Shown here in pieces: positions 1 to 64,000 of a stretch of DNA of 64,000 bases. The translations under genes were made by a program, and so were the position numbers. Positions within the stretch are counted from its first letter, which is position 1; every line of letters starts with the position of its first letter. The stretch lies in NCBI RefSeq assembly GCF_019669965.1, contig NZ_AP019781.1, positions 2,047,092 through 2,111,091 on the forward strand, in the 5' to 3' direction. The DNA is from Methanoculleus chikugoensis (GTDB lineage: Archaea > Halobacteriota > Methanomicrobia > Methanomicrobiales > Methanoculleaceae). Under the pieces are notes generated by a model, which saw nothing but the letters and a program-made list of their open reading frames with translations, did no database searches and was not told the DNA's origin.

Positions 1-1069
1 CGGTCTCGCCGTCCTCGATCTGGAGCGGTATCCCCCCGACCCGGGACGCGATGACCGGCCTGCCCTTCCAGAGCCCTTCGGTGACGGTCAGGCCGAACCC
101 TTCGCGGAGCGACTTCTGGAGGATGACGCACGAGGCCCGCTGCAGGGCGTTGACCAGCAGGTGGTCCTCGGCGGTGATCAGGATGACGTCGCCGGCCTCG
201 ATGAACTCCCGTGCCTTCTCCTCGACGCTGCGGTAGATCGCCCAGCCTTCGGGATCGTCGGGGGCCATGCTCCCGCAGAGCACCAGCCTGCAGTCGACGT
301 GCTCGCGCACCCGGGAAAAGACGTCGACGACGCCTTCGGGGTCCTTCCACTTGTCGAACCGCGAGATCTGCGTGACCAGCGGCTTGTCCGTCGGGACGTT
401 GTACTTCTCAAGAAGGCCTGCGATCTCCGCGTCGGTGAGGTCGCGGTTCTTCTCCGAGAGGGGGTCGATCGCCGGGCGGCAGATCCACTGCTCCATCGGC
501 ATCCCGCGGCGCCGGTACTGCTCGTGCGAGATGACCATCCGGTCGTAGTCCAGAACGAAGTTCTTAAGGAACTCCCAGAGGGCGGGATCCGGGTTCGAGA
601 GATCGACGTGGCATCGCCAGACCCAGGGCTGGGTCTTTTCGTAGAACCGGATCAGGGGCAGGGGCTGCGGATCGTGGATGACCACAAGGTCGTGGTCGAT
701 CTCCATCTGCCCGGAGAAGCACTCGTTCGTCTTGAGGTAGAGCCCTTTCTCATCGTCCGAGAACGATATCGCCTGTCCCTGGAGCGCGTTGTGGAAGTTC
801 TTCGTGATGGTGAAGAAATCCCCCTCGCCGGTCAGGATGTTCCACTGCGTCCTGATCCCGACGTCGTTCATGAGCGGAACGAGCGAGAGGATCATCTCCG
901 CCACGCCGCCGCTCTGGTAGGTCGAGTTCACGTGAAGGATCCGTTTCCCCCGGAGGGCCGCCGCCTTGCGGTAGATCCCGGAGACGACGTCGTCGCCGAC
1001 GATGGGCCGGTGGTCCTCGAGCGTCCGGCCGTTATCACAGATGCAGGTTATTCCGTCCATATAAGCCAT
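1..1069 (-). CDS. treT: Trehalose synthase (TreT-type) family GT4 glycosyltransferase, C-terminus cut by window edge
   Basis: The reverse strand is open from an ATG at 1069 to the window edge. The start is supported by a GGGGAGAT ribosome binding site just upstream. The first residues (MAYMDGITCICD) are followed by a GT-B N-terminal domain with HVNSTYQSGGVAEMI and then a DDP(Q/E)GW and REGFGLTVTEGLWKG segment typical of GT4 enzymes. The GGVAE motif and the overall order match TreT enzymes, which reversibly make trehalose from NDP-glucose and glucose. The expected role is compatible-solute or storage sugar synthesis in the cytoplasm. About 356 codons are visible; the last part is missing. The family call is recognition from motifs; substrate is inferred. 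Confidence 0.8.
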   Translation of the reverse strand, partial: MAYMDGITCICDNGRTLEDHRPIVGDDVVSGIYRKAAALRGKRILHVNSTYQSGGVAEMILSLVPLMNDVGIRTQWNILTGEGDFFTITKNFHNALQGQAISFSDDEKGLYLKTNECFSGQMEIDHDLVVIHDPQPLPLIRFYEKTQPWVWRCHVDLSNPDPALWEFLKNFVLDYDRMVISHEQYRRRGMPMEQWICRPAIDPLSEKNRDLTDAEIAGLLEKYNVPTDKPLVTQISRFDKWKDPEGVVDVFSRVREHVDCRLVLCGSMAPDDPEGWAIYRSVEEKAREFIEAGDVILITAEDHLLVNALQRASCVILQKSLREGFGLTVTEGLWKGRPVIASRVGGIPLQIEDGET

Positions 1070-1385
1070 GCAGATCTCCCCCTCAGAAATAGTCTAGAGA
1101 CTTACTGCACACACCATTTATGCCCACAGATTAATAAAGTTATGTTTATAAAAATAACCTGTTGAAAGCCGAATGTTGTTCACGACGTTGATTCTGTCGA
1201 TATTATGTTGATTTCGGCGACGTAACGAAGCGATGACCATGACAAAAAAGATTAATATGGTGAAGAAAATCGGAGCCCCGGGACGGTGCGGATCCGGAGA
1301 GCGCAACGATCGAGTGGAGCGGCGCGCCACAAAAAAGGAAGAAGAAATACCCATATAGAGAGGATTCCCAACACTGTACGGTGCG
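1070..1385. other. Divergent intergenic region between treT and the FkbM gene
   Basis: No convincing gene is seen in these 316 bases. The part at 1110-1160 is AT-rich and holds, on the minus strand, a TATA-like TTTATAAA (about 1145-1152) that could serve treT. An A-rich stretch at 1240-1260 precedes the plus-strand gene. Both flanking genes read outward, so the region probably carries both promoters. Confidence 0.4.
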
Positions 1386-2018
1386 ATGTACCGAAATCAC
1401 GCCAAAGATGGGATTGATCGCCCGCCCCTGTTCACCACCTCCGACGGCGTAGCCTTCAGGAGGATGCCGCATGGAGCCGACGCCGTCTACGTCGTCGGCG
1501 AGTACCGTTTCGACGACATCCGGCCCGACGATATCGTCATGGACCTCGGCGCCAACGTGGGCGCTTTCTGCATCCGGGCCGCCCGCCGCTCAAGGCACGT
1601 GCTGGCCGTCGAACCCATCCTCACGGAGGCGCTCCGGGAGAACGTCGCGAGAAACGGCGGCGGTGTCGACGTGGTGGACGGGGCGCTCGGCACGGGGGAG
1701 AGCGCTCGGATCGCCTGGGGCGAGAAGACCCTCGCCGTGACGACCCGCACCCTCGGCGAGTTCGCCGCCATGGCCGGAGGATGCGACTTCTTAAAGTGCG
1801 ACTGCGAGGGGGCGGAATGGTTCATCAGGCCACAGGACCTCGATGGGGTGCGCCGGATCGAGATGGAACTCCATATGCCGCCGATCGGAGGGCCGGTGAA
1901 CAGGAGGCTCCTCGACTACATCGGGGAGCATTACGATTTTGAGATAGAGCGGACGCCCGGCTACGACGTGAAGGGCGTGATGGGGGTTCTCCACGCTGTC
2001 CGGAAGAACGGCCGGTGA
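1386..2018 (+). CDS. FkbM family SAM-dependent methyltransferase
   Basis: This 210-residue protein has the FkbM arrangement: motif I DLGANVGAF near residue 53, an acidic post-motif (AVEP) about 25 residues later, and LKCDCEGAEW near residue 136, the conserved LKIDxEGxE motif. FkbM enzymes are class I methyltransferases that usually O-methylate sugars or polyketides. There is no signal peptide or membrane segment, so it is probably cytosolic. It stands alone between divergent treT and the downstream FKBP gene, so the substrate cannot be read from context. Start is the first ATG after a long intergenic region. Confidence 0.75.
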   Translation: MYRNHAKDGIDRPPLFTTSDGVAFRRMPHGADAVYVVGEYRFDDIRPDDIVMDLGANVGAFCIRAARRSRHVLAVEPILTEALRENVARNGGGVDVVDGALGTGESARIAWGEKTLAVTTRTLGEFAAMAGGCDFLKCDCEGAEWFIRPQDLDGVRRIEMELHMPPIGGPVNRRLLDYIGEHYDFEIERTPGYDVKGVMGVLHAVRKNGR

Positions 2019-2121
2019 AGATCCGCCGGCCTTCGCGGGTCGGGACGGTTCAGGGAATCCCGGCCGGGATAAAAAAGCCGGTAAATTCCCCGAGATCCGG
2101 CTGATTGCGGCTCACCGGCAT

Positions 2122-2131
2122 GCATAAATAG
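2122..2131 (+). promoter_or_regulatory. Archaeal TATA box for the FKBP gene
   Basis: GCATAAATAG lies about 35-44 bases before the ATG at 2166. This is compatible with a short leader carrying the GGTGGTGATG ribosome binding site at about 2151-2160. Confidence 0.5.
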
Positions 2132-2165
2132 GGACCGGCACCACCGCACCCGGTGGTGATGCAGT

Positions 2166-2621
2166 ATGGCGCAGGCAAAAGAAGGCGACACCGTACAGGT
2201 GCACTACACCGGAAAACTGGAAGACGGGACGGTCTTCGACACATCAGAAGAGCGAACGCCCCTTGAGTTCACCATCGGCAGCGGCCAGATCATCCCCGGG
2301 TTCGAGCGCGCCGTGGTCGGCATGGAGCCGGGAGAGACGAAGACGGCGACGATCCCGCCCGAAGAGGCATACGGCCTCCACCGTGAGGAGATGACCATTA
2401 CGGTGGACCGGGGACAATTCCCCGAGGATATCAACCCCGAACCCGGCCAGCAGCTCCAGGTTCAGCAGCCGGACGGCAGGGCGGCCATCGTCGTCGTCAG
2501 CGACGTCTCGGAATCGACCGTGACGCTGGACGCAAACCATCCCCTCGCCGGACAGCCCCTGACGTTCGATATCGAACTCGTGGATATCATCGCCGCCGGG
2601 CAGGAGCAGGTGGCCGGATAA
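2166..2621 (+). CDS. FKBP-type peptidyl-prolyl isomerase (SlyD-like)
   Basis: The 151-residue protein begins with an FKBP core (VQVHYTGKLEDGTVFD, residues 10-25), contains the PLEFTIGSGQIIPGFE active-site segment (residues 32-48) and an inserted flap of about 60 residues as in SlyD-type enzymes (residues about 70-125), then closes with the final FKBP strand. It should catalyse prolyl cis-trans isomerisation and act as a folding chaperone in the cytosol, since no signal peptide is present. A ribosome binding site (GGTGATG) precedes the ATG. It ends 2 bases from the convergent polX stop. Confidence 0.93.
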   Translation: MAQAKEGDTVQVHYTGKLEDGTVFDTSEERTPLEFTIGSGQIIPGFERAVVGMEPGETKTATIPPEEAYGLHREEMTITVDRGQFPEDINPEPGQQLQVQQPDGRAAIVVVSDVSESTVTLDANHPLAGQPLTFDIELVDIIAAGQEQVAG

Positions 2622-2623
2622 TC

Positions 2624-4357
2624 CTAAGAGCGGAGAATCCTTCTTAACTCCGGAAGCGGCCGGGTGTTCGCGATATCCCCGGCCGAGAGCCACCCCCGCC
2701 GGGCGGTCGCGACGCCGAGTTCCATACACCGGAGGTTCTCACGGCGATGGGCGTCCGAGGCGACCGAGAACCGGACGCCCACTCCAAGGGCCGCACGGGC
2801 GTTGACGTCGGAGAGGTCCAGCCTTCCGGGGAAGGCGTTGATCTCCATAAGAACCCCGAGCGTTGCCGCGGCATCGAAGACCGCGGCGAGATCGATCCGG
2901 TAGGGTTCGCGGGAGAGGAGGATCCGTCCCGTCGGGTGGCCGATGATATCGACGTGATCGTTCTGCATCGCCGTGAGCACCCGCTCGGTCATCTCGCTCT
3001 CGGACTGCTTGAACCCCGAGTGGACGCTCGCCACCACCACATCGAGGTCGGCGAGGAGGCTGTCCGGGAGGTCGAGCGTGCCGTCCATGCCGATGTTGCA
3101 CTCGGTGCCGGAGAGAACGGTGAACTCGCCGTCGCTCTCCCGGTTGATCCGTTCGATCTCCCGCACCTGGTCGGCAAGGCGCCCGGGGGAGAGGCCGCGG
3201 GCGATACGGAGGCCCTCTGCATGGTCGCAGATGGCGATGTACTCGTAGCCGAGCGTCCGGGCCGCCTGTGCCATCTCCTCGATGGAATGAGCGCCCTCGC
3301 TCCAGCGGGTGTGGACGTGGAGGTCGCCCTTTATCGCGTCGTAGCCGACGAGGTCGGGCAGGGTTCCGGCCCGGGCGGCCTCAAGCTCGCCCCGGTCTTC
3401 CCGGAGTTCCGGCTCGATCCAGGCAAGACCGAGGGCGCGGTAGATCCCGGCCTCGTCCTCTCCCGCGACAGCCCGGCCGGTCGCCGGATCGACGAGCCCG
3501 TACTCGTTCAACCGCCAGTTCCTCGCGATCGCGAGTTTGCGCATGGCGATGTTGTGCTCCTTCGAGCCCGTGAAGTACTGGAGGGCGGCCCCGAAATGCC
3601 CGTCCTCCACGACCCGCAGATCGACCTGGATGCCGGTCGAGAGCGCCACCGAGGTCTTCGTCGTCCCCCGGACGAGGACGCGCTCGACCCCGGGGAGGGT
3701 GGCGAAGGCCTCCATCACCTCATCGGGCCAATAAGAGGTCGCGAGGATGTCGACGTCCCCGATCGTCTCTTTCCTCCGGCGGATCGACCCGGCGAGGCTC
3801 ACCTGGCGGACAGACGCGAGCGAGGCAAGCCGCCGCTCGATCTCCCGGGCGACGGGAAGGATCTCCCCGAGAAGACGGCGCTCCTGTGCCGTCCGGCTCA
3901 CGCGGATGCTCGCGAGGATGTTCGCTTCGGTCTTCTCCCCGAAACCGGGGAGATCGCGGATCCGGCCGGCCAGCCCCGCCGCCTCCAGGTCGTCGACCGT
4001 CCTGACGCCGAGTTCCCGGGAGAGGGCGATCGCCTTCTTCGGCCCGATCCCCTCGAGCCGGGTGAGGTGCTGCACGCCCTCGGGGATTTCTTCGCGGAGA
4101 GCGGAGAGGTATCCAAGACTACCGGTCTCGAGGATCTCGCGGATCTTTGCGGCGATGGCCCTGCCCACCCCGGGGATCTCGTCGAGATCGCCTTCCCGTG
4201 CGACGTCGGCGACACTCTCCGGCAGGGTCTCGATCGCCAGCGCCGCCCGCCGGTATGCCTGCGGTTTGAACCGGACGCCCTTGATCTCCAGGAGATCGGC
4301 GACTTCGTAGAGGATCGCCGCGACCTCGACATTTGGTACCCTTGAGTGGTTCTCCAT
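2624..4357 (-). CDS. polX: DNA polymerase X family protein with PHP exonuclease domain
   Basis: This 577-residue protein has the PolX layout: an N-terminal helical 8-kDa domain with helix-hairpin-helix motifs (EIPGVGRAIAAKI, RLEGIGPKKA, DLPGFGEKT), a nucleotidyltransferase palm with AGSIRRRKETIGDVDI carrying metal-binding Asp201 and Asp203 and a third Asp in QVDLRVV (about 246), and a C-terminal PHP domain (GDLHVHTRWSEG, CDHAEG, SVHSGF, GHPTGR, SDAHR). Such enzymes fill gaps in base-excision repair and have 3'-5' exonuclease activity. The ATG at 4357 is preferred over a GTG at 4366 because GGTGACC lies before it. All catalytic residues are present, unlike the second PolX at 22.9 kb. Confidence 0.92.
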   Translation of the reverse strand: MENHSRVPNVEVAAILYEVADLLEIKGVRFKPQAYRRAALAIETLPESVADVAREGDLDEIPGVGRAIAAKIREILETGSLGYLSALREEIPEGVQHLTRLEGIGPKKAIALSRELGVRTVDDLEAAGLAGRIRDLPGFGEKTEANILASIRVSRTAQERRLLGEILPVAREIERRLASLASVRQVSLAGSIRRRKETIGDVDILATSYWPDEVMEAFATLPGVERVLVRGTTKTSVALSTGIQVDLRVVEDGHFGAALQYFTGSKEHNIAMRKLAIARNWRLNEYGLVDPATGRAVAGEDEAGIYRALGLAWIEPELREDRGELEAARAGTLPDLVGYDAIKGDLHVHTRWSEGAHSIEEMAQAARTLGYEYIAICDHAEGLRIARGLSPGRLADQVREIERINRESDGEFTVLSGTECNIGMDGTLDLPDSLLADLDVVVASVHSGFKQSESEMTERVLTAMQNDHVDIIGHPTGRILLSREPYRIDLAAVFDAAATLGVLMEINAFPGRLDLSDVNARAALGVGVRFSVASDAHRRENLRCMELGVATARRGWLSAGDIANTRPLPELRRILRS

Positions 4358-4512
4358 GACGGTCACCGGAAGGCAAAGGGACTGCAGCCTGCGATTTCGG
4401 ATCTATTCATCGCCTGCGCCTACTTGAAGGTTGTGATCTTACGACGGCCGAAGAAGCCGCGGCCGGTAACTCCATATGGTCGGAACGTCTCTCAATCTTC
4501 AGGAGGGATCAC

Positions 4513-4947
4513 ATGGGCGAGCGCAGGAAGGAATCGGTTGCCGAAGTCCTCGTCTCGCGAGTCATCGGGATCGTCGTCTTCCTGATCGTGCTCGGTATCC
4601 TGAACATCCTCGCGGGCGCCTACGTCCAGGCACCGATCTTCCTTCAGGTCGTCGAGTTCCTCAACGCCAACCTCGGGCTGCTCATCCTGATATCGGTCAT
4701 CTTCCTCGTCGGCGACCTCTTCGGGGCGCTTCCGCTCCCCCTGAACCTCCCCGGGCCGATCTTCTGCGCATTCGGCGCCGTGCTCCTGGTCATCTTCATC
4801 GTCCGGCTCTTTCTGCTCGTCGGCGAGATCGCCGGCGTCGGATTCTTCTCCGTCCTTGAAGGGGCGCTTTCGCTCCCGGTCTACCTGCTCGTCTTCATCG
4901 TCGTGCTCATCGCGGGGTACATCGGGCTCTTCACGGATCGGGCATGA
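4513..4947 (+). CDS. Small integral membrane protein, four predicted helices
   Basis: The 144-residue protein has a short charged N-terminus (MGERRKESVAEV) followed by four hydrophobic stretches at roughly residues 12-35, 52-70, 76-100 and 115-140. A strong ribosome binding site AGGAGGGATC precedes the ATG. I do not recognise a family with certainty. It is monocistronic between divergent polX and a convergent small gene. The function is unknown. Confidence 0.7.
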   Translation: MGERRKESVAEVLVSRVIGIVVFLIVLGILNILAGAYVQAPIFLQVVEFLNANLGLLILISVIFLVGDLFGALPLPLNLPGPIFCAFGAVLLVIFIVRLFLLVGEIAGVGFFSVLEGALSLPVYLLVFIVVLIAGYIGLFTDRA

Positions 4948-4954
4948 GCCGGGA

Positions 4955-5221
4955 CTACTCGAACCCCTCCGCCTCCTCGAAGGTGCTCACCGCGTAGTCG
5001 CGCGGCGTCCCGGTCTTCGGGTCGATATGAACCAGCACGAAGAGTTCATGCTCGCCGTTCTCCCAGAGAGCAAGGGCGGGCCTGTCCTCCTTCGCATGAA
5101 ACCCGAGCGCCCCGAGGAGTTCCCGGACCTCGTCGTAGGTGGGGTTCGCGGCGAATGTCTCCCTGATCCGGGCCTTCATGGCCTCCTGTGCATCCCGGTC
5201 GATGGGTACCTGTTCCGGCAT
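4955..5221 (-). CDS. Small protein of unknown function, paralogue of the next gene
   Basis: This 88-residue soluble protein (from the ATG at 5221) has an N-terminal helix and a segment NPTYDEVRELLGALGF, then ALALWENGEHELFVLVHID. The same order appears in the gene at 5313-5597 (STPDYTDVREALRSRNF, then VAIWVQPELRIFVLLQMN), so the two are diverged tandem duplicates. Length, lack of signal and mixed alpha/beta look suggest a small cytosolic domain. An in-frame ATG at 5239 is an alternative start. No known family was recognised. Confidence 0.6.
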   Translation of the reverse strand: MPEQVPIDRDAQEAMKARIRETFAANPTYDEVRELLGALGFHAKEDRPALALWENGEHELFVLVHIDPKTGTPRDYAVSTFEEAEGFE

Positions 5222-5312
5222 ACGCCGACCATACCACATACGCCCGGATAAACCTGACCCGGCAGGGGCGATCAAAGGTGAACCTGCCGCGGGTCTCGAA
5301 GGGAGAGAGCCG

Positions 5313-5597
5313 TTACCGGGCGTTGAAGCCGGCCGACTCCCCTTCGTCGTCTTCCAGGTCGTCGTAGGCGGCCACCCGGTAGCCCGCGTAGCCGCCCCCG
5401 AGGTTCATCTGCAGGAGGACGAAGATCCTGAGTTCGGGCTGCACCCATATCGCGACGTCGGCATCGTCCTGCTCCGGTATGAAGTTGCGCGAACGAAGCG
5501 CCTCCCGGACGTCGGTGTAATCGGGCGTCGACTGGATGATCTCCTCGATCTCCACCATCACGGCCTGCCGCTGCAGAGTCTCGATCTCGCCAAGCAT
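5313..5597 (-). CDS. Small protein of unknown function, paralogue of the previous gene
   Basis: The 94-residue protein starts most plausibly at the ATG at 5597 (MLGEIETLQRQ); a longer open frame up to 5708 has no supporting ribosome binding site, and a TTTTATAC box sits at about 5620. It shares the core pattern of its downstream neighbour: P-x-Y-x-(D/E)-V-R-E-x-L, then an alternating hydrophobic strand ending FVL. The acidic C-terminus (DLEDDEGE) differs. Function is unknown; the tandem arrangement suggests partners or subfunctionalised copies. Confidence 0.6.
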   Translation of the reverse strand: MLGEIETLQRQAVMVEIEEIIQSTPDYTDVREALRSRNFIPEQDDADVAIWVQPELRIFVLLQMNLGGGYAGYRVAAYDDLEDDEGESAGFNAR

Positions 5598-5763
5598 GCC
5601 GCCCCCGAACGCTCCCCTCGTATAAAAGATGATCCGGGATACGGCGGCGCACCGGACGGCGTCAATCGAAGCGTGCCGGCACGATTCGCCGGTCATTGAG
5701 GTGCACAACCTTCATCAGAGACCTCGTTAAACCATACAACAACGGAGCCCCGCACGAGAGCCT

Positions 5764-6561
5764 ATGACCGACGACGACTCAAGGACACTCATCCTCGATA
5801 CAGACAACGACGACCTGCAGGAACTCTCCGAATACCTGGACGTGCTGAGCAGCAGCACGCGCTTAAAGATCTTGAAAGCCATCGAACGAAGCCCGAAAGA
5901 CGTCCGGCAGATATCGGCCGCGATCGAGACGAGTTACGAGAACACGAAGAAACACCTCGACAAACTGATGAGCATCGGGGTCGTCCGCAAAGAGGCCGGG
6001 CTCTCGCGCCCGACCGCAAAGGGGGTCCACCCGGTCTGGAAATACTCGCTCGTGCCCGGAGGGCTCGAAGCGATCACGCGGAGCCTCGGGCTGTTTGCGA
6101 ACCTGAAACTGACCCTCACGGACGCCGTGCTCGCGAAGAAACTCGCCGCCGTCCGGGAGACGTTCTCGGGGGAGTTCTCCGGGCAGCCCCCGGTCGTCAT
6201 CCTCCTCGGGGGCGCGGAGGACGGCAGGGTCTTTGCGCTCGCCGAGGAGAGCATCGCCGTAGGCCGGGCGGACCCGGGAGCGCCCGAACGGGCCGGAGAG
6301 GCGATCGTCCTCGGCGAGGAGTACGCGGCGGTCACCCGCGTCTCGAAGCCGCATGCCCGGATCACCCGCCGCCGAGACGGGGTCCGGCTCATCGAGGACT
6401 GCGGCAGCACGGGCGGCACCTTCGTGAACGGCATGCCGCTCAAGCCGGGCGCGCGGCGGGAACTTCACGATGGGGACCTCATCGAACTCGCGAAAGGCGC
6501 ACCGGGAGCAACCCTCGTCTTCGTCGCTCCCGGGGGGGTGCCGGTGCCGGATGCCGCCTGA
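5764..6561 (+). CDS. HTH (ArsR-like) and FHA domain fusion protein
   Basis: The 265-residue protein begins with a winged helix (residues about 20-90: LSSSTRLKILKAIERSPKDV, QISAAIETSYENTKKHL) of the ArsR-like type and ends with an FHA domain (residues about 160-255). The FHA signature is visible: GRAD, the SKPHARI Ser/His pair and GSTGGTFVNG. FHA domains bind phosphothreonine, and winged helices bind DNA, so the protein looks like a transcription factor controlled by a phosphopeptide. It overlaps the kinase gene by 11 bases, and a K+ channel follows, which strongly suggests one signalling unit. The regulated target is unknown. Confidence 0.85.
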   Translation: MTDDDSRTLILDTDNDDLQELSEYLDVLSSSTRLKILKAIERSPKDVRQISAAIETSYENTKKHLDKLMSIGVVRKEAGLSRPTAKGVHPVWKYSLVPGGLEAITRSLGLFANLKLTLTDAVLAKKLAAVRETFSGEFSGQPPVVILLGGAEDGRVFALAEESIAVGRADPGAPERAGEAIVLGEEYAAVTRVSKPHARITRRRDGVRLIEDCGSTGGTFVNGMPLKPGARRELHDGDLIELAKGAPGATLVFVAPGGVPVPDAA

Positions 6562-7804
6562 CCGGGCCGGGCGGGCGGCCGCCCTGCTCCTCGCCGCCGC
6601 GCTGCTCCTCGCAGCCTTCGTCCCAATCGTCTCGGGCGCCGGAGGCCCGCCCGAACACGCAAACGCCTCACCCCAGGGCATCGGGTCAGCCGGAAAGAAC
6701 CCGAACGAGGATAAGAACGCCGGTCCCGACCAGAACAAGGGGAGAGTTACACCGGAAGAGACGCCCTCGCCTGACGCGACCGTAACGCCCGACAATACCC
6801 CGGCAGAAGTGACGGCAACCCCGGCCGAGACCGACCCGTCCCCCTGGCTCGGGGCCGCCCTGGCTCTCGCCCTCTTCGCCGGCGCCGTCGTTCTCGGCGC
6901 CCGGTACCTGAAGCAGCCGGACGGGGGGAAGGCGGAGTCCGCCGCGACCGTCCTCCCCGATGCATACCAAACAGTGCTCTCCCGCCCGGCAGGGCTCCCG
7001 CCCGAACTTGCGGAGCGCTACGACCGGGTCGCCCTCGTCGGGAGAGGGGGGCTCGGGCAGGTCTTCTCGGCGGTCAGGCGCGCTGACCGTCGAACCGTAG
7101 CGGTGAAGATCCCGGCCGCCTACGACGAGGCGACGGGGAAGACCTTCATGAAGGAGATGCGGTTCTGGGAAGACCTGGCTCACCCGAACATCGTGGCGGT
7201 TCACTCGGTCAACATCCTCCCGGTGCCGTTCGTCGAGATGGAGTACCTCCCCCGGACGCTGGAAGACCTTGAAAAACCCCTCCCGGCGGAGACCGCCGCC
7301 CGCATTGCCGCAGGCATCGCTGCGGGGATCGCCTACGCCCACGAAAAGGGCGTGATCCACCGGGACATCAAGCCGCGGAACATCCTGCTTGACGACGGTC
7401 TGACGCCGAAGATCGCCGACTGGGGAATGAGCACGACGCTCGTGGCGAGTCGGGACACCGGCATCGCCGGGTTCACCCTCGCCTACGCGGCCCCGGAGCA
7501 GATCGCCCCGGAGCGGTTCGGCAGGGCCGATGCACGGACGGACATCTACCAGCTCGGCGCCGTCTTCTACGAACTGGTGACGGGGAAGCCGCCCTTTGCC
7601 CGCGAGAGCCTTGCGGGGCTGGCCGAAGCGGTCATCCGCGAGCAGCCCGTCCCTCCATCGGAGATCGACCCGAACCTTGCAGGACTCGACCCGATCATCC
7701 TCCGGTGCCTCGCAAAAGATCCCGCCGACCGCTACCAATCCGCCGCCGAACTCCTCGCGGCGATCGAGGCATTGACGGGCGATGCAGGAGTGGAAAAACC
7801 GTGA
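6551..7804 (+). CDS. Membrane Ser/Thr protein kinase with extracytoplasmic linker
   Basis: From the ATG at 6551 the 417-residue protein has an N-terminal hydrophobic signal or anchor (residues 9-30), a Pro/Thr-rich linker (about 40-95), a membrane helix (about 98-118) and a Hanks-type kinase domain (about 155-410). Kinase motifs are GRGGLGQV (P-loop), VAVKIP (Lys), HRDIKPRNILL (catalytic loop), DWG in place of the usual DFG, and APEQ. The kinase should face the cytoplasm. It overlaps the HTH-FHA gene upstream and the channel gene downstream (GTGA), so all three are likely translated together. The FHA partner is a natural substrate or docking factor, by inference. Confidence 0.9.
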   Translation: MPPDRAGRAAALLLAAALLLAAFVPIVSGAGGPPEHANASPQGIGSAGKNPNEDKNAGPDQNKGRVTPEETPSPDATVTPDNTPAEVTATPAETDPSPWLGAALALALFAGAVVLGARYLKQPDGGKAESAATVLPDAYQTVLSRPAGLPPELAERYDRVALVGRGGLGQVFSAVRRADRRTVAVKIPAAYDEATGKTFMKEMRFWEDLAHPNIVAVHSVNILPVPFVEMEYLPRTLEDLEKPLPAETAARIAAGIAAGIAYAHEKGVIHRDIKPRNILLDDGLTPKIADWGMSTTLVASRDTGIAGFTLAYAAPEQIAPERFGRADARTDIYQLGAVFYELVTGKPPFARESLAGLAEAVIREQPVPPSEIDPNLAGLDPIILRCLAKDPADRYQSAAELLAAIEALTGDAGVEKP

Positions 7805-8481
7805 AGAGCCTTCTTTCCCGGTATCTCGCCCGCGCCAGGGCGATGCAGTTCCACTACCTGCTCGCGTCGCTCGTCCTCCTGCTCGCCGTATACCCCTACG
7901 TGATCGCGGGGCCGAGCGGCCCGGTCGCCCTGAAGGTGCTCACGTCCTTCATCCTGATCACCGGCGTCTACGCCGTGAGCAACCGCCGAAGGCAGGTCGT
8001 GATCGCCGGACTCCTCGCGGTGCCCGCCTTCGGCCTCGGCTGGCTCCACGTCATCACGGGCGACCCCACCACCGGCGCCGTCGAGAGCGTCTTTACGCTC
8101 CTCTTCTACGCCTTCACCGCGCTTGTCGGCCTCTCGAGGGTGCTCGGGACACAACGGATCACCACCGACACCATCTACGGCGCGGTCTCCGTCTACCTCC
8201 TCATGGGCCTCACCTGGGCGACGGCCTACGATCTCGTCGAGAGCATCAACCCCGGATCGTTCTCGGCCGAGTCGGGAGGGGGTACGCTCGCCTTTCCTGC
8301 GTTCATCTACTTCAGTTTCGTCACCCTTGCGACGCTCGGCTACGGCGACATCACGCCGATCACCGACCAGGCCAGATCGCTCGCCCTGCTCGAGACCGTG
8401 AGCGGGACGCTCTACATCGCCGTCCTGATCGCCCGCCTGGTGGCGGCGGCCGGATGGCGGAACAGTGCCGGGGGCGAGTGA
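7801..8481 (+). CDS. K+ channel (ion transport 2 family)
   Basis: Translation most likely starts at GTG 7801, overlapping the kinase stop as GTGA. The 226-residue protein has several hydrophobic helices, and the last two flank the pore loop VTLATLGYGDITPI with the TxGYGD selectivity filter (residues about 175-185). The family conducts K+ across the cytoplasmic membrane. No RCK domain is present. Linkage to a membrane kinase and FHA regulator suggests that channel activity or its response is phosphorylation-controlled, which is inference from gene order. Confidence 0.87.
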   Translation: MKSLLSRYLARARAMQFHYLLASLVLLLAVYPYVIAGPSGPVALKVLTSFILITGVYAVSNRRRQVVIAGLLAVPAFGLGWLHVITGDPTTGAVESVFTLLFYAFTALVGLSRVLGTQRITTDTIYGAVSVYLLMGLTWATAYDLVESINPGSFSAESGGGTLAFPAFIYFSFVTLATLGYGDITPITDQARSLALLETVSGTLYIAVLIARLVAAAGWRNSAGGE

Positions 8482-8534
8482 ACTGCGCATCGATTCCGGA
8501 GAGGAATGGCGGATTTTTCGATCCGCCCATTTAA

Positions 8535-8556
8535 AACTACGAAAAAACTCGTAGTT
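8535..8556. repeat. Perfect 8-bp inverted repeat in AT-rich leader region
   Basis: AACTACGA at 8535-8542 and TCGTAGTT at 8549-8556 are separated by six bases (AAAAAC). It lies between the channel stop and the TATA element of the SIMPL gene. It could be an operator or a terminator hairpin for the upstream operon. Confidence 0.4.
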
Positions 8557-8562
8557 AAAGCA

Positions 8563-8572
8563 AGATATTTAT
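8563..8572 (+). promoter_or_regulatory. TATA box for the SIMPL-domain gene
   Basis: AGATATTTAT lies 31-40 bases before the ATG at 8603, a distance that would give a very short leader. Confidence 0.45.
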
Positions 8573-8602
8573 TTTGACCAAATCAAGAGATGATTGATAC
8601 CT

Positions 8603-9340
8603 ATGCGAGGAAAAGCAGCACTTCTGGGGATCGCCCTGATGGTCCTCTGCGCCGCGGTGATCGGCAACGTCACCGCCCAGTTGCCGGAGGAATCGAGGGA
8701 CAAACTGATCCACGTCTCCGGCACGGGCAAAGTGACGACCACGCCTGATGAGGCCGTCGTCGTCTTCGCGGTCGAGACCGAGAACACCGACGTCAAGACG
8801 GCACAGCAGCAGAACGCAGAGCGGATGGATGCCGTGGTCAACGCACTGAAGAGGGCCGGCATTCCGGAGAAGGACATCAGAACCGCGGGCTACAACATCA
8901 TCCCGGTAACCGAGAGCGACAGCCGGGGTCTGACAACGTCGAAGGTCAAGTACTACCGGGTCGTCAACAGCCTCGAGGTCACGCTGAACGACGTGAACCG
9001 CGCGGGCGAGATCGTCGACCTCGCGGTAGAGAACGGTGCAAACAAGGTCAACCGGTTCTCGTTCACCCTGAGCGACGCAAAGCAGCAGCAGTTCCGGTCG
9101 CAGGCCCTGACCGCCGCGGTCGCACAGGCACGGGGTGACGCGGACGCCGTCGCCGCGGCCATCGGCAAGACCATCGTCGACGTCAAGGAGGTCAACGTCG
9201 GCGGCAGCTACGTGCCCATGGTCTACGACACCCGCTACAACATGATGGAGAAGGCTGCAGGCTCAGCCGTCGCAACCCCGCTCGAGGTCGGCGAGATCGA
9301 CGTGACCGCCACCGTCTCCATCTCCTACATCATCTCCTGA
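8603..9340 (+). CDS. Secreted SIMPL domain (DUF541) protein
   Basis: The 245-residue protein has a signal peptide or anchor (RGKAALLGIALMVLCAAVIG, residues 2-21) and then a SIMPL domain beginning HVSGTGKVTTTPDEAVV. The repeated V-x-F/V strands, the AxxNAxRMDAVVNALKRAGI helix and the final strand VTATVSISYII are typical. SIMPL proteins are extracytoplasmic and poorly understood; bacterial homologues are tied to envelope or oxidative stress. The ATG at 8603 is chosen over a TTG three codons upstream. It is preceded by its own TATA element. Confidence 0.88.
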   Translation: MRGKAALLGIALMVLCAAVIGNVTAQLPEESRDKLIHVSGTGKVTTTPDEAVVVFAVETENTDVKTAQQQNAERMDAVVNALKRAGIPEKDIRTAGYNIIPVTESDSRGLTTSKVKYYRVVNSLEVTLNDVNRAGEIVDLAVENGANKVNRFSFTLSDAKQQQFRSQALTAAVAQARGDADAVAAAIGKTIVDVKEVNVGGSYVPMVYDTRYNMMEKAAGSAVATPLEVGEIDVTATVSISYIIS

Positions 9341-9463
9341 TCACCTCTACCACCTCTTTTCGTCTGCGGGCCCGGGGGACTCCGATCTCCGGGCCGCTCC
9401 CCTATCTCACGGCCTGCCCTCTTGCGAAGCATAATCGTCTGCGAGGAGAGACCGGGTCTATCT

Positions 9464-10126
9464 ATGTTCACGATAACCGAGGCCTACAACAACATCCCCT
9501 GCCGGGAGGGGCTCACGACGGACTGGGGGTTCTCCTGTCTGATCGAGGAGGCGGGCCTGCTCTTCGACACCGGGGCAAAAAGAGACGTGCTGGTATCCAA
9601 TATGGAGGCGCTCGGCATCGATCCCGGAGATCTCCGCTATCTCGTGCTCTCCCACGACCACCACGACCATATCGGCGGCATCGCGGCGGTTCTTGCCGCG
9701 AACCCGTCGATGGAGGTCTATGTCCACAACGCGTTCTCCGAAAAGACGCTTTCGCTGATCCGGGAGCATACAGAACCGCGGATCGTGGATGGGTGGACGG
9801 AGATCGCGGACGGCATCGCCGTGACCGGCCCGCTCGGGACGGCTATCCGGGAGCAGTCGCTCGCGGTCGCCGTATCGGGCGGCTGTCTGGTCGTCACCGG
9901 GTGCGCACACCCCCACATCGGCCGGATCGTCGAGAGGGTGTCCCGGGAGGGCAGGGTGTGGGGCGTCATCGGCGGGCTGCACACCGTCTCCGGTGAGGAC
10001 ATCGCCGCGCTCGCAGGGGTGGCGTACCTCTCGGCGTCGCACTGCACCGATAAGATTGCGGAACTCGCAGAACGTTACCCGAACACGTTCCGGCCGGGGG
10101 GTGTGGGGAAGGTGCACCGGATCTGA
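9464..10126 (+). CDS. Metallo-beta-lactamase fold hydrolase (COG1237-like)
   Basis: The 220-residue protein contains the metal-binding motif SHDHHDHIGG (residues about 64-73), the TGCAHPHIGRIVE motif and a C-terminal GGLHT...SHCTDKIAELAERYP segment. That order fits the COG1237 group, often annotated as dihydropterin ribofuranosylaminobenzene phosphate synthase. In methanogens a tetrahydromethanopterin role has been suggested for the family, but it is not shown here. Start is the ATG at 9464; a TTG at 9422 would add residues without family support. It is convergent with mscS, 7 bases apart. Confidence 0.8.
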   Translation: MFTITEAYNNIPCREGLTTDWGFSCLIEEAGLLFDTGAKRDVLVSNMEALGIDPGDLRYLVLSHDHHDHIGGIAAVLAANPSMEVYVHNAFSEKTLSLIREHTEPRIVDGWTEIADGIAVTGPLGTAIREQSLAVAVSGGCLVVTGCAHPHIGRIVERVSREGRVWGVIGGLHTVSGEDIAALAGVAYLSASHCTDKIAELAERYPNTFRPGGVGKVHRI

Positions 10127-10133
10127 AAAAAAG

Positions 10134-10985
10134 TTATTCGTTCTTTTCGGCAGAACCGCCCTTCGCCTCAGGCCCGTCCGCGAACCAGACGGTGCGCTGC
10201 GGGAAGGGCATCTCGATGCCGTTCTCTTCGAGCGCCTGTTTGATCTTCCAGAGGAGATCCGTCCGGACGTCCCACCAGTTCCGGGCCGGCGCCCAGATGT
10301 AGGCGGTCAGGTTGACGCCGTCGTCCCCCAGGTTATCGACGAAGACCGACGGCGCCGGGCTCTTGAGCGCGAAGGGGTGGGTCTCGATGACCCCTTTTGC
10401 AATCCGGATTGCCGCATCGGCGTCGTCCTGGTACCGGATACAGATCTCATACGTGAACCGCCGGGCTGCGTTGTGGACGTAGTTCGTGATGTTCGAGGTG
10501 AAGACCTTCTCATTCGGGATCCGGATGTAGATCCCGTCGTAGGTCTTGATGACGGTCGAGAGAACACGGACATCCTCGACACTGCCGCTGACGTCCGCGA
10601 CGTTGATGTTGTCGCCGATCCGGATCGGGTGCTCGAACATCAAAAAGAGCCCCGAGATCAGGTTGGAGACGACGCTCTGGCTCGCAAAACCGATGACCAG
10701 ACCGGCGATTCCCCCGGCCACCAGGAGGCCCGAGAGGTCGAAGTTGAGCTGCGGGAGAGCGACGACGAACGCCCAGACGACGATGATGTAGTAGACCAGC
10801 TTCGTGAGCAGCTCGCGCTCGTTCTTGGGCAGCCGCTCGGCAAGAACCCTCCGGACGTTCGTCGCGACAACCTTCGCGATGATAACGCCGACCATGAGGA
10901 TGACGGCGAAGTACAGGATACGCTCGACGGTGATATCGCCGACGCCGATCGGGATCTCCAGGACCTCCGTCACGTTGAACGCCAT
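10134..10985 (-). CDS. mscS: MscS-type mechanosensitive channel
   Basis: The ATG at 10985 overlaps the stop of the upstream DUF432 gene (TGATG), giving 283 residues. There are three hydrophobic helices, and the pore-lining region reads LVAGGIAGLVIGFASQSVVSN, the Gly/Ala-rich TM3 of MscS, followed by the beta domain (HPIRIGDNINVADVSGSVED) and the cytoplasmic alpha/beta vestibule. It should open under membrane tension to release osmolytes. The C-terminal tail is charged (GPEAKGGSAEKNE). Translational coupling with DUF432 suggests the two work together. Confidence 0.92.
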   Translation of the reverse strand: MAFNVTEVLEIPIGVGDITVERILYFAVILMVGVIIAKVVATNVRRVLAERLPKNERELLTKLVYYIIVVWAFVVALPQLNFDLSGLLVAGGIAGLVIGFASQSVVSNLISGLFLMFEHPIRIGDNINVADVSGSVEDVRVLSTVIKTYDGIYIRIPNEKVFTSNITNYVHNAARRFTYEICIRYQDDADAAIRIAKGVIETHPFALKSPAPSVFVDNLGDDGVNLTAYIWAPARNWWDVRTDLLWKIKQALEENGIEMPFPQRTVWFADGPEAKGGSAEKNE

Positions 10986-11689
10986 CAGTAACCCCACTCC
11001 ATCAGGTACCCCCGGTTGATCACCGGGACCTTGCGGGCCGCATACAGTTCGACGGACTTCGTCATCCCGGGCCGGAGCGGAGCGTCGATGAAATCCGTCT
11101 CCGCCAGATTCGGGCTGAGGATCTTCATCGTGGCGGAGGAGGCCACGAGGTCGTCGTAGTAGATCTTCATATCGACGCTCTCGAAGACGGCAGTGGAGAC
11201 CTCCACCCACTCGTGGGATGCGTTATGGATGGAGAGTTCCATCACCCCCTCGCGGAAGGCCTCGACGGCGGGGATCTCCGGGTAGACCGCGCTCCGGTAC
11301 CACCGCGCGATGATTCCGGTCGTCGGCGAGCCGTAGAGCGTGTATTTCTGGGTGCCAAGACCAAAGACATCGAGCACCTCGATATCCCTTGCGGACTCTA
11401 TAAAAACGCCGATCTCGACGGGGAACTTCAGGTAGACCGTCCGGGAGGTTCCGGGCTCGATCACCATCGGGGAGAACTCCATCAGCAGGAAATTCGTGAT
11501 ATCTTTGGGGAGGTTGACCGGCTCGACCGGGTTGATGATCACCTCACCGGTATCCGAGACCAGGATCCGCTCGAACGTCTGCCCTTCGCATCTGCGCCGG
11601 TAGGTCAGGAGACCGTCGACACTCCCGGTTTCCACCAAAATATCGCCGCATTCGCGGCGAAAAGTGCCCCTGTAACGTCCGAACATCAT
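10985..11689 (-). CDS. DUF432 family protein
   Basis: The 234-residue protein (ATG 11689, with another ATG at 11686) carries the archaeal DUF432 pattern: FGRYRG at the start, RIVNPVEP-like IINPVEPVNLP near residue 60, EIGVFI and the GTQKYTLYGSPTTGIIARWY segment. No membrane helix is obvious. DUF432 genes often accompany MscS genes in methanogens, and here the stop and the mscS start overlap by one base. A likely role is modulating or assembling the channel, which is inference. An AT-rich element (TTAATATTTGAG on the minus strand, about 11705-11716) may be its promoter. Confidence 0.8.
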   Translation of the reverse strand: MMFGRYRGTFRRECGDILVETGSVDGLLTYRRRCEGQTFERILVSDTGEVIINPVEPVNLPKDITNFLLMEFSPMVIEPGTSRTVYLKFPVEIGVFIESARDIEVLDVFGLGTQKYTLYGSPTTGIIARWYRSAVYPEIPAVEAFREGVMELSIHNASHEWVEVSTAVFESVDMKIYYDDLVASSATMKILSPNLAETDFIDAPLRPGMTKSVELYAARKVPVINRGYLMEWGY

Positions 11690-11862
11690 GTATGATCTGC
11701 AAATACTCAAATATTAACTTACGCGATAGACGTGATCCACCGGGGCCGCGTCCCGGCACCCGATCCCGGCAGACGAACGAATACGGGCGTTTATGCAGAT
11801 ACTCAAACAGAATAGAGTAGTTGTGGGAAATCAGCCCGGTTTAAATGGGAACGAACTGGGAA

Positions 11863-11872
11863 GATATAAATA
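11863..11872 (+). promoter_or_regulatory. TATA box upstream of the PAS histidine kinase
   Basis: GATATAAATA lies 37-46 bases before an in-frame ATG at 11909 and about 240 bases before the preferred kinase start at 12110. Either a short leader with an N-terminal extension or a leader of about 200 bases is possible. Confidence 0.5.
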
Positions 11873-12109
11873 ATAAATCTTTTTGCTGATATATTTCGTG
11901 GAAGATAAATGGACACCCTTTTAACCGGCTGCCCCAGACATTTTTCCTGTGCGTTCGCCCCAACCAATGATACGCAGGGGCACCGTATCGGCCGGCACGG
12001 AGGACTCACCCGGAGATCGGGGCGAGAGAGCCTTCTCGCGGCATTGCGGGACGAGAACAGTTCCCGGGTGATACATGTGAAGATAGAACAAAAAAGGGTC
12101 AGGGAATCC

Positions 12110-13543
12110 ATGAATCACAGCCGGATACCCGTGAGTATCTTCGACCACCTCCAGCAGCCGGCGCTCGTCCTCGACTGCGAGGGCCGGGTGATCGTCTGGA
12201 ACGACAGCATGGAGCGGTACACCGGCGTTCCGGCGGAAGAGATCGTGGGAAAAGGGGGATACGCACATGGAAAAGCGTTGTTCGGCGAGGCCTGCCCCAC
12301 ACTGGCAAACAGCATCCTGACTCACAGTGAAGCCGGGAGCGGCCATTACCGCCTGCTGCGCCACGAAGGCGAAGAACTGCTCGCCGAGTCGCGGATCCCC
12401 GCGATATCCGGGAGTGCGGTCGTCTGCATGGCCGCACCCCTCTACGATACCGGCGGCCGGCAGATCGGTGCGGTCGAGACCATCCGCGAGGTTCCGCAGG
12501 ATAGGGCGGCCGACGAGTCCCGCGGCATGCCGGAGGAGCAGGTGCGGATCCTCGCGAGTTCTCTGCCCGACATGATCTTCACGCTCGGCAGGGACGGCAC
12601 CTTCACCCAGTTCTTCTGGACCGGCGGCTGGACTCAGGGCGTCAACCCGGAAGAGGTCGTGGGCAGAACGCCCCAAGCCCTGTTTCCGCCGGAGGAAGCG
12701 GACTTTCTGACCGGGGCAGCGTGCCGGGTCATCGAGACGGGGGAGACCGTATCGGAGACCCGGTCGTTCTCGTGGCGCGGTGAGGAGCGGTCGTTCCAGG
12801 TCGCCATCCATCCCCTGCACAACGCTTCCGGGAGGATCGCGGCCGCGACCGGGGTGGGCCGGGAGATCACCCGGGAGATAGCCTGCGAACAGGCCGGCCG
12901 GCTCTCCAGCCTCTACCTCGACCTGCTCGGCACCGACATCTACAACACCAGCATGGTTGCGGCAACGATCATCGAGATGCTCCGCGACCGGCTCTCCGGC
13001 GAAGAGGCAGAACTCGCTCAGAGGGTCAAGATTACGATCGAGCAGGGGATCAACGTCATCAAGAACGTCGAACTCCTGACCGCGCTCAACAAACACAGCA
13101 TCCGCCTGGAACCGGTCGACCTCTCCGCCGCCATCCGCGACCAGATGCAGCGGTACGCAGGCATCGATATCCGGTACGAAGGCGGAACCTGCATGATCTG
13201 GGCAAACCCCCTTCTTGAGCACATCATATCCAACCTGATCAGCAACAGCATCAAGTTCGGCGGCATGAAGGTCAGGATCGAGGTATCCGTCATGGAGACC
13301 GCAGACACCGTGATGCTCTCCGTCGCCGATACCGGCATCGGCATACCGGATCACGTAAAGCCGAACATCTTCGACCGCTTCAGCCGGGAGGGGAGCAAAA
13401 CCCCCTCCGGGGGCAGGGGTCTCGGGCTGCACATCGTCAAGACCCTCGTGACCCGGTACGGCGGACGCGTCTGGGCGGCCGACCGGGTTCCCGGGAAACC
13501 GGAGGAAGGGGCGGCAATCAAGATCATCTTCCAGAAGTGCTAG
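12110..13543 (+). CDS. PAS domain sensor histidine kinase with altered phosphoacceptor site
   Basis: The 477-residue soluble protein has two PAS domains (about 6-115 and 140-255), a helical DHp-like region (about 265-345) and an HATPase domain (about 365-475) with NLISNSIKFGG (N box), VADTGIGIP (G1) and GGRGLGLHIVK (G2). The helix where related archaeal kinases carry a His reads LYLDLLGTDIYNTSMVA, with Thr at the expected His position. It may be a catalytically altered or pseudo kinase. The frame is open back to an ATG at 11909, but the extra 67 residues look atypical; GTG 12077 is another possible start. No response regulator gene is adjacent. Confidence 0.83.
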   Translation: MNHSRIPVSIFDHLQQPALVLDCEGRVIVWNDSMERYTGVPAEEIVGKGGYAHGKALFGEACPTLANSILTHSEAGSGHYRLLRHEGEELLAESRIPAISGSAVVCMAAPLYDTGGRQIGAVETIREVPQDRAADESRGMPEEQVRILASSLPDMIFTLGRDGTFTQFFWTGGWTQGVNPEEVVGRTPQALFPPEEADFLTGAACRVIETGETVSETRSFSWRGEERSFQVAIHPLHNASGRIAAATGVGREITREIACEQAGRLSSLYLDLLGTDIYNTSMVAATIIEMLRDRLSGEEAELAQRVKITIEQGINVIKNVELLTALNKHSIRLEPVDLSAAIRDQMQRYAGIDIRYEGGTCMIWANPLLEHIISNLISNSIKFGGMKVRIEVSVMETADTVMLSVADTGIGIPDHVKPNIFDRFSREGSKTPSGGRGLGLHIVKTLVTRYGGRVWAADRVPGKPEEGAAIKIIFQKC

Positions 13544-13647
13544 TGGGATTTTTCGCGCCTCCGGGTGCGGGCCGCCGTCCGGAGGATACGGGGTTCGGAG
13601 GATGGATCCGGCTCGCTTTCCCTGTCGGCAGAACCTATCGCTTTCTC

Positions 13648-13940
13648 CCTGTAGCCCCCACCCTGTCTCCACCTTGTACACGGGCACTTGTAACCCCCAC
13701 CCCGCCCGGCCTTCGGCCTCCTCCCCCGCCCACGAGGGGCGGGGGCAGTGCGTGGCGATAGCCAGTGGGAAGCCGTGTTACGGGAGGGGAACCAGGATTA
13801 CACCCATTCCAGTATCTCCCCAAGCAGTGGACTGTGGGGATATCACCATTGGGGGCGGGGCCGACGGGGAGGGGGTTCACCCCCTCCCCTGTCTCCATTG
13901 CGTAAGGCTCTTCTTTGTAGCCCTCAACCCACCTGCGCTT
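13648..13940. repeat. Dispersed GC-rich non-coding repeat, copy 1
   Basis: This intergenic stretch closely resembles 37558-37914. Shared blocks include GGGGCGGGGGCAGTGCGTGG, GGGAAGCCGTG, the run around CAGTGGAC, a GGGG-x-GGGG block before GACGGGGAG, and CCCTCCCCTGTCTC followed by ATTGCGTAAGG. Differences are substitutions and indels, and no shared reading frame is conserved, so it is a dispersed repeat or structured RNA and not a coding duplication. It fills most of the 489-base gap between the histidine kinase and the NusA-like gene. No other gene is seen in the gap. Confidence 0.75.
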
Positions 13941-14032
13941 CGCACTCCATCCCCCCGATGCCCGGGGTACTCAGATATATATCCCGCGAGCGACTATATC
14001 ATACCGCATCATTCCCATTGGGGACTGCTTCA

Positions 14033-14473
14033 ATGATACGAACAATATGCTTTAAAGAACGAAGATATATCGAAGAGTTGAGAATTCTTACCCGGGCGAC
14101 CGCGCTGGACTGCATCATCGACGAGCGCTTCGACCGCATAGTATACCTCATAAAAGAAGGAGACATGGGTCTCGCCATCGGCCGGAAGGGGAGCAATATC
14201 CGGAAGATGCAGAGGGTTCTCGGAAAACGCATCGAGATGGTCGAATACTCCCCGGAGATCGAGCAGTTTGCGAAGAACGTCTTCAAGCCTGCCGCCGTCG
14301 TCGGCGTCGCGAAGAGAGACGACGGAAAACTCACGGTGTACGTCAGCCCGGGCGACCTCGGCATCGCCATAGGAAAAGGCGGATGCACCATCGAGAAGGC
14401 GCGGATCCTGCTTGCCCGGTACTTCGATACCGAACTCGGCGAGGTGCTCGCGGGAGAGGAAACTCATGCGTGA
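14033..14473 (+). CDS. NusA-like KH-domain transcription factor
   Basis: The 146-residue protein has two KH domains with GXXG loops: GLAIGRKGSNIRKMQRV and GIAIGKGGCTIEKARIL. There is no S1 domain, which fits the short archaeal NusA-like proteins thought to bind nascent RNA in transcription elongation or termination. In many archaea this gene sits near rpoA and S12; here it is instead followed by hisE with an 8-base overlap. The ATG at 14033 is chosen because upstream in-frame sequence belongs to the non-coding repeat. Confidence 0.88.
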   Translation: MIRTICFKERRYIEELRILTRATALDCIIDERFDRIVYLIKEGDMGLAIGRKGSNIRKMQRVLGKRIEMVEYSPEIEQFAKNVFKPAAVVGVAKRDDGKLTVYVSPGDLGIAIGKGGCTIEKARILLARYFDTELGEVLAGEETHA

Positions 14474-14759
14474 TTGGACCATCCTCGAAGAGGTCTGGCA
14501 GGTCATCCAGGACCGGGCGGAGCACCCGTCCGCCGAAAGTTACGTCAGTTCCGTCCTGACCCACCGGAAAGGGATCGACAAATCCCTCGAAAAGGTCGGT
14601 GAAGAGGCGGTCGAGTTCATCCTTGCCGCCAAGAATCAGGTCCCGGAGAGGACGGTCTCTGAGGCGGCCGATCTCCTCTTCCACCTGCTGGTGGCGCTCC
14701 GGGCATCCGGCACCGATGTCGGCGACGTGCTCGACGAACTTGCAGCGCGCCGGAAGTAA
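14466..14759 (+). CDS. hisE: Phosphoribosyl-ATP pyrophosphohydrolase
   Basis: The 97-residue protein shows the MazG-like HisE pattern: LEEVWQVIQDRAEHP, SSVLTHRKGIDKSLEKVGEEAVE and EAADLLFHLLVAL, with the E-x-x-E and E-x-x-D metal-binding pairs. It hydrolyses phosphoribosyl-ATP in the second step of histidine synthesis. It overlaps the NusA-like gene by 8 bases, so the pair is probably co-translated. The stop abuts the convergent bifunctional nuclease gene with no gap. Confidence 0.93.
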   Translation: MRDWTILEEVWQVIQDRAEHPSAESYVSSVLTHRKGIDKSLEKVGEEAVEFILAAKNQVPERTVSEAADLLFHLLVALRASGTDVGDVLDELAARRK

Positions 14760-15206
14760 TCAGAGATACTCTTTGAGGTCGACCATCCTCGGGAGATCGT
14801 CCTTCTTCACCGCCGCCGTCTCCACGACCGTATCCTCGATCATGATCGGCGCCCGGTAACGCAGAGCGATGGCTATCCCGTCGCTCGGCCGGCAGTCCAT
14901 GATCTCGGTTCGCGATCCCTGCCGCAGATGGAGTTTGGCGTAGAAGACCCCCTCCTCCAGAGAATCGATGTGCAGAGAATCGAGCGCGATCTCAAAGCTC
15001 CGGAACATCTCAACGATGAGATCGTGGGTGATGGGGCGGGGGAGCATCTCGCTGTTGAGCGCGTTGCTGATCGAGATCGCTTCCCAGAGCCCGACGTAGA
15101 TGGGTATCGTGCTGTCGCCCCCGGCATCCAGGATGACCGTCGGCGCTGCTCCCATCTCGCTCACCGACATGAACACACCCTGCACCCTGCAGCTTTGAGC
15201 CGTCAT
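14760..15206 (-). CDS. Bifunctional nuclease (DUF151) family protein
   Basis: The 148-residue protein starts at ATG 15206, preceded by AGGTGATC. It carries the DUF151 pattern: IPIYVGLWEAISISNALN, a middle helix RPITHDLIVEMF, then YAKLHL and DCRPSDGIAIALRYRAPI. The DCRPSDAIAIA-like motif is diagnostic. Plant and bacterial relatives have RNase and DNase activity, but the archaeal role is unknown. Confidence 0.88.
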   Translation of the reverse strand: MTAQSCRVQGVFMSVSEMGAAPTVILDAGGDSTIPIYVGLWEAISISNALNSEMLPRPITHDLIVEMFRSFEIALDSLHIDSLEEGVFYAKLHLRQGSRTEIMDCRPSDGIAIALRYRAPIMIEDTVVETAAVKKDDLPRMVDLKEYL

Positions 15207-15252
15207 GTGATCACCTGACATCAGCCTTCTGATGTTTAAACCTTGGGGTCAA

Positions 15253-16293
15253 TCACCGCTGCTTTTTGGCGCGGGCAAGGAACTCGCGCCGGACAATGAC
15301 GAGACTCGAAAGGAGACCGAGGAGGATGTTCAGGTAGTAGAAGATCAGCCTCCAGAGGAGGACGAAGACGCCCACGATCGCCGACGGGACGAAGAGGCTG
15401 TAGAGCGACGTGGCGCCGATCTCCGCAACGCCCGAGCCGCCCGGGGTGAGCGGGATCATCATGATGATGGCGAGGACGAGCTGGACGACGAACGACTCGA
15501 TGAAATATGGGGGCTGCCCGAGGCCGATGAGCAGCATCGATGCGACGACGAACTCCGAGACCCAGAAGAGCAGGGTGAAGAGCATCCCCCATACGAGGCC
15601 GCTTTTCCCGTGGTTCACGAACCTGACGAGCCCCCGGTTGAAGTTGTCCACCTCGCGGTCGATCGTCTCCAGCAGGCTCTCGAGCCGCTTTAAGTGCCAT
15701 CGGCGGTCGATCCACCGCGAGATCCCTTTGAGCACCCGCTTGAGATGGTCCGGGTTCTTGACGGAGTAGACGAAGACGAGCACGAAGAGGGTGACGAAGA
15801 TCCAGGCGGCGTACATCAGGGCGCTCAGCCCGCTGAACCCCGAGGCGAGGCTGCTCCAGTAGTTGCCGAGGAAGAGCATGGCGAAGGCCCCGAGCGCCCC
15901 GAGGATGATTCCGTCGAGGATCCGCTCCATGATGACGACGGCGGTGGCGTCCCCGACCGGAACGCCCGCCCGGTAGAGTTCGTGAATCCTGACCGGTTCC
16001 CCGCCCGCCTGTGACGGGGTTACCGCCGCAACGAGCATGTTCGCGAGCACCAGGTTCACGCAGTGCGTGAGGTGTACCCGGTACCCGAGCGACGCCGACA
16101 TCTTCTGGATGCGGAGCGCCCAGAACCCGAGCGAGAGGAGGTGAAGGAGGACGGCAAGAACCAGGTAATACGGGTTTATCCGGCTGAGGTACTCGATCGT
16201 CGACTCGTCGACGGTGAAGTACAGAACGCCCGCCATGACAAGAGCGCTGAAACTGAGCGAGACGAGCAGCCACTTCCACTGAGACCTCTTCAT
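15253..16293 (-). CDS. Flippase-like (lysylphosphatidylglycerol synthase TM region) membrane protein
   Basis: The 346-residue protein begins at ATG 16293 (MKRSQWKW) with a GGGAGCG ribosome binding site. It has about eight hydrophobic helices and the family signatures AVTPSQAGGEPVRIHEL (near residue 90) and MMIPLTPGGSGVAEIG (near residue 290). This UPF0104/AglD-like family is related to the MprF membrane domain and is thought to flip or modify lipids. No catalytic soluble domain is attached. It is separated from the DUF151 gene by about 45 bases on the same strand. Confidence 0.85.
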   Translation of the reverse strand: MKRSQWKWLLVSLSFSALVMAGVLYFTVDESTIEYLSRINPYYLVLAVLLHLLSLGFWALRIQKMSASLGYRVHLTHCVNLVLANMLVAAVTPSQAGGEPVRIHELYRAGVPVGDATAVVIMERILDGIILGALGAFAMLFLGNYWSSLASGFSGLSALMYAAWIFVTLFVLVFVYSVKNPDHLKRVLKGISRWIDRRWHLKRLESLLETIDREVDNFNRGLVRFVNHGKSGLVWGMLFTLLFWVSEFVVASMLLIGLGQPPYFIESFVVQLVLAIIMMIPLTPGGSGVAEIGATSLYSLFVPSAIVGVFVLLWRLIFYYLNILLGLLSSLVIVRREFLARAKKQR

Positions 16294-16490
16294 CCACGAC
16301 GCTCCCGGGCACGGGGACGGTCCCCGGAAAGACCGACCCTCACCCCCGGGTGCTGCAGCCGTCTTCGAACGGCCGGGCAGCACCGGAGGGAAACACCCGA
16401 TTTTTAGTAATAATTTATCGTGCGGCTACTATTTAACGATGGTTTTATCGAAAAATCGATAGAACCGGGGATCCGCGAAAAAACCGGATC

Positions 16491-17060
16491 CTAAACGGTG
16501 AAGAGGCCCCGCTCCCCGGTTATCCTGAACAGCCCCGCGCGGATGCCGGCATCGAGCCAGGCATAGCCGTAACTGAACCGGGCGAGGGCGGCGGAGAGGT
16601 CGCCCGCATCGAGGTATGCCGCACCCTGCGCATACCAGCCGCGTGCCGCCGAATAAAACTCTCCGGCCGCTGCGTGGAGCGGGCTCGCCTCGTCCGCCGC
16701 CGCCTCGACCGTTCCGAGAGCCGCATCGAGCATCCGCCGGTAGCGGTGCGTCTTCTCGTCGAGGCGGGCAGCCTGCGATGCCGGTATGCCCGCATCCACC
16801 GTCTCCGGGGGGTGGGCGAGAGAAGGCACGAGCAGCCCGAGGTGCGAGCCGGCGTCAAGCCACCCGAGCCCGTAGGCAAACGCGGCGAGGGCGTTCACCC
16901 GGTCGCCAGCCCGGAGAAACGCAAACCCGTCGCTGTGGTATGCGATAGCCATCTCGAGCACCTCCCCGGCCGCCCGGGAGAGGGAGGTGCCGTCCGGGAC
17001 GGCGATCCCGGCCGGAGAAAGGGCTTCCCCATAGAGAGCGCCGTAGTCGTCGAGGTTCAT
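16491..17060 (-). CDS. DUF357 family protein with internal duplication
   Basis: The 189-residue protein contains two similar helical repeats: [20 protein letters not shown] (about residue 44) followed by GLGWLDAG, and [19 protein letters not shown] (about residue 145) followed by GYAWLDAG. These resemble a tetratricopeptide-like pair and match archaeal DUF357 proteins. Its ATG overlaps the dph5 stop by 4 bases (ATGA), an arrangement that suggests coupling to diphthamide synthesis or elongation factor 2 modification. Function is not established. Confidence 0.8.
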
Positions 17061-17809
17061 AGGCCGGCGAAGATCTCCAGGTACTCGCGCTCCATCGGGT
17101 GGAGCTCCGCCGGCACGGCGAGGATATGGAGCGGGGGGCCGAAATCCGTCTCTTTGAGGGTCGCGCCGGTTCCGGCGGCAACCACCGGGCGATCCGACCC
17201 CGCCCGGGCGATCCCCACGTAGAGCGCGGGCGGTTCGATACCGCGCTTCTCTGCCATCTCCTCGAGAACGGCGATCGCCTCCGGGACGCGCATGTAGCGA
17301 TCCTTCTGGATATCCAGGTAGACGAGAGTATGGAGGTTCTGCGCAAGATTCGCCGCAATCGTCTCGATCGGAGCCGTCGGGAACCAGCCCTTCGCGGGGA
17401 ACGGCACCGAGCAGGACTTCCCGAACCGGTAGTTCTGCAGGCCCGAGAGGCCCGAGACCGCGCTCGATATCGACGACGCGTGGATGATGGAGGTCTCGAT
17501 CCCCGCGGCGGCCGCCCGCAGCCGGAGATCCGCATGCGTCGTCGAGACCATGGGATCCCCTCCGGTCAGGAACGCCACCCGGCCGGCAGCGGCACGATCG
17601 AGGATATCGCGGGGGTTCTGCTCGACGTCCTCCCGGCCGAGCACCCGGATCTCCTTTCCAAAGAACGCTTCCATCGCACCGACGTCCGTCCCCATCAACC
17701 GCGACGTATACGCCTCTAAAAAGACGGCATCGGCGCTCCTGACGTATTCGAGGCCTTTGACCGATATATCCCCGAGGTCGAAGAGCCCGAGACCCACGAA
17801 TGTCAACAT
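17057..17809 (-). CDS. dph5: Diphthine synthase
   Basis: The 250-residue protein opens with [18 protein letters not shown], the tetrapyrrole-methylase fold start typical of Dph5, and contains [43 protein letters not shown] and a [10 protein letters not shown] segment. Dph5 methylates the modified histidine of translation elongation factor aEF2 with S-adenosylmethionine during diphthamide formation. The downstream DUF357 gene overlaps by 4 bases. Confidence 0.95.
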
Positions 17810-17872
17810 CGATGCCTCACTCCCGGAACGGGGGCGGAACGCAGCCGGGATGCGGCTGCACGGGTTCTGCCG

Positions 17873-18592
17873 TCATTGTTCAAAGGTCAGCGCTCCATCG
17901 TCGTAGAAGTAACGGATCCAGGGGGTCGTCCTCCCGCGGATGCCGATGATGCGGAACTCCCGCTCCACCGCCCCTCCCCCGTCTTCAGCCCTCACCTCGA
18001 TGACCGTGTTCATCAACTGCTTTATCGTGGAGATGGTTCGCTCGTCGAACGACTCGCTGTTGAGGATGTAGATCCCGATCCCCTCCAGTTTCTTCACCCT
18101 GTTGGTGATCACGTGGAGGAACCTGTAGGTCACCTCCAGCTGCGCGTACATAAGAAGCGTCGAGACCGAGTGGACGCAGAGCCGGATCGGCGGAGGCATC
18201 GGCCCCGGAGGATCGGCCATCACCCCTTCCTTCCACATATCCTCCACCATCCGGGAGAACTTGATCCCCATGCTGGTCAGGTCGAGAGGGCTCGTGACGA
18301 ACTTTGCCTTTGTCGTGTCCCGCAGGGTGGGCACCGAACTCTTCGTGACCGCGTCGATGATCCCGATCCGGCCCCTGTCCGCCCCAAACCTGCGGAACGC
18401 ATCGACCGCGTCGGAAGCACGCTCGTCGGTCGATATGGCAACAGCCCATTCCCCGGGCCGGGGAGAGGCTATCCGGTATGCCAGAAGCTCAGCGTAGGAG
18501 AGGGGGGGCGCCAGGAGGAGAATATTTGTGGCGGCCCGCAGGCCCCCATACTCCCTGTCGATCATCGGGATGCCGGTTTCGTAGGTGTACAT
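17873..18592 (-). CDS. RecA/RAD55-like protein without a P-loop
   Basis: The 239-residue protein has the layout of KaiC/RAD55-type RecA-fold ATPases: GIPMIDREYGGLRAATNILL, then strands ending LCVHSVSTLLMYAQ (Walker B position) and a final sheet. The Walker A region reads LLAPPLSYAELLAYRIA and lacks the GxxGxGK[S/T] motif. It is therefore probably unable to hydrolyse ATP and may act as a scaffold or sensor. It lies 13 bases after feoB on the same strand, so it may be cotranscribed with iron transport genes. The family call is from overall pattern only. Confidence 0.65.
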   Translation of the reverse strand: MYTYETGIPMIDREYGGLRAATNILLLAPPLSYAELLAYRIASPRPGEWAVAISTDERASDAVDAFRRFGADRGRIGIIDAVTKSSVPTLRDTTKAKFVTSPLDLTSMGIKFSRMVEDMWKEGVMADPPGPMPPPIRLCVHSVSTLLMYAQLEVTYRFLHVITNRVKKLEGIGIYILNSESFDERTISTIKQLMNTVIEVRAEDGGGAVEREFRIIGIRGRTTPWIRYFYDDGALTFEQ

Positions 18593-18605
18593 CGTGTAAT
18601 ACCAG

Positions 18606-20456
18606 TTATGACAGGATATAGTGGATAAGGCCTCCTATCAGGAGCCCGAGGGCGACCGTGTAGGCTGTGATCGCGAGCGTGATCCGGGACCCGACTTCGC
18701 GCAGCAGCACCGTGATCGTCGCGAGGCAGGGGACGAAGAGGACGGTCACGACCGCGAATATGTAGAGCTGCAGCGACGAGAGCACCGCCCCGAGGTCGGC
18801 GGTGCCCGCGAGGATGGCAAGGGTCTCGAACGCCATCTCTTTCCGGAGGATCCCGAAGATGAGCGCCGTCGCCGAGTAGCCGGGAAGGCCGAGGAGGGCC
18901 ATGGTGTACGGCTCCACAAGCCCCTCGAAGAACGTCATGACGCCGAAGAACTCGAGCAGCCCGAGAACGACGCTTCCCGCGAGGAGCAGGGGCATCGCGA
19001 TGAAGAGGAACTCCGAGAGACGCGCCCAGGACTTCTTCATCACCAGTTTCGGGTCGGGCCAGCGGAGCGGAACCATCTCCATGATCATCCCGAACCGCTC
19101 GCCGGGCGTCACCCGGGAGAGGACGAGCCCCGTCGCGATGATCAGGACGAAGACGATGGCGTATACGCTGAACGCCGCCGCGATACCGACGAAACTCGCC
19201 ACGATCCCGGCGATGATGACCGTCCGGGCCGAGCAGGGAACCATCGTGACCAGGAACGAGGCGATGATCCGCTCGCGCCGGGAGCGCAGGAGCCGGATGC
19301 TCATGATGGCCGGCACGTTGCACCCGAACGCCAGGGTAAGGGGGATGACCGCCCCGCCGTGCATCCCGACCCGGTGCATCGCGTTGTCGGCGAGGAATGC
19401 CGCCCGGGTCATGTAACCCGAGTCCTCGAGGATGGAGATGATGATGTAGAAGAGGAGGACGTACGGGAACGCTATCCCGAGGCCCGCCTGGAGCGCGATG
19501 AGGATCGATGTTCCGAGCGTCTCGACGATCGGCGGCAGCCCGAGCGCAACGAAGGGCTGTATCGCAAAGACCTCGAAGAACTCCACGATCATCTTCTCAA
19601 GGAACGATCCCGTGACGAAGACGAAGAGGAGCATCCCGATCAGGATACCGATGAGGATCGGCATCCCGGGGATGAGCCGCGTCAGAATGCTATCCGGGTC
19701 GGTCTGGGGGAGCTGCGCCTCCTCCTTCACGGTGAGGTCGGCGATCTTGTGGGCGAAGTTGTGCCGGTTGGCCGCGATGATCTGGGCGACCGTCATCCGG
19801 TGCCGGGACTCGATCTCGTCGGAGATCGTCCGCGCCGCCTCGAGCAGTTCCGGGTTGTCGCCGAACCCGAGGAGCGCACGGACGCTCCCTTTCCGGTCGG
19901 CACCGAACATCTTCCCGAGACTCCGGATGGCCGCCTCGATGTGGTGGTCGTAGGGGATCTCGACCACCGACGGGCTCGAGGCGGCGAGAGCCGCCGGGAT
20001 GATCCGGTCGATGTTCTTCCCCTGCGACGCCGCCGTCTGGATCACCTCGACGCCGAGAAGGTCGTGAATCGGGCCGGGATCGATCTCAAGTCCGCGTTTT
20101 ACGGCTTCATCGACCATGTTCAGCACGACGACCATCGGGAGGCCGTACTCCGCCACCTGGAGGAGGAGGTAGAGGTTGCGCTCGAGACGAGTGGCGTTCG
20201 CCACCACGATGACCGCATCGACGTCCTGCTGCTCCAGGAACCGGCGGACCAGGCCTTCCTCGTCCGAGTTCCCCTCGAGCGAATAGACCCCGGGCAGGTC
20301 AACGAGCTCGACGATCTCGCGCTGGAAACAGGTGTTGCCCCGCTGCAGCTCGACGGTGGTTCCGGGATAGTTGCTCACCTCCACCCCAAGGCCGGTGAGC
20401 TGGTTGAAGATGAGGGATTTGCCGACGCTGGGGTTGCCGATCAGCGCGAACCTCAT
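18606..20456 (-). CDS. feoB: Ferrous iron transporter FeoB
   Basis: The 616-residue protein has an N-terminal G domain with ALIGNPSVGKSLIFNQLTG (G1), SNYPGTT (G2), VDLPGVYSL (G3) and VLNMVDEA (G4), and a C-terminal membrane part with the two Gate motifs (ALQAGLGIAFPYVL..., MRR-like IPLTLAFGCNVPAI). It imports Fe2+ in a GTP-dependent way. The ATG at 20456 overlaps the regulator stop as ATGA; a GTG at 20462 is the alternative. It is shorter than many bacterial FeoB but complete. Confidence 0.95.
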   Translation of the reverse strand: MRFALIGNPSVGKSLIFNQLTGLGVEVSNYPGTTVELQRGNTCFQREIVELVDLPGVYSLEGNSDEEGLVRRFLEQQDVDAVIVVANATRLERNLYLLLQVAEYGLPMVVVLNMVDEAVKRGLEIDPGPIHDLLGVEVIQTAASQGKNIDRIIPAALAASSPSVVEIPYDHHIEAAIRSLGKMFGADRKGSVRALLGFGDNPELLEAARTISDEIESRHRMTVAQIIAANRHNFAHKIADLTVKEEAQLPQTDPDSILTRLIPGMPILIGILIGMLLFVFVTGSFLEKMIVEFFEVFAIQPFVALGLPPIVETLGTSILIALQAGLGIAFPYVLLFYIIISILEDSGYMTRAAFLADNAMHRVGMHGGAVIPLTLAFGCNVPAIMSIRLLRSRRERIIASFLVTMVPCSARTVIIAGIVASFVGIAAAFSVYAIVFVLIIATGLVLSRVTPGERFGMIMEMVPLRWPDPKLVMKKSWARLSEFLFIAMPLLLAGSVVLGLLEFFGVMTFFEGLVEPYTMALLGLPGYSATALIFGILRKEMAFETLAILAGTADLGAVLSSLQLYIFAVVTVLFVPCLATITVLLREVGSRITLAITAYTVALGLLIGGLIHYILS

Positions 20457-21082
20457 GGACACGACTCCACGACGATCGATCGCGCGATCTCGGGGCTGAT
20501 GGCGATATCGCAGCCTTTCACCCTGACGACGACGGAATCATTCGGGAGTTTGCGCCGGATCTGCACGATCTCGCCGGGGAATATGCCGAGATCGAGCAGC
20601 CTCCGGTGCCGCCGGGGGCCGCGCATCATCGCCACCCGGACAGTATCGCCTTCCTTGCAATCGAGCAGCGTGCAGTCCCGCCCCCGGCAGCGCCCCATAC
20701 GTCCCGGCGGAGACTGGGCGCCGTCCATGTAGGAGGAGAGCCGGTCGATCGTCTCGTCGGATATCCCGTGCTCGAGGGTGCAGGCCTCCCTGCTCGCGGC
20801 ATCCTCATCGACGCCGAGCATCTCCGTCAGGAAACACTGGAGAACGCGGTGTTTCCGCGCCACCTGTGACGCCACCGACGAACCCTTCCCGGTAAGCCTG
20901 ACGGCGTCGCCGTCCGCCCGCTCCAGGTATCCTTCCTCGACCAGAGAGGCGACGGTCGTCCCGGCGGTCTCCTTCCCGGTATCGAGAGCCGCCGCTATCT
21001 CGTCCAGCGTCGCCGCCCGGCCGCCGCTCTCCGTGATCGTGAGGATTGCTTCGAGATAATCCTCAAACGTGGAAGGAAGCAT
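20453..21082 (-). CDS. DtxR/MntR-family iron regulator with fused FeoA domain
   Basis: The 209-residue protein has a winged helix (TFEDYLEAILTITESGGRAA, DEIAAALDTGKETAGTTVASL; residues 4-65), a dimerisation/metal domain with LTGKGSSVASQVARKHRVLQCFL and REACTLEHGISDETIDRL (metal ligands C and H), a Cys-rich linker CRGRDCTLLDC and a C-terminal FeoA/SH3 domain (residues about 130-205, RRHRRLLDLGIFPGE). It should sense Fe2+ and repress the operon it heads with feoB. The FeoA part may also substitute for the missing feoA gene. Confidence 0.92.
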   Translation of the reverse strand: MLPSTFEDYLEAILTITESGGRAATLDEIAAALDTGKETAGTTVASLVEEGYLERADGDAVRLTGKGSSVASQVARKHRVLQCFLTEMLGVDEDAASREACTLEHGISDETIDRLSSYMDGAQSPPGRMGRCRGRDCTLLDCKEGDTVRVAMMRGPRRHRRLLDLGIFPGEIVQIRRKLPNDSVVVRVKGCDIAISPEIARSIVVESCP

Positions 21083-21107
21083 GTTACAATTTCTTTGACT
21101 CCTATAA

Positions 21108-21117
21108 GTTTATATTT
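21108..21117 (-). promoter_or_regulatory. TATA box of the dtxR-feoB operon
   Basis: On the minus strand AAATATAAAC lies 26-35 bases before the ATG at 21082, implying a nearly leaderless transcript. It is the obvious place for autorepression, although no clear operator palindrome is visible. Confidence 0.5.
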
Positions 21118-21216
21118 GGGGGTGTAGGCAGCATACGCGGGAAGACCCCTTGCGCAGGCTGAGGGATGAGAGCATAGCCTCCCTCCTCCAGGATCACTTT
21201 CACCGTGCACGGCTCT

Positions 21217-22530
21217 TCTTTATGTCGAAAAACTGCAGATCACTCATGCGATAGCCAGCAGGAGAGTTTCCGGTGCACATCACCGCAAAGATCAGGATTC
21301 AGGTCATACCTGAGCAGGAGGACGTGCTCTGGCATCTCTCCGAGAAGTGCCGATTAGTCTACAATTTTGCGCTTGCCGAGCGGAACCGAAATTACCAGGA
21401 AAACAAAGACAGACCCGGCAAACAGTACATCGGATATGTGCAGCAGGCGAACGCCCTCCCCAAGTTGAAGGAAAAGTATCCCGAGTACAAGTGGGTCTAC
21501 TCAAAAGTGCTTCAAACGACGTTGAAGTCCCTGGACGACGACTTTCGCTCATTCTTCGCCCTGCGACAGAATGGGGATAAGGGGGCAAATCCCCCAGGGT
21601 TCAAGGGAAAAGACCACTTCTGCACGCTACGCTACAACCAGAGCGGATTCAAGATCGAGAGGGACCAGATCTGGTTCTCCCACTTCTACAACACGGTGCC
21701 ACTGATCTTCGCCCTACCCGCTGGTTCTCAGTTCATCAACGTCAAACAGGTTGATCTCTTCTACGACGACATCAAGAGCGCGTACTATGTATCGATCGTT
21801 CATGAGGTCCAGCCGGCGCAGGAGTACCGTGACAACGGGCTCTACCAGGCGTTTGACCTCGGGGTGACCCAGCACGTCGGGGTGAACAGTCACGGGAAGT
21901 TCATTGGGTTTTCTGTGGCTCGCCCGGACAAGTACTGGAAAACCCCGATCGCTGAGTTGCAGGCCCGGCGAGACCACTGTAAGAAGAAGAGTCGAAAGTG
22001 GCAGAAGCTGAACCGGCTCAAGCGGAAGTGTGAACGAAAACAGGGCAACCAGATCAAAGATTTCCAGCACAAATTGAGCAAGAAAATCGTTGAGAACACT
22101 CGCGCTAACACGATCCTCGTTGGGGATCTGAGCGTGAAGCAGATGCCCCGGTCCCGGCAGGCGACCCCGGGGCTCAACCGCGCCACCCAGAACACGGGAC
22201 ACCTGTCGCGGTTCATCAGATTTTTGACCTACAAGGCAACCCTTGCAGGTAAGAGAGTAATAAAAATCGATGAACAGAACACGACAAAAGCCTGTTGTGT
22301 CTGCGGGGCGCTTCACGACATGCCGCTCTGGAAGCGAGTTATAGAATGTGAGTGCGGGAACACCATGGATCGAGACCGGAACAGTGCGGTCAATATCATG
22401 GTACGGTTCCTATCACAGAATGCCCTGCGAACGGGCTACCGGCAGTTCGCCGATAATCTGCGACAAACAGGTCTGGAAATTCCAGTACACTCGCAGGAAG
22501 CCCCCTGCGTAGGCGGGGGTAGTTCGCGGA
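21217..22530 (+). mobile_element. IS200/IS605-type element carrying only tnpB (boundaries approximate)
   Basis: A single tnpB gene with no tnpA is present. A hairpin near the 3' end of tnpB (22501-22519, CCCCC...GGGGG) followed by TAGTTC resembles the subterminal right end and the omega-RNA region of this family. The left end is not resolved; TTTAT at about 21219-21223 could be the target-adjacent motif. The last codons of tnpB would lie beyond the right end. Boundaries are estimates. Confidence 0.5.
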
Positions 22531-22547
22531 TTTGGGTAGTACCATAG
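21273..22547 (+). CDS. tnpB: TnpB, IS200/IS605 family RNA-guided nuclease
   Basis: The 424-residue protein starts at GTG with AGGAGAG ahead. It has the N-terminal helix-turn-helix/WED part, the RuvC I motif AFDLGVTQHVG (about residue 193), RuvC II region NTILVGDLSVKQM (about residue 284), a zinc finger C-x2-C ... C-x-C (ACCVCGALH, IECECGN) and the RuvC III Asp in TMDRDRNSAVNIM. In characterised TnpBs the second motif has Glu before Asp-Leu; here it is Gly-Asp-Leu, a variant also found in some archaeal copies. It would cut DNA guided by an omega-RNA from its own 3' end if active. Confidence 0.9.
   Translation: MHITAKIRIQVIPEQEDVLWHLSEKCRLVYNFALAERNRNYQENKDRPGKQYIGYVQQANALPKLKEKYPEYKWVYSKVLQTTLKSLDDDFRSFFALRQNGDKGANPPGFKGKDHFCTLRYNQSGFKIERDQIWFSHFYNTVPLIFALPAGSQFINVKQVDLFYDDIKSAYYVSIVHEVQPAQEYRDNGLYQAFDLGVTQHVGVNSHGKFIGFSVARPDKYWKTPIAELQARRDHCKKKSRKWQKLNRLKRKCERKQGNQIKDFQHKLSKKIVENTRANTILVGDLSVKQMPRSRQATPGLNRATQNTGHLSRFIRFLTYKATLAGKRVIKIDEQNTTKACCVCGALHDMPLWKRVIECECGNTMDRDRNSAVNIMVRFLSQNALRTGYRQFADNLRQTGLEIPVHSQEAPCVGGGSSRIWVVP
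22501..22519 (+). ncRNA. Hairpin in the presumed omega-RNA scaffold of tnpB
   Basis: Five C (22501-22505) pair with five G (22515-22519) across a nine-base loop inside the last codons of tnpB. In this family the guide-RNA scaffold overlaps the tnpB 3' end and the guide is the flanking sequence just beyond the right end. Only the hairpin is directly visible; the RNA itself is inferred. Confidence 0.4.
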
Positions 22548-22709
22548 GAATTGTCAACGATCTACGGCCTGAGGAGGATGGGTGGGCCGGGTCGGCAGCG
22601 GGAGCGTGAAGCGATCTATGACCCCAGACGTTTTTTTGGGATCCGAACTATTCGATCTACACGCATCTTTCGGGCATGACCGTTACCTCCTACCGGCAGG
22701 AAGGTGGCA

Positions 22710-22856
22710 ATGACGATGGTCTTCATCTGGCGCATAGATAACGGCAAACTTGCAGAGGGATGGGAAGTCGATGAGGACCGGGATTTCCTCAAACAACCGG
22801 GCGTCATCGAATACACGGAAAAAGGAAAGAAACTCTTTCCGGGAGATGCCAGGTAG
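22710..22856 (+). pseudogene. C-terminal remnant of a SnoaL/ester-cyclase-like protein
   Basis: A 48-codon frame contains WRIDNGKLAEGWEVDED, then DFLKQPGVIEYTEKGKK, which match the last strand and helix of SnoaL-like (NTF2-fold) ester cyclases. The expected 80-100 N-terminal residues are absent in frame; upstream another frame shows fragments such as DPNYSIYTHL. The gene seems broken by frameshift or deletion, and the tnpB element lies immediately upstream. Confidence 0.55.
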
Positions 22857-22943
22857 TGAATGTATCGGCCAGGCAGGTTTCCTGCCCGAGCCTGCACCCG
22901 GCAAGCATCAAGGCCTATATGGTTTTGGGGAGGAAGAGTGATC

Positions 22944-24563
22944 ATGGGAACCCCGGAGGGGCAGGTCACGAACAGGGATGTCGCCGAACGGCTCGCGTTG
23001 ATGGCCCGCCTCCTCGGGATCGCGGGGGAGGACCGGTACCGGATCGCTGCCTACGAACGGGCGGCGCGGCAGATCGACCGCCTCTCCCTCCCGGTCGCCG
23101 GGCTCGACGGGGAGGAGCTCACCCGTATCCCGGGGATCGGAGAGAGGATTGCCGGGCAGATCCGCGAGATCGCCGCCACCGGAACGTTCGGGGAACTGAA
23201 AGATCTCCAGGCGGCCATACCCGGATCGGTCGTCGAACTGCTCGGCGTTGCCGGGGTGGGGCCGAAGACGCTCCACGTTCTCTACGGGGAACTCGGCATC
23301 CGGACACTGGACGACCTGGAGCAGGCGGTGAAGGGGCATCGCCTCAGGGCGCTCTCCGGGTTCGGGGCAAAGAAGGAGGAGGCGATCAGGCGGGGCATCG
23401 AGCAGTTCCGGAAGAGGTCGAACCGGATGACCCGCCCGCAGGCCGACGCGGTGCTCGCGGCCCTGCCGGACGGCCGGTACATGGTTGCGGGGAGTTACCG
23501 GCGGGGATCGAGCACCGTGGGCAGGCTTGCGATCGTCGTTGCCGGGAATGGAAGCGCCGCTGGAGACCGCATACCCACCGACGCCGTGGTGGACGTCCGG
23601 TTCGCCGAGCCCGGCCGGTGCGGCACCGCGCTCCTCTGCGCCACCGGCTCGGCCGGGTTCCTGGAGAGGCTCGGGCAGGTGGCGGCGCGACAGGGCTACC
23701 GGCTCACGCCCGACGGTCTTGTGGAGACCGCAAACGGGCGATTACAGGAGTTCGCAAGCGAGGAGGAGGTCTTTTCGTTCCTCGGGATGGAGACGGTTCC
23801 GCCGGAGCTGCGCGAGGACCGGGGCGAGATCGAACTCGCTCTCCGGCACGCCCTCCCCGACCTCGTCGATCTCTCAGACGTGCGGGGCGATCTCCACGCC
23901 CACACCACGTGGAGCGACGGCCGCCAGTCGCTCGAAGACGTAGCGGAGGCGGGGGAGAGAAGGGGCTACGAGTACATCGTGATCACCGACCACTCGTCAA
24001 GGGTGCGGCCCGAGGCCCTTCTAAAACAGCAGGCCGAGATCGAGCGCGTCAACCGGCGGCACGACTGCCGGCTCCTTGCCGGGAGCGAGGTGGACATCAA
24101 AAGCGACGGCAGCCTCGGGTACGAGAACAGGGTTCTTGCCGACCTCGACCTGGTGATCGCCTCGGTGCACTCGGGGTTCTCCCAGGACCAGGACGTCCTG
24201 ACCCGGCGCATCCTCACCGCGATGGAGAACGAGCACGTCGATATCGTCGGTCACCCCACCGGCCGCCTGCTCGGCCGGAGACCGCCGTATGCCGTCGACC
24301 TCGAGCGCGTTATCGCACACGCGGCGGCGACGGGGACGGCTCTCGAGATCAATGCATCGCCCCACCGGCTCGATCTTGAGGATATTTATATCCGGCAGGC
24401 CAAGAAGGAAGGAGTGAAACTGGCTGCAGGGACGGATGCCCATAGGAACGGCGAATTTGCAAACATGCGTTACGGTATTCTACTGGCACGCCGGGGCTGG
24501 TGCACCCCGGACGACGTCCTGAACACCCTTTCTCTATCCGCGCTGCTGGAGTGGACGTCATGA
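22944..24563 (+). CDS. PolX paralogue with inactivated polymerase palm and intact PHP domain
   Basis: The 539-residue protein (ATG 22944 after GGAAGAGTGATC) aligns with PolX throughout: helix-hairpin-helix motifs RIPGIGERIAGQI, GVAGVGPKTL, SGFGAKKEEA; palm start VAGSYRRGSSTVGRLAIVV; PHP motifs GDLHAHTTWSDG, ITDHS, SEVDIKSDG, SVHSGF, GHPTGR and GTDAHR. In the palm the two metal-binding Asp of the GDxD motif are Arg184 and Ala186, and the finger/thumb segment is shortened, although a VDVRF Asp (about 207) remains. Polymerisation should be impossible, while PHP phosphoesterase/exonuclease residues look complete. It overlaps the next gene by 4 bases. Confidence 0.88.
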   Translation: MGTPEGQVTNRDVAERLALMARLLGIAGEDRYRIAAYERAARQIDRLSLPVAGLDGEELTRIPGIGERIAGQIREIAATGTFGELKDLQAAIPGSVVELLGVAGVGPKTLHVLYGELGIRTLDDLEQAVKGHRLRALSGFGAKKEEAIRRGIEQFRKRSNRMTRPQADAVLAALPDGRYMVAGSYRRGSSTVGRLAIVVAGNGSAAGDRIPTDAVVDVRFAEPGRCGTALLCATGSAGFLERLGQVAARQGYRLTPDGLVETANGRLQEFASEEEVFSFLGMETVPPELREDRGEIELALRHALPDLVDLSDVRGDLHAHTTWSDGRQSLEDVAEAGERRGYEYIVITDHSSRVRPEALLKQQAEIERVNRRHDCRLLAGSEVDIKSDGSLGYENRVLADLDLVIASVHSGFSQDQDVLTRRILTAMENEHVDIVGHPTGRLLGRRPPYAVDLERVIAHAAATGTALEINASPHRLDLEDIYIRQAKKEGVKLAAGTDAHRNGEFANMRYGILLARRGWCTPDDVLNTLSLSALLEWTS

Positions 24564-25150
24564 TCTACCGGTTCTACGAGAAGATCCTCCTCCGCGATCT
24601 CAGGACGCTCCCCGAGCACGTCTGCTTCATGATCACCGAGCAGGACATGCTCGATGCTCCCGGCAACCTCTCCCGTGCCGCCGGGTGGTGCCGCGACCTC
24701 GGGATCAAGAGTGCCACGTTCCACATCAGCACCGCCGACCCCGCCCGGCTGGAACGCTGCCTCCCGCGGATTCGCGAGGTATCCTCAATCGCGCGCCTGA
24801 CCCTGCACTACCGCGACGAGAAGGAGGTCAGCGGCGAAGGCATGGACGTGACGGTGGCGATCGGCAAGAGCGGCAGGGAGGAGATCGCCGGGTGCGTGCG
24901 AAGGATGGCCGAGGACGGAGTAGATCCGGAATCGGTCGACGAAGACCTGCTGGAGTCATACCTCACCTTCAAGTACGAGCCCGATCTCGTCATCAAGACC
25001 GGCGGCGACCACCTCACCGATTTTCTCATCTGGCAGTCGGTCTACTCCGAACTCTTCTTCCTCGACGTCAACTGGGCGCTGCTCAGAAAAGTGGATTTCC
25101 TCCGAGCGCTCCGGGACTTCCAGTCGAGAGCGCGGCGGTTCGGGAAGTAA
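24560..25150 (+). CDS. Divergent cis-prenyltransferase homologue without catalytic Asp (NgBR-like)
   Basis: The 196-residue protein is shorter than UppS (about 250-260). It retains LPEHVCFM where UppS has PRHVAxIxDGNRR, but the DGNRR motif is replaced by TEQDM. The C-terminal substrate-binding part is recognisable: PDLVIKTGGDHLTDFLIWQ and VYSELFF, ending with RARRFGK, an RxG motif. Eukaryotic NgBR/Nus1 and the accessory subunit of a heteromeric Methanosarcina enzyme have this pattern: no catalytic Asp but an RxG tail that completes the partner's active site. The ATG overlaps the PolX-like stop (ATGA). The catalytic UppS gene lies 0.3 kb away on the other strand. Confidence 0.75.
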   Translation: MIYRFYEKILLRDLRTLPEHVCFMITEQDMLDAPGNLSRAAGWCRDLGIKSATFHISTADPARLERCLPRIREVSSIARLTLHYRDEKEVSGEGMDVTVAIGKSGREEIAGCVRRMAEDGVDPESVDEDLLESYLTFKYEPDLVIKTGGDHLTDFLIWQSVYSELFFLDVNWALLRKVDFLRALRDFQSRARRFGK

Positions 25151-25175
25151 GCCGGCGATAGAGGCCGGTAACAAA

Positions 25176-25297
25176 GTCTCGCGCGAAGCCGCGAAGTGCG
25201 ACGGTTCGTAGAACCGGAGCATGAGAAGCCATCAGGCTTCGAAGGGGAGTTGCTCTCAGATAAACCGAACTTCGCGTTCTTCGCGGCTTCGCGTGAG
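25176..25297. repeat. Inverted-repeat element, copy A
   Basis: The element opens with GTCTCGCGCGAAGCCGCGAA (25176) and closes with the near reverse complement CTTCGCGGCTTCGCGTGAG (25279-25297). About 120 bases lie in total. The same ends bound copies at 25322-25446 and 39046-39160. It contains the internal motif GAGAAGCCATCAGGCTTCGA. No coding potential is convincing. Confidence 0.65.
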
Positions 25298-25321
25298 GCA
25301 ACATACAAGGATAATAGCAGA

Positions 25322-25446
25322 GTCTCACGCGAAGAACGACTTCCTCTTTGGGGAAGGAGTTTGAGAAGCCGTAGGCTTCGAGCCGCGAAGTCCGAGATGT
25401 AAGTATAGCAACTTCCTGCGGGGAAGTCGCACATCGCGTGAAGCCA
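25322..25446. repeat. Inverted-repeat element, copy B
   Basis: It starts with GTCTCACGCGAAGAACG at 25322 and ends with CATCGCGTGAAGCC at about 25433-25446. It includes GAGAAGCCGTAGGCTTCGAG, related to the internal hairpin of copy A. Copies A and B together fill the 316-base gap between the convergent cis-prenyltransferase-like and uppS genes, so they may provide bidirectional termination. Confidence 0.6.
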
Positions 25447-25466
25447 CGTCGGCGTGGAGGTAACCG

Positions 25467-26246
25467 TCAGCCCCCCCGGGCAACGCGCTCCTTGAGCCGC
25501 ATGCGCTGGTCGTAGACCCGCATCGCCCGCAGAAGGTCGATCTTCCTGAACGCCGGCCAGTAGGGGGCGCAGAAGTAGACGGCCGACTCATGGCCGTTCG
25601 CGAGCCAGGGGAGGAAGTTCGAGGTCCGGTAATCGTTGCCGGTACGGATGATCAGGTCGACAGGAGGGATGGGCGCTCCCCGGTTGAGGTGGGCCTCAAC
25701 GGTCGCGGGGTCGATGGCCGCCGGGTCGATGGCGCCATCCCTGACCTCGTCGAGGATCGACCGGGCGGCGTGCACGATCTCGTTCCGGCCGCCGTAGGCG
25801 AGCGCGATGTTGATGAAGTAATCGTTGTAGTGCCGGGTCGCCTCCTCCGCCGCATCGATGGTTGCAAGGAGTTCGCCGGGGAGGAGGGATCGATCGCCGA
25901 TCATCTGCACCCGGATATGGTTTTTGTGTACCCGCTCATCCTTCATGACCGCAACGAACTTCTCCCGGAAGAGGCGAAAGAGCGATTCGAGCTCGCTGCT
26001 ATCCCTCCGGAAGTTCTCCGTGGAGAAGGTGTAGAGCGTGATGTGCTGCACGCCGAGGTCGCACGCCCAGTCGAGGACCTGCTCGGTCGCATCCGCCCCG
26101 AGCCGGTGGCCGACCGCTGTATCGAGCCCCTGTTCCCGGGCATACCGGCGGTTCCCGTCCTGGATCACCGCGACATGCCGGGGGACGTGCTTCACCTGCC
26201 ACTTCAGGTAACGCTCGTAGAGAGGTTCGATCCCCGATCGCAACAT
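25467..26246 (-). CDS. uppS: Polyprenyl diphosphate synthase (cis-prenyltransferase, UppS)
   Basis: The 259-residue protein contains the full catalytic signature PRHVAVIQDGNRRYA (catalytic Asp30), HITLYTFSTENF, INIALAYGGRNEI, IIRTGNDYRTSNFLPW and AVYFCAPYWPAF. It should condense isopentenyl diphosphate into long cis-polyprenyl chains used as glycosyl carrier lipids. The C-terminus reads ERVARGG, which only loosely fits the RxG motif. The ATG overlaps the upstream radical SAM stop by one base (TGATG). The short RxG-bearing homologue at 24560-25150 could be its partner. Confidence 0.93.
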   Translation of the reverse strand: MLRSGIEPLYERYLKWQVKHVPRHVAVIQDGNRRYAREQGLDTAVGHRLGADATEQVLDWACDLGVQHITLYTFSTENFRRDSSELESLFRLFREKFVAVMKDERVHKNHIRVQMIGDRSLLPGELLATIDAAEEATRHYNDYFINIALAYGGRNEIVHAARSILDEVRDGAIDPAAIDPATVEAHLNRGAPIPPVDLIIRTGNDYRTSNFLPWLANGHESAVYFCAPYWPAFRKIDLLRAMRVYDQRMRLKERVARGG

Positions 26247-27256
26247 CAGAGCGGCGTCACCTCGACCACCATGCCGCCGTTCGGGTAGCGCTCGACGACA
26301 TACTTCTTCCCCGGCAGCCCGGCGCCGTGTTCGGTGAGCACCCACCACGCCATCTCGATCCGCCCCTCAAAAACTGCATACTCATCGTCATCGAGACCCT
26401 CCAGGAATCCGTCGACGGCACCTTCCGGCTCGAGCACCCCGTAGACAACGGTTCCGTCATCCGTCACCTCCTCGAACGGACGCGCAGTGTTGGCAGCGAT
26501 CCGCTTTAACCGTTCCCGTAGCTGGACCGAGTCCTTGAAGACCGACGAGCAGAAGTGAACTTTCGGGTCGCCGGTGAGTCTCTCCGCCCACTGGCGGGCA
26601 CCCTTCACGGCGTTGTGCATCCCGTCGTCGAGTTCGAGCCCGCGGTCGCGCATGGCGGCGGCGCAGGTCTCGCCCCACTCCAGCTCGTTGATGTTGAGGA
26701 AGTCGAAGAGCGGGAGGGCGGCGGCAAGATCCTCGATCCCCGGGAGCGCCGGCACCTCGATGCCGACAAGGAAGCCCATCTTCCGGGCGAGGGCGGCGGA
26801 TCGGGCAAAATCGGTCTCGATAATCTGCGGCCAGACCTCATGAGGCGGGTGGAGCCGGATCTCGTCGACCAGCCCCTGCAGGCGCCGGAGCACGGCTTCG
26901 TCCGGCGCAAGGCCGGTGTAGAGGTGGATCTGGTGATCCGGGCCGAAGCGCTCCTTGAGAGCGTGGCAGTACTCCACCACCCGGTCGAGTTCGAGGAGCG
27001 GTTCGCCGCCGGTGACGCCGGTCCCGAGAGCGCTCATGCTCTCCGCAACCTCGATGGCCTCGGACGGCGACGAGACCTGCCGTTCGTTTGCAAAGACCAC
27101 GTCCCGGCCTTTTCGCTCACGTGAAAGCGGACAGTACCAGCAGGTGCGGCGACACCGGCCGGTCACAAAGAGGACCATCTTCGCTCCCTGGTGGCAGAGG
27201 ACGCACCCCGGCGAGAGGAACTGCCCGCCGGGGGGTACTCCCGACTCCTGCGGCAT
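26246..27256 (-). CDS. Radical SAM protein (COG2108-like)
   Basis: The 336-residue protein has an upstream Cys pair (SPGCVLCHQG) and the radical SAM CxxxCxxC motif in GRCRRTCWYCPLS (about residues 33-45), GTGVTGGEPLLELD and IHLYTGLAPDE, typical of the pyruvate-formate-lyase-activase-like COG2108 group of archaea. Substrate is unknown. Its stop overlaps the uppS start, so the two are translated together; a link to polyprenol or glycolipid metabolism is possible but not shown. The C-terminal 100 residues form a separate conserved region ending VVEVTPL. Confidence 0.82.
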   Translation of the reverse strand: MPQESGVPPGGQFLSPGCVLCHQGAKMVLFVTGRCRRTCWYCPLSRERKGRDVVFANERQVSSPSEAIEVAESMSALGTGVTGGEPLLELDRVVEYCHALKERFGPDHQIHLYTGLAPDEAVLRRLQGLVDEIRLHPPHEVWPQIIETDFARSAALARKMGFLVGIEVPALPGIEDLAAALPLFDFLNINELEWGETCAAAMRDRGLELDDGMHNAVKGARQWAERLTGDPKVHFCSSVFKDSVQLRERLKRIAANTARPFEEVTDDGTVVYGVLEPEGAVDGFLEGLDDDEYAVFEGRIEMAWWVLTEHGAGLPGKKYVVERYPNGGMVVEVTPL

Positions 27257-27438
27257 AGTTACAGCATGTATGGGGCGGCGGAAGTGAAAAGGTTTGACGG
27301 TACAGGGAGAGAAACGGGGGAGAGGCAGGCAGGCCGGTAAGTGGCTGTGCTGGAGATGGTTTCCGGTTTTCCCGCCGGAACGAGCGTGGTACCGAGCAAC
27401 AACTAGATATAGGCTCCGTGCAGAGAATTACCCTGGCT

Positions 27439-28332
27439 ATGCCGCTGTGCGCACGTGATGACGGTCTCTCGGAGGTCGTCGGTTTTGTCCTGATCCTCGC
27501 CCTGATCGTCGTAGCGCTCTCGCTCTATCAGATCTACGGGGTTCCGGCGGCCGGGAGGGAGAACGAGATTGCGCACATGAACCAGGTGAAAGACCGGTTC
27601 ATCGATTATAAGATTGTTCTGGACTCACTCTGGCTGAACAACAGGAACGGTGTCCTCCTCTCGACAGCCTTCGACCTCGGGACGGGGGCGGGAGCGACCG
27701 GGGGCAGCGCCTTCGCGCTCCCCATCCTCACCCCCGCGGGTTCGGGGGGAACGGTCTCGGCGAAGAGCGGGGGAGCGAACCTGACGATTGCGCCCGAGGG
27801 GAAGGACCCGGTGACCATCCCCCTCGGGAGCCTCTCCTACACCTCCTCGAACCGCTACTGGGTCGACCAGACCTGGACCTACCAGATGGGCGCGGTCTTC
27901 CTCTCCCAGGACGGGGGGACGACGGTCCGGGTCGGGCCGTCGATTGCGGCGGCGAAGACGGCGGATGAGAACATCACCCTCACCGTAGCCCCGATCAGCC
28001 TCGAGGGTTCGGCCGGGATTGCGGGGTCGGGGCCGGTGCGGGTCGAGACCCGGATGCGCTGGAGCGACCCCTCCTCCCTCAGCGGGACCTACGACCGGGT
28101 GAACCTGACCGTCGATGCCGGCGATCCGGCGACGGCCCGGGCCTGGAAGAGGGCGTTCGACGAGGTCCGGCAGAGGGCGATTGAGGAGAGCGTCGAACCT
28201 TCATGGCTATCGACCGGACAGAGCGGGAATACGGCCACGCTCACCGTCCAGCCGGAGAAGAAGGTGTTCCTCACCGTGTACCCGGCGAACTACACGGTCT
28301 CGATCTACAACGCGGCGTCCCTGATGGAGTGA
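27439..28332 (+). CDS. Pilin-like surface protein with class III type signal
   Basis: The 297-residue protein has a short N-terminus, DDGLSEVVGFVLILALIVVA (residues about 7-26), which is the archaeal type IV pilin pattern (charged, Gly-x-Ser-Glu-Val-Val-Gly, then a hydrophobic helix). The rest is Gly/Ser/Thr-rich beta sequence expected outside the cell. A TATA-like CTAGATAT at 27403-27410 favours the ATG at 27439 over GTG 27418. It heads a three-gene operon; the stop overlaps the next ATG by one base (TGATG). Confidence 0.75.
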   Translation: MPLCARDDGLSEVVGFVLILALIVVALSLYQIYGVPAAGRENEIAHMNQVKDRFIDYKIVLDSLWLNNRNGVLLSTAFDLGTGAGATGGSAFALPILTPAGSGGTVSAKSGGANLTIAPEGKDPVTIPLGSLSYTSSNRYWVDQTWTYQMGAVFLSQDGGTTVRVGPSIAAAKTADENITLTVAPISLEGSAGIAGSGPVRVETRMRWSDPSSLSGTYDRVNLTVDAGDPATARAWKRAFDEVRQRAIEESVEPSWLSTGQSGNTATLTVQPEKKVFLTVYPANYTVSIYNAASLME

Positions 28333-29165
28333 TGGGTGTGAGACGGCATCGTAGTGAAGAAGGAGTCTCCGAGCTGGTCGGAGCCATGCTCCTGCTCGGC
28401 CTGACCGTCATCGGCGTCGCGCTCGTGGGGATCGTCTTTCTCTCCGCCCCCCAGCCGGACGCGATCCCCCGGGCGGCCATCGCCGCGGGAGTTAACGAGA
28501 CCGGCAGCCTCGTCCTCGTCCACGATGGGGGCGATCCCCTGAAAGCAGGCGACTACCGGATCTACGTCGATACCGGGAGCGGGCTTGTGGACGGGACCGA
28601 TACATTCACCGGACTCAAAGACGGCGCGTGGTCGGTGGGGGGGAGCCTCGTCCACAACGGTCCAACACCGGAGCGGGTGGTCGTGACCGCGGTCTCGGGG
28701 GGCAGCGAGACGATCCTTGCAGAACCGGAGTTCCGGGGCGGGAACGGGAGGTTCTCCCCCGACCCGGTGGGACCGGGGGTGGCGCCGGTGGTGACAGTGA
28801 CTCCGACTCCAACACCCGAAGATGTGATTATTAATCTTCCCAAAATAAATGAAAGTTTAATAGCCCTACCAAAAAAAGCGACGATAGATGCGACGATAAC
28901 ATTGGAACAGGCGAGCTATGCCCACATAACCCTCTACAACTATGACGCTGTGAAGCGTGGAGAGAATAATCCAAAAATAACAGTTGCAATGATGACTTCT
29001 GAAGCGCTCGGAGATCTCTATACCTCCGAAGAGATTAATCTCAACGGTTTCACAACCGGCGATCATCCCAATGATCGCATAGCAGTGGTGATCATCATCT
29101 ATGACAGTAACGACGACCCCCTCATGTCCATAACAACGATGGGTGTTGTCCAGAGCGCGCATTGA
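28332..29165 (+). CDS. Archaeal pilin-like protein (type IV pilin N-terminal domain)
   Basis: The 277-residue protein begins with a charged leader ([11 protein letters not shown]) followed by [20 protein letters not shown], the archaeal pilin N-terminal helix. A domain with [17 protein letters not shown]-like sequence ([19 protein letters not shown], residues about 65-83) follows, then a PTPTP linker and an AT-richer C-terminal part (from about 28815) without Pro/Gly bias. The codon and base usage shift at that point suggests the tail was replaced. It is probably assembled at the cell surface. Confidence 0.75.
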
Positions 29166-29166
29166 A

Positions 29167-30267
29167 ATGCCCAACGACACCGCCGCCTCCGATCTCATCG
29201 CCGTCATGACTCTCATCGCCGTCTTCGTGACGGCGGTGGCGATCCTCGGGGTGACGCTCCTCTCCAGCCCCTCCGGCGACGCGGCGCCCGCGATGCTTGC
29301 CCGCAGTGTTGTGGGAGAGGACGGCAAACTCTCCATCCGCCACGACGGCGGCGACCCCCTCGAATGGGAACACTTTGCGATCATCGTCGACGGCGTCGAC
29401 CGGACGGAGGAGTTCAGCCTCGTCGATACCTCAGGGAACGAACACAGCACCTGGACGTCGTGGGGAACCGGGGAGGCCCTCGTCCTCAGTGGTGTGCCCG
29501 AGGACGCCCACATCCAGATCGTCGCCGGGGGCGTGAGCCGCACCGGCAGTGAATGGCTCCTCCACGAAGTCGGGAGCGGCTCGGCGGTCGGGCCAACGGT
29601 AACGGCAACGACGGTGCCCACCACAATACCCACCACAATACCCACCACAATACCCACCACAATACCGACGACTGAACCGACACAGGTGCCCCTTGTCGCC
29701 GGCTTCACCGCCGACCCCACATCCGGCCCCGCTCCCCTCCGGGTACAGTTCACCGACGCCTCCGCGGGAGGGGCGACCTCGTGGTCCTGGAACTTCGGCG
29801 ACGGCGGCACGTCGACCGAACGAAACCCGGCGCACACGTATACGGACGAAGGGATCTATACCGTCACGCTGACGGTCAAAAACGCCAAAGACAGCGATAC
29901 GGTGACGAAGACGGGGTACATCATCGTTACGGAGGAGCACGTCTCCCGGCTTGAGGTGAATTCGGTCCGGCAGGCGCTCATATTCTTCTGGTGGAACGTC
30001 CCGGTCAACGGGATCGGCATCGATTATTCCGGAGACCTCGGAACGGGATCGGACGAGACGCCGTTCGTCCTCAGCAGAACCGATTCGGACGACTCCGGCT
30101 TCAGGGTCACGCTGACGGCGCCTGATAGCATAGGATTCTGGCCTCTGTTATGGTACTTCGAAAGGTGGCAGGTCGGCGAAACGTGGTATGGGAGCAGGAC
30201 AATCAATGTCCCGGTTGCCGATGATGAGAGCCTGACAGCCACGGCGCATTACAGTTTCTGGCTCTAG
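29167..30267 (+). CDS. Membrane-anchored pilin-like protein with PKD domain
   Basis: The 366-residue protein has an N-terminal hydrophobic helix (residues about 9-31; pilin-like but with a degenerate signal, [11 protein letters not shown]), a DGGDPLEW domain shared with the preceding pilin-like protein, a PTTI repeat linker (residues about 151-166), and a PKD domain (about 180-260: [47 protein letters not shown]). The C-terminal 100 residues are unrecognised. PKD domains mediate extracellular adhesion or spacing. It starts one base after the upstream stop. Confidence 0.78.
29617..29664 (+). repeat. Four perfect 12-base tandem repeats
   Basis: The unit CCCACCACAATA repeats four times without change and encodes PTTI x4 in the linker of the PKD protein. 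Such perfect repeats can change in number by slippage, which would vary linker length in frame. Confidence 0.9.
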
Positions 30268-30338
30268 GGAGCAGAACCGTGCCGGGCAGAAGGGGAAGAC
30301 GGAAAAGAGGGAATCCCGCGGCCGGTCAATAAGCCCGC

Positions 30339-31499
30339 CTACACCAGGTCTTGCGGTTCCCTCACCCTTCCTTCGTCCACCAGCTCCGTGTAATCGTCGA
30401 ACCAGTAGGCCTCCGGGTTGCTCTTATAGACCATGAACCGGCCGAGATCCTCCGGGTCTGCCGCCTGGTTGTACTTGAAGTAGGTGTGCCGGTCCGTCTT
30501 CCCGAGCACCTCGATCTTCCCCGTCGCGTGGGACATCACGAACCGGGCCCGCTTCGCAAGCCCCGAACAGATCGTGCGGGCCTGCTCGAATATCCGGTAG
30601 GACTCCTCCACCGGCACCGCGAACGTCCTGTTGCCGATTGACGGACGGCACTGGAAGACATAGTAGGGGTTCGCGCCGATGAACGAGAGTTTGTCGAAGA
30701 GCGCCGCAAGCACCCCCGGGTCGTCGTTGATGCCGCGGATGAGCGGCGTCTGGTTCATCACGACCGCTCCCGCGTCCTGCAGGAGAGCGACCGCCCGGCA
30801 CGCGGCATCGGTCAGTTCCCTCGGGTGGTTGAACTGCGCCATGATGTAGATACGCTTCTCGTCCATGCTGTAGTCCCGGATCATGTCCAGCAGCGTCGGA
30901 TCGTTGATGATCCGGAAGGGATTGTATGCAGGCATCTTCGTGCCGATCCGGATGATCCCGACGTGATCGATCTCGCGGATCTGCCGGACGATATCGAGCA
31001 GCCGGCCGGTCTCGAGGAAGAGAGGATCGCCCCCCGTAAGGAGGACGTTCGTGATCTCCGGATGGTCCCGGATGTAGGCAAGCCCCGTGGAGATCTCCTT
31101 ATTCACCTCGCGCGCCTCCTCGATGAAGAGGCGCTTGCGGAAACAGTAGCGGCAGAGGCCGCCGCAGATGTCGCTCACGAGCAGGAGAGCGGTTTCACGA
31201 TATTTATGCTGCAGCCCCGGAGCCTGAGTGTACCGGTGCTCCGACGACGGGTCGAGATGCCCCCAGGGCTCAAGCTCCTCGACGGTCGGCACAATCAGCC
31301 GACGGATAGGGTCGGCGGGGTCATCCCAGTCGATCAGCGAGAGATAATAGTCGTTCGCACGGAATGCGAAGTGGTCGGTCACCTCCGCGAGGCGGGCGCG
31401 CTCCTCCGGACCGATACCGGGAACCGAATCGAGCGATGAGACATAGATCGGGTTTTTGGTGCTCCCGATCGCGTTTTGGATATCGTATGTCGTGTTCAT
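30339..31499 (-). CDS. KamA-family radical SAM aminomutase-like protein
   Basis: The 386-residue protein starts at ATG 31499 with GGGAGGT ahead. It has the CxxxCxxC cluster motif in CGGLCRYCFRKRLF and the KamA-type segments LLTGGDPLFL, NPFRIINDPTLLDMIRDY and HPRELTDAA. In lysine 2,3-aminomutase the PLP lysine sits in a GGGGKIPV motif; here the comparable segment is MSHATGKIEVLGK. It may thus be a mutase for another substrate. No ablB acetyltransferase gene is nearby, so an acetyl-beta-lysine osmolyte role is not supported by context. Confidence 0.85.
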   Translation of the reverse strand: MNTTYDIQNAIGSTKNPIYVSSLDSVPGIGPEERARLAEVTDHFAFRANDYYLSLIDWDDPADPIRRLIVPTVEELEPWGHLDPSSEHRYTQAPGLQHKYRETALLLVSDICGGLCRYCFRKRLFIEEAREVNKEISTGLAYIRDHPEITNVLLTGGDPLFLETGRLLDIVRQIREIDHVGIIRIGTKMPAYNPFRIINDPTLLDMIRDYSMDEKRIYIMAQFNHPRELTDAACRAVALLQDAGAVVMNQTPLIRGINDDPGVLAALFDKLSFIGANPYYVFQCRPSIGNRTFAVPVEESYRIFEQARTICSGLAKRARFVMSHATGKIEVLGKTDRHTYFKYNQAADPEDLGRFMVYKSNPEAYWFDDYTELVDEGRVREPQDLV

Positions 31500-31779
31500 G
31501 GAGTACCTCCCAGCCGACACTCTCCAGTGCAGGATACAATCCGCTAACAGCCGGGGACAGGTGCACGAGAGCAGAGATCGTGAATGAAATCCGATCTACG
31601 CAAAGGTTCATGAGAGTTTCATGTTCTCATGCAGGAAACCGTCGCTCCGACATGCGTCATTGAGTGTCGGATTACGTGTTGCAACTCAAAAGGGTTCTGA
31701 GGATATTTATATTTTCGGTTGGGGGAAGAATGTTGCAGAAGCAGCACCCGCCCCCCTATTTAATGCCGGGGATATCGCA

Positions 31780-32157
31780 TCACTTCTTTTTCCGGGCCAT
31801 GGAGAGGATATCCACAACGTATTTTCCTTCCTTCTCCAGTCCAACGACGACCTCGTCCGACCGGGCCAGCTTATCGATGTTCAGTTCGTATGAACCCGGA
31901 CCGAGGATGCGGATGCTCTCGATACGCTCGAATACCTCGATCTCCTCTTTTTTCCGGAGGTCCGGCTTGACCTCAAGCACTTCCTCGCCCGTCTCCCGGG
32001 CGATCTCATCGATGGTCTTCTCTTTCAGCACGTCATCGTGCCGTTCGGCCTCACGGATGTAGAGAAACTTCTTCCCGCCGCAACTCGGGCATCCTTTCAG
32101 AATCTTCGTCGAACCGTCTTCGAACTCTCTCCCGCATTGTGTGCACTTGTGAGGCAT
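31780..32157 (-). CDS. arvC: OapC/ArvC zinc-ribbon protein
   Basis: The 125-residue protein begins with a zinc ribbon (C-x2-C at residues 5-8 in KCTQCG, C-x2-C near 23-26 in GCPSCGG), a charged helical middle, and a conserved end GSYELNIDKLARSDEVVVGL. It is the last gene of the arvA-arvB-arvC run. The set is linked to membrane vesicle production in Haloferax through the ArvA GTPase. The specific job of the zinc-ribbon partner is not known. Confidence 0.85.
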   Translation of the reverse strand: MPHKCTQCGREFEDGSTKILKGCPSCGGKKFLYIREAERHDDVLKEKTIDEIARETGEEVLEVKPDLRKKEEIEVFERIESIRILGPGSYELNIDKLARSDEVVVGLEKEGKYVVDILSMARKKK

Positions 32158-32178
32158 CTCTTCACTCCCGGTATCCGT

Positions 32179-32553
32179 TCATCTCGACGAGGAGACCCAT
32201 GCACTGATGAGATCCTTCTCCTTCTTGAGCGTCTTGAGCTGGTTCGCCGGCCCGATCACGGTCAGGCGAGTCTCGGAGCGTTTCCCGCCGAGAAGTTTCG
32301 CCAGGAACCCGCCCTGGGCATCCCTGATGGGATAGGTCTCCATCTCGATCCCGGAGAACCCGTCCGGCGCGATCTCCCGCATCGTGATCTCAATAAGCTT
32401 GCTCTGCTCGTCCGGCGCGAGGCCCTTCTCCAGGATGACGATGTTTCCTTCCATCACGTCATCGAGGATCAGGCGGATCTTCTCCATCGACGTGAGGCGA
32501 TCGAGACGTTCCGCAGAGATCAGGTCGATTTGTACACCCTGTATCATCTCCAT
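32179..32553 (-). CDS. arvB: OapB/ArvB (DUF2073) family protein
   Basis: The 124-residue protein contains QIDLISAERLDRLTSMEKI, NIVILEKGLAPDEQSKLIE and GIEMETYP, the OapB/ArvB pattern. It has no membrane helix. The ATG at 32553 overlaps the arvA stop (TGATG), with an in-frame GTG one codon earlier, so tight coupling with the GTPase is likely. It lies 21 bases before arvC. It probably acts as partner or regulator of the GTPase. Confidence 0.85.
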   Translation of the reverse strand: MEMIQGVQIDLISAERLDRLTSMEKIRLILDDVMEGNIVILEKGLAPDEQSKLIEITMREIAPDGFSGIEMETYPIRDAQGGFLAKLLGGKRSETRLTVIGPANQLKTLKKEKDLISAWVSSSR

Positions 32554-33194
32554 CACCCGAAATACGTCGTCATCTTCTCGTACAACTCATCCACGTTGTT
32601 CCCTTCAAGACCCGATATGGAGATCACCGGGTGCTGGGGGAACGCACTCTTGATCCGCGCGGCGGACGCATCGGGGAGATCGTTCTTATTTGCGACGATC
32701 ACGACCGGGAGTTTCCGGCTCTCGATGATCCCGATGAGCATGATGTTCACCTGCTGGAACGGGTCCTGCGTGGAATCGAGCATATAGATGACGCCGTCGA
32801 TATCCTCGCGGAGCCAGTGCATCGCCTCGGCAACGCCCTCGGTCGCCTCCCGGGCCCGCTTGACCGCCTCCTCCTTCTCGATGCCGTACTCGACAAACTC
32901 GTTGTAGTCGATCTTGGTCGTCACGCCCGGGGTATCGACGATGTCGATGGTGACCGAACTGCCATTCTGTCCCGTGATGGTGATATCCTCTTTGCGCCGG
33001 ACGCGCCGGGTTTCGTGAGGCACCTCGCTGACCGGGCCGACCGCATCGCCGACCCAATCCCGCACAATCCGGTTCGCAAGCGTGGTCTTGCCGGCATTGG
33101 GAGGGCCGTAGATCCCGATGCGGCAGGTTCGCTTCTTAAAGAGCGCCTTCAACAGCCCCGAGATCTTTCTTTTCGTACGAACTAAGAACGTCAT
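32553..33194 (-). CDS. arvA: Small Era-like GTPase ArvA/OapA
   Basis: The 213-residue protein has a basic N-terminus (TKRKISGLLKALFKKR) and a G domain: IYGPPNAGKTTLANRI (G1), a switch with HETRRVRR, DIVDTPGVTTK (G3) and VANKNDLPD (G4), with SISGLEGNN (G5). In Haloferax volcanii the orthologous small GTPase is needed for extracellular vesicle formation. Here it heads the arvABC operon, and a GGGAGCT ribosome binding site precedes the ATG. The basic tail could bind membrane. Confidence 0.9.
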   Translation of the reverse strand: MTFLVRTKRKISGLLKALFKKRTCRIGIYGPPNAGKTTLANRIVRDWVGDAVGPVSEVPHETRRVRRKEDITITGQNGSSVTIDIVDTPGVTTKIDYNEFVEYGIEKEEAVKRAREATEGVAEAMHWLREDIDGVIYMLDSTQDPFQQVNIMLIGIIESRKLPVVIVANKNDLPDASAARIKSAFPQHPVISISGLEGNNVDELYEKMTTYFG

Positions 33195-33209
33195 TAAGCT
33201 CCCTCAGGT

Positions 33210-33265
33210 AGGCAGAATTTGCCTATACTTAAGTGAGTTGTGGCACTCACAAATAAATATAATTA
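33210..33265 (-). promoter_or_regulatory. arvABC promoter region with TATA and two inverted repeats
   Basis: On the minus strand TTATATTTAT (about 33252-33263) is a good TATA box. Two inverted repeats lie between it and the arvA ATG: AGGCA/TGCCT (33210-33224) and GTGAGT/ACTCAC (33233-33250). Either may be an operator or affect the leader. Confidence 0.45.
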
Positions 33266-33329
33266 TATGTTCCGTCCGGCATATTCTCGTCATTTTGCAG
33301 ACAAACAACTTTCCCGGTGCGAGAGAATT

Positions 33330-33338
33330 CTTTTATAC
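33330..33338 (+). promoter_or_regulatory. TATA-like element before the CBS operon
   Basis: CTTTTATAC lies about 68-76 bases before the first CBS gene ATG. A GGAGAATTCC ribosome binding site follows in the leader. Confidence 0.4.
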
Positions 33339-33405
33339 TGTTGAAACGTAGATAGACTTGCACCTGGAAAATCGGCTCTAATTGCGACCAGATTAGGAGA
33401 ATTCC

Positions 33406-33969
33406 ATGATGAATAATAGTGATACCATCCATTTCGAGACACGCATACCGGTCAGGGAGGTCATGCAGAGCCATCCGACGACCATCGATGTCGGGGAGAC
33501 TGTCGCCCGGGCGGCGCAGATCATGTGCCGCGACGAGGTCGGGAGTTGTATTGTGCTGCAGAGCAACCTGCCTACCGGGATCGTCACGGAGGAAGATATC
33601 AACTGCAAAGTCGTGGCTAAAGACTTGAAACCGGGTGAAATTCACGTCAGCGAGATCATGAGCACGCCCCTGATCACGATCGGCGCCGAGAAGCTGGTCG
33701 GGGACGCCGCGGCAATGATGGTGAAGCACCGTGTCCGCAGGCTCCCCGTCGTCGAAGACCAGATGGTCATCGGGATCGTGACAGTTCGGGACATCCTCAC
33801 CGTCGCGGCCGAAGTGAACGAACTCCTCGCGGATCTCATCGAGATCAACCGCGAAGAGGTGTACGCCATGGGGGTATGCGACCGGTGCGGGAACATCTCC
33901 GACGACTTATCAAGGGTCGACAACCTTATGCTCTGCCCCGCCTGTCGGGAGGAGGAGCAGTTGCTATGA
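33406..33969 (+). CDS. CBS-pair protein with C-terminal zinc ribbon (operon gene 1)
   Basis: The 187-residue protein holds one CBS pair (VREVMQSHPTTIDVGETV, TGIVTEEDI; VSEIMSTPLITIGAEKLV, LPVVEDQMVIGIVTVRDI) and a C-terminal zinc ribbon (CDRCG ... CPAC, residues about 157-182). CBS pairs bind adenosine nucleotides or SAM and report energy or ligand status. Its stop overlaps the next gene by 4 bases (ATGA). The zinc ribbon suggests nucleic acid or protein contacts that the other four genes lack. Confidence 0.87.
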   Translation: MMNNSDTIHFETRIPVREVMQSHPTTIDVGETVARAAQIMCRDEVGSCIVLQSNLPTGIVTEEDINCKVVAKDLKPGEIHVSEIMSTPLITIGAEKLVGDAAAMMVKHRVRRLPVVEDQMVIGIVTVRDILTVAAEVNELLADLIEINREEVYAMGVCDRCGNISDDLSRVDNLMLCPACREEEQLL

Positions 33970-34721
33970 AGGTGGCCTCAGACCTGATGGTGGATATCCC
34001 CACCCTGCATTACGACGATTACGTCACAAAAGCACGGAGCATCCTCAGGGACGACGTCTTTCGTGAGGTCTACGTCGTGGACGAGAAGAACCGTCTGCGA
34101 GGTTATCTCGACATCTCCGACGTCCTGCGAGTCATGGACACCAAGTCGAACGTCACGATCAAAGGGTTCGTCCGGGAGGCCGCTCAGGCCGCCCCGGATA
34201 CCCCCCTTGCGGAGACAGGCATCGCTATCATGAACGCCCGCACAAACAGCGCTGCGGTGGTCAACGAAGACGGCGTATACCAGGGAGGGGTGCTCTTCTC
34301 CGAACTCTTCCCCGTCCTGATCTCGCGCCGCACCATCCCCGGCAGGGTCGAGGACGCCATGTCGCGAGAACCCGTCACCTGCACGCCGGACGAGCCCATA
34401 CACCGCATCTACAGCCTGATCGTCACGAGCGGGTTTACCGCGTTTCCGGTGGTGCAGAAGAATGAGGCTATCGGCGTAGTCTCCCGCCGGGATCTCCTGC
34501 GCGCCGGGAGTGTCCGCATATCGGTGAAGAACCAGGCAGACACCACCGTCGAGCGGGTGATGACGACACCCGTCATCTCGGTGGCGCCGGACGACACGAT
34601 AGCAACGGCAAGCCGGCTGATGGTCGAACACGACATCAGCATGCTCCCGGTCATCGACGAGAAGAAGCGGCTCGTCGGCGTTATCGACCGGCATGACGTC
34701 CTCAGCGGCCGTTTGCCCTGA
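33966..34721 (+). CDS. Four-CBS-domain protein (operon gene 2)
   Basis: The 251-residue protein consists of four CBS motifs, recognisable as DLMVDIPTLHYDD, AAQAAPDTPLAET, DAMSREPVTCTPDEPI and VMTTPVISVAPDDTI with closing strands such as VIDRHDVL. No other domain is present. It starts inside the stop of gene 1. Probably a stand-alone ligand sensor that acts on another protein. Confidence 0.85.
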   Translation: MKVASDLMVDIPTLHYDDYVTKARSILRDDVFREVYVVDEKNRLRGYLDISDVLRVMDTKSNVTIKGFVREAAQAAPDTPLAETGIAIMNARTNSAAVVNEDGVYQGGVLFSELFPVLISRRTIPGRVEDAMSREPVTCTPDEPIHRIYSLIVTSGFTAFPVVQKNEAIGVVSRRDLLRAGSVRISVKNQADTTVERVMTTPVISVAPDDTIATASRLMVEHDISMLPVIDEKKRLVGVIDRHDVLSGRLP

Positions 34722-34760
34722 GAGCAGTTCCAGACCCTATAATTTCAGAGGAGTGATACG

Positions 34761-35708
34761 ATGCAACCCAACTCGAATAACTCGGATAAGAAACCGGCCG
34801 ACAGGCTCCTGAAGATGCCCGGAAAACGCGAACGCGGGCCGGTCGACTTCAAGACAAAGATTGCCGAGCATGAAGGCGAGATCATGGCGATCGCCACAAG
34901 GGATGTCGTCGTGGCGCAGCAGACGACCACGATCATCCAGGCGGTCGAGATCATGACCCGGGAAGGGTTCCGCAGGCTGCCGGTCGTCGATCCCGGAACG
35001 CGCCACCTCCGGGGGATCGTGACCGTCGGCGACATCATCAACTTCATGGGCGGCGGCGACAAGTTCAACCTCGTGCAGGTGAAGCACGGGGGGAACTTCC
35101 TCGCGGCCATCAACGAGGGGCTCCGCGAGATCATGACGCCGCACCTGGTCACGATGCCCGTGACCGGAGCCATCGCCGACGCGGTCGATATCATCGTCAA
35201 CAAAAATATCGGCGGGATCCCCATCACCGACGCGGAAGGAGAACTGAAGGGCATCGTGACCGAGCGCGACGTGATGAAGGTGCTCGCCACGGAGAACTCG
35301 GGCCGCAAGGCGGAGGATATCATGAACTCGTCGGTACGCGTCACCGGCCCCGACACACCGATCGGCAAGGTCTGCCGGGAGATGGTGAAATGCCGGTTCA
35401 GGCGCTTTCCGGTTGTTGCCGACGACGTCCTCTGCGGGATCGTCACCGCCACCGATATCATGAGTTATCTCGGGAAGGGCAAGGCGTTCGAGCAGCTGAC
35501 GACCGGGGACTCCATCGAGGTCATGGGGGTGCCGGTGCGCTCGCTCCTCTCCGGGGAACTGCACACCATCACGCCCGACCGGAACATCCACGAGATCGCC
35601 CTCGAGATGATCCGGCGGCGTGTCGGGGCGCTCCCGGTCATCGAGGACTCGCACCTTGTCGGCCTCGTTACGGAATACGACCTTGTGAAAGCATTTTCTG
35701 AGGAGTGA
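34761..35708 (+). CDS. Four-CBS-domain protein (operon gene 3)
   Basis: The 315-residue protein has a charged N-terminal extension of about 45 residues and four CBS motifs: IATRDVVVAQQTTTI, EIMTPHLVTMPVTGAIADAV, DIMNSSVRVTGPDTPI and SLLSGELHTITPDRNI. A GGAGTGATACG ribosome binding site precedes the ATG. It is separated from gene 2 by 39 bases and from gene 4 by 7 bases. Confidence 0.86.
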   Translation: MQPNSNNSDKKPADRLLKMPGKRERGPVDFKTKIAEHEGEIMAIATRDVVVAQQTTTIIQAVEIMTREGFRRLPVVDPGTRHLRGIVTVGDIINFMGGGDKFNLVQVKHGGNFLAAINEGLREIMTPHLVTMPVTGAIADAVDIIVNKNIGGIPITDAEGELKGIVTERDVMKVLATENSGRKAEDIMNSSVRVTGPDTPIGKVCREMVKCRFRRFPVVADDVLCGIVTATDIMSYLGKGKAFEQLTTGDSIEVMGVPVRSLLSGELHTITPDRNIHEIALEMIRRRVGALPVIEDSHLVGLVTEYDLVKAFSEE

Positions 35709-35715
35709 TGCGAAG

Positions 35716-36555
35716 ATGCGTGCCATTGATGTGATGGCATCTCCGGTGTACGTCGTTGCGCCGGGGGATAATGTCGCCTATGCGCGAAACCTCATGCTCA
35801 AACACCGGGTGTCGCGGTTGCCCGTCATGGAAGGGGACGAACTCCGGGGTATCCTCACCAAGAAGGATATCGCATACCGGCTCAGGCAGACGGAACCGAT
35901 GTGGCGGAGGCGCCCGATCGACCGGATTCCGGTCAGTATCCTGATGGCGCCCGAACCGATCACGATAGCGCCACAGACCGGCATCCGCGAGATCGCGGCC
36001 ATCATGCTCGATAAGGACATCTCCGGGATTCCCGTCGTCGAAGAGGGCAGGGTGAGCGGCATCGTCACCAAACTGGATGTGATGCGGTCGGCCCATATCC
36101 GCGGGCTCACCGCAAAGGTCAGCGATATCATGGAGGATGCGGTCACGGTGAACCGGTATCACTCGCTGGACCACGTCATCGACACGATAAAGGGAAAAAA
36201 CGATAAACTTATTGTCGTCAACGACAATGGAAGCCTTGCCGGCATAATTACCGAGAGTAACCTCGCATTTTACGAGTATCTGGACGAACGGATGAACCTG
36301 CCCAGGAAGGATGTTACTCACCTCAGGAAGGAGGCGCCGGCGGGGCAGAAACGCTTCAGATACGTCGTTGAGGTATCGGCAGTTGCGGAAGACATCATGA
36401 GCCGCCCGGTCATCACCGTATCCCCCGATGCATCCCTCCAGGATGCCGTCGGGCTGATGCTGGAGAACCAGATCAACAGCCTCGCAGTCGTGGAGGACGG
36501 CGATATCCGGGGTATGCTCAAGAGAGATGATATCATCAAGGAAGTGGCAAAATGA
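35716..36555 (+). CDS. Four-CBS-domain protein (operon gene 4)
   Basis: The 279-residue protein contains DVMASPVYVVAPGDNV, ILMAPEPITIAPQTGI, DIMEDAVTVNRYHSL and DIMSRPVITVSPDASL, each followed by the usual LPVV/IVTK strand pair. Middle motifs are linked by a basic stretch (RWRRRPIDR-like). Its last bases overlap gene 5 as ATGA. Confidence 0.86.
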   Translation: MRAIDVMASPVYVVAPGDNVAYARNLMLKHRVSRLPVMEGDELRGILTKKDIAYRLRQTEPMWRRRPIDRIPVSILMAPEPITIAPQTGIREIAAIMLDKDISGIPVVEEGRVSGIVTKLDVMRSAHIRGLTAKVSDIMEDAVTVNRYHSLDHVIDTIKGKNDKLIVVNDNGSLAGIITESNLAFYEYLDERMNLPRKDVTHLRKEAPAGQKRFRYVVEVSAVAEDIMSRPVITVSPDASLQDAVGLMLENQINSLAVVEDGDIRGMLKRDDIIKEVAK

Positions 36556-37334
36556 GCGACAGATTTCAGGTACTTGTCAAAGACGTGATGGCAAAACCGA
36601 TCACCATCGCGAAGTCCGCCTTTGTCAGCGAAGCGCTCGATAAGATGCTCGGTGAGGGCGTCGATCCGCTGATCGTGACCAACAACGGCACGGTCATCGG
36701 AACGACGTCCCGCGCGGCAATCGCCGAGACGCTCGGGAGCAGGAAGACCCAGGCGCTGAAGGCCACATCCATTCATGTCGCGAACACGGTCGAGGAGAAC
36801 TTCACCTCCGCGTATCCGGACCAGAGCATCGACGTTCTGGTGCCGCTGCTCCAGCACTACAAGCTGGTGGTGGTCTTCGACGCCGAGCACCGCCTTATCG
36901 GGCAGGTGACGGCGGGCGATCTCCTGAAGGTGCTCCGCCCGGCGGGTGGCACCCTCGACGTCATGGAACCGGCGCACACCATCCAGAGCGAGGAGCGCGC
37001 CGTCCACCTCCGCCGCAGGATGCTTGACGGCGAGATCGACCGCTTCATCGTCGAAGACGGAGACGCCGTCCTCGGTATCGTCACGGAGACCGATGTCGCA
37101 AAGGCGCTCCACGCGATCAAGGATCTCGTGGAGGATACCCGGCAGGAGTACCGGATCAGGAACCTGCTCGTGCGGGACATCATGACCACGCCCCTGATCT
37201 CAATGGACGCGAATACGGACGTCTCCGACGTCATCGACCTGATGCTCAAGAAGAACATCAGTTCCGTCCCGATCAATCGGAACGGCAGGATCGCGGGCGT
37301 CGTGACCCGGAACTCGCTCGTGCAGGCCCTGTGA
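36552..37334 (+). CDS. Four-CBS-domain protein (operon gene 5)
   Basis: The 260-residue protein has CBS motifs VMAKPITIAKSAFV, TSAYPDQSIDVL, a third unit around MEPAHTIQSEERAVHL and a fourth DIMTTPLISMDANTDV followed by VPINRNGRIAGVVTR. The second and third are more divergent than in the sister genes. It ends the operon; the dispersed repeat region follows. Confidence 0.85.
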   Translation: MSDRFQVLVKDVMAKPITIAKSAFVSEALDKMLGEGVDPLIVTNNGTVIGTTSRAAIAETLGSRKTQALKATSIHVANTVEENFTSAYPDQSIDVLVPLLQHYKLVVVFDAEHRLIGQVTAGDLLKVLRPAGGTLDVMEPAHTIQSEERAVHLRRRMLDGEIDRFIVEDGDAVLGIVTETDVAKALHAIKDLVEDTRQEYRIRNLLVRDIMTTPLISMDANTDVSDVIDLMLKKNISSVPINRNGRIAGVVTRNSLVQAL

Positions 37335-37399
37335 AGGGCCGGATACTACTACCACTTTTTTTGCGGGCGGCGGGGCGGCCGCGGGGATTTTTGGGAACG

Positions 37400-37557
37400 A
37401 GAACGGCATATTCTGTAGTCGTAACCCTGCCCGGGGGGCGGGGCGATGGGAAACCGTGTGCGATTCTTCGCCAGCGTCTCCCAGCCGGTGAACCAGGGGT
37501 GTCGCCACCGGGGGTGGTGGGGCATCCTCCCTCCTCTGCCTTTACCTATCCGCGATT
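37400..37557. repeat. Partial, diverged copy of the dispersed GC-rich repeat
   Basis: Blocks such as GGCGATGGGAAACCGTG, TCTTCGCCAGCGTCTC, GTGAACCAGGGGTGTCGCCA and GGGGGTGGTGGGG parallel the second half of the copy that follows at 37558 in the same order. It looks like a tandem, partly decayed copy. No protein-coding gene is supported here. Confidence 0.5.
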
Positions 37558-37914
37558 CCTGTAGCCCCCACCCCGCCCGCGCTTCGCGCTCCTCAACCGC
37601 ACCTGCGGCGCTCGAACTCCTGCCGTTCCGGCAGTCGTTCCCCGCCCGCAAGGGGCGGGGGCAGTGCGTGGGGATAGCCGGCGGGAAGCCGTGCACGGTT
37701 CTTCCCCGGGTTCTCACCCATGCAGTGGACCATGGGGGTATCGCCACTGGGGGAGGGGCTGACGGGGAGTGCGATGTTCCGTAGGAACGGAGCTCGAGCA
37801 CCCGAAGGGTGCGGAGTGCGAGCGCAGCGAGCTTGAGCACCGTTAGGTGCGAGGGGGGGCGTGCCCCCTCCCCTGTCTCTATTGCGTAAGGTCCTCCTTT
37901 GTAGCCCCCACCCA
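37558..37914. repeat. Dispersed GC-rich non-coding repeat, copy 2
   Basis: This matches 13648-13940 over most of its length, in the same order: GTAGCCCCCACCC, GGGGCGGGGGCAGTGCGTGG, GGGAAGCCGTG, CAGTGGACCATGGGGGTATC, CCCTCCCCTGTCTC and ATTGCGTAAGG, ending GTAGCCCCCACCCA. An extra hairpin-rich insert of about 75 bases (37785-37855, with CCCGAAGGGTGCGGA) is absent from copy 1. Together with the partial copy it fills the 690-base gap between the CBS operon and dys. Confidence 0.75.
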
Positions 37915-38024
37915 CTCCTCCCGACCCGCCACAATGACAGCCCAAAAACCTCCATCCGCCCCCTCCATCGGGTCGGCACCAACCATTAATAGGCCACAAT
38001 CCGAAATGATATCACGATATTTCC

Positions 38025-38996
38025 ATGAAACCAACGCAGCCAGTCAAACCAACCAGCAATATAACGGCCCTCCTTCTATCCATGAGCCAGACCGGCTTTC
38101 AGGGGAGAAAACTCGGGGAGTCGCTCGGCGTCTGGACCAGGATGGTCTCGGATCCGGACTGCACGATATTCATGGGACTTTCGGGCGCGATGATCCCCGC
38201 AGGCATGCAGAACGTGCTCATCGAACTCGTCAAACACCGTTACGTTGACGTCATCGTCTCGACGGGCGCGAACATCTTCCACGACACCTGCGAGCACCTC
38301 GGCGTCCGGCACTATCTCGGCCACCACCACGCAGACGACGAAGCGCTCTTTGCGGAGGGGATCGACCGGATCTACGACGTCTTCGCCTACGAAGAGGAGT
38401 TCCGGAGCATCGACGCGGAGATCGCCCGGTTCGCCGACGAGATAGCACCGTTCCGGGGCTCCTCACGGGAGTTCATCCGCCGCCTCGGGAACTGGCTCCG
38501 CGAACGGCGGCCGGAAGGCCGGTCGCTCGTCGCCACCTGCGCCGAATACGGTGTCCCGATCTTCATCCCCGCCCTCTGCGACTCGTCCATCGGGATCGGC
38601 CTCGTGATGGCACGCCGGCGCGGGGTCGACGTCGATATCGACCAGCTCGCCGACACCGACGAGATCACCCGCATGGTCGAGGACGCGAAGAAGACCGGCG
38701 TCATCTACGTCGGCGGCGGCGTCCCGAAGAACTTTATCCAGCAGACCCAGGTCATCGCGTCGATCCACGACCAGAACCTCGGCGGGCACGCCTACGCCAT
38801 CCAGTACACCACCGACGCCCCCCACTGGGGCGGCCTCTCCGGGTGCACGTTCGAGGAGGCGATCAGCTGGGGCAAGGAGGCGCCCGAGTCCCCTCGCGTC
38901 CAGTGCTTCTGCGACGCGACGATCGCGCTTCCCATCGTCGCATCGGGGCTGATCGGGAGCGGAGTCGAGCGCGCCCGCCAGGCGCCCCGGCAGTAA
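38025..38996 (+). CDS. dys: Deoxyhypusine synthase family protein
   Basis: The 323-residue protein begins with TQPVKPTSNITALLLSMSQT and contains GFQGRKLGESL, FMGLSGAMIPAGMQNVLIEL, VSTGANIFHDTCEHLG, CDSSIGIGL and GGGVPKNFIQQ with the catalytic Lys. It transfers the aminobutyl group of spermidine to a lysine of translation factor aIF5A. No ribosome binding site is clear, so the gene may be leaderless. It stands alone between repeat regions. Confidence 0.93.
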   Translation: MKPTQPVKPTSNITALLLSMSQTGFQGRKLGESLGVWTRMVSDPDCTIFMGLSGAMIPAGMQNVLIELVKHRYVDVIVSTGANIFHDTCEHLGVRHYLGHHHADDEALFAEGIDRIYDVFAYEEEFRSIDAEIARFADEIAPFRGSSREFIRRLGNWLRERRPEGRSLVATCAEYGVPIFIPALCDSSIGIGLVMARRRGVDVDIDQLADTDEITRMVEDAKKTGVIYVGGGVPKNFIQQTQVIASIHDQNLGGHAYAIQYTTDAPHWGGLSGCTFEEAISWGKEAPESPRVQCFCDATIALPIVASGLIGSGVERARQAPRQ

Positions 38997-39045
38997 TCGG
39001 AGTGGATGCCCGGGCTCACGCAAGTCAACAGGAGACAATAATGAA

Positions 39046-39160
39046 GTCTCACGCGAAGAACGCGAAGTCTGGTGTCTGAGTGCTTGCTTCGCGTTCTTCG
39101 CACCTACGGTGTTCAAGCTCCTGCCCTTCGGCCCATCGCTCTTCGCGGCTTCGCGTGCGA
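39046..39160. repeat. Inverted-repeat element, copy C
   Basis: It opens with GTCTCACGCGAAGAACGCGA at 39046 and closes with CTTCGCGGCTTCGCGTGCGA at 39141-39160, the same ends as copies A and B near 25.2-25.4 kb. The interior is different (GCTTCGCGTTCTTCGCACC). It lies in the 357-base gap between dys and tRNA-Ser; I see no other gene in that gap. Confidence 0.6.
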
Positions 39161-39353
39161 CAGCGGTATAGGAACGTGCATGGAACCCATTTGTATTGAC
39201 TCTCGCGGAGACCGGGACCGCCCGCCACCCCGGCCTCAGACCACCACAATTATTATTAATCAATGGGGCCAAAATTAGTAGGCACAAGTCATAGAATGCT
39301 GTGTCTGGAGCAGCACATCGCGTGTTGCGAGTGTCGAAAGATGCGAAGTTCTA

Positions 39354-39438
39354 TGTTGAGGTAGCCAAGCCTGGTATGGCGCAGGTTTGCTAAACCTGTG
39401 TCCCCCTGGGACTCGAGGGTTCAAATCCCTCCCTCAGC
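39354..39438 (+). tRNA. tRNA-Ser (GCT anticodon)
   Basis: The acceptor GTTGAGG pairs with CCTCAGC (one G-T pair), the anticodon arm is CAGGT-TTGCTAA-ACCTG with anticodon GCT, a long variable arm (TGTCCCCCTGGGACTC) is present as expected for Ser, and the T arm is GAGGG-TTCAAAT-CCCTC. The discriminator base is G at 39438; CCA is not encoded. It lies just ahead of the ribosomal superoperon. Confidence 0.92.
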
Positions 39439-39473
39439 GCTTTCACCGACAACGTCGATGATGAGGCGATCAC

Positions 39474-39923
39474 ATGGATGAAGAAGAGATAAAGTACTTT
39501 GTTCGAGTCAGAAACACTGATCTCGACGGCACCAAGTCAGTGCAGATCGCACTGACCGGGATCAAGGGCATTGGTCCGCACACGTCGCGCACCATCACCG
39601 CCCTTGCCAACGTGGATCCCCGTGCCGTGCTCGGCAAACTCGACGACGAATCGGTCGAGCGGATCGCGAACGCCGTCGACACCTACACGGAACAGGTGCC
39701 CGACTGGATGGTCAACCGCCAGAAAGACGTCTACACCGGAGAGGTCCGCCACCTGCTCGGGACCGATCTCACCATGATGAACGACGACGACGTCAACCGC
39801 ATGAGAAAGATGCGGAGTTACCGCGGCATCAGGCACGAGACCGGACAGAAGGTCCGCGGCCAGCGCACCAAGTCCACCGGAAGAACCGGCACGACCGTCG
39901 GCGTCAAGAGAAAGAAGGATTGA
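39474..39923 (+). CDS. rpsM: Ribosomal protein uS13
   Basis: The 149-residue protein shows [33 protein letters not shown], and the C-terminal [20 protein letters not shown] typical of archaeal S13. It sits at the small-subunit head and contacts tRNA. It opens the superoperon S13-S4-S11-Rpo3, with a GAGGCGATC ribosome binding site. The basic tail ends VGVKRKKD. Confidence 0.97.
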
Positions 39924-39934
39924 GTGGTGATTGA

Positions 39935-40483
39935 ATGGGATATCCCGGAAAAAACTACAAAACGTATGCGACGCCCAAGCGGCGGTTTGAGAAGACCCGG
40001 CTTGAGGACGAAAAGCGGCTCATCATCGATTACGGCCTGCGGAACAAGCGCGAACTCTGGAAGGCCCAGAGCGTGCTGCGGAAGTACCGCTCCGCCGCCC
40101 GTGAACTGGTGGCGCTCCGCTCGGGCGGACTCAGCACCGAGGACTACCAGAAGAAGAGAGACCAGCTCGTCAACCACCTGTACCGCTACGGTATCGTCGG
40201 TGAGAACGCCGATGTCGGTGACGTTCTCGCGCTCAAAGTCGAGCAGCAGCTCGACCGCCGGCTCCAGACGCTGGTTCTCCGCAAAGGGTTCGCACGATCC
40301 CCCAAGCAGGCTCGCCAGTTCATCACCCACGGCCACATCGCAATCAAAGGCCGCCGCGTGACCGTCCCGAGTTACCGGGTCGAGAGAGCCGAAGAGGTCG
40401 AGATCAGTTACTACGGCCCCTCCCCGCTCACGAACGAGGTTCATCCCGAGAGAAGCCGCATCGCCCGCGCAGGAGTGAGGTAA
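39935..40483 (+). CDS. rpsD: Ribosomal protein uS4
   Basis: The 182-residue protein starts [20 protein letters not shown], the usual archaeal S4 start, and has the S4 RNA-binding domain [41 protein letters not shown]. It is a primary 16S rRNA binder. It begins 12 bases after rpsM and ends 5 bases before rpsK. Confidence 0.97.
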
Positions 40484-40487
40484 CACC

Positions 40488-40877
40488 ATGGCAGAAGAGA
40501 AATGGGGCATCGCGCACATCTTTGCCTCCTTTAACAACACCATCATCACCGTCACTGACCTCTCCGGAGCGGAGACGGTCACCAAGAGCAGCGGCGGCAT
40601 GGTCGTGAAACAGGACAGGAACGAGAGCTCGCCGTATGCCGCCATGCAGATGGCGATCCAGGTCGCGCAGAACGCACGGGACAAAGGGATCACCGGCGTC
40701 CACGTGAAGGTCCGCGCACCCGGCCGGGGCAAACAGCGGAGCCCCGGGCCCGGCGCCCAGGCAGCGATCCGTGCCCTCGCCCGTGCAGGGATGAGGATCG
40801 GCCGCATCGAAGACGTCACCCCGGTGCCTCACGACAGCATCCGCGGCAAAGGCGGCCGGAGAGGAAGGAGAGTGTAA
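40488..40877 (+). CDS. rpsK: Ribosomal protein uS11
   Basis: The 129-residue protein contains [55 protein letters not shown] and [20 protein letters not shown], all diagnostic. It lines the mRNA channel platform. Its stop overlaps the rpoD ATG by one base (TAATG). Confidence 0.97.
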
Positions 40878-41707
40878 TGGAGATAGCGTTTTCTCGACTG
40901 GATGAGAGAGTCGCCAAATTCACCCTGAGCGGCGTTTCGACGTCGTTCGCCAATATGCTTCGGCGGGCAATGATCAGCGAAGTGCCGACGCTCGCCATCG
41001 AAGATGTCCGCATCTACGACAACACGAGCGTTCTCTTCGACGAGATGCTGGCGCACCGCCTGGGACTCATTCCGCTCCGGACAGACCTCAAGGTCTACAA
41101 ACCGCGCAGCGAGTGTACCTGCGAAGGCGCCGGGTGCTCGGCCTGCACCGCGACCTATACGCTCTCCGTCGAGGGGCCGAAGATCGTCAGCTCAAGCGAC
41201 CTGATACCGCAGGATCCCGACGCCGCACCGGCGGAGGAGGGCATCCCCATCATCGAACTCGCGAAAGACCAGAAGGTCGTGCTCGAAGCGCACGCAGTCG
41301 TCGGCACCGGAAAAGAGCATGCCAAGTGGCAGGCGACGACCGCCTGCGGTTACAAGAACTACCCCATAATCGCCATCGACGCGAGGTGCGACGGGTGCGG
41401 CATGTGCATCGACGAGTGCCCGAGGAACGTGCTCGAGACGGCGCAGGGAAAAGTCCGGGTCACCGAAGGGCGGCAGGAACTCTGTTCCCTCTGCAAGCTC
41501 TGCGAGCGGGCATGCCTTGCCGGCGGGATCGGCACTGAAGCGGCCATCCGTATCGGCACGGACGCCGAGAGATTCATCTTCGTGGTGGAGAGCGACGGTT
41601 CAATGCCCGTCCGCGAGATCATCGAGAGAGCGCTACAGTATATCCAGAGATCATCAGACGACCTGGTAGACGTGATGAACGAGATTACGGGAGAGGGGAC
41701 TGAATGA
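40877..41707 (+). CDS. rpoD: RNA polymerase subunit Rpo3 (D) with two [4Fe-4S] motifs
   Basis: The 276-residue protein has the alpha-like assembly domain (FTLSGVSTSFANMLRRAMIS near residue 15, HRLGLIPLRTDL) and a ferredoxin-like insert with two complete CxxCxxCxxxC motifs: CDGCGMCIDEC and CSLCKLCERAC (residues about 174-215). A separate CTCEGAGC segment lies near residue 77. The subunit nucleates polymerase assembly with Rpo11. Both clusters look intact, whereas many archaea retain one or none. It overlaps rpl18e by 4 bases. Confidence 0.96.
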   Translation: MEIAFSRLDERVAKFTLSGVSTSFANMLRRAMISEVPTLAIEDVRIYDNTSVLFDEMLAHRLGLIPLRTDLKVYKPRSECTCEGAGCSACTATYTLSVEGPKIVSSSDLIPQDPDAAPAEEGIPIIELAKDQKVVLEAHAVVGTGKEHAKWQATTACGYKNYPIIAIDARCDGCGMCIDECPRNVLETAQGKVRVTEGRQELCSLCKLCERACLAGGIGTEAAIRIGTDAERFIFVVESDGSMPVREIIERALQYIQRSSDDLVDVMNEITGEGTE

Positions 41708-42072
41708 AGAAGACAAACGAGACTAAATCGAACCCCCGGCTGACCGCCCTCATCGTGACGCTCAAAGATGCGTCGCGCGTGCATGAGGCGAACATCTGGC
41801 GCGAGATTGCAAAGAGGCTGGATGCGCCCCGGAAGAACTACGCCGAGGTGAACCTCAGCAAGATCGACCGGTACGCGAACGAAGGCGAGACGATCCTGGT
41901 GCCGGGCAAGGTGCTCGGCAGCGGCGCGCTCAGCCTGCCGGTGAAGATTGCCGCACTGGACTTCTCCGAGGCGGCGGTGAGCAAGATCACCGGCGCAAAC
42001 GGGACGTGCATGACTATCGAGGACCTCGTCCGGGACAACCCGACGGGGAGCAGGGTACGGATCCTCAGGTGA
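41704..42072 (+). CDS. rpl18e: Ribosomal protein eL18
   Basis: The 122-residue protein has [20 protein letters not shown], the [20 protein letters not shown] stretch and [20 protein letters not shown], the archaeal L18e pattern. It is a large-subunit protein. It starts within the rpoD stop (ATGA). Confidence 0.96.
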
Positions 42073-42077
42073 GACGA

Positions 42078-42500
42078 ATGGTTACAGTTATCGACGCAGA
42101 CGGATTACTGCTCGGAAGGATGGCCAGCATCGTCGCGCAGCGTGCGCTTGCCGGCGAGGAGATCGCCATCGTGAACGTGGAAAAGGCAATCGTCTCCGGA
42201 AACAAGGCGCAGGTGCTCGCGAACTACACCACGAAGCGCGAGCGCGGTTCCCGCGAGGGCGGCCCGTTCTTCCCGCGCAGGCCCGACCATATCGTCAAGC
42301 GCACCATCCGCGGAATGCTCCCCTACAAGCGCGAGCGCGGTATCGCGGCATTCAAGCGGATCAAGACCTACGTCGGCGTTCCGATGGAGTTTACCGGGAT
42401 GGAGACGGAGACGCTCGAAGCGGCCCACGTCGACCGGCTGGGCAACACGAGATACGTGACGATCGGGGCGATAAGCAACAACCTCGGAGCAAAATACTAG
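42078..42500 (+). CDS. rplM: Ribosomal protein uL13
   Basis: The 140-residue protein starts at ATG 42078 ([20 protein letters not shown]) and includes [36 protein letters not shown] and RIKTYVGVP. It is an early large-subunit assembly protein. The longer open frame upstream belongs to an alternate frame of rpl18e. Confidence 0.96.
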
Positions 42501-42513
42501 ATGAGGTGATGAA

Positions 42514-42915
42514 GTGGCAAAGATCATCAATTCAAGCGGTAAGAGAAAGACGGCAATCGCCCGCGCGACCTTAAAGCCCGGCAACGGCCGGGTCCGCGTC
42601 AACTCCGTGCCCCTGGAGATCTACGGGACGGAGCTCGTCCGGATGAAGATCGCCGAACCGCTGCTGCTGGTGCCGAACGCGCTCGACGGTGTCGACGCGG
42701 CGATCGACGTCTCCGGCGGCGGCACGATGGGGCAGGCCGAAGCGGTCCGGACAGCGCTCGCGCGCGGCATCGTGGAGTGGCACAACGACCCCGCGATCAA
42801 GGACGCATTCCTCGCGTACGACCGGACGCTGCTCGTAAACGACTCGCGGCAGAAAGAAACCAAGAAGCCGCACGGCCCCGGAGCACGGGCACGGTTCCAG
42901 AAGTCCTACCGGTGA
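42514..42915 (+). CDS. rpsI: Ribosomal protein uS9
   Basis: The 133-residue protein starts at GTG 42514 with GAGGTGATGAA upstream. It reads [21 protein letters not shown] at the start region and ends ARFQKSYR, the universally conserved KxxYR tail that reaches the P-site t[23 protein letters not shown] is the central signature. Confidence 0.96.
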
Positions 42916-42949
42916 GCAAAAGAGATATATGGGATGCTGAACCATTATT

Positions 42950-43138
42950 ATGATACCCGTACGATGTTTTACATGCGGTAAGGTCGTCTCTACAGCCTGG
43001 AAGGAGTTCAAGGAGCGGCGGGATGCCGGCGAGGATCCGAAACGGATCCTCGACGATCTCGGTCTGGAGCGTTACTGCTGCAGACGGATGCTGCTGACGC
43101 ACAAGGAAATTGTGGAGGACCTGAATCCGTACCAATGA
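42950..43138 (+). CDS. rpoN: RNA polymerase subunit Rpo10 (N)
   Basis: The 62-residue protein [14 protein letters not shown]...CCRRMLLTH has the atypical zinc motif CxxC ... CC of Rpo10. It stabilises the Rpo3-Rpo11 platform. The stop codon (43136-43138) is followed directly by the first base of tRNA-Pro. Confidence 0.97.
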
Positions 43139-43212
43139 GGGGTCGTGGGGTAGCCTGGCCATCCTATGGCGTTCGGGATGCTGTGACCTGAGTTCAAATC
43201 TCAGCGACCCCA
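43139..43212 (+). tRNA. tRNA-Pro (CGG anticodon)
   Basis: The acceptor GGGGTCG pairs with CGACCCC, the T arm is TGAG-TTCAAAT-CTCA, and the anticodon loop TTCGGGA gives CGG with the G37 usual for Pro. The discriminator base is A at 43212. It starts at the base after the rpoN stop and ends 30 bases before rpoK, so it is embedded in the mRNA of the operon and must be cut out. Confidence 0.88.
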
Positions 43213-43242
43213 TTTTATCATGAATGATTTTGAGGCTGCACG

Positions 43243-43410
43243 ATGGAATCTTATACCCGGTATGAACGGGCGCGAATTATAGGGGCGCGCTCTCTTCAGA
43301 TCTCGATGGGTGCACCTGTTCTGGTCAAAACACCAAATACGGAGCCACTCGAGATCGCACTCGAAGAGTTCGATAAAGGCGTGATCCCTATAACGGTGAA
43401 GAGAAAGTAG
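43243..43410 (+). CDS. rpoK: RNA polymerase subunit Rpo6 (K)
   Basis: This short gene encodes 55 residues. [20 protein letters not shown] and [19 protein letters not shown] are the conserved omega/Rpb6 core. It clamps the polymerase and helps assembly. It lies between tRNA-Pro and eno, 7 bases before the enolase ATG, as in other archaeal superoperons. Confidence 0.94.
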
Positions 43411-43417
43411 TGATCTG

Positions 43418-44605
43418 ATGACGACCATCGAACAGATTATCCTGAGAACAATCCTGGATAGCCGCGGGAACGAGACCGTCGAGGCTGAGATCTACACCGA
43501 TTGCGGTTTCGGGCGGGCTGCGGCACCCAGTGGTGCCAGCACCGGAACCTATGAAGCAAAGGTGCGGCCGCCGCGCGAGGCTGTCGAGGACGCACAGAAA
43601 AACCTGATTCCATCGCTCATGGGTGAAGATACCCGTGATCAGATCACGTTCGACGCACTGCTCAGGGAGAACGACGGAACGGCCGACTTCAGTTCGATCG
43701 GCGCGAACGTCGCCGTAGCGCTCTCGCTTGCGTGTGCAAAGGCGGCTGCGTCGTCCCTCGATCTTGAACTCTTCCGCTACCTCGGGGGCACGTTCGCCGC
43801 CGATACGCCTCTGCCGCTCGGCAACGTCATCGGCGGAGGCGCGCATGCCCCGAACGCCACCTCAATCCAGGAGTTCCTGGTGGTTCCCACCGGGGCCTGT
43901 GGCGCGACGGAAGGCGTCTTCGTGAACGCTGCCGTTCACAAGACCGTGAAAAAGATGCTGCAGGAGCAGGGCAAACTCTCCGGGAAAGGGGATGAAGGCG
44001 CCTGGGCACCTGCCGTATCCGACATTGAGGCATTCGAGATCATCACCGAAGCGATCGCCGCCGTCTCCGACGAGACGAACGTCGAGGTCAGGATGGGGAT
44101 CGACGTAGCAGCAAGCGAGATGTGGAACGGCGAGCAGTACCGCTACAAAGACGCGGCGCGGAGCCGGGAGGGCCAGATCGCTTATATGGCGGATCTCGTC
44201 GACCGCTACAACCTCATTTACATCGAGGACCCTCTCTTCGAGGAGGACTTTGAGGCATTCGCCGACCTGACCGAACAGGTCGGGGACCGGTGCCTGATCT
44301 GCGGCGACGACCTCTTCGTGACCAACGTCGAGCGGATCACGAAGGGCGTCGAGATGGGCGCAGCGAACTGCGTCCTGATCAAACCAAACCAGATAGGGAC
44401 GCTCACCGACACCTTCGAGGCGATACGCCTCGCGCAGGAGAACGGTATGGAGAGCGTCATGAGCCACCGTTCCGGAGAGACGACCGACGCGACGATAGCG
44501 CACCTTGCAACCGCGTTCGGGTGCATCTTCCTCAAGACCGGCGTGGTCGGCGGGGAGCGGATAGCCAAACTAAACGAACTGATTCGCATAGAGGAGCTGA
44601 TCTAA
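43418..44605 (+). CDS. eno: Enolase
   Basis: The 395-residue protein contains [77 protein letters not shown] and SHRSGETTD with the catalytic Lys and metal ligands. It interconverts 2-phosphoglycerate and phosphoenolpyruvate in gluconeogenesis. It is part of the superoperon between rpoK and rpsB. Length is slightly below bacterial enolases (about 430), as often in archaea. Confidence 0.96.
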
Positions 44606-44606
44606 C

Positions 44607-45224
44607 TTGACAGGAAACGAACTTGAGATTGAACTGAAAGAACCGCTGATGCCCGTCGAGGAGTACCTTGCGGCAGGTGTGCATATCGGCACCCAGCAGA
44701 AGAGCAAGGACATGATGAAGTTCATCTACCGCGTCCGCGGGGATGGGCTCTACATCCTGGACATCCAGGCCACCGACGAGCGGATCAAGACCGCAGCGAA
44801 GTTCCTTTCGCAGTACGAGCCTTCGAAGATCCTGGTCGTCACCTCCCGGCAGTACGGCCAGTACCCGGCCAAGAAGTTCGCCGACGCCGTCGGCGGCATG
44901 GCCGTCATCGGCCGCTTCATCCCCGGGATGCTCACCAACCAGCGTCTACACGGCTTAAACACCTACATCGAGCCCGACGTCGTCGTGGTGACCGATCCCA
45001 TCGGCGATGCCCAGGCGATCGACGAGGCCGTCCAGACCGGCATCCCGATCGTCGCGCTCTGCGACACCAACAACACGACGAAGTACGTCGACCTGGTCAT
45101 TCCGACGAACAATAAGGGTCGGAAGGCGCTCTCGGTGATCTACTACATCCTGACAAAGGAACTGCTCCGCCTGCGCGGCGTGACCACATCGCTCACGCCC
45201 GAAGACTTTGAGACAGAGTTATAA
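44607..45224 (+). CDS. rpsB: Ribosomal protein uS2
   Basis: The 205-residue protein reads from TTG 44607 right after the eno stop (an ATG at 44649 is the alternative). [49 protein letters not shown] and [20 protein letters not shown] are conserved in archaeal S2/SA. It binds the back of the small subunit. Confidence 0.95.
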
Positions 45225-45252
45225 GATCCGAAGCACAAGAGCTCGATCGTTG

Positions 45253-46041
45253 ATGGATATGCGCCCATGCAGTGTAGCGGGAATGTTTTATCCTGCCGAG
45301 CCCAGGCATCTGGAGCAACTGCTGGAGACATTCTTCCGGAAAAAGGCCCCGGGGATACTGTCCCGGGGGATCGTCTCTCCCCACGCCGGATACGTCTACT
45401 CGGGAGAGACGGGAGCCTGTGCATTCTCTACCATACCACCTGATTTTGACGGCACGTTTCTGGTCATCGGCCCGAGTCACCGGGGATACATGACCTCTGC
45501 CTCCGCCGTACCGTGGGAGACGCCGCTCGGGATCGTCGATGTCGATACGGAGTTCATCGACGCGATGGATATCGAGATAGACGAGGCATCGCACCGGAGC
45601 GAACACTCGATCGAGGTGCAGATGCCGATCATAAAATACCGGTTCCCGAGGGCAAGAGCCGCACCCATCCTCATGGGAGAACAGACCTACGAGGCAGCGG
45701 AAAACCTTGCGGAGCACCTGCTCCAGGCAATCGAGCACACGAAACGGGACGTGCGGATCGTCGCCTCGAGCGATTTCTCCCATTACGTCCCGGACGAGGT
45801 GGCCCGGCGGCAGGACCTGTACGCGATCGACGCGCTCAAAACCCTGGACATCCCCGAGTTTTACCGGCGGCTCCAGGAGACACGCGCTACGGTCTGCGGC
45901 TACGGACCGATCGCGACCATGTGCATGGCATGCCGGTCGCTCGGTGCGACGAGAGGGGAACTCTTACGGTATACGACGAGCGGCGACGTGACGGAGGATT
46001 ACAATCAGGTAGTGGGGTATGCGGCAATAGCGGTGGTCTGA
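45253..46041 (+). CDS. amrB: MEMO1 family protein (AmmeMemoRadiSam system protein B)
   Basis: The 262-residue protein begins MDMRPCSVAGMFYP and has IVSPHAGYVYSG, VIGPSHRGY, HRSEHSIEVQMP and SSDFSHY, the Memo fold with its metal-like His residues. The biochemical role in archaea is unknown; relatives of the AMMECR1/radical SAM pair form a set. Here it sits in the conserved run rpsB-memo-mvk. An in-frame ATG at 45259 is nearly as good. Confidence 0.92.
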   Translation: MDMRPCSVAGMFYPAEPRHLEQLLETFFRKKAPGILSRGIVSPHAGYVYSGETGACAFSTIPPDFDGTFLVIGPSHRGYMTSASAVPWETPLGIVDVDTEFIDAMDIEIDEASHRSEHSIEVQMPIIKYRFPRARAAPILMGEQTYEAAENLAEHLLQAIEHTKRDVRIVASSDFSHYVPDEVARRQDLYAIDALKTLDIPEFYRRLQETRATVCGYGPIATMCMACRSLGATRGELLRYTTSGDVTEDYNQVVGYAAIAVV

Positions 46042-46911
46042 TTGGCAACGTGGAGCGCTCCGGGCAAGGTGTTCCTCTTCGGCGAGCATGCAGTGGTCTA
46101 CGGAAAACCGGGCGTCGCGATGGCGATCAAGCCGCGCGTCTTCGTCACGGTGAGGAAAACGCGCAATCCGACCCGCCCGAAGTCGCCCTACATCGACGAG
46201 TGTTTCAGGATGATGGGTGTCCGGGGCAGCGTCTACGTCCACTCCCAGCTCCAGAGTTCGTCGGGGCTCGGGTCGTCGGCCGCGGTGACGGTGGCGACGC
46301 TCTCTGCGATCAACGATGAGTTCAATCTCGGGCACGCCCGCGAGTACATCGCCGAGACCGCGTTCGCCATCGAGAAGAAGGTCCAGAAAGGCCGGGCAAG
46401 CCCCACCGACACTTACGTCTGTGCAAACGGCGGCATGGTGCTGATCACGGGGAACTCCAAGCGGCGACTGCCGCCCGAGAACCTGCAGGTCGTCGTGGGG
46501 AATACCCTGGTGCCGCACAGCACCGCAAAGATGGTGGAACTGGTCGGAACACTGCAGCGGAAGCATCCCGAGGTCGCGAACCCGATCCTGGACGCCATCG
46601 GGGCTCTGACGCTCGCAGCCCTCCATAACATCGGCAACCCGAAGGAACTCGGGCAGTACATGGATATGAACCACGCCCTCCTGGAGGCGCTCGGCGTGGG
46701 GCACCCGGTGAGCAGCAAACTCGTGCTTGCGGCGCGGGCAAGCGGCGCGTACGGCGCAAAGATCACGGGAGCCGGCGGCGGCGGGTGCATCATCGCCCTC
46801 TGCCCAAGGCGTGCAAAGAGCCGGGTTGCCGGGGCGATCGAGGCCTGCGAAGGGCGGGCAATCATCACGTCGATAGATACGGACGGCGCGAGAAGAGAGA
46901 AGCATGACTGA
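46042..46911 (+). CDS. mvk: Mevalonate kinase
   Basis: The 289-residue GHMP kinase starts at TTG right after the Memo stop. It has PGKVFLFGEHAVVYGKPGVA, SSSGLGSSAAVTVA (ATP loop), SPTDTYV and KITGAGGGGCIIAL. It phosphorylates mevalonate in the first step of the pathway to isopentenyl phosphate. It overlaps the isopentenyl phosphate kinase gene by 8 bases. Confidence 0.95.
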   Translation: MATWSAPGKVFLFGEHAVVYGKPGVAMAIKPRVFVTVRKTRNPTRPKSPYIDECFRMMGVRGSVYVHSQLQSSSGLGSSAAVTVATLSAINDEFNLGHAREYIAETAFAIEKKVQKGRASPTDTYVCANGGMVLITGNSKRRLPPENLQVVVGNTLVPHSTAKMVELVGTLQRKHPEVANPILDAIGALTLAALHNIGNPKELGQYMDMNHALLEALGVGHPVSSKLVLAARASGAYGAKITGAGGGGCIIALCPRRAKSRVAGAIEACEGRAIITSIDTDGARREKHD

Positions 46912-47662
46912 GAGTGTGGTACTGAAACTGGGAGGGAGCGTGATCACCGACAAGTCGGGGGACTGCGCCATCGATCATGCCCGCCTGCGCGGGATTGCGG
47001 CAGAACTCGCCGCACGCCGAGAGACCGCACTCGTGCTCGTCCACGGTGCGGGGTCGTGCGGGCATCCCGAGGCCCGGCGCTACCGGATCAACGATGGTCT
47101 CTCCGCGGAGAACGTCCCCGGCGTCTACGAGACGCATACCGCCGTCTCAAGCCTGAACACGGCGGTCGTCAACGCCCTGCGGGACGCGGGGGTCGAGGCG
47201 ATCGGTATCCACCCCCTCGACCTCTGCCTCGCCGAAGACGGGCGCCTGGTCTCGTTCGAGACCCGCCACATCGCCGAAATGACGGAACACGGCATTGTGC
47301 CCGTGCTGCACGGCGACGTGGTGATGGACCGGCTCCGGGGCTCCTGCATCGTCTCGGGCGACCAGCTGGTGACCCGTCTTGCCGCCGCTCTCGAAAGCAG
47401 GCGCGTGGGCCTTGCGACGGATGTTCCCGGCGTCCTCGCGAACGGCGCGGTCGTCCCGCGGATCGACCGGAGCACGGTAGAGTCGCTCGATGTCGGCGGG
47501 TCGGGAAACACCGACGTGACCGGGGGGATGCGAGGCAAGATCGCGGAACTCCTGGCGCTGGCCGATGCCGGCATCGATTCACACATCTTCCATGTCTCGA
47601 AGATCGGCCGGTTCCTGGACGGCACCGGACATGGCGGAACAACGATAACCGCAAAGGAGTAA
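46904..47662 (+). CDS. ipk: Isopentenyl phosphate kinase
   Basis: The 252-residue amino-acid-kinase-fold protein has VVLKLGGSVITDK, HGAGSCGHPEA with the substrate-specific His, LHGDVVMD and DVTGGMRGKIAEL. It makes isopentenyl diphosphate from isopentenyl phosphate in the archaeal mevalonate route. It overlaps mvk and is followed 3 bases later by fni. Confidence 0.95.
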   Translation: MTESVVLKLGGSVITDKSGDCAIDHARLRGIAAELAARRETALVLVHGAGSCGHPEARRYRINDGLSAENVPGVYETHTAVSSLNTAVVNALRDAGVEAIGIHPLDLCLAEDGRLVSFETRHIAEMTEHGIVPVLHGDVVMDRLRGSCIVSGDQLVTRLAAALESRRVGLATDVPGVLANGAVVPRIDRSTVESLDVGGSGNTDVTGGMRGKIAELLALADAGIDSHIFHVSKIGRFLDGTGHGGTTITAKE

Positions 47663-47665
47663 ACC

Positions 47666-48718
47666 ATGGAGAAAGAGACCGCCACGTCTTCAAGAAAACG
47701 GGATCACCTGCAGATCTGCTGCGAGCAGCCCGTCGAGGCCGGCGACGCCGGATTCGGGGACGTGCGCCTGGTGCATAACGCCCTTCCCGAGTGCGACATG
47801 GACGCGATCGAGACGAAGACGCGGTTCCTCGGTAGAGCGCTCGGCTCCCCCCTCTTCATTGCAGCGATGACCGGAGGACATCCGGACACCCTCGAGGTGA
47901 ACCGGCGGCTCGCACGGGCCGCCGAGCGTTACAACCTCGGCATGGGTGTCGGTTCTCAGCGAGCGGCATTGGAGAAGCCCGAACTGGAGGGGAGTTTCAC
48001 CGTCGTGCGGGAGGAAGCGCCACACGCGTTCCTCTGTGCGAACCTGGGAATCATCCAGCTCCGCGACCACGGCATCGAGTGGGCGGAACGGGCTGTCGAG
48101 ATGATCGATGCACAGGCGATCGCCATCCACGTCAATTCGCTCCAGGAAGCGATTCAGCCGGAGGGCGATCACAACGCAGAGGGGTGCATCGAAGCGCTGC
48201 GCAACCTCTGCAACGAGTTCTCCTACCCCGTCATCGTGAAGGAGACAGGTTCCGGCATATCGGCCGGAACCGCAAGGATTATCCGGGGTGCCGGAGCAAG
48301 CGCCATCGATATCGGCGGCTACGGGGGCACGTCGTGGGCGAAGATTGAACGCCTGCGGGCGAACAGCCCCGAACTCGCCGATCTCGGGGAGACATTCCTC
48401 TCGTGGGGCATACCGACGGCGGTGAGCCTCTGTGAGGTGCGGACGACCGGAGGCCCGATCATCGCGACGGGCGGACTTCGAACGGGTGTCGATATCGCGA
48501 AGGCTGTTGCTCTCGGGGCGGACCTCGGGGGCATGGCGCTTCCCCTCCTGAAACCGGCCATGGAGAGCGACGATGCGCTCTTTGCAGCCGTCGAAGCGAT
48601 GCACCGCGAACTCCGCGTGGCGATGTTCCTGACGGGATCCCGGTCTGTAGCGGATCTCCGGCACGCCAGGACGTATATAACCGGCCTGACCCGGCAAATG
48701 ATTGAAAACAGCGACTAA
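47666..48718 (+). CDS. fni: Type 2 isopentenyl-diphosphate isomerase
   Basis: The 350-residue FMN enzyme has FIAAMTGGHPDTLEVNR, LGMGVGSQRAAL, CANLGIIQL, VNSLQEAIQPEGD, VKETGSGIS and IDIGGYGGTSWAKIE. It interconverts IPP and DMAPP. The position after mvk and ipk completes the archaeal mevalonate set. Confidence 0.96.
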   Translation: MEKETATSSRKRDHLQICCEQPVEAGDAGFGDVRLVHNALPECDMDAIETKTRFLGRALGSPLFIAAMTGGHPDTLEVNRRLARAAERYNLGMGVGSQRAALEKPELEGSFTVVREEAPHAFLCANLGIIQLRDHGIEWAERAVEMIDAQAIAIHVNSLQEAIQPEGDHNAEGCIEALRNLCNEFSYPVIVKETGSGISAGTARIIRGAGASAIDIGGYGGTSWAKIERLRANSPELADLGETFLSWGIPTAVSLCEVRTTGGPIIATGGLRTGVDIAKAVALGADLGGMALPLLKPAMESDDALFAAVEAMHRELRVAMFLTGSRSVADLRHARTYITGLTRQMIENSD

Positions 48719-48746
48719 CAACGGAAAAACTCTACAAGGAGGCTAC

Positions 48747-50084
48747 ATGGATATTGAAATCATAGCAGTGGGCGGATATAACGAAGTCGGTAGAAATATG
48801 ACTGCCGTCCGCTGCGGAAAAGAGATTGTCATCTTTGATATGGGCCTGCGGCTCGACCAGGTGATGATCCACGAGGATGCTGATATCGAGAATATGCATT
48901 CCCTGGACCTGATCGAGATGAAGGCCATTCCTGATGACACCATCATGAATGCGGTCGAGGGGAGCGTCAAGGCTATCGTCTGTTCGCACGGACACCTTGA
49001 CCATATCGGTGCGATCCCGAAACTGGCGCACCGCTACAACGCCCCGATCATCAGCACGCCGTATACATCGGAACTGATCCGGCAGCAGATTGCAGGCGAA
49101 CAGAAGTTCGGGGTGAACAACAAGCTCTTTGCCCTGAAAGCCGGGCAGCGCTACACCATCTCCCCGCACCTGACGCTCGAGTTCGTGCGTGCCCAGCACT
49201 CGATCATCGACACCGTCTTCCCGGTCCTGCACACCCCGCGGGGCGCGGTCGTTTATGCAAACGACTTCAAACTCGACCGGACGCCGGTGCTCGGGGAGCC
49301 ACCGGACTTTGCCCGGCTGCGCCAGATCGGGAAGGAGGGCGTCATCGCCCTCATCACGGAGAGCGTCAACATCGCCGACAAGGGCCGCTGCCCGAGCGAG
49401 CGGGTCGCGCGGGATCTCGTGCGGGACACCATCACGAGTTACGAGGACGACAAGAGCGCCATATTCGTCTCGACGTTCTCGTCGCACATCTCCCGCGTGA
49501 AGACGATCGCCGAATGCGCTCACGAGATCGGCAGAAAACCGGTCCTCCTCGGGCGCTCGATGGAGCGCTACAGCTCGGCGGCCGAACAGCTCAAACTGGT
49601 CGGGTTCCCCGAGACCCTCTCGATGTTCGGCAACCGGCGGACGGTTGACCGGACGCTCCGGCGGATCATGAAGACCGGGAAGGACAAGTTCCTCCCGATC
49701 GTCACCGGCCACCAGGGAGAATCGGGCGCCATCCTGACGAGGATCGTGATGGGGGATACCCCCTACAAGCTGGAGAAGGGCGACAAGATCCTCTTCTCAG
49801 CGAAGGTGATCCCGAACCCGATGAACCACGGGCAGCGCTACCTGGTCGAGGCCCGTGCGAAGATGGCGGGCGTGCGGATCTTCGACGACCTGCACGTCTC
49901 GGGCCACGCGTACAAAGAGGACCACTACGAGTTCCTCCACCTCTTGAACCCGCAGCACGTCATCCCGTCCCACGGCGACATCGGGATGACCGGCGAGTAC
50001 GCGAAGTTCGCGGAGGAGATCGGGTATACCCTCGGCAACGACCTTCACGTCATGAGGAACGGGAAGAGTATCCTGATAAAGTAG
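48747..50084 (+). CDS. rnj: RNase J family ribonuclease
   Basis: The ATG at 48747 follows AAGGAGGC and gives 445 residues. The protein has the beta-lactamase/beta-CASP motifs: CSHGHLDHIGAIP, AQHSIID, YANDFKLD, and the C-terminal motifs SGHAYKEDH and IPSHGD. Archaeal RNase J is a 5'-3' exoribonuclease. It lies between fni and idsA. Confidence 0.95.
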   Translation: MDIEIIAVGGYNEVGRNMTAVRCGKEIVIFDMGLRLDQVMIHEDADIENMHSLDLIEMKAIPDDTIMNAVEGSVKAIVCSHGHLDHIGAIPKLAHRYNAPIISTPYTSELIRQQIAGEQKFGVNNKLFALKAGQRYTISPHLTLEFVRAQHSIIDTVFPVLHTPRGAVVYANDFKLDRTPVLGEPPDFARLRQIGKEGVIALITESVNIADKGRCPSERVARDLVRDTITSYEDDKSAIFVSTFSSHISRVKTIAECAHEIGRKPVLLGRSMERYSSAAEQLKLVGFPETLSMFGNRRTVDRTLRRIMKTGKDKFLPIVTGHQGESGAILTRIVMGDTPYKLEKGDKILFSAKVIPNPMNHGQRYLVEARAKMAGVRIFDDLHVSGHAYKEDHYEFLHLLNPQHVIPSHGDIGMTGEYAKFAEEIGYTLGNDLHVMRNGKSILIK

Positions 50085-50092
50085 GAGCATCT

Positions 50093-51058
50093 ATGACGAC
50101 GCTTGAAGACTATCTGGAGATGAATGCTGAGCGGATAGACAAAGCGCTCCACCGTTACTTTGGAGACGTCCACGGCGATCTCTTCCGGGCGAGCGCCCAC
50201 CTGCTGCTTGCGGGCGGCAAACGCCTCCGCCCGGCGGTCGTCATCCTCGCTGCGGATGCGGTGAGAAAGGGGAGCTCCGACGACCTGCTCCCTGCCGCCC
50301 TTTCGCTCGAACTGACCCACAACTTCACCCTCATCCACGACGACATCATGGACGGCGACGTCGTCCGGCGCGGCGTACCGACGGTGCATACGGTCTGGGA
50401 CGAACCGACGGCGATCCTTGCGGGAGACGTTCTGTACGCGAAGGCGTTCGAGTTCATCTGCCTCTCGGAAGCCACGGACGCCGCCAAGATCCGGGCGGTG
50501 AAGATGCTTGCCCGGACGTGCACCGATATCTGCGACGGGCAGAGTATGGATATGGCGTTCGAGAAGCGCGACGACGTTCTGGAGGTGGAGTACCTGGAGA
50601 TGGTCAGCAAGAAGACCGGCGTGCTCTACGGGGCATCCGCCGCCATCGGCGGGATCCTTGCCGGAGCGAACCCCGTCCAGGCCGACGCCCTCTACCAGTA
50701 CGGGGTGAACAGCGGCATCGCCTTCCAGATCCAGGACGATCTCATCGATCTCCTCGCGAGCAGCGACGCGAGCGGCAAGGACCGGGCGTCGGACATCCGG
50801 GAAGGAAAGCAGACCCTGATCGCCATCCGGGCACGGGAGAAGGGGATCGATCTCGCCCCATACCGGAGGAGACTCTCCGGTGCGGAGATCGACGACCTGA
50901 CCGCCCGGCTCCGGGAAGCCGGCGTCATCGACGAGGTCAGGGCGGTTGCCGTCGAGCGGGCCGCCGTCGCGAAAGAGGCGCTCTCGGTCATCCCGGACTC
51001 GGAGGAGAAACGTCTGCTCGGCGATATCGCCGATTTCTTCATCGCTCGAGGCAACTGA
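50093..51058 (+). CDS. idsA: trans-Polyprenyl diphosphate synthase (FPP/GGPP synthase)
   Basis: The 321-residue protein has GGKRLRPAVV, the first Asp-rich motif LIHDDIMDGD, and the second QIQDDLIDLLA. The chain-length region before the first motif reads TLIHDD with small residues that fit a geranylgeranyl product. It provides precursors for archaeal ether lipids. It starts 8 bases after the rnj stop. Confidence 0.95.
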   Translation: MTTLEDYLEMNAERIDKALHRYFGDVHGDLFRASAHLLLAGGKRLRPAVVILAADAVRKGSSDDLLPAALSLELTHNFTLIHDDIMDGDVVRRGVPTVHTVWDEPTAILAGDVLYAKAFEFICLSEATDAAKIRAVKMLARTCTDICDGQSMDMAFEKRDDVLEVEYLEMVSKKTGVLYGASAAIGGILAGANPVQADALYQYGVNSGIAFQIQDDLIDLLASSDASGKDRASDIREGKQTLIAIRAREKGIDLAPYRRRLSGAEIDDLTARLREAGVIDEVRAVAVERAAVAKEALSVIPDSEEKRLLGDIADFFIARGN

Positions 51059-51062
51059 TACT

Positions 51063-52748
51063 ATGGAGACCGATATCGAGCGCCTGCTCTTTATCTACGC
51101 TCTGCAGAACGCGGTGAAGCACGACAGCGCCCCGAAGAGCGGGACGGTCATCGGCACGGTGCTCGGCAAGCACCCGGAGTTCCGGAGCCGGGCCAAGGAA
51201 CTCGGCCCTCTTGCAGGGAAGGCGATCGCGGAGGTGGCGGCGATGAGCGCGGCCGAGCGTAAAAGCCGTCTTCTGGAACTCGCGCCCGAACTCGTTGCGG
51301 AACTCACCGAGACGCACGAGAAGTCGAGGGAACTCCCCGCACTCGAGGGTGCGGAGAACGGTGTGGTGATGCGGTTCGCGCCGAACCCGAGCGGGCCGCT
51401 GCACCTCGGGCACGCCCGCGCCTCCGTCCTGAACGACTACTACGTCAGGCGCTACGGCGGGCGATACGTCCTCCGCGTCGAGGATACCGACCCGAGGAGG
51501 GTCGATCCCGAGGCATACGCGATGGTCCTCGAGGACATCGAGTGGCTGGGACTCGGGATCACCGATATCGTCTACCAGAGCGACCGCCTCGATATCTACT
51601 ACGATTGGTGCAGAAAGCTCATCGAACTCGGCGGCGCCTACGTCTGCGTCTGCGACTCCGAACGTTTCCGCGAGCTCAAACTCAAGGGGAAGGCATGCCC
51701 CTGCCGCGAGCGGACGGTGGAGGAGAACCTGGAACTCTGGCAGAAGATGCTTGATGGGGAGTTCTACGAGGGCGACGCGACCGTCCGGGTGAAGACGGAG
51801 CTCGCTCACCCCGACCCGGCGATGCGGGACTACTCCGCGATGCGGATCGTGAACGCGCCTCTCCACCCGCGGGTGGAGAACACGGTCTTTCCGCTGATGA
51901 ACTTCTCGGTCGCGGTGGACGACCACCTGCTCGGGATCACCCACGTCATCCGCGGGAAGGACCACATCGCGAACACGCGACGGCAGCGTTACCTCTTCGA
52001 CTACTTCGGGTGGAAGCCGCCGGTCTACCGCCACTACGGCCGGATGGGGATATCGGGCGTCGTCCTCTCGACCTCGGGGATGCGCGAGGGGATCAAGAGC
52101 GGTCTCTACACCGGCTGGGACGACATCCACCTCGGGACGATGCGGGCGATCGCGCGTCGCGGTATCGAGCCGGAGGCCGTCCGGAACGCCATGATCGATA
52201 TCGGGATCGGGGAGACCGACATATCGTTCTCGTGGGAGAACCTGTATGCCCGGAACAAGGAACTCGTCGACCCGAAGGCGAACCGCTACTTCTTCGTCCC
52301 CGATCCGGTCGAGGTGACCGTCGAGGGCGCCCCGCGCCGCGAGGCGCACGCGGCGCTCCACCCGAGCGATCCCGCCCGGGGGGTCCGCACCCTCGTCGCC
52401 GAGGGGAGGATCCTCCTCCCGCGGGCGGATATCGAAGGGAAAAGCATGGTCCGGTTGAAAGACCTCTACAACGTCAGGATCGTGTGGGACGGCGATACGC
52501 CGCGCATATCCTACGCGGGCGACTCGCTCGAGGAGGCCCGGAGCGAGAAGGCGCCGATCATCCAGTGGCTGCCGGCGGACGCGAAACTCCCGTGCACGCT
52601 TCTGCAGCAGGACGGGAGCCTCGAAGGGTTCTGCGAGCCGCCGGTCGCCGGGGAGGCGGACCGCGTCGTCCAGTTCGAGCGGATCGGGTTTGCCCGGATC
52701 GACTCGGTCGAGGACGGCCGGGTGAGCGCGTATTTTGCGCACCGGTAA
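51063..52748 (+). CDS. gltX: Glutamyl-tRNA synthetase (archaeal type)
   Basis: The ATG at 51063 gives 561 residues. RFAPNPSGPLHLGHARASV is the HIGH region, VLSTSGMREGI stands at the KMSKS position, and the N-terminal helical domain (residues 1-90) and C-terminal beta barrel (from about 430) follow the archaeal/eukaryal class. It charges tRNA-Glu and probably tRNA-Gln, for later amidation. The C-terminal end VVQFERIGFARIDSVED recurs in a fragment at 59917-60141. Confidence 0.96.
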   Translation: METDIERLLFIYALQNAVKHDSAPKSGTVIGTVLGKHPEFRSRAKELGPLAGKAIAEVAAMSAAERKSRLLELAPELVAELTETHEKSRELPALEGAENGVVMRFAPNPSGPLHLGHARASVLNDYYVRRYGGRYVLRVEDTDPRRVDPEAYAMVLEDIEWLGLGITDIVYQSDRLDIYYDWCRKLIELGGAYVCVCDSERFRELKLKGKACPCRERTVEENLELWQKMLDGEFYEGDATVRVKTELAHPDPAMRDYSAMRIVNAPLHPRVENTVFPLMNFSVAVDDHLLGITHVIRGKDHIANTRRQRYLFDYFGWKPPVYRHYGRMGISGVVLSTSGMREGIKSGLYTGWDDIHLGTMRAIARRGIEPEAVRNAMIDIGIGETDISFSWENLYARNKELVDPKANRYFFVPDPVEVTVEGAPRREAHAALHPSDPARGVRTLVAEGRILLPRADIEGKSMVRLKDLYNVRIVWDGDTPRISYAGDSLEEARSEKAPIIQWLPADAKLPCTLLQQDGSLEGFCEPPVAGEADRVVQFERIGFARIDSVEDGRVSAYFAHR

Positions 52749-52759
52749 CGGTTCACATC

Positions 52760-52766
52760 TTTTTTT
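52760..52766 (+). terminator. T-rich terminator of the superoperon
   Basis: Seven T follow the gltX stop by about 11 bases, the usual archaeal terminator form. The following 270 bases to 53040 have no gene but hold an AT-rich stretch (about 52990-53020) that may be the NTPase promoter. Confidence 0.5.
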
Positions 52767-53040
52767 CTGCTACGGCCGCGCATGATGAGGCCGGCGATCT
52801 ATCGCTAGGACAACCCGTTTTGTAATGCTCATCGGAAAGAACATTGCGCGTACAGGATCGCAGAGTCTGCAGCACGGCACTCGATCCGCTGCAACTCTTC
52901 GATGCTGCCTGTTTTTCCCGAAGGAACCGGAATCATCGGGATATTTAAGTGACACCCGCAGATCGATATGCATATCATTCAGGATAGTGTGATCATGTAT
53001 TATTAATTGATGTGATTGTAAGAATTACCGGAGATCCTTC

Positions 53041-54087
53041 ATGAGCAGAATCTACGTGTTGGCGTCTCTCCCCGGCGCCGGAAAGACGACCACGGCGCTG
53101 TTGCTTGAGCGCCACTTCCTCGGGCAGGACCTACGGGTTGCCTGCCTGCAGCAGAACAAGGGGCAGTCCGACGTGCACACCTACCTCTCGGCCGGCTGCT
53201 GCCACTACACCGTGCCGCTCGAAGCGACGAAGAGCAGGGAGGCCTTCGAGCGATGGGCACCCCGGGGGTACGACGTCCTCATCATGGAGGTCACGTACCC
53301 GTACACGCCGTTCGGAGCCCCTTACCTCATCCCCTTCGATGCCTTCAACGAGGTTGTCCCGTTCGAAGCGCGTGCGGACTGGAAGAGTTTTGTCTTCACC
53401 AAGACGCTGGGTTACTGGAAGGAGTATCCCTCCGACACGAACTTCGATCCGACCGAACTGTGGGACACCGTCCACGACAGGACCGTGCAGACGATCGTCA
53501 CCAAAATTCCTTCGCCGCTCGATGGACCCTGCGTCGATACCGGGCGGGTCCTCCATCATCCGGAGAGGTTTGTCTGCGACACCGTCGAGCCGCGGATGAC
53601 GCTGCCGAAGAGTGACCGGGCCGTCATCGCCGTGGGGGCGTTTCCCGGGGAGTACCGGGAGATCTTCCCGAACCTGACATGGTACCGGTTCGACTACGCG
53701 TCCTTTCTGCAGGAGTTCCGGACGGGAACGTACGACGTCGCGATCATCGGTATGTGCCTGAACGAGCGTCTCAAATTCCGCGACCGGCCGGAACGGCCGT
53801 CGATCATCTGTTACCAGCCCTCCGTCTACTGCGATCTCGAGAAACATCCCAAAAATTTGCCCTTGAAGGATAACTTCGGCAGTATACTCTCGGCTATCCG
53901 CGAGCGGGCCGTGGGCGAACCCATCGTCCCCGAAGGAAGCGCCTACTCAGAGTACAACAACCGGTTCTGGACCTACCGGCCTTATCCAGAGAGGGAGATG
54001 ATCTGGCGGGAGGAAAACGTCGTCTTTTGCAACGGCTGGGTCCTGCCGCAGTACCTGATCCGCGAAGGATTCCTGGAGGCGGCGTGA
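53041..54087 (+). CDS. P-loop NTPase of unknown role (BioD-like)
   Basis: The 348-residue protein starts MSRIYVLASLPGAGKTTTAL (Walker A, residues 9-17) and has a strand VLIMEVTYPYTP at about residue 78 and FNP... segments with several Tyr/Trp. The fold looks like the dethiobiotin synthetase/CobQ type of P-loop ATPase, but no biotin or cobyrinate motifs are visible. It ends exactly where an Ig-module gene begins (no spacing), and a truncated second copy lies at 60441-60593. The biological partner is unknown. Confidence 0.6.
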   Translation: MSRIYVLASLPGAGKTTTALLLERHFLGQDLRVACLQQNKGQSDVHTYLSAGCCHYTVPLEATKSREAFERWAPRGYDVLIMEVTYPYTPFGAPYLIPFDAFNEVVPFEARADWKSFVFTKTLGYWKEYPSDTNFDPTELWDTVHDRTVQTIVTKIPSPLDGPCVDTGRVLHHPERFVCDTVEPRMTLPKSDRAVIAVGAFPGEYREIFPNLTWYRFDYASFLQEFRTGTYDVAIIGMCLNERLKFRDRPERPSIICYQPSVYCDLEKHPKNLPLKDNFGSILSAIRERAVGEPIVPEGSAYSEYNNRFWTYRPYPEREMIWREENVVFCNGWVLPQYLIREGFLEAA

Positions 54088-54906
54088 ATGGGAGGAGGAG
54101 TCAACCCGCCGGTGGTGGCCCTGGTCGAGCCGGAAGACTTTGATGTCAACGACCCCGTCGGGGCGGAGCGAATGTTCACGGCCGAGTGCGACCAGCAGGC
54201 GACGCTGACGGTTTACCTGGACGACGATCCTGATCCTGTTTACCAGAGCGATCCGGGCGTCCAGGAGGTGTCCTATACCTTCGAGAGTGCGCCGCTGGGG
54301 CAGCACATGGTCCGGGTGGTCGCGGCGAACGAGAACGGGACCGGGGAGAACTACTGGAACTGGAACGTCTACCAGTATGCGGACTGCCACGTGCTGTCGG
54401 GGCCGTATCTGGACTTCTTCATCAGGCACTATCGTTGCGGTTCCTCAGGCTGCGCGGGGGGCTCGGGGTTCTGGAGCAATGCCGTATGCCTGGAAAATGC
54501 GGTGATGCGGTATGCCAGAGCAGGAAAAAGCACACCTTATACCAACGTGCTGGCAGGCTGTTACTGGATGGAAAAGATCGGCTGCTCCGAGCACTGTTAT
54601 GTGGAACTGGTCTTCAATTTAGACATTTACATTGTAGCGGTAATGAACAGCAGCCTAGTTCCTTCATTCGGGCATGCGGTTTGCGCCCAGTACCTGGGCG
54701 GCGAGATGGATATGTTCTCCAATTGGAGGTTCTTCCAGTACGATAACCTGAATATCACGCCCGGGGACTGGCAGATGCCGTATGGATCCGAATGGCAGGA
54801 GACGAGGGTGGAGATCAAGGAAGTGATTGATATACCGAATTGTGGCCAGTACGATGGAAGACCAGTGGCGACATTTCTGATCGATCACGAGGGGAATGTC
54901 AGATAA
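54088..54906 (+). CDS. Ig-like module protein A with unique tail
   Basis: The 272-residue protein begins MGGGVNPPVVALVEPEDFD and carries an Ig-like module (residues about 5-95) with TAECDQQATLTVYLDDDPD, YTFESAPLGQHMVRVVAAN and GENYWNWNV. The same module occurs with only small changes in the proteins at 55563 and as fragments at 59917 and 61820. The remaining 175 residues (C-rich: CHVLSG, CGSSGCAGG, GCYWMEKIGCSEHCYVEL) have no counterpart in the other copies. No signal peptide is visible. The ATG directly follows the NTPase stop. Confidence 0.65.
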   Translation: MGGGVNPPVVALVEPEDFDVNDPVGAERMFTAECDQQATLTVYLDDDPDPVYQSDPGVQEVSYTFESAPLGQHMVRVVAANENGTGENYWNWNVYQYADCHVLSGPYLDFFIRHYRCGSSGCAGGSGFWSNAVCLENAVMRYARAGKSTPYTNVLAGCYWMEKIGCSEHCYVELVFNLDIYIVAVMNSSLVPSFGHAVCAQYLGGEMDMFSNWRFFQYDNLNITPGDWQMPYGSEWQETRVEIKEVIDIPNCGQYDGRPVATFLIDHEGNVR

Positions 54907-54936
54907 ATATGACTGGTGTGTTAGGAGGGGAAGAAC

Positions 54937-55506
54937 ATGACAATGATCCGGTTGGTTCTAAAAAAAAACGTCATTATTGCCCTGTTGATGATTGCGATTA
55001 CAGTCACCTGTGGTATTCTGTACTGGATACAACCCATAATGCAACAAAAAGAAACGGAAAAGGTGGTAGAAATGGAACGTGAACTGCCTCTGGAAATTCA
55101 AGAGGAATTGGATAACGTTAGACGCGAGAAAGGTTTTGCTGTGACGAGAGGGGTGATTGACGAGACGAACAGAACCATTGTTCTATATGTTGTTGGGATG
55201 AGCGATAAACAACTGAACCGACTTCAGGAAAAACGTGTAGGAAACTGGACAGTTACATCGATTCTGGATATCGAGTATATCAGGAAGATGGAGACTACAC
55301 GGGCTGAGTTAATGCGGTTGGAAAAGGATCCAAAAATGCAGATCGCGGGATTTACTATGGATGTTGGTCCAGGCGAGACAGAAGTCAATATGTGGGTCTA
55401 CAATCTGACACCGGAAAACCAGGCCCTGGATGGGCAGAAGATCCACGGGTGGACGATCCACATCTGGAAAACCCTCACACCCACTCCAACGGGGACAAAG
55501 GGGTGA
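54937..55506 (+). CDS. Membrane-anchored protein of unknown function
   Basis: The 189-residue protein has one N-terminal helix (NVIIALLMIAITVTCGILYW, residues about 11-30) and a soluble part facing outside with GFAVTRGVIDETNRTIVLYV and RLEKDPKMQIAGFTMDVGPG. It is AT-richer than the flanks. It lies between two Ig-module genes. I do not recognise a family. The start has a strong GGAGGGGAAG ribosome binding site. Confidence 0.6.
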   Translation: MTMIRLVLKKNVIIALLMIAITVTCGILYWIQPIMQQKETEKVVEMERELPLEIQEELDNVRREKGFAVTRGVIDETNRTIVLYVVGMSDKQLNRLQEKRVGNWTVTSILDIEYIRKMETTRAELMRLEKDPKMQIAGFTMDVGPGETEVNMWVYNLTPENQALDGQKIHGWTIHIWKTLTPTPTGTKG

Positions 55507-55562
55507 GAAAGGAAGGTTCTGCTGCAAAATGCAATTTGTGAGGTTGCAGGGAGGTGAAATAA

Positions 55563-57275
55563 ATGGGAGGAGGAGGCAATCCGCCGGTGGTGACACTGGT
55601 CGAGCCGGAAGACCTGGACATCGGCGATCCTGTCGGAGCGGAGCGGCCGTTCACGGCATCGTGTGACCAGCCGGCGACGCTGACGGTGTACCTTGACGAC
55701 GAACCTGTCCACCAGAGCGATCCGGATGTCCAGGAGATGTCCTATACCTTCGAGAGCGCTCCGCTGGGAGAGCACATGGTACGGGTGGTCGCGGCGAATG
55801 CCAACGGCTCCGGGGAGAACTACTGGACCTGGAACGTGCTCTCGACGCCGCCGGTGGTGAGGAGGGTGAACCCTGCGGAGCAGGACGTCACCGATACCAT
55901 TCATTCGTTACGGCAATTTGAAGCATCATCCGATCAGACCGCGATCATGAAGATGTATGTAAACGGATTCCTTGTATCTGAGAGTGTATCCGACGTTCAG
56001 CATATATCCACCACTTTTGACAAGGCAGCCTTCGGGAATTATCGCATCAGAGTGATTGCAGAAAACACGAATGGTAGCGGAGAGACGACGTGGAACTGGC
56101 ACATACGATCGGCAGATCCACCAGTTGTATCCCTTATCCAGCCTGCTGCACAAGAGGTATCTGATCCTGTCGGTACATCACGTACTTTCCGGGTAACAAT
56201 CAATCAGCAAGCAAAAATAAAGTTCTATCTCGACGGACGACTTGTTCGTGAGACGGATGTATACTTCCCAAATACTCCCGTCACTTATACTAACAATTCT
56301 GCATCTGCCGGAGAGCATATCCTGTTGGTGATCGCCGAAAATTCGAACGGTAGAGGTACAAATTACTGGAGATGGCATTTGACGGCTCCTCCGGGGTGTA
56401 CGGAAGGGAAAACCAGATGTAGATGTTACGATCTCTATCGGTGCGTAAATGGTCATTTAGTACTTGAAGAACAAAATTCACCCTTATGCGGCTATCCAGG
56501 CCCACAGAGTGAAATGGTTGATGTAAATATATTCTATCATCCGCAAATGCCTACTTCAAGCTGCATGCGCATCACCTCACTCGAACCAATAATTATAACT
56601 ACTTCAGACTTTAAAACATGGGAAATATCCGGAAATCTGCATTTTCATGTGGAAAGAGACCCAAACAGGCTACCTAGGGAAGTAGAAGAATTAATTTTCA
56701 GATTATACTTTATTACCGGAGATCCACATGATACAACGGAATCCGGATACGTAACCTACAGCGAATCCATATCCAATATCATCCCAGATATGGAACCTGA
56801 CCCCTATTATGGACCTCTCGTGCAAATCAAAGAAGATAGAACAAAACGAGAAGATAGAATACTCAGAGAAATCGTTAAATCAGAGGATCAAATTGAACTG
56901 ATTACCGGAATCAAAGCAGGAGCAAAGGGGCACTTACTTGATCTTTCCATCTTTGTCAATTGGTTCTTATTAGACATATCGCATCGGCTCGAATTTGATC
57001 TTCATTTCACAATCACAACGACATTCAATACCAGACAACCAAATGCTTTTGCCAGGCTTTGGGCATATTCTGGTGAGGACGGGCCGATATACCGTATGTT
57101 GCTGAAAGCTGCAGATTGTGCAAATATGGTAGAGTCTTTACCTACACGAGGAAGCCCCATCTGGACAATCCTTCCGGTGTTGCTTAACATGTTTCAAGGT
57201 GGTGCCAATTTTGCTCGGGACGATTCGACCTATGAGGACATTCACCTCATAAGTGATGCTTACGAGGGCCAATAA
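55563..57275 (+). CDS. Ig-like module protein B with three modules and long unique tail
   Basis: The 570-residue protein begins MGGGGNPPVVTLVEPEDLD and has three Ig-like modules (residues about 1-97, 98-185, 186-277), each ending GSGENYWTWNV, GSGETTWNWHI or GRGTNYWRWHL. A Cys-rich knot follows (CTEGKTRCRCYDLYRCVNG) and then about 250 residues of unknown, AT-rich sequence. Only module 1 is near-identical to protein A; modules 2 and 3 are older copies. No signal peptide or anchor is seen. Its stop overlaps the TolB-like gene by one base. Confidence 0.65.
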   Translation: MGGGGNPPVVTLVEPEDLDIGDPVGAERPFTASCDQPATLTVYLDDEPVHQSDPDVQEMSYTFESAPLGEHMVRVVAANANGSGENYWTWNVLSTPPVVRRVNPAEQDVTDTIHSLRQFEASSDQTAIMKMYVNGFLVSESVSDVQHISTTFDKAAFGNYRIRVIAENTNGSGETTWNWHIRSADPPVVSLIQPAAQEVSDPVGTSRTFRVTINQQAKIKFYLDGRLVRETDVYFPNTPVTYTNNSASAGEHILLVIAENSNGRGTNYWRWHLTAPPGCTEGKTRCRCYDLYRCVNGHLVLEEQNSPLCGYPGPQSEMVDVNIFYHPQMPTSSCMRITSLEPIIITTSDFKTWEISGNLHFHVERDPNRLPREVEELIFRLYFITGDPHDTTESGYVTYSESISNIIPDMEPDPYYGPLVQIKEDRTKREDRILREIVKSEDQIELITGIKAGAKGHLLDLSIFVNWFLLDISHRLEFDLHFTITTTFNTRQPNAFARLWAYSGEDGPIYRMLLKAADCANMVESLPTRGSPIWTILPVLLNMFQGGANFARDDSTYEDIHLISDAYEGQ

Positions 57276-58438
57276 TGCCGGAGAAGAACCTCCGTAACAT
57301 CATGGCCATTGGTCTTATGCTCTTTCTCCTTCTCACAGGGACAGTCATTGTCTGCGCAACTTTCCGTGAGGGGCACACCATAGCAGAACTGACGGGCAAC
57401 TTCTATCTCTATGAATTTACCGGAGATTACGTTTGTACTTACCCCTCTATGAGTCCTGACGGGTCGAAAATTGCTTACACAGCAGGGCTATACCTGCTTC
57501 CGAATTCAGCCGACATTTGGGTCATGGATAGCAGCGGTTGGAACACAAAACGGCTCACCTCTTTTGGAAACGTATTTCGACCCTTCTGGTCCCCGACAGC
57601 GGACGTCATTGCATTTACTGCAGACGGCGGCATCTGGACAATCGAAAGCGACGGGTCCAATCTCACCCGGCTGACCGAGGGTCCGGGATACTATCTCTGT
57701 TCGCGATGGAGTCCTGACGGCAGAAAAATTGCCTACTTCTTAAGACCCGATAACAACTCAGGTTTCTCCCTCTGGATGATGGATGCCGATGGAAACAATA
57801 AGCGTCGGCTCCTAGGAAATACATCAATACATGCAGCCTGGGCCCCTGACGGGGACAAAATCGCAGTGGCCGCTTCACAAGCCGGACAGAAGGACTTCTG
57901 GATCGTATCCACTGAAGCGGGAAACAGTACGTCGCTGAACCTGAACAAACTTGGAGACTTTTCTTCACCCGTATTGAGTCCAGACTGGAAGACCATAGCA
58001 TTCGATTCTATCGAAGGTATCCGCATTCGTAATGCAGATGGAAGTGGAGATACTAAGATTATCCCGGAGCACGTCTCCTATCAACTCGATTGGTTACCTT
58101 CAGGTACCGGTATCGTGTTCCTATCAGGGGGAAATATCAGGGTTGCAAACATCGACGGTAGCGGTGCACGCCAGCTCAATCCGGAAACTTACTGCGGGAG
58201 CGTAAGTTTTTCGCTCTGTAGAGACGGCGAGACTATTGCTTATGATCCCCATGGAACTATCAGGTTGCTGACGACCGACGGTAATAACCGGAACGATCCG
58301 ATCGGCACGTTCATTGATCTGATAAAAATTTCGAAACAAGTGCGGGATCAAGGAAGTGATTGGAATACCGGATTGTGGCCATTTCACGACCAAACCTATG
58401 GGATCAACCAACCGTATGGTTCAGGACCTGTTCAGTAG
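57275..58438 (+). CDS. TolB-like beta-propeller protein 1
   Basis: The 387-residue protein has an N-terminal anchor (IMAIGLMLFLLLTGTVIVCA, residues about 9-28) and repeated propeller blades with SPDGSKIAYTA, DIWVMDSSG, RWSPDGRKIAY, SLWMMDADG and WAPDGDKIA motifs. TolB/PD40 repeats form a propeller that binds peptides or partners outside the cell. It starts inside the upstream stop (TAATG) and is followed by a paralogue 41 bases later. Confidence 0.82.
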   Translation: MPEKNLRNIMAIGLMLFLLLTGTVIVCATFREGHTIAELTGNFYLYEFTGDYVCTYPSMSPDGSKIAYTAGLYLLPNSADIWVMDSSGWNTKRLTSFGNVFRPFWSPTADVIAFTADGGIWTIESDGSNLTRLTEGPGYYLCSRWSPDGRKIAYFLRPDNNSGFSLWMMDADGNNKRRLLGNTSIHAAWAPDGDKIAVAASQAGQKDFWIVSTEAGNSTSLNLNKLGDFSSPVLSPDWKTIAFDSIEGIRIRNADGSGDTKIIPEHVSYQLDWLPSGTGIVFLSGGNIRVANIDGSGARQLNPETYCGSVSFSLCRDGETIAYDPHGTIRLLTTDGNNRNDPIGTFIDLIKISKQVRDQGSDWNTGLWPFHDQTYGINQPYGSGPVQ

Positions 58439-58479
58439 CACTCACATAGCGGAGAAGCGGAAAAAGGAATAGCACCACA

Positions 58480-59916
58480 ATGGAACGAAAACACCTTCTT
58501 GCCGGAATCGCGCTTTTGGTTCTTGCGACGGGGGGCATCGTCGTCTGGACGGCCGGTCACATCGACAGTCTCCCGGGGAATTACTTCCTCTACGAACTTG
58601 GCGGGGAGTACGACTGCATGTACCCTTCCATCAGCCCGGACGGGACGAAGATCGTCTATGTTGCCACGATTTACCCCGACCAGCATTCATCCAATCTCTG
58701 GATCATGGATACCCGTACCTGGCATACCCGGCAGCTCACCTCCTGCGGGGACGTAGCACTTCGTCCGTACTGGAACCCATCGGGCGACATCATTGCCTTC
58801 TTAGCCGACCGGGACATCTGGACGATCGAACGCGACGGAAACAACCTCACCCGCCTCACGGCTGACCGGTCACTCGAACTGTGCCGCGGGTGGAGCCCTG
58901 ACGGGAAACGGATCGCCTACCTGTTAAACCGCTCCCTCTGGGTGATGGACACCGACGGAAGGAATACACAACTGGTCATTAACGGAACATCGGTGATATT
59001 TGACAACTTTCCAGTCTGGAGCCCGGACAGTGGGAGAATCGCCGTTTCATGCCCAGATCAAGTGACGACGACCGTTGACGGTGAGTTGATCGCGTACCAA
59101 AACCCACATGAAGGATTACTGGTCGTCAGGGTCGACGGAGGGGCGCACACCCTGCTTGAGGTCGGAGATTGCAGTCTGCCGGCATGGAGCCCCGATGGCG
59201 ACCGGATCGCGTACTTCTCCGCCGATGGCATCTGGACGGTTCACCCCGACGGCAGCGGGAACCGTAAAATCATCGACGATCGCGTCTTCCCCTCCGAAAG
59301 CCCAATGTGGCTGGCCTCAGGCGACAAGATCGCCTACCTTACGTGGGACAAGGAGATCAAGGTGGTAAACGCTGACGGAACCGGCGAGCGGGTGGTGACA
59401 TCGATAGGAGACGGCATCTCCTTTTCCGTCAGCGGGGATGGAAAACGGGTCGCATACAGCACTCTCGGCACGGTACGGCTGTCACGCATGGACAGCGTCG
59501 ACTGGTGTAAGCCGGTTGCTGCGGTTCTGGATATGGTGCGCCTGAAAAACCTGCATAAGAGGCCTGCGATATTCGCGGACCCCCCGCAGATAACGTTCGT
59601 CGAACCTGCAGAGCGCGTCGTCAACGATACGGTGGGAGGAAACCGGACGTTTACCGTTGCTTCCGATGAACCGGTCACGATGACGTTCTACCTGGATAGC
59701 GACGAACGGGTGTACCTGCGCGACGAGGGTGTCCGACAGGCGTCGTATACGTTTGAAAACGTCTCGCCGGGTGCGCATACGGTGGCGGTGTCCGTTGTCA
59801 ACGAGAGTTGGACACGCATGGGGACGACATGGCATTCATGGACGTGGCATGTGCTCCCCGAACAACCAATCGAACCGGGCGCCGAATCTGCAGATGAGGC
59901 GTCCTATCGAGGGTGA
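58480..59916 (+). CDS. TolB-like beta-propeller protein 2 with C-terminal Ig-like module
   Basis: The 478-residue protein is a paralogue of the preceding gene: anchor LLAGIALLVLATGGIVVWTA, then blades SPDGTKIVYVA, NLWIMDTRTW, WSPDGKRIAYLL, SLWVMDTDGR and WSPDGDRIAYFS. Unlike gene 1 it ends with an Ig-like module (residues about 366-460: PQITFVEPAERVVNDTVGG, YTFENVSPGAHTVAVSVVN, WHSWTWHV) of the type that heads proteins A and B. The GC content is higher than in gene 1. Confidence 0.82.
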   Translation: MERKHLLAGIALLVLATGGIVVWTAGHIDSLPGNYFLYELGGEYDCMYPSISPDGTKIVYVATIYPDQHSSNLWIMDTRTWHTRQLTSCGDVALRPYWNPSGDIIAFLADRDIWTIERDGNNLTRLTADRSLELCRGWSPDGKRIAYLLNRSLWVMDTDGRNTQLVINGTSVIFDNFPVWSPDSGRIAVSCPDQVTTTVDGELIAYQNPHEGLLVVRVDGGAHTLLEVGDCSLPAWSPDGDRIAYFSADGIWTVHPDGSGNRKIIDDRVFPSESPMWLASGDKIAYLTWDKEIKVVNADGTGERVVTSIGDGISFSVSGDGKRVAYSTLGTVRLSRMDSVDWCKPVAAVLDMVRLKNLHKRPAIFADPPQITFVEPAERVVNDTVGGNRTFTVASDEPVTMTFYLDSDERVYLRDEGVRQASYTFENVSPGAHTVAVSVVNESWTRMGTTWHSWTWHVLPEQPIEPGAESADEASYRG

Positions 59917-60141
59917 ATGAATATGGGCTGTAGAACGGTATGGTCTCCAGCGCGGACGTTCACGGCATCGTGTGACCAGCCGGCGACGATGCGGGTGTAC
60001 CTGGACGGCGACCGCTCCGGGGCCTGCGAGTCGCTGGTCGTCGGGGAGGCGAGCAACGTGGTTCGGTTCGAACGGGAGGGGTTCGCCAGGATCGATGCGG
60101 CGACGAGAGACGGTATGGTGGCGTACTTCGCACACCGTTGA
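59917..60141 (+). pseudogene. Chimeric fragment: Ig-module piece joined to a GluRS C-terminus
   Basis: A 74-codon frame reads RTFTASCDQPATMRVYLDGD, which matches the middle of Ig module B, followed by VVGEASNVVRFEREGFARID and AYFAHR, which matches the end of GluRS encoded by gltX (VAGEADRVVQFERIGFARID, AYFAHR). The stop is followed after about 11 bases by a T run, as after gltX. It cannot encode either full protein, so it is a recombination product. Confidence 0.75.
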
Positions 60142-60293
60142 ACCCCGCACCCTTTTTTTCCACAGTACATCTCTACCGCGAATATCTGCACCGGCGGACC
60201 GGGATTGCTGATGCCATGGAGCACTGCGTGCAGAGGGCCGCCGAGCCCCTTTGGTACGGCAGGCAGGGAAGATTCGATATAACTGCCGCCATC

Positions 60294-60335
60294 GAACCGA
60301 TAAAACCGAATTGCGAACCGATAAAACCGAATTGC
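60294..60335 (+). repeat. Two perfect 21-base tandem repeats
   Basis: The unit GAACCGATAAAACCGAATTGC occurs twice in a row. It lies in the region (60142-60440) between the chimeric fragment and the NTPase remnant, where I see no gene. Confidence 0.85.
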
Positions 60336-60440
60336 CCCAAGACTACGGGAGGCATCCGGATCGACATGCTTTTATCCGATTATTGGTATAATCACATGCT
60401 AATATCCTTCACTATCGTGTTATGTGATCGGTGGATCTTC

Positions 60441-60593
60441 ATGAGCCGTATCTACGTGATTGCAGCGGTCCCCGGTACCGGAAAAACGACAACGGCGATG
60501 CTGCTCGAACAGTACTTCCACGGGCAGGCAACGGCGAACAGGCTCAGTAGAACGGGAATTCCGCGAAGTGCATTATGGTCATCATTCTCCTGA
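60441..60593 (+). pseudogene. Truncated copy of the P-loop NTPase
   Basis: The frame reads MSRIYVIAAVPGTGKTTTAM then LLEQYFHGQ, matching the first 29 residues of the NTPase at 53041 (MSRIYVLASLPGAGKTTTAL, LLERHFLGQ). After about 60528 the match stops and the frame ends 22 codons later. The bases before the ATG (GATC-TTCATGAGC) also match. The rest of the gene has been lost. Confidence 0.8.
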
Positions 60594-60871
60594 AGGGGAC
60601 TGCGGAGCAGGAGTCCGGAACTCATGACGAGTCAGTACAGGGTTTCACATGCCCACATTGCGGGCGCAGGAGTAGGGAGTTTCGCTCCATCTGTCCGGAG
60701 TGCGGCCGTCCGTTCATGCGGGATTACATCGACTGGCGGATGCACCCCCGTGACCCGGAACTGCGGGGAACATGGTATTACAATCGGTTCTGGGCACGGG
60801 TCTGGCTGGTGCTTATGATCCTCGGACTGGCATTTTCGGTGCTGGTGATGGCCATCCGGGCACTGGATTGA
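60575..60871 (+). CDS. Small zinc-ribbon membrane protein
   Basis: The 98-residue protein has a zinc ribbon (CPHCGRRS and CPECGRPF, four Cys, residues about 25-45) and a C-terminal helix (VWLVLMILGLAFSVLVMAIR). The ribbon probably faces the cytoplasm. It overlaps the NTPase remnant by 19 bases in another frame. No family beyond the zinc ribbon is clear. Confidence 0.65.
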   Translation: MVIILLKGTAEQESGTHDESVQGFTCPHCGRRSREFRSICPECGRPFMRDYIDWRMHPRDPELRGTWYYNRFWARVWLVLMILGLAFSVLVMAIRALD

Positions 60872-61086
60872 GCCCGAGGAGCCATGAAATAATCTATCGC
60901 TCTACTTCAGTCTGCAATGTAGGGTGTGGATTGCACCGGGTGATAGTCAGGGTGAGAGGACGAGCAGGCACCGCTACCTCAGGAGATGATATACACGAGA
61001 GGTCGTGTGTCTCGGCTGAGGTTAACAAAGACTTCGCCGGGGGTGGCTACGTGGAGATAACGGGAGTCTATGTGAAGGAGCGCTGA
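60870..61086 (+). pseudogene. Possible gene remnant
   Basis: A frame open through this stretch ends HRVIVRVRGRAG...VSAEVNKDFAGGGYVEITGVYVKER with coding-like strands, but no start codon with a ribosome binding site is present. It may be the tail of a lost gene. The stop is one base before the next ATG. Confidence 0.3.
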
Positions 61087-61087
61087 A

Positions 61088-61783
61088 ATGCCGATCGATG
61101 AGATGTCGGGACGCCTCTTCCGGAACCTCCGGAAGTTGTTGTTCCACCCGTTTCAATTCTTCGAGAGCATGCCGGAGCATCCGCGCCTCCTGCCGCCGCT
61201 GCTCCTCATACTGGGTATCTGCCTGGTGCGGAGCGTATGGTATTCCCAGGTGCTCGCAGATTACATGGTACGACTGCTCGAAGGAAGCAGTTTTCCCACC
61301 GGCGGGTTTGCGCTCTGGTCGATGGTACTGCTCACGATCGGCCCCGCCATTCGCTGGGTTCTCGTTGCTGGCATTGTCTTCGCGATATCAGCTCTGCTTC
61401 GCGGAAAAGGGTCTTTCTCCCAGCTTTTCGCGTACACAGCGTATGGTCTCCTTGTGGGATATATGATCAGTCTTATTCAGGCAATCTTCAGCGTTCTCGC
61501 CGGACGACAGATCATGCATGAAGTGTCTCGTTTGATGATGGGCTCTGGCTACCTCTCTTTCCCAAATCTCGCTACAGATCCCACGATAGCAGTATTCTGG
61601 ATGGTCTTCTGGTTAATAGGCACCATCGGCTTTGTATGGACGTTCATTGTCCATGTCGCAGCCACCCAGTACGGCAGATATATCCCTCGAACGCATGCAC
61701 TTCTCACCGTTATTCTGGCGTTCGTCTGTATGTATGGCGTGGTATGGATGCAGGTGCTATTCGTTCGACATATAATAACATGA
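61088..61783 (+). CDS. Yip1-family membrane protein
   Basis: The 231-residue protein begins with an amphipathic start (RLFRNLRKLLFHPFQFFESM) and then five hydrophobic helices, with PEHPRLLPPLLLILGI and LFAYTAYGLLVGYMISLIQA, typical of Yip1 domain proteins. The function in prokaryotes is unknown. It is the only apparently intact gene between the NTPase remnant and the amber-interrupted Ig copy. Confidence 0.75.
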   Translation: MPIDEMSGRLFRNLRKLLFHPFQFFESMPEHPRLLPPLLLILGICLVRSVWYSQVLADYMVRLLEGSSFPTGGFALWSMVLLTIGPAIRWVLVAGIVFAISALLRGKGSFSQLFAYTAYGLLVGYMISLIQAIFSVLAGRQIMHEVSRLMMGSGYLSFPNLATDPTIAVFWMVFWLIGTIGFVWTFIVHVAATQYGRYIPRTHALLTVILAFVCMYGVVWMQVLFVRHIIT

Positions 61784-61819
61784 TTGTACCGAGATGCCCA
61801 GTCAGGAGTGCTTGAGGAT

Positions 61820-62173
61820 ATGAAGGGGCAAGAGAGATGTGAGACTGAGGGAGGAGAACCCCCGGTGGTGACTCTGATCAACCCGGCAGGCCCCGGCATC
61901 GGCGACCCCGTCGGGATGGAACGAATGTTCACAGCGACATGCGACTAGCCAGCGACAACGGGAGTTTACCTCAACGGCAACCCGAGACATACGGAGCGAA
62001 CCGGGCGTCCGGGAAGCGCGTTCCGGTTTGAACGGTTTATTGTCATCGTCGGGAAGGCGATCCGGGCATCGATGAGGCTGGTGAAAGAACCCCTGTGTTA
62101 CCCCGACCAACGGGTACGATCACAGTTTAGCAGTGCGGGTACTGAAACGGATCCACGTTTTGAAACGGCCTAA
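61820..62173 (+). pseudogene. Ig-module copy interrupted by an in-frame TAG
   Basis: The frame from ATG 61820 reads GGEPPVVTLINPAGPGIGDP then VGMERMFTATCD, followed by TAG at 61946-61948, then PATTGVYLNGNP. In copies A and B the codon at this place is CAG (Gln of CDQ), so a single C-to-T change made the stop. The continuing frame holds FRFERF, reminiscent of the GluRS tail, and stops at 62173. Without read-through it is dead. Confidence 0.7.
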
Positions 62174-62538
62174 ACCCTGACGAATCGTCCGGCAGGCGGG
62201 ACACCGGGTCGGGAAATTCCCGCCATACTGCCGGTGAAAAGGGTTGGCAGCCGCTCAGGCAGGGTACACCGCCGCATCCCGTTCGGCCGCCGTGATCTTC
62301 TGCAGGAGGCCAGCAGAGAGGTCGGCGATCGGGTAGTACCCGCCGCCGGCATGTTCCGCGACGACTCTGCAGTAGCCCAGCCGGAACTCCAGAAAAGTTT
62401 TGCGGTTCCTTTCTCGCCACGGATGAGCACGCCGCCGATCCCCGGATTAACGGCATTGAGAATGAGCGCACGTTTCATTGTCTCCTGACCGACAATAGCG
62501 GTGAACGGAAGGACACTCCTTCGCGCCGAGTATGACAT
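62170..62538 (-). pseudogene. N-terminal fragment of a magnesium chelatase ATPase (ChlI/BchI-like)
   Basis: The first 45 residues ([20 protein letters not shown], then [18 protein letters not shown] with Walker A) match the start of ChlI-type AAA+ proteins. After the P-loop the frame turns into unrelated sequence ([15 protein letters not shown]), and the remaining 300 residues are missing. It is a broken gene, convergent with the amber-interrupted Ig copy. Confidence 0.7.
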
Positions 62539-62636
62539 ATGAGAGAATATGATGCAATTGATGTTAAATAGTTTCTATTTCGTAATAACCAATAGCGGAC
62601 GAGGGCGGCCCTGCCCCCGCCCGGAACCATGTGGTC

Positions 62637-62969
62637 TCAGAACTCTTCCGCGATGCCGTAGCCGTATGACCGCAGTACCTCGCTCCCCCGCTGCTCCGGG
62701 TATGCGGCAAGCACGAGCCCCCGCGACTCCAGAAACTCCTCGGCGGAGACGATGGAGATAGGTTGGATCTGTTCGTCTTCGCCGGGCACCATCGACCAGG
62801 TATGGATGTAGTAGATGTCCGGCAGCCCCTCCTCTTCGTGCAGGTAGAGATCCCTTCCGCGCCCGAATGCCCCGCCTGCGTCACCGCCCCGCGGCGCGAG
62901 GTAGAGCCAGGCGTCACGGTCGGTGTCGAGGAGGATCTCGCCTTTCTCGGATTGAATACATTTCTTCAT
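62637..62969 (-). CDS. Small protein of unknown function
   Basis: The 110-residue protein MKKCIQSEKGEILLDTDRDA... has an acidic, Gly-rich middle (RGGDAGGAFGRGRD), a GLPDIYYIHTW stretch and a C-terminus with SYGYGIAEEF. AGAGGTGACTG precedes the ATG at 62969. No signal peptide or known domain is visible. Confidence 0.6.
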   Translation of the reverse strand: MKKCIQSEKGEILLDTDRDAWLYLAPRGGDAGGAFGRGRDLYLHEEEGLPDIYYIHTWSMVPGEDEQIQPISIVSAEEFLESRGLVLAAYPEQRGSEVLRSYGYGIAEEF

Positions 62970-63447
62970 GGTCAGTCACCTCTGCCCCGCCAGCCGTGCA
63001 GGGCAGTTCGGCAGGCGGCGACGATGAACTCCGGGAGCCCGGTGAGGTGGCCATGGCCCTTCCGCAGCCCGGGTCGAACAGGAGGTTCCGCCACCGCCCG
63101 CCATCCGGAGATACAACAGCAAGTAACATATATTTTTCGTATAGTATCACCCGATGTTATAAAATAATTTTTTAGTAACAACTCGCCCCGAAAGGCATGC
63201 CCATGGTCGCCCGACGGATACGCTGCATGTACCCGCCGGAATCCTCAAACTCAGTCGAACCGGCAATTCTCCCTGGAGCTCTCCGTTGCGATCACCTCCG
63301 GAGTGCAACAGATGATACTGTGTGCCATGAAGCGCAGGACCGGCGGTGCCGGCTCCTCCGCTACGCATCGTGAGGGACAGGATCCCGGAAAATGTGGGGG
63401 CCAGGACAGGGGACACGCCGAATCGAAGGGGAAACCCCGGATCCGGC
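62970..63447. other. Intergenic region without clear genes
   Basis: The 478 bases hold a low-GC patch at 63120-63180 with a TATA-like stretch, which may be the promoter for the minus-strand gene at 62969 (minus-strand AAAATAT-type sequence near 63128-63136). GC-rich flanks give only short overlapping frames with no supported start or homology. I see nothing else. Confidence 0.35.
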
Positions 63448-64000
63448 CTATCCGGGGACGTTCACCTTCTCGGTGCCCATCGTCACCTTCACATCGACGA
63501 ACCGCCCGTCCAGGGTCACGATATAGCGTCCCGCCCGGTAGAGCATGATCGACTTCTCCCGGGCGCTTCCGTATATCCCGTGGTAACCCTCGTCGGCGAT
63601 GAGCCGGAGGGTTTCGGGGTCGCGGACGGTGACGACGAGCCGGGAGTTCGCGTCCGGTTCGGGATGCCGCGGGGTCGCGGAGAAGGTGATGATGAACGGC
63701 ACGTCGACGACGTCCACCTGCAGCCCCCTGGCGGAATGGTAGAGGGTATACTGTTCCTCGAAGACCTTCGTCTTTTCGGCGACCGGCTTTGCGCCATCCA
63801 TCCGTGTCAGGGGCACGGGCGTGACGTTGCATGGGTTCGGGTCCGGCAGGTGCTCGCCGGGCTGCACCGGCACCGGATCGACCGGAACCACCACGTTCAA
63901 ATTCTGTGTCACGGAGGGAGCAGGGCGGCTCTCCCCGGCCGGTTCCAATGAGCCCGACCACGGTTGATCGACGGCGCCGGAGGGGATCGGCTCATCGTCC
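63448..64000 (-). CDS. Hypothetical protein, N-terminus beyond window
   Basis: The minus-strand frame is open to the window edge (about 183 visible codons) and ends VDVKVTMGTEKVNVPG. A Pro/Val-rich linker (PVDPVPVQPGEHLPDPNP) is followed by a beta-rich domain with FIITFSATPRHPEPDANSRL, VVTVRDPETLRLIADEGYHG and RYIVTLDGRFVDVKV. The linker suggests a surface or lipid-anchored protein, whose signal peptide would lie outside the window. No family was recognised. Confidence 0.6.
   Translation of the reverse strand, partial: DDEPIPSGAVDQPWSGSLEPAGESRPAPSVTQNLNVVVPVDPVPVQPGEHLPDPNPCNVTPVPLTRMDGAKPVAEKTKVFEEQYTLYHSARGLQVDVVDVPFIITFSATPRHPEPDANSRLVVTVRDPETLRLIADEGYHGIYGSAREKSIMLYRAGRYIVTLDGRFVDVKVTMGTEKVNVPG

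Follow-up and report, generated by a model that had tools for sequence, protein, structure and literature searches.

Intrastrand triplex motifs are bacterial repeats without an agreed role. In the reference account (PMC4666352), the BoxC, PIT, and TM motifs of Escherichia coli and other bacteria consist of a purine arm, a loop, a second purine arm, a second loop, and a pyrimidine arm, with arms of 6 to 15 nt, loops of 1 to 6 nt, the triplets AAT, GGC, and TAT, and at most one mismatch. They use G·G-C and A,T·A-T triplets, are intergenic, and have surroundings that are hypervariable between strains; an earlier PIT study, as cited there, reported that the motifs were not significantly correlated with how the associated genes are oriented. 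REP/BIME elements (GTAG and CGTC families) are dispersed extragenic palindromes, often mosaic, located mainly between convergent or unidirectional genes, according to PMC3733652, in which an excess of G-T pairing is cited in favor of an RNA function of REPs. Prokaryotic MITEs, finally, are non-coding, carry terminal inverted repeats, and lack a transposase gene.

The repeat described here resembles all three. It was examined in a window of 64,000 nucleotides, which is the whole stretch analyzed (positions 2047092 to 2111091 of the Methanoculleus chikugoensis genome; 2,622,259 bp, one contig), and was then followed into other genomes. The repeat shares with BoxC/PIT/TM the succession of arms and loops, the triplets, the intergenic location, and the hypervariable surroundings. 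Unlike in those motifs, however, the triplex motif forms one part of a longer palindromic unit that also contains boxes and end modules, the Methanoculleus repeat shows tandem arrays, core inversion, and nested cassettes, and, in contrast to PIT, it is biased toward convergent genes in its own genome. Like REP/BIME elements, it is dispersed, extragenic, palindromic, often mosaic, and found mainly between convergent or unidirectional genes; its unit is much longer (box-to-box cores of 113 to 367 bp versus a palindromic unit of 20 to 40 bp), its own genome has no Y1 (RAYT-type) gene, unlike the case of REP/BIME elements mobilized by RAYT, and no G-T pairing excess is seen. Like MITEs, it is non-coding and has terminal inverted repeats without a transposase gene, but neither a target duplication nor a parent element was found. 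The family resembles REP/MITE elements yet fails those of their defining tests that were run. Structurally it is unusual, and it is neither a gene nor an established RNA; most probably it is a non-coding, DNA-level, REP/MITE-like repeat with a BoxC/PIT-type triplex motif as its basis.

Anatomy, copy number, and spread of the repeat

A sequence-only reading had described three copies in the window that share ordered blocks, the first of them at 13648 to 13940. The copies are here called A (positions 13640 to 13945), B (37555 to 37915), and B' (37400 to 37557). The sharing of blocks holds for A and B (best HSP, 90 bits) and for B and B' (44 bits), scores that 0 of 60 Markov-1 shuffles equal in either case, but not for A and B' on their own, the relation of which is undetectable (21 bits, reached by 6 of 60 shuffles). 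The similarity is not confined to G/C runs, as the mixed-sequence motif GGACCGTGGNNNTATCGCC (at most one mismatch) occurs 34 times in the own genome and its reversed control not once. No conserved reading frame was noticed among the copies, coding potential being judged by eye. The neighbors of the window copies are ordinary, namely, PAS/HATPase histidine kinase-like, KH-domain, and CBS-domain proteins and deoxyhypusine synthase. In the window, the copies belong to the permuted, tandem kind of unit, in which the b half precedes the spacer and the a half. Their parts are as follows:

13664 to 13692, plus strand: copy A, linker TGTCTCCACC...TTGTA; a similar linker is present in other copies
13693 to 13718, plus strand: copy A, ACCCCCACCCCGCCC block and small hairpin P4 GGCCTTCGGCC (GCGCTTCGCGC in some other copies)
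13723 to 13745, plus strand: copy A, G/C hairpin P5
13746 to 13784, plus strand: copy A, inverted box TGGCGATA and end module b (GCCAGTGGGAAGCCGTG...)
13818 to 13848, plus strand: copy A, end module a (CAGTGGACTGTGG) and box TATCACCA
13851 to 13889, plus strand: copy A, predicted intrastrand purine-motif triplex (BoxC/PIT rule), arms 10, loops 5 and 4, one mismatch
13890 to 13933, plus strand: copy A, second linker, followed by the beginning of another unit, which is truncated
37414 to 37559, plus strand: copy B', degenerate unit with a detectable relation to B only
37560 to 37589, plus strand: copy B, C-block and P4 GCGCTTCGCGC
37595 to 37641, plus strand: copy B, nested two-hairpin cassette in P5; the same cassette position is used in other copies
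37641 to 37698, plus strand: copy B, P5, box (here TGGGGATA), and end module b
37717 to 37746, plus strand: copy B, end module a and box TATCGCCA
37749 to 37873, plus strand: copy B, triplex-type block interrupted by a pair of nested cassettes (37770 to 37816 and 37817 to 37852), no motif with arms of at least 9
37874 to 37903, plus strand: copy B, linker

The majority of the own-genome copies that were read are a-core-b units. Such a unit is a long imperfect palindrome in which end modules a and b surround the inverted boxes TATCGCCA...TGGCGATA, which in turn enclose C/G hairpins. It starts with end module a (CAGTGGACCGTGGGGG), box TATCGCCA, the block GGGGGTGGGGCTGACGGGGAGGGGG..CCCCCTCCCC, and the linker TGTCTCTACC...CTGTA and continues with ACCCCCACCCCGCCC, P4, P5, CAGTGCG, box TGGCGATA, and end module b (GCCAGTGGAAAGCCGTGCATGG). 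Two-hairpin cassettes of ∼46 bp nest inside the core and at the boxes. The hairpins and the block order noticed earlier do recur; as a refinement, other copies show a permuted order of the blocks and an inverted core.

Other repeats were seen in the window as well. An inverted pair of pieces (25176 to 25224 and 39113 to 39161) is similar to a dispersed repeat of the CTCACGCGAAGCCGCGAAG type, and direct repeats of 60 to 167 nt, 63 to 90% alike, lie between 54066 and 60011, apparently inside coding sequence.

The own 2.62-Mb genome contains 79 BLAST matches to the copy A block (E ≤ 0.001). With copies A and B as BLAST queries, 46 places of the family were found there, and a motif search adds seven candidate ends, so that the repetition reported from the window is genuine but the count of three was a large underestimate. 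All 25 Methanoculleus genomes match copy B by BLASTN, compared with 0 of 16 genomes of other genera (41 genomes in total). A covariance model of the repeat, built from 35 cores, matches 15/15 Methanoculleus genomes among 80 genomes of the order, with between 2 and at least 39 matches each, up to 39 per genome being scored. The same model weakly matches 7 of the 65 non-Methanoculleus genomes of the order (E values of 8e-6 to 5e-4). In the weak matches that were read in two genomes of family f2 (G070 and G089) and two of family f3 (G051 and G085), the anatomy is the same although the sequence differs. The box, either TATCGCCA-like or TATCCTCA, precedes a G/C block of the mirror-plus-hairpin kind. 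G070 has two units of this build ∼290 bp apart, and one locus of G065 also has the triplex block. The repeat is therefore typical of the genus in its sequence, as had been proposed, but its anatomy is also present in other families of the order. In short, the repeat family is real, non-coding, high-copy, and genus-wide, and units of the same anatomy are found again in two more families of the order.

Several matches stand apart from this picture. A Methanoculleus-like repeat in a genome of another family (L438 in G084) sits on a contig that contains N and resembles a Methanoculleus-type contig; contamination or misassembly is possible, and the match was discounted. Three genomes of family f3 (G051, G056, and G085) have 12 to 29 weak model matches each, many of them ∼67 bp long and some found on both strands. 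The ones that were read, short palindromes of box and triplex motif (TATCCTCA...TGAGGATA), perhaps form a separate abundant family. Six bacterial matches among the 80 listed of at least 120 in a scan of named genomes have no model match and were taken as chance. Spread on phages or plasmids was rejected: one 196-bp element had no match in phage or plasmid collections, and the three viral contigs matched by the a-end pattern (the b-side pattern matched none) lack a model match. The repeat was not found described in the open-access literature searched, and neither the available text of the M. marisnigri genome paper (PMC3035220) nor that of a satellite survey (PMC6749651) mentions it.

The intrastrand triplex motif

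The window was scanned with the published intrastrand rule, as given in PMC4666352, with loops relaxed to 8. Exactly one triplex motif with arms of at least 9 was found in the 64 kb, at 13851 to 13889 in copy A, and none in six Markov-1 windows. With arms of 10, loops of 5 and 4, and one mismatch, this motif falls within the unrelaxed BoxC/PIT/TM rule. Copy B has no motif with arms of at least 9, its arm being split by cassettes. When arms of at least 8 and loops of at most 8 were accepted, the motif was identified in 57 of 101 cores and in none of 101 shuffled cores, leaving 44 of the 101 without it, a point against the triplex reading. By eye, a third strand of the GGCGG type is present in 8 of 35 aligned cores; other cores, copy B included, are split by cassettes. 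In the other families, all 23 distinct places read contain a triplex motif, compared with 1 of 92 Markov-1 versions (both strands), the 23 having been preselected by a model that itself contains the triplex block.

The composition of the arms bears on what kind of pairing is conserved. Box-anchored motifs of distinct sequence number 174, a sample that is not unbiased because the search pattern presupposes G runs on either side of the center, orthologous copies are counted separately, and the loci of the other families were found by the model. The center of the third strand is A or T in 169 of these motifs (A in 98, T in 71) and C in 5, with no all-G case, and the hairpin pair opposite this center is A-T in 165 and A-G in 9; the mismatched A-G center is seen in 9 of the 13 motifs from genome G023. 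The mirror arms are equal in 166 of the 174, in the form 4-4 in 132/140 Methanoculleus motifs and 3-3 in 30/34 motifs of the other two families. The purine triplex rule predicts that A-T is faced by A or T, whereas T would be the sole expectation if the pairing were with the downstream CCCCCACCCC block. The covariation found is that of the three arms of a predicted DNA triplex motif, across three families.

Remodeling, possible mobility, and genomic position

The 116 cores collected are distinct sequences, with orthologues counted separately, and 101 of them could be oriented. Read core-forward, these 101 are flanked by ends a,b in 41 cases, b,a in 15, b,b in 7, and a,a in 3, with an end unrecognized in 35. 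At site 1 (30 orthologous loci, read by eye), the element is present in 18 loci and absent from 11, and a contig end cuts one. Four of the full cores at this site are forward and five inverted, between the same ends and genes; short symmetric forms also occur, and one locus (L128) is reduced to a bare minimal hairpin. Site 2, too, has the core in both orientations. In some species that lack the element, the same convergent spacer is occupied by the CTCACGCGAAGCCGCGAAG-type dispersed repeat (L129, L136, and L137). At site A of the window, 5 of 30 loci carry the element; none was seen in 24, and one is masked by N. At this site, one core (L062, genome G042) contains seven tandem 46-bp two-hairpin cassettes, of which the own-genome copy A has none; this array is a recent local expansion. 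Tandem arrays of whole units with a period of 266 to 267 bp and 4 to 5 copies were read at two places in G023, where L294 and L302 are satellite-like arrays of this period between genes.

Mobility of the repeat is plausible, and the best-surviving alternative, although unlikely, is that the repeat is a MITE, that is, a non-autonomous IS derivative moved by a transposase that recognizes the TATCGCCA-containing ends. The terminal inverted repeats, the lack of coding sequence, the dispersed copies, and the patchiness at orthologous sites such as site A all favor it. A signal of target duplication is absent, however, from 56 non-redundant elements, in which the mean longest shared word is 5.39, versus 5.54 after re-pairing. 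At 19 loci the partner box lies at most ∼420 bases from the a-end, too close for a transposase gene inside those 19 elements, and no transposase was noticed in the 150 bases adjoining ends without a script-found partner, which is weak evidence. The partner rule paired 209 of 287 ends, 180 of them within 700 bp; 32 ends are cut by locus ends, and many of the 75 left over are, by eye, permuted units or pattern misses. No autonomous copy was seen among the ends resolved. Nor was a precise empty site found: two genomes that are ∼93 to 94% alike around site A have 513 versus 3 bp there, a difference that takes in more than the element. A Y1 transposase as the driver was rejected because it is absent from the own genome (PF01797, 0 matches and 0 candidates); 7 of 35 genomes of the genus have a PF01797 match. 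The earlier suggestion of a non-autonomous mobile element thus keeps the inverted ends, the high copy number, and the patchiness in its favor, but no signal of target duplication, no autonomous copy among the ends resolved, and no Y1 gene in the own genome was found.

The preferred reading, a DNA-level repeat built on a triplex motif, also draws on where the copies lie. A script placed the 46 places of the own genome in 25 convergent, 18 tandem, and 2 divergent gene pairs, with one unresolved that is convergent by eye, giving 26, 18, and 2. Because a circular chromosome is expected to have as many convergent as divergent pairs, finding at most 2 divergent among 28 has a binomial P of 1.5e-6. 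Gene gaps of at least 60 bp in the window, by a crude gene map, are 5 convergent, 16 tandem, and 10 divergent (n = 31). Twelve other genomes, with each place counted once, have 30 convergent, 20 tandem, and 10 divergent places among the 60 resolved of 76; convergent outnumber divergent places by 10 to 1 in G019, but there is no clear bias in G041 (5 to 4) or G023 (4 to 3). With cdc6 as the marker of the origin, and with neighboring model matches merged by hand in G023 and G041, the cdc6-distal half of the chromosome holds 35/46 elements in G000, 31/37 in G019, 20/25 in G023, and 28/46 in G041 (Kolmogorov-Smirnov [KS] p values for distance from cdc6 of 4.6e-4, 2.4e-5, 1.4e-3, and 0.17, respectively). 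The elements are depleted near cdc6 in three of the four genomes, and G041 is without clear bias.

These distributions raise the prospect of a selected chromosome-organizing element, in which the repeat would be a barrier between convergent genes and the TATCGCCA box would be read by a topoisomerase, a nucleoid protein, or a fork-pausing factor. Besides the 26 to 2 excess of convergent places in the own genome and the depletion near cdc6, the six innermost box pairs are identical in 35/35 aligned cores, and box plus triplex recurs in another family with an altered box (TATCCTCA). On the other hand, many orthologous spacers have no element (as in the 11 of 30 loci at site 1), so that a given copy is not indispensable; the orientation bias could be mere promoter avoidance; and the convergent bias is weak in two other genomes (G041 and G023). 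We consider this explanation doubtful.

RNA-level tests and the DNA-structure reading

The other suggestion of the sequence-only reading, a structured RNA family typical of the genus, acting as a cis element or as a small RNA, is highly improbable. It draws on the recurrence of hairpins among the copies, on their position mostly downstream of genes, where they may be co-transcribed, and on copy B, which folds better than all 100 of its shuffles (z = −2.87). For copy A, however, 14 of 100 shuffles fold as well or better (z = −1.12). RNAalifold assigns the 35 aligned cores a covariation term of −0.22, and both-side changes occur at 2 of 33 pairs, both in P4; the covariation is near zero. Among the 1,886 hairpin pairs of the 101 cores, G-U types number 29 and A-C types 45. 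This lack of a G-U excess counts against an RNA because RNA-level selection on the strand read should favor G-U over A-C. Neither strand is fixed, given that the core is found either way round at orthologous sites. Rfam searches at gathering scores returned two tRNAs and no match to the repeat, and permissive scans of both regions gave only matches far below gathering. An intron remnant, suggested by a resemblance to domain V of group II introns, was rejected, as no intron family appeared in the Rfam scans.

We return, therefore, to the non-coding repeat built on a triplex motif. Its unit runs from end module a and box TATCGCCA through the purine-motif triplex block, the linker, and the C/G hairpins to box TGGCGATA and end module b. 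The conserved feature would be a DNA fold, a hairpin or cruciform with an intrastrand G·G-C and A,T·A-T triplex beside the box, which is predicted to form in the cell. Copies may be spread and remodeled mainly by recombination or by replication template switching at palindromes, with an unseen transposase possibly contributing to the spread. They might persist because 3' spacers tolerate a structure of this kind or even benefit from it, converging transcription or replication being stalled or isolated there.

A bolder version of this reading can be put forward as a speculation that we hold to be rather unlikely: an archaeal DNA-structure element common to several families of Methanomicrobiales, in which a conserved box stands beside an intrastrand purine triplex whose three arms are selected at once. 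Such an element, lying between converging genes at a distance from the replication origin, would serve as a barrier or a topological sink, and it would need no dedicated transposase to rewrite itself through inversion of its core and insertion of cassettes.

In the present family, the three predicted triplex arms change together between genera, beside a fixed box and with a gene-orientation bias in the own genome. With these properties, the question of whether such a structure forms and acts in the cell becomes approachable by comparison and by simple mutations. The findings also caution against annotating such repeats as RNA. At the Methanoculleus sites that were read, the repeat accounts for the hypervariable intergenic DNA.

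Follow-up and report, generated by a model that had tools for sequence, protein, structure and literature searches.

A worn second gltX tail in Methanoculleus chikugoensis as a probable scar of foreign DNA behind the glutamyl-tRNA synthetase gene

The window analysed here is a stretch of 64,000 nucleotides from Methanoculleus chikugoensis (contig NZ_AP019781.1, positions 2,047,092 to 2,111,091), in which the glutamyl-tRNA synthetase gene (gltX) and the P-loop NTPase gene behind it are followed, some 7.4 kb downstream, by a worn second copy of their junction. This fossil is probably the left-boundary scar of foreign DNA that entered behind gltX together with its donor's gltX tail, spacer and truncated NTPase start, the gltX 3′ end being a recurrent entry site in the order; we hold this reading with fair rather than high confidence. 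The genome of the window (G000) is a single contig, and the archaeal order was sampled with 232 genomes.

The repeated gltX–NTPase junction

The fossil at 60003–60528 repeats 52607–53128, from the end of gltX through the terminator and the spacer to the start of the NTPase (Table 1), as a homologous block of ~525 bp whose two copies are offset by 7,393 nt at the gltX half and 7,400 nt at the NTPase half. Comparison of 52000–53800 with 59400–61100 by BLASTN gives two collinear plus/plus matches, one at the gltX end (52631–52744 with 60024–60137; 74% over 117 columns, E 1e-13) and one at the NTPase start (53037–53128 with 60437–60528; 78% over 92 columns, E 2e-17). The spacers are 292 nt (resident) and 299 nt (fossil) long. 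Global alignment of one with the other scores at z 3.3–4.1, with none of 300–500 shuffles as good, and the fossil spacer also aligns with the gltX–NTPase spacer of the relative G014 (global z 6.8, local z 8.3); the scores indicate that it is homologous to gltX–NTPase spacers and is not random filler. A collinear second copy of this junction had been proposed by a sequence-only reading, and the two BLASTN matches and the spacer homology bear it out, the similarity reaching well beyond the short motifs on which the proposal was based (spacer z up to 8.3). The two gltX tails end in different stops, TAA in the resident and TGA in the fossil; the fossil T run (T7) lies at 60153–60159, and the stub ORF opens with the ATG at 60441. 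Within the fossil spacer, 60293–60334 form a 21-base tandem repeat whose unit contains GATAAAACCGAATTGC; G003 has a single unit.

To its left, the fossil gltX tail is fused in frame to ~20 codons of an Ig module, as the same reading had recognised when it described a fossil with its GluRS part joined to an Ig-module piece. The junction of the two lies within ~60003–60014, where they have a short sequence in common, GGACGGCGA.

Table 1. Features of the resident gltX–NTPase junction, the fossil and their surroundings (window coordinates)
Feature	Position	Strand	Remarks
Resident gltX, glutamyl-tRNA synthetase	51042–52748	+	Borders the variable region on its left
Stretch of resident gltX matching the fossil tail	52607–52748	+	Stop TAA 52746–52748
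Resident spacer with T run	52749–53040	+	83% to G014 over most of its length
P-loop NTPase, full-length counterpart of the stub	53041–54087	+	Of no known family; unmatched in Pfam, PADLOC and PDB
PD40 beta-propeller protein with C-terminal Ig module	58480–59916	+	Adjoins the fossil on the left
Piece of an Ig module, reading in frame into the fossil gltX tail	59952–60011	+	90% to 55643–55702, 91% to G014:C41
Fossil gltX 3′ tail, probably foreign	60003–60141	+	Stop TGA 60139–60141
Fossil spacer	60142–60440	+	From ~60233 common to G003:C37, from ~60397 to G014:C41
NTPase stub ORF	60441–60593	+	29 NTPase-homologous codons up to 60527, unrelated ones after them
Small zinc-ribbon-like membrane protein gene	60575–60871	+	Follows the stub in G003 and G014 as well, 97% conserved
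Yip1-domain membrane protein	61088–61783	+	After the stub unit in all three genomes (window genome, G003, G014)

The right half of the fossil has a history of its own. The stub, the bases upstream of it and the zinc-ribbon and Yip1 genes after it form a unit that is common to contig C37 of G003 (94% identity from 60233 on) and contig C41 of G014 (87% from 60397 on). All three left borders of this unit differ: a gltX tail precedes it in the window genome only, the end of a PD40 gene in G003 and other sequence in G014:C41. Since the unit stands without a gltX tail in G003 and G014, the fusion of the NTPase start to the zinc-ribbon gene is older than its present position.

That either of the two ORFs, the 74-codon fusion or the stub, should be a functional small gene or leader is very improbable. 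In its favour, both frames are open in the window genome, and the stub ORF, which G014:C41 has intact, overlaps at its end (60593) the start of the conserved zinc-ribbon gene (60575); yet the fused tail exists in one genome only, and the G003 stub has lost both its ATG and its P-loop lysine and is therefore not maintained there.

The full-length NTPase (53041–54087; L091–L107) is present in only 17 of the 232 genomes of the order and has no match in Pfam, PADLOC or the PDB. In several members of the genus it is found near Ig-module, PD40 and Yip1 genes, an uncharacterised gene set that is apparently mobile. Further to the right, 62170–62538 on the minus strand is the truncated start of a ChlI/D-like AAA gene, a full paralogue of which lies at 75284–77287 (extended coordinates); G003 retains ~1.7 kb of related sequence at this site (C37:3107–4841), so the window genome probably lost it.

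Codon pattern and ancestry of the fossil tail

The sequence-only reading took the block for a segmental duplication with later decay, meaning that an ancestor copied its own gltX end, spacer and NTPase start ~7.4 kb downstream, where the copy then wore away. A collinear block of ~525 bp with spacers of nearly equal length is what such an event would leave, and a gltX–NTPase adjacency is otherwise known only in this genus. The codons of the tail speak against it, their pattern being that of a functional gene and not of pseudogene decay. In the 19 most conserved codons, fossil and resident differ at 14 bases, 10 of them third positions, with only 2 amino acid changes; simulated neutral decay of these codons gives a mean of 8.8 changes, and 0 of 20,000 runs were as low as 2. 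The whole tail of 38 codons has 15 amino acid differences against 21.3 expected under neutral decay (P ~0.0007–0.001), weakening to P 0.05 when the genus tail of G012 is used, and this whole-tail test would not be overwhelming if taken alone. So few amino acid changes against the neutral expectation point to a tail that diverged mostly inside a working gltX elsewhere. We conclude that most of the divergence probably arose in a functional gltX of another lineage, and that a few relaxed changes (Q to R, I to E) would have come after it.

Comparison with other gltX genes points the same way, at lower resolution. The proteins closest to the fossil tail lie outside the genus, in G153 (71%) and G037 (68%), against 61% for the gltX of the window genome itself. 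The fossil ending IDAATRDGMVAYFAHR is without the register typical of the genus (IDSVEDGRVSAYFAHR and similar) and resembles sequences from outside it. A phylogeny of the GluRS tail had been suggested as a check on resident or foreign origin; in the best trees the fossil falls outside the clade of the genus, with protein support of 94/94 on 38 residues, and AU tests on the same 38 residues reject neither a genus or local origin (p 0.15–0.37) nor a grouping of the fossil with its own gltX (p 0.15–0.21), these sites being too few for trees to settle the matter.

Local duplication thus keeps the tolerance of the AU tests, the collinearity and the genus-limited adjacency on its side. Against it stand the codon pattern, the greater nearness of the tail to gltX outside the genus, and G003 and G014, which carry the older stub unit and, like every other relative, have no such gltX tail at this place; extra gltX tails in three further genomes (below) add to these. 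We regard it as unlikely. What survives of the earlier claim is the collinear repeat, its fossil nature and the fusion to an Ig piece; a local origin followed by decay is probably wrong.

Foreign origin, the reading we prefer, calls for a donor. None with such a gltX–NTPase junction was found in the 232 genomes of the order, and a scan of genome contigs for the Ig–gltX fusion gave no donor. Relatives of the NTPase were absent from viral contigs and similar DNA from phage records, and a plasmid search returned a single distant Natrinema match (36% identity). As the NTPase is known beside gltX only within this genus, a donor close to the genus is indicated.

Over its final 195 bases (52551–52745) the resident gltX is 90.8% identical to G003, the closest relative of the window genome, compared with 97.0% for the preceding 3 kb (P 8e-5), possibly through an exchange there in one of the two genomes. 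Recombination inside the resident gltX was set aside as main evidence, because a change in G003 could explain it.

The gltX stop as a variable boundary and extra tails elsewhere

Synteny in the genus is kept up to gltX, and at 14 of the 15 compared loci of relatives that include gltX, homology ends at the stop or no more than ~20 bases from it; G014 is the exception. The ancestral downstream block, made up of a gene for a small membrane protein and the DNA after it, stands ~0.05–1.2 kb after gltX in G010, G034, G009, G013, G006, G011, G026 and G031, ~4.7 kb after it in G014 and ~6.8 kb in G004. In the window genome the first downstream gene block of G004 is reached at ~90786 (window coordinates), 38 kb from gltX. 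The comparison indicates that in this genus the gltX stop forms a variable boundary, with inserted cargo of 0 to ~38 kb; as in additive flexible genomic islands, the cargo differs from strain to strain and its position is conserved. Behind gltX in the window genome this cargo includes CobN, ChlI/D, ABC transporters, a PilB3-like ATPase, its membrane partner and pilins. A tRNA gene as insertion target was rejected, as none lies near the boundary (the tRNAs of the window are only at 39355 and 43139, with none in L041), and so is an RNA element, there being no Rfam match.

Extra gltX tails are present in G003, G192 and G043. In G192, a complete genome from another family, gltX is followed by 7.0 kb of cargo, a 397-bp second tail and then normal downstream DNA, which is shared with G193 and G194; cargo and tail stand exactly between gltX and that DNA. 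At the resident gltX end, G192 and G193 have 62 of 63 bases in common. A different patch is present in the extra tail, and the 28 terminal bases of the two tails are identical. G043 represents a third family; its insert measures 0.9 kb and its second tail 190 bp. In this second tail 16 of 19 changes are at third positions and the last 60 nt are nearly identical to the resident. The second tail of G003, on C37, spans 125 codons at 87% nucleotide identity to the window gltX. Of its 53 differences from the gltX of G003 itself, 30 fall on third positions, and it begins (from 23075) where synteny with the G000 island breaks (83430–84620 = C37:21880–23065). The cargo of G192 (L127 7835–13630) encodes a radical-SAM/DUF5131 protein, its partner and a 1177-aa AAA protein with a RyR domain; the first two have weak matches to PADLOC candidate defence models.

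The resident gltX is complete in G000, G003 and G192, and that of G043 is cut by a contig end. The extra tail is on the same strand as gltX and downstream of it in G000, G192 and G043; synteny suggests the same for G003, where C37 would join the gltX contig, a link drawn by inference since both contigs end in the region. The common pattern is a resident gltX that keeps its end and an extra tail at the far side of the cargo or inside it. The window genome does not keep the clean arrangement of G192: the fossil is followed by the stub unit and not by ancestral downstream DNA, so at least one further insertion or deletion would have come later. A short terminal repeat of the gltX target is eroded in the window.

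These ends also bear on site-specific integration, in which a tyrosine or serine recombinase would have taken the last bases of gltX for its attachment site, much as genomic islands use tRNA genes or dusA, and its gene would later have been lost, a special case of foreign insertion with the same scar. A boundary placed precisely at the gltX stop would suit it, as would the 28 identical terminal bases in G192 and the nearly identical last 60 nt in G043. We nevertheless think it improbable: the island holds no PF00589 integrase, the only one found by a whole-genome search being ~1.2 Mb away (C1:869269); neither of the two PF00589 matches in G192 adjoins its insert; the island proteins tested include no recombinase; and extra tails of 190–400 bp exceed the usual length of an attachment site.

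Second tails in G047, G077, G125 and G164 were left uncounted on account of contig ends, split genes or weak matches. Two control searches were uninformative as to the hotspot reading, by which gltX would be exceptional among core genes for scattered tails: the GGPP synthase tail, searched at a stricter cut-off, gave 2 second matches, both in draft genomes, and the IPP isomerase tail was swamped by paralogue-like second matches. Among G085, G089, G092, G110 and G111, three relatives that belong to a single genus have one in-frame TAG in the C-terminal portion of type 2 IPP isomerase; G110 and G111 have one in-frame TAA there.

Possible routes of entry and their meaning

In the reading that we favour, a foreign block bearing the donor's gltX 3′ tail, its spacer and an already truncated NTPase start would have entered behind gltX. 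Incoming DNA would recombine with the gltX tail or beside it and keep the resident gltX intact, and the surplus donor tail would be stranded inside the insert or at its edge, downstream of gltX and on its strand. Further arrivals and deletions would then have grown the region to ~38 kb and left the tail 7.4 kb from gltX, joined to the Ig fragment. The exchange may have been homologous between gltX tails, or have had one homologous and one illegitimate end. We infer the entry by transfer, the order of events and the recombination route; the sequence GGACGGCGA shared by the Ig and gltX parts is too worn to prove the last of these.

Known systems resemble this arrangement in part. Like the additive flexible genomic island fGI1 of Alteromonas, which grows by cassette addition at a tRNA, the region would collect cargo cassettes at one conserved chromosomal place, with a length that varies between strains; unlike fGI1 with its conserved tRNA target, it uses a protein gene and leaves foreign gene tails behind (PMC4119200). 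The dusA islands likewise target a conserved stretch of a core gene, one that encodes a protein of tRNA metabolism, and leave repeats of that stretch, but they are integrase-borne and use the dusA 5′ end with attachment sites of 21–28 bp (PMC4482086), whereas here no integrase was found and the repeated tails, of ~40 codons to 400 bp, are from the 3′ end. In homology-facilitated illegitimate recombination, a homologous anchor combined with an illegitimate end of few shared bases would strand a foreign tail; a review describes this as shown experimentally in transformable bacteria (PMC6382021). For these archaea it would be a candidate route, the junction being too worn to prove it. Titles and the beginnings of abstracts yielded no archaeal paper on gltX as an island site, which is no proof of novelty.

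More speculatively, the gltX tail could be a mobile homology arm in methanogens: cargo flanked by such tails would move by tail exchange with no recombinase of its own, and stranded tails would record its arrivals. We put this forward tentatively and think it rather unlikely.

On the favoured reading, the end of gltX would mark a point of entry for foreign genes into methanogen chromosomes, with instances from three or more families within a single order. Worn tails of core genes may then be read as boundary marks of past insertions, and they would offer a handle on how DNA enters archaeal chromosomes without an integrase.
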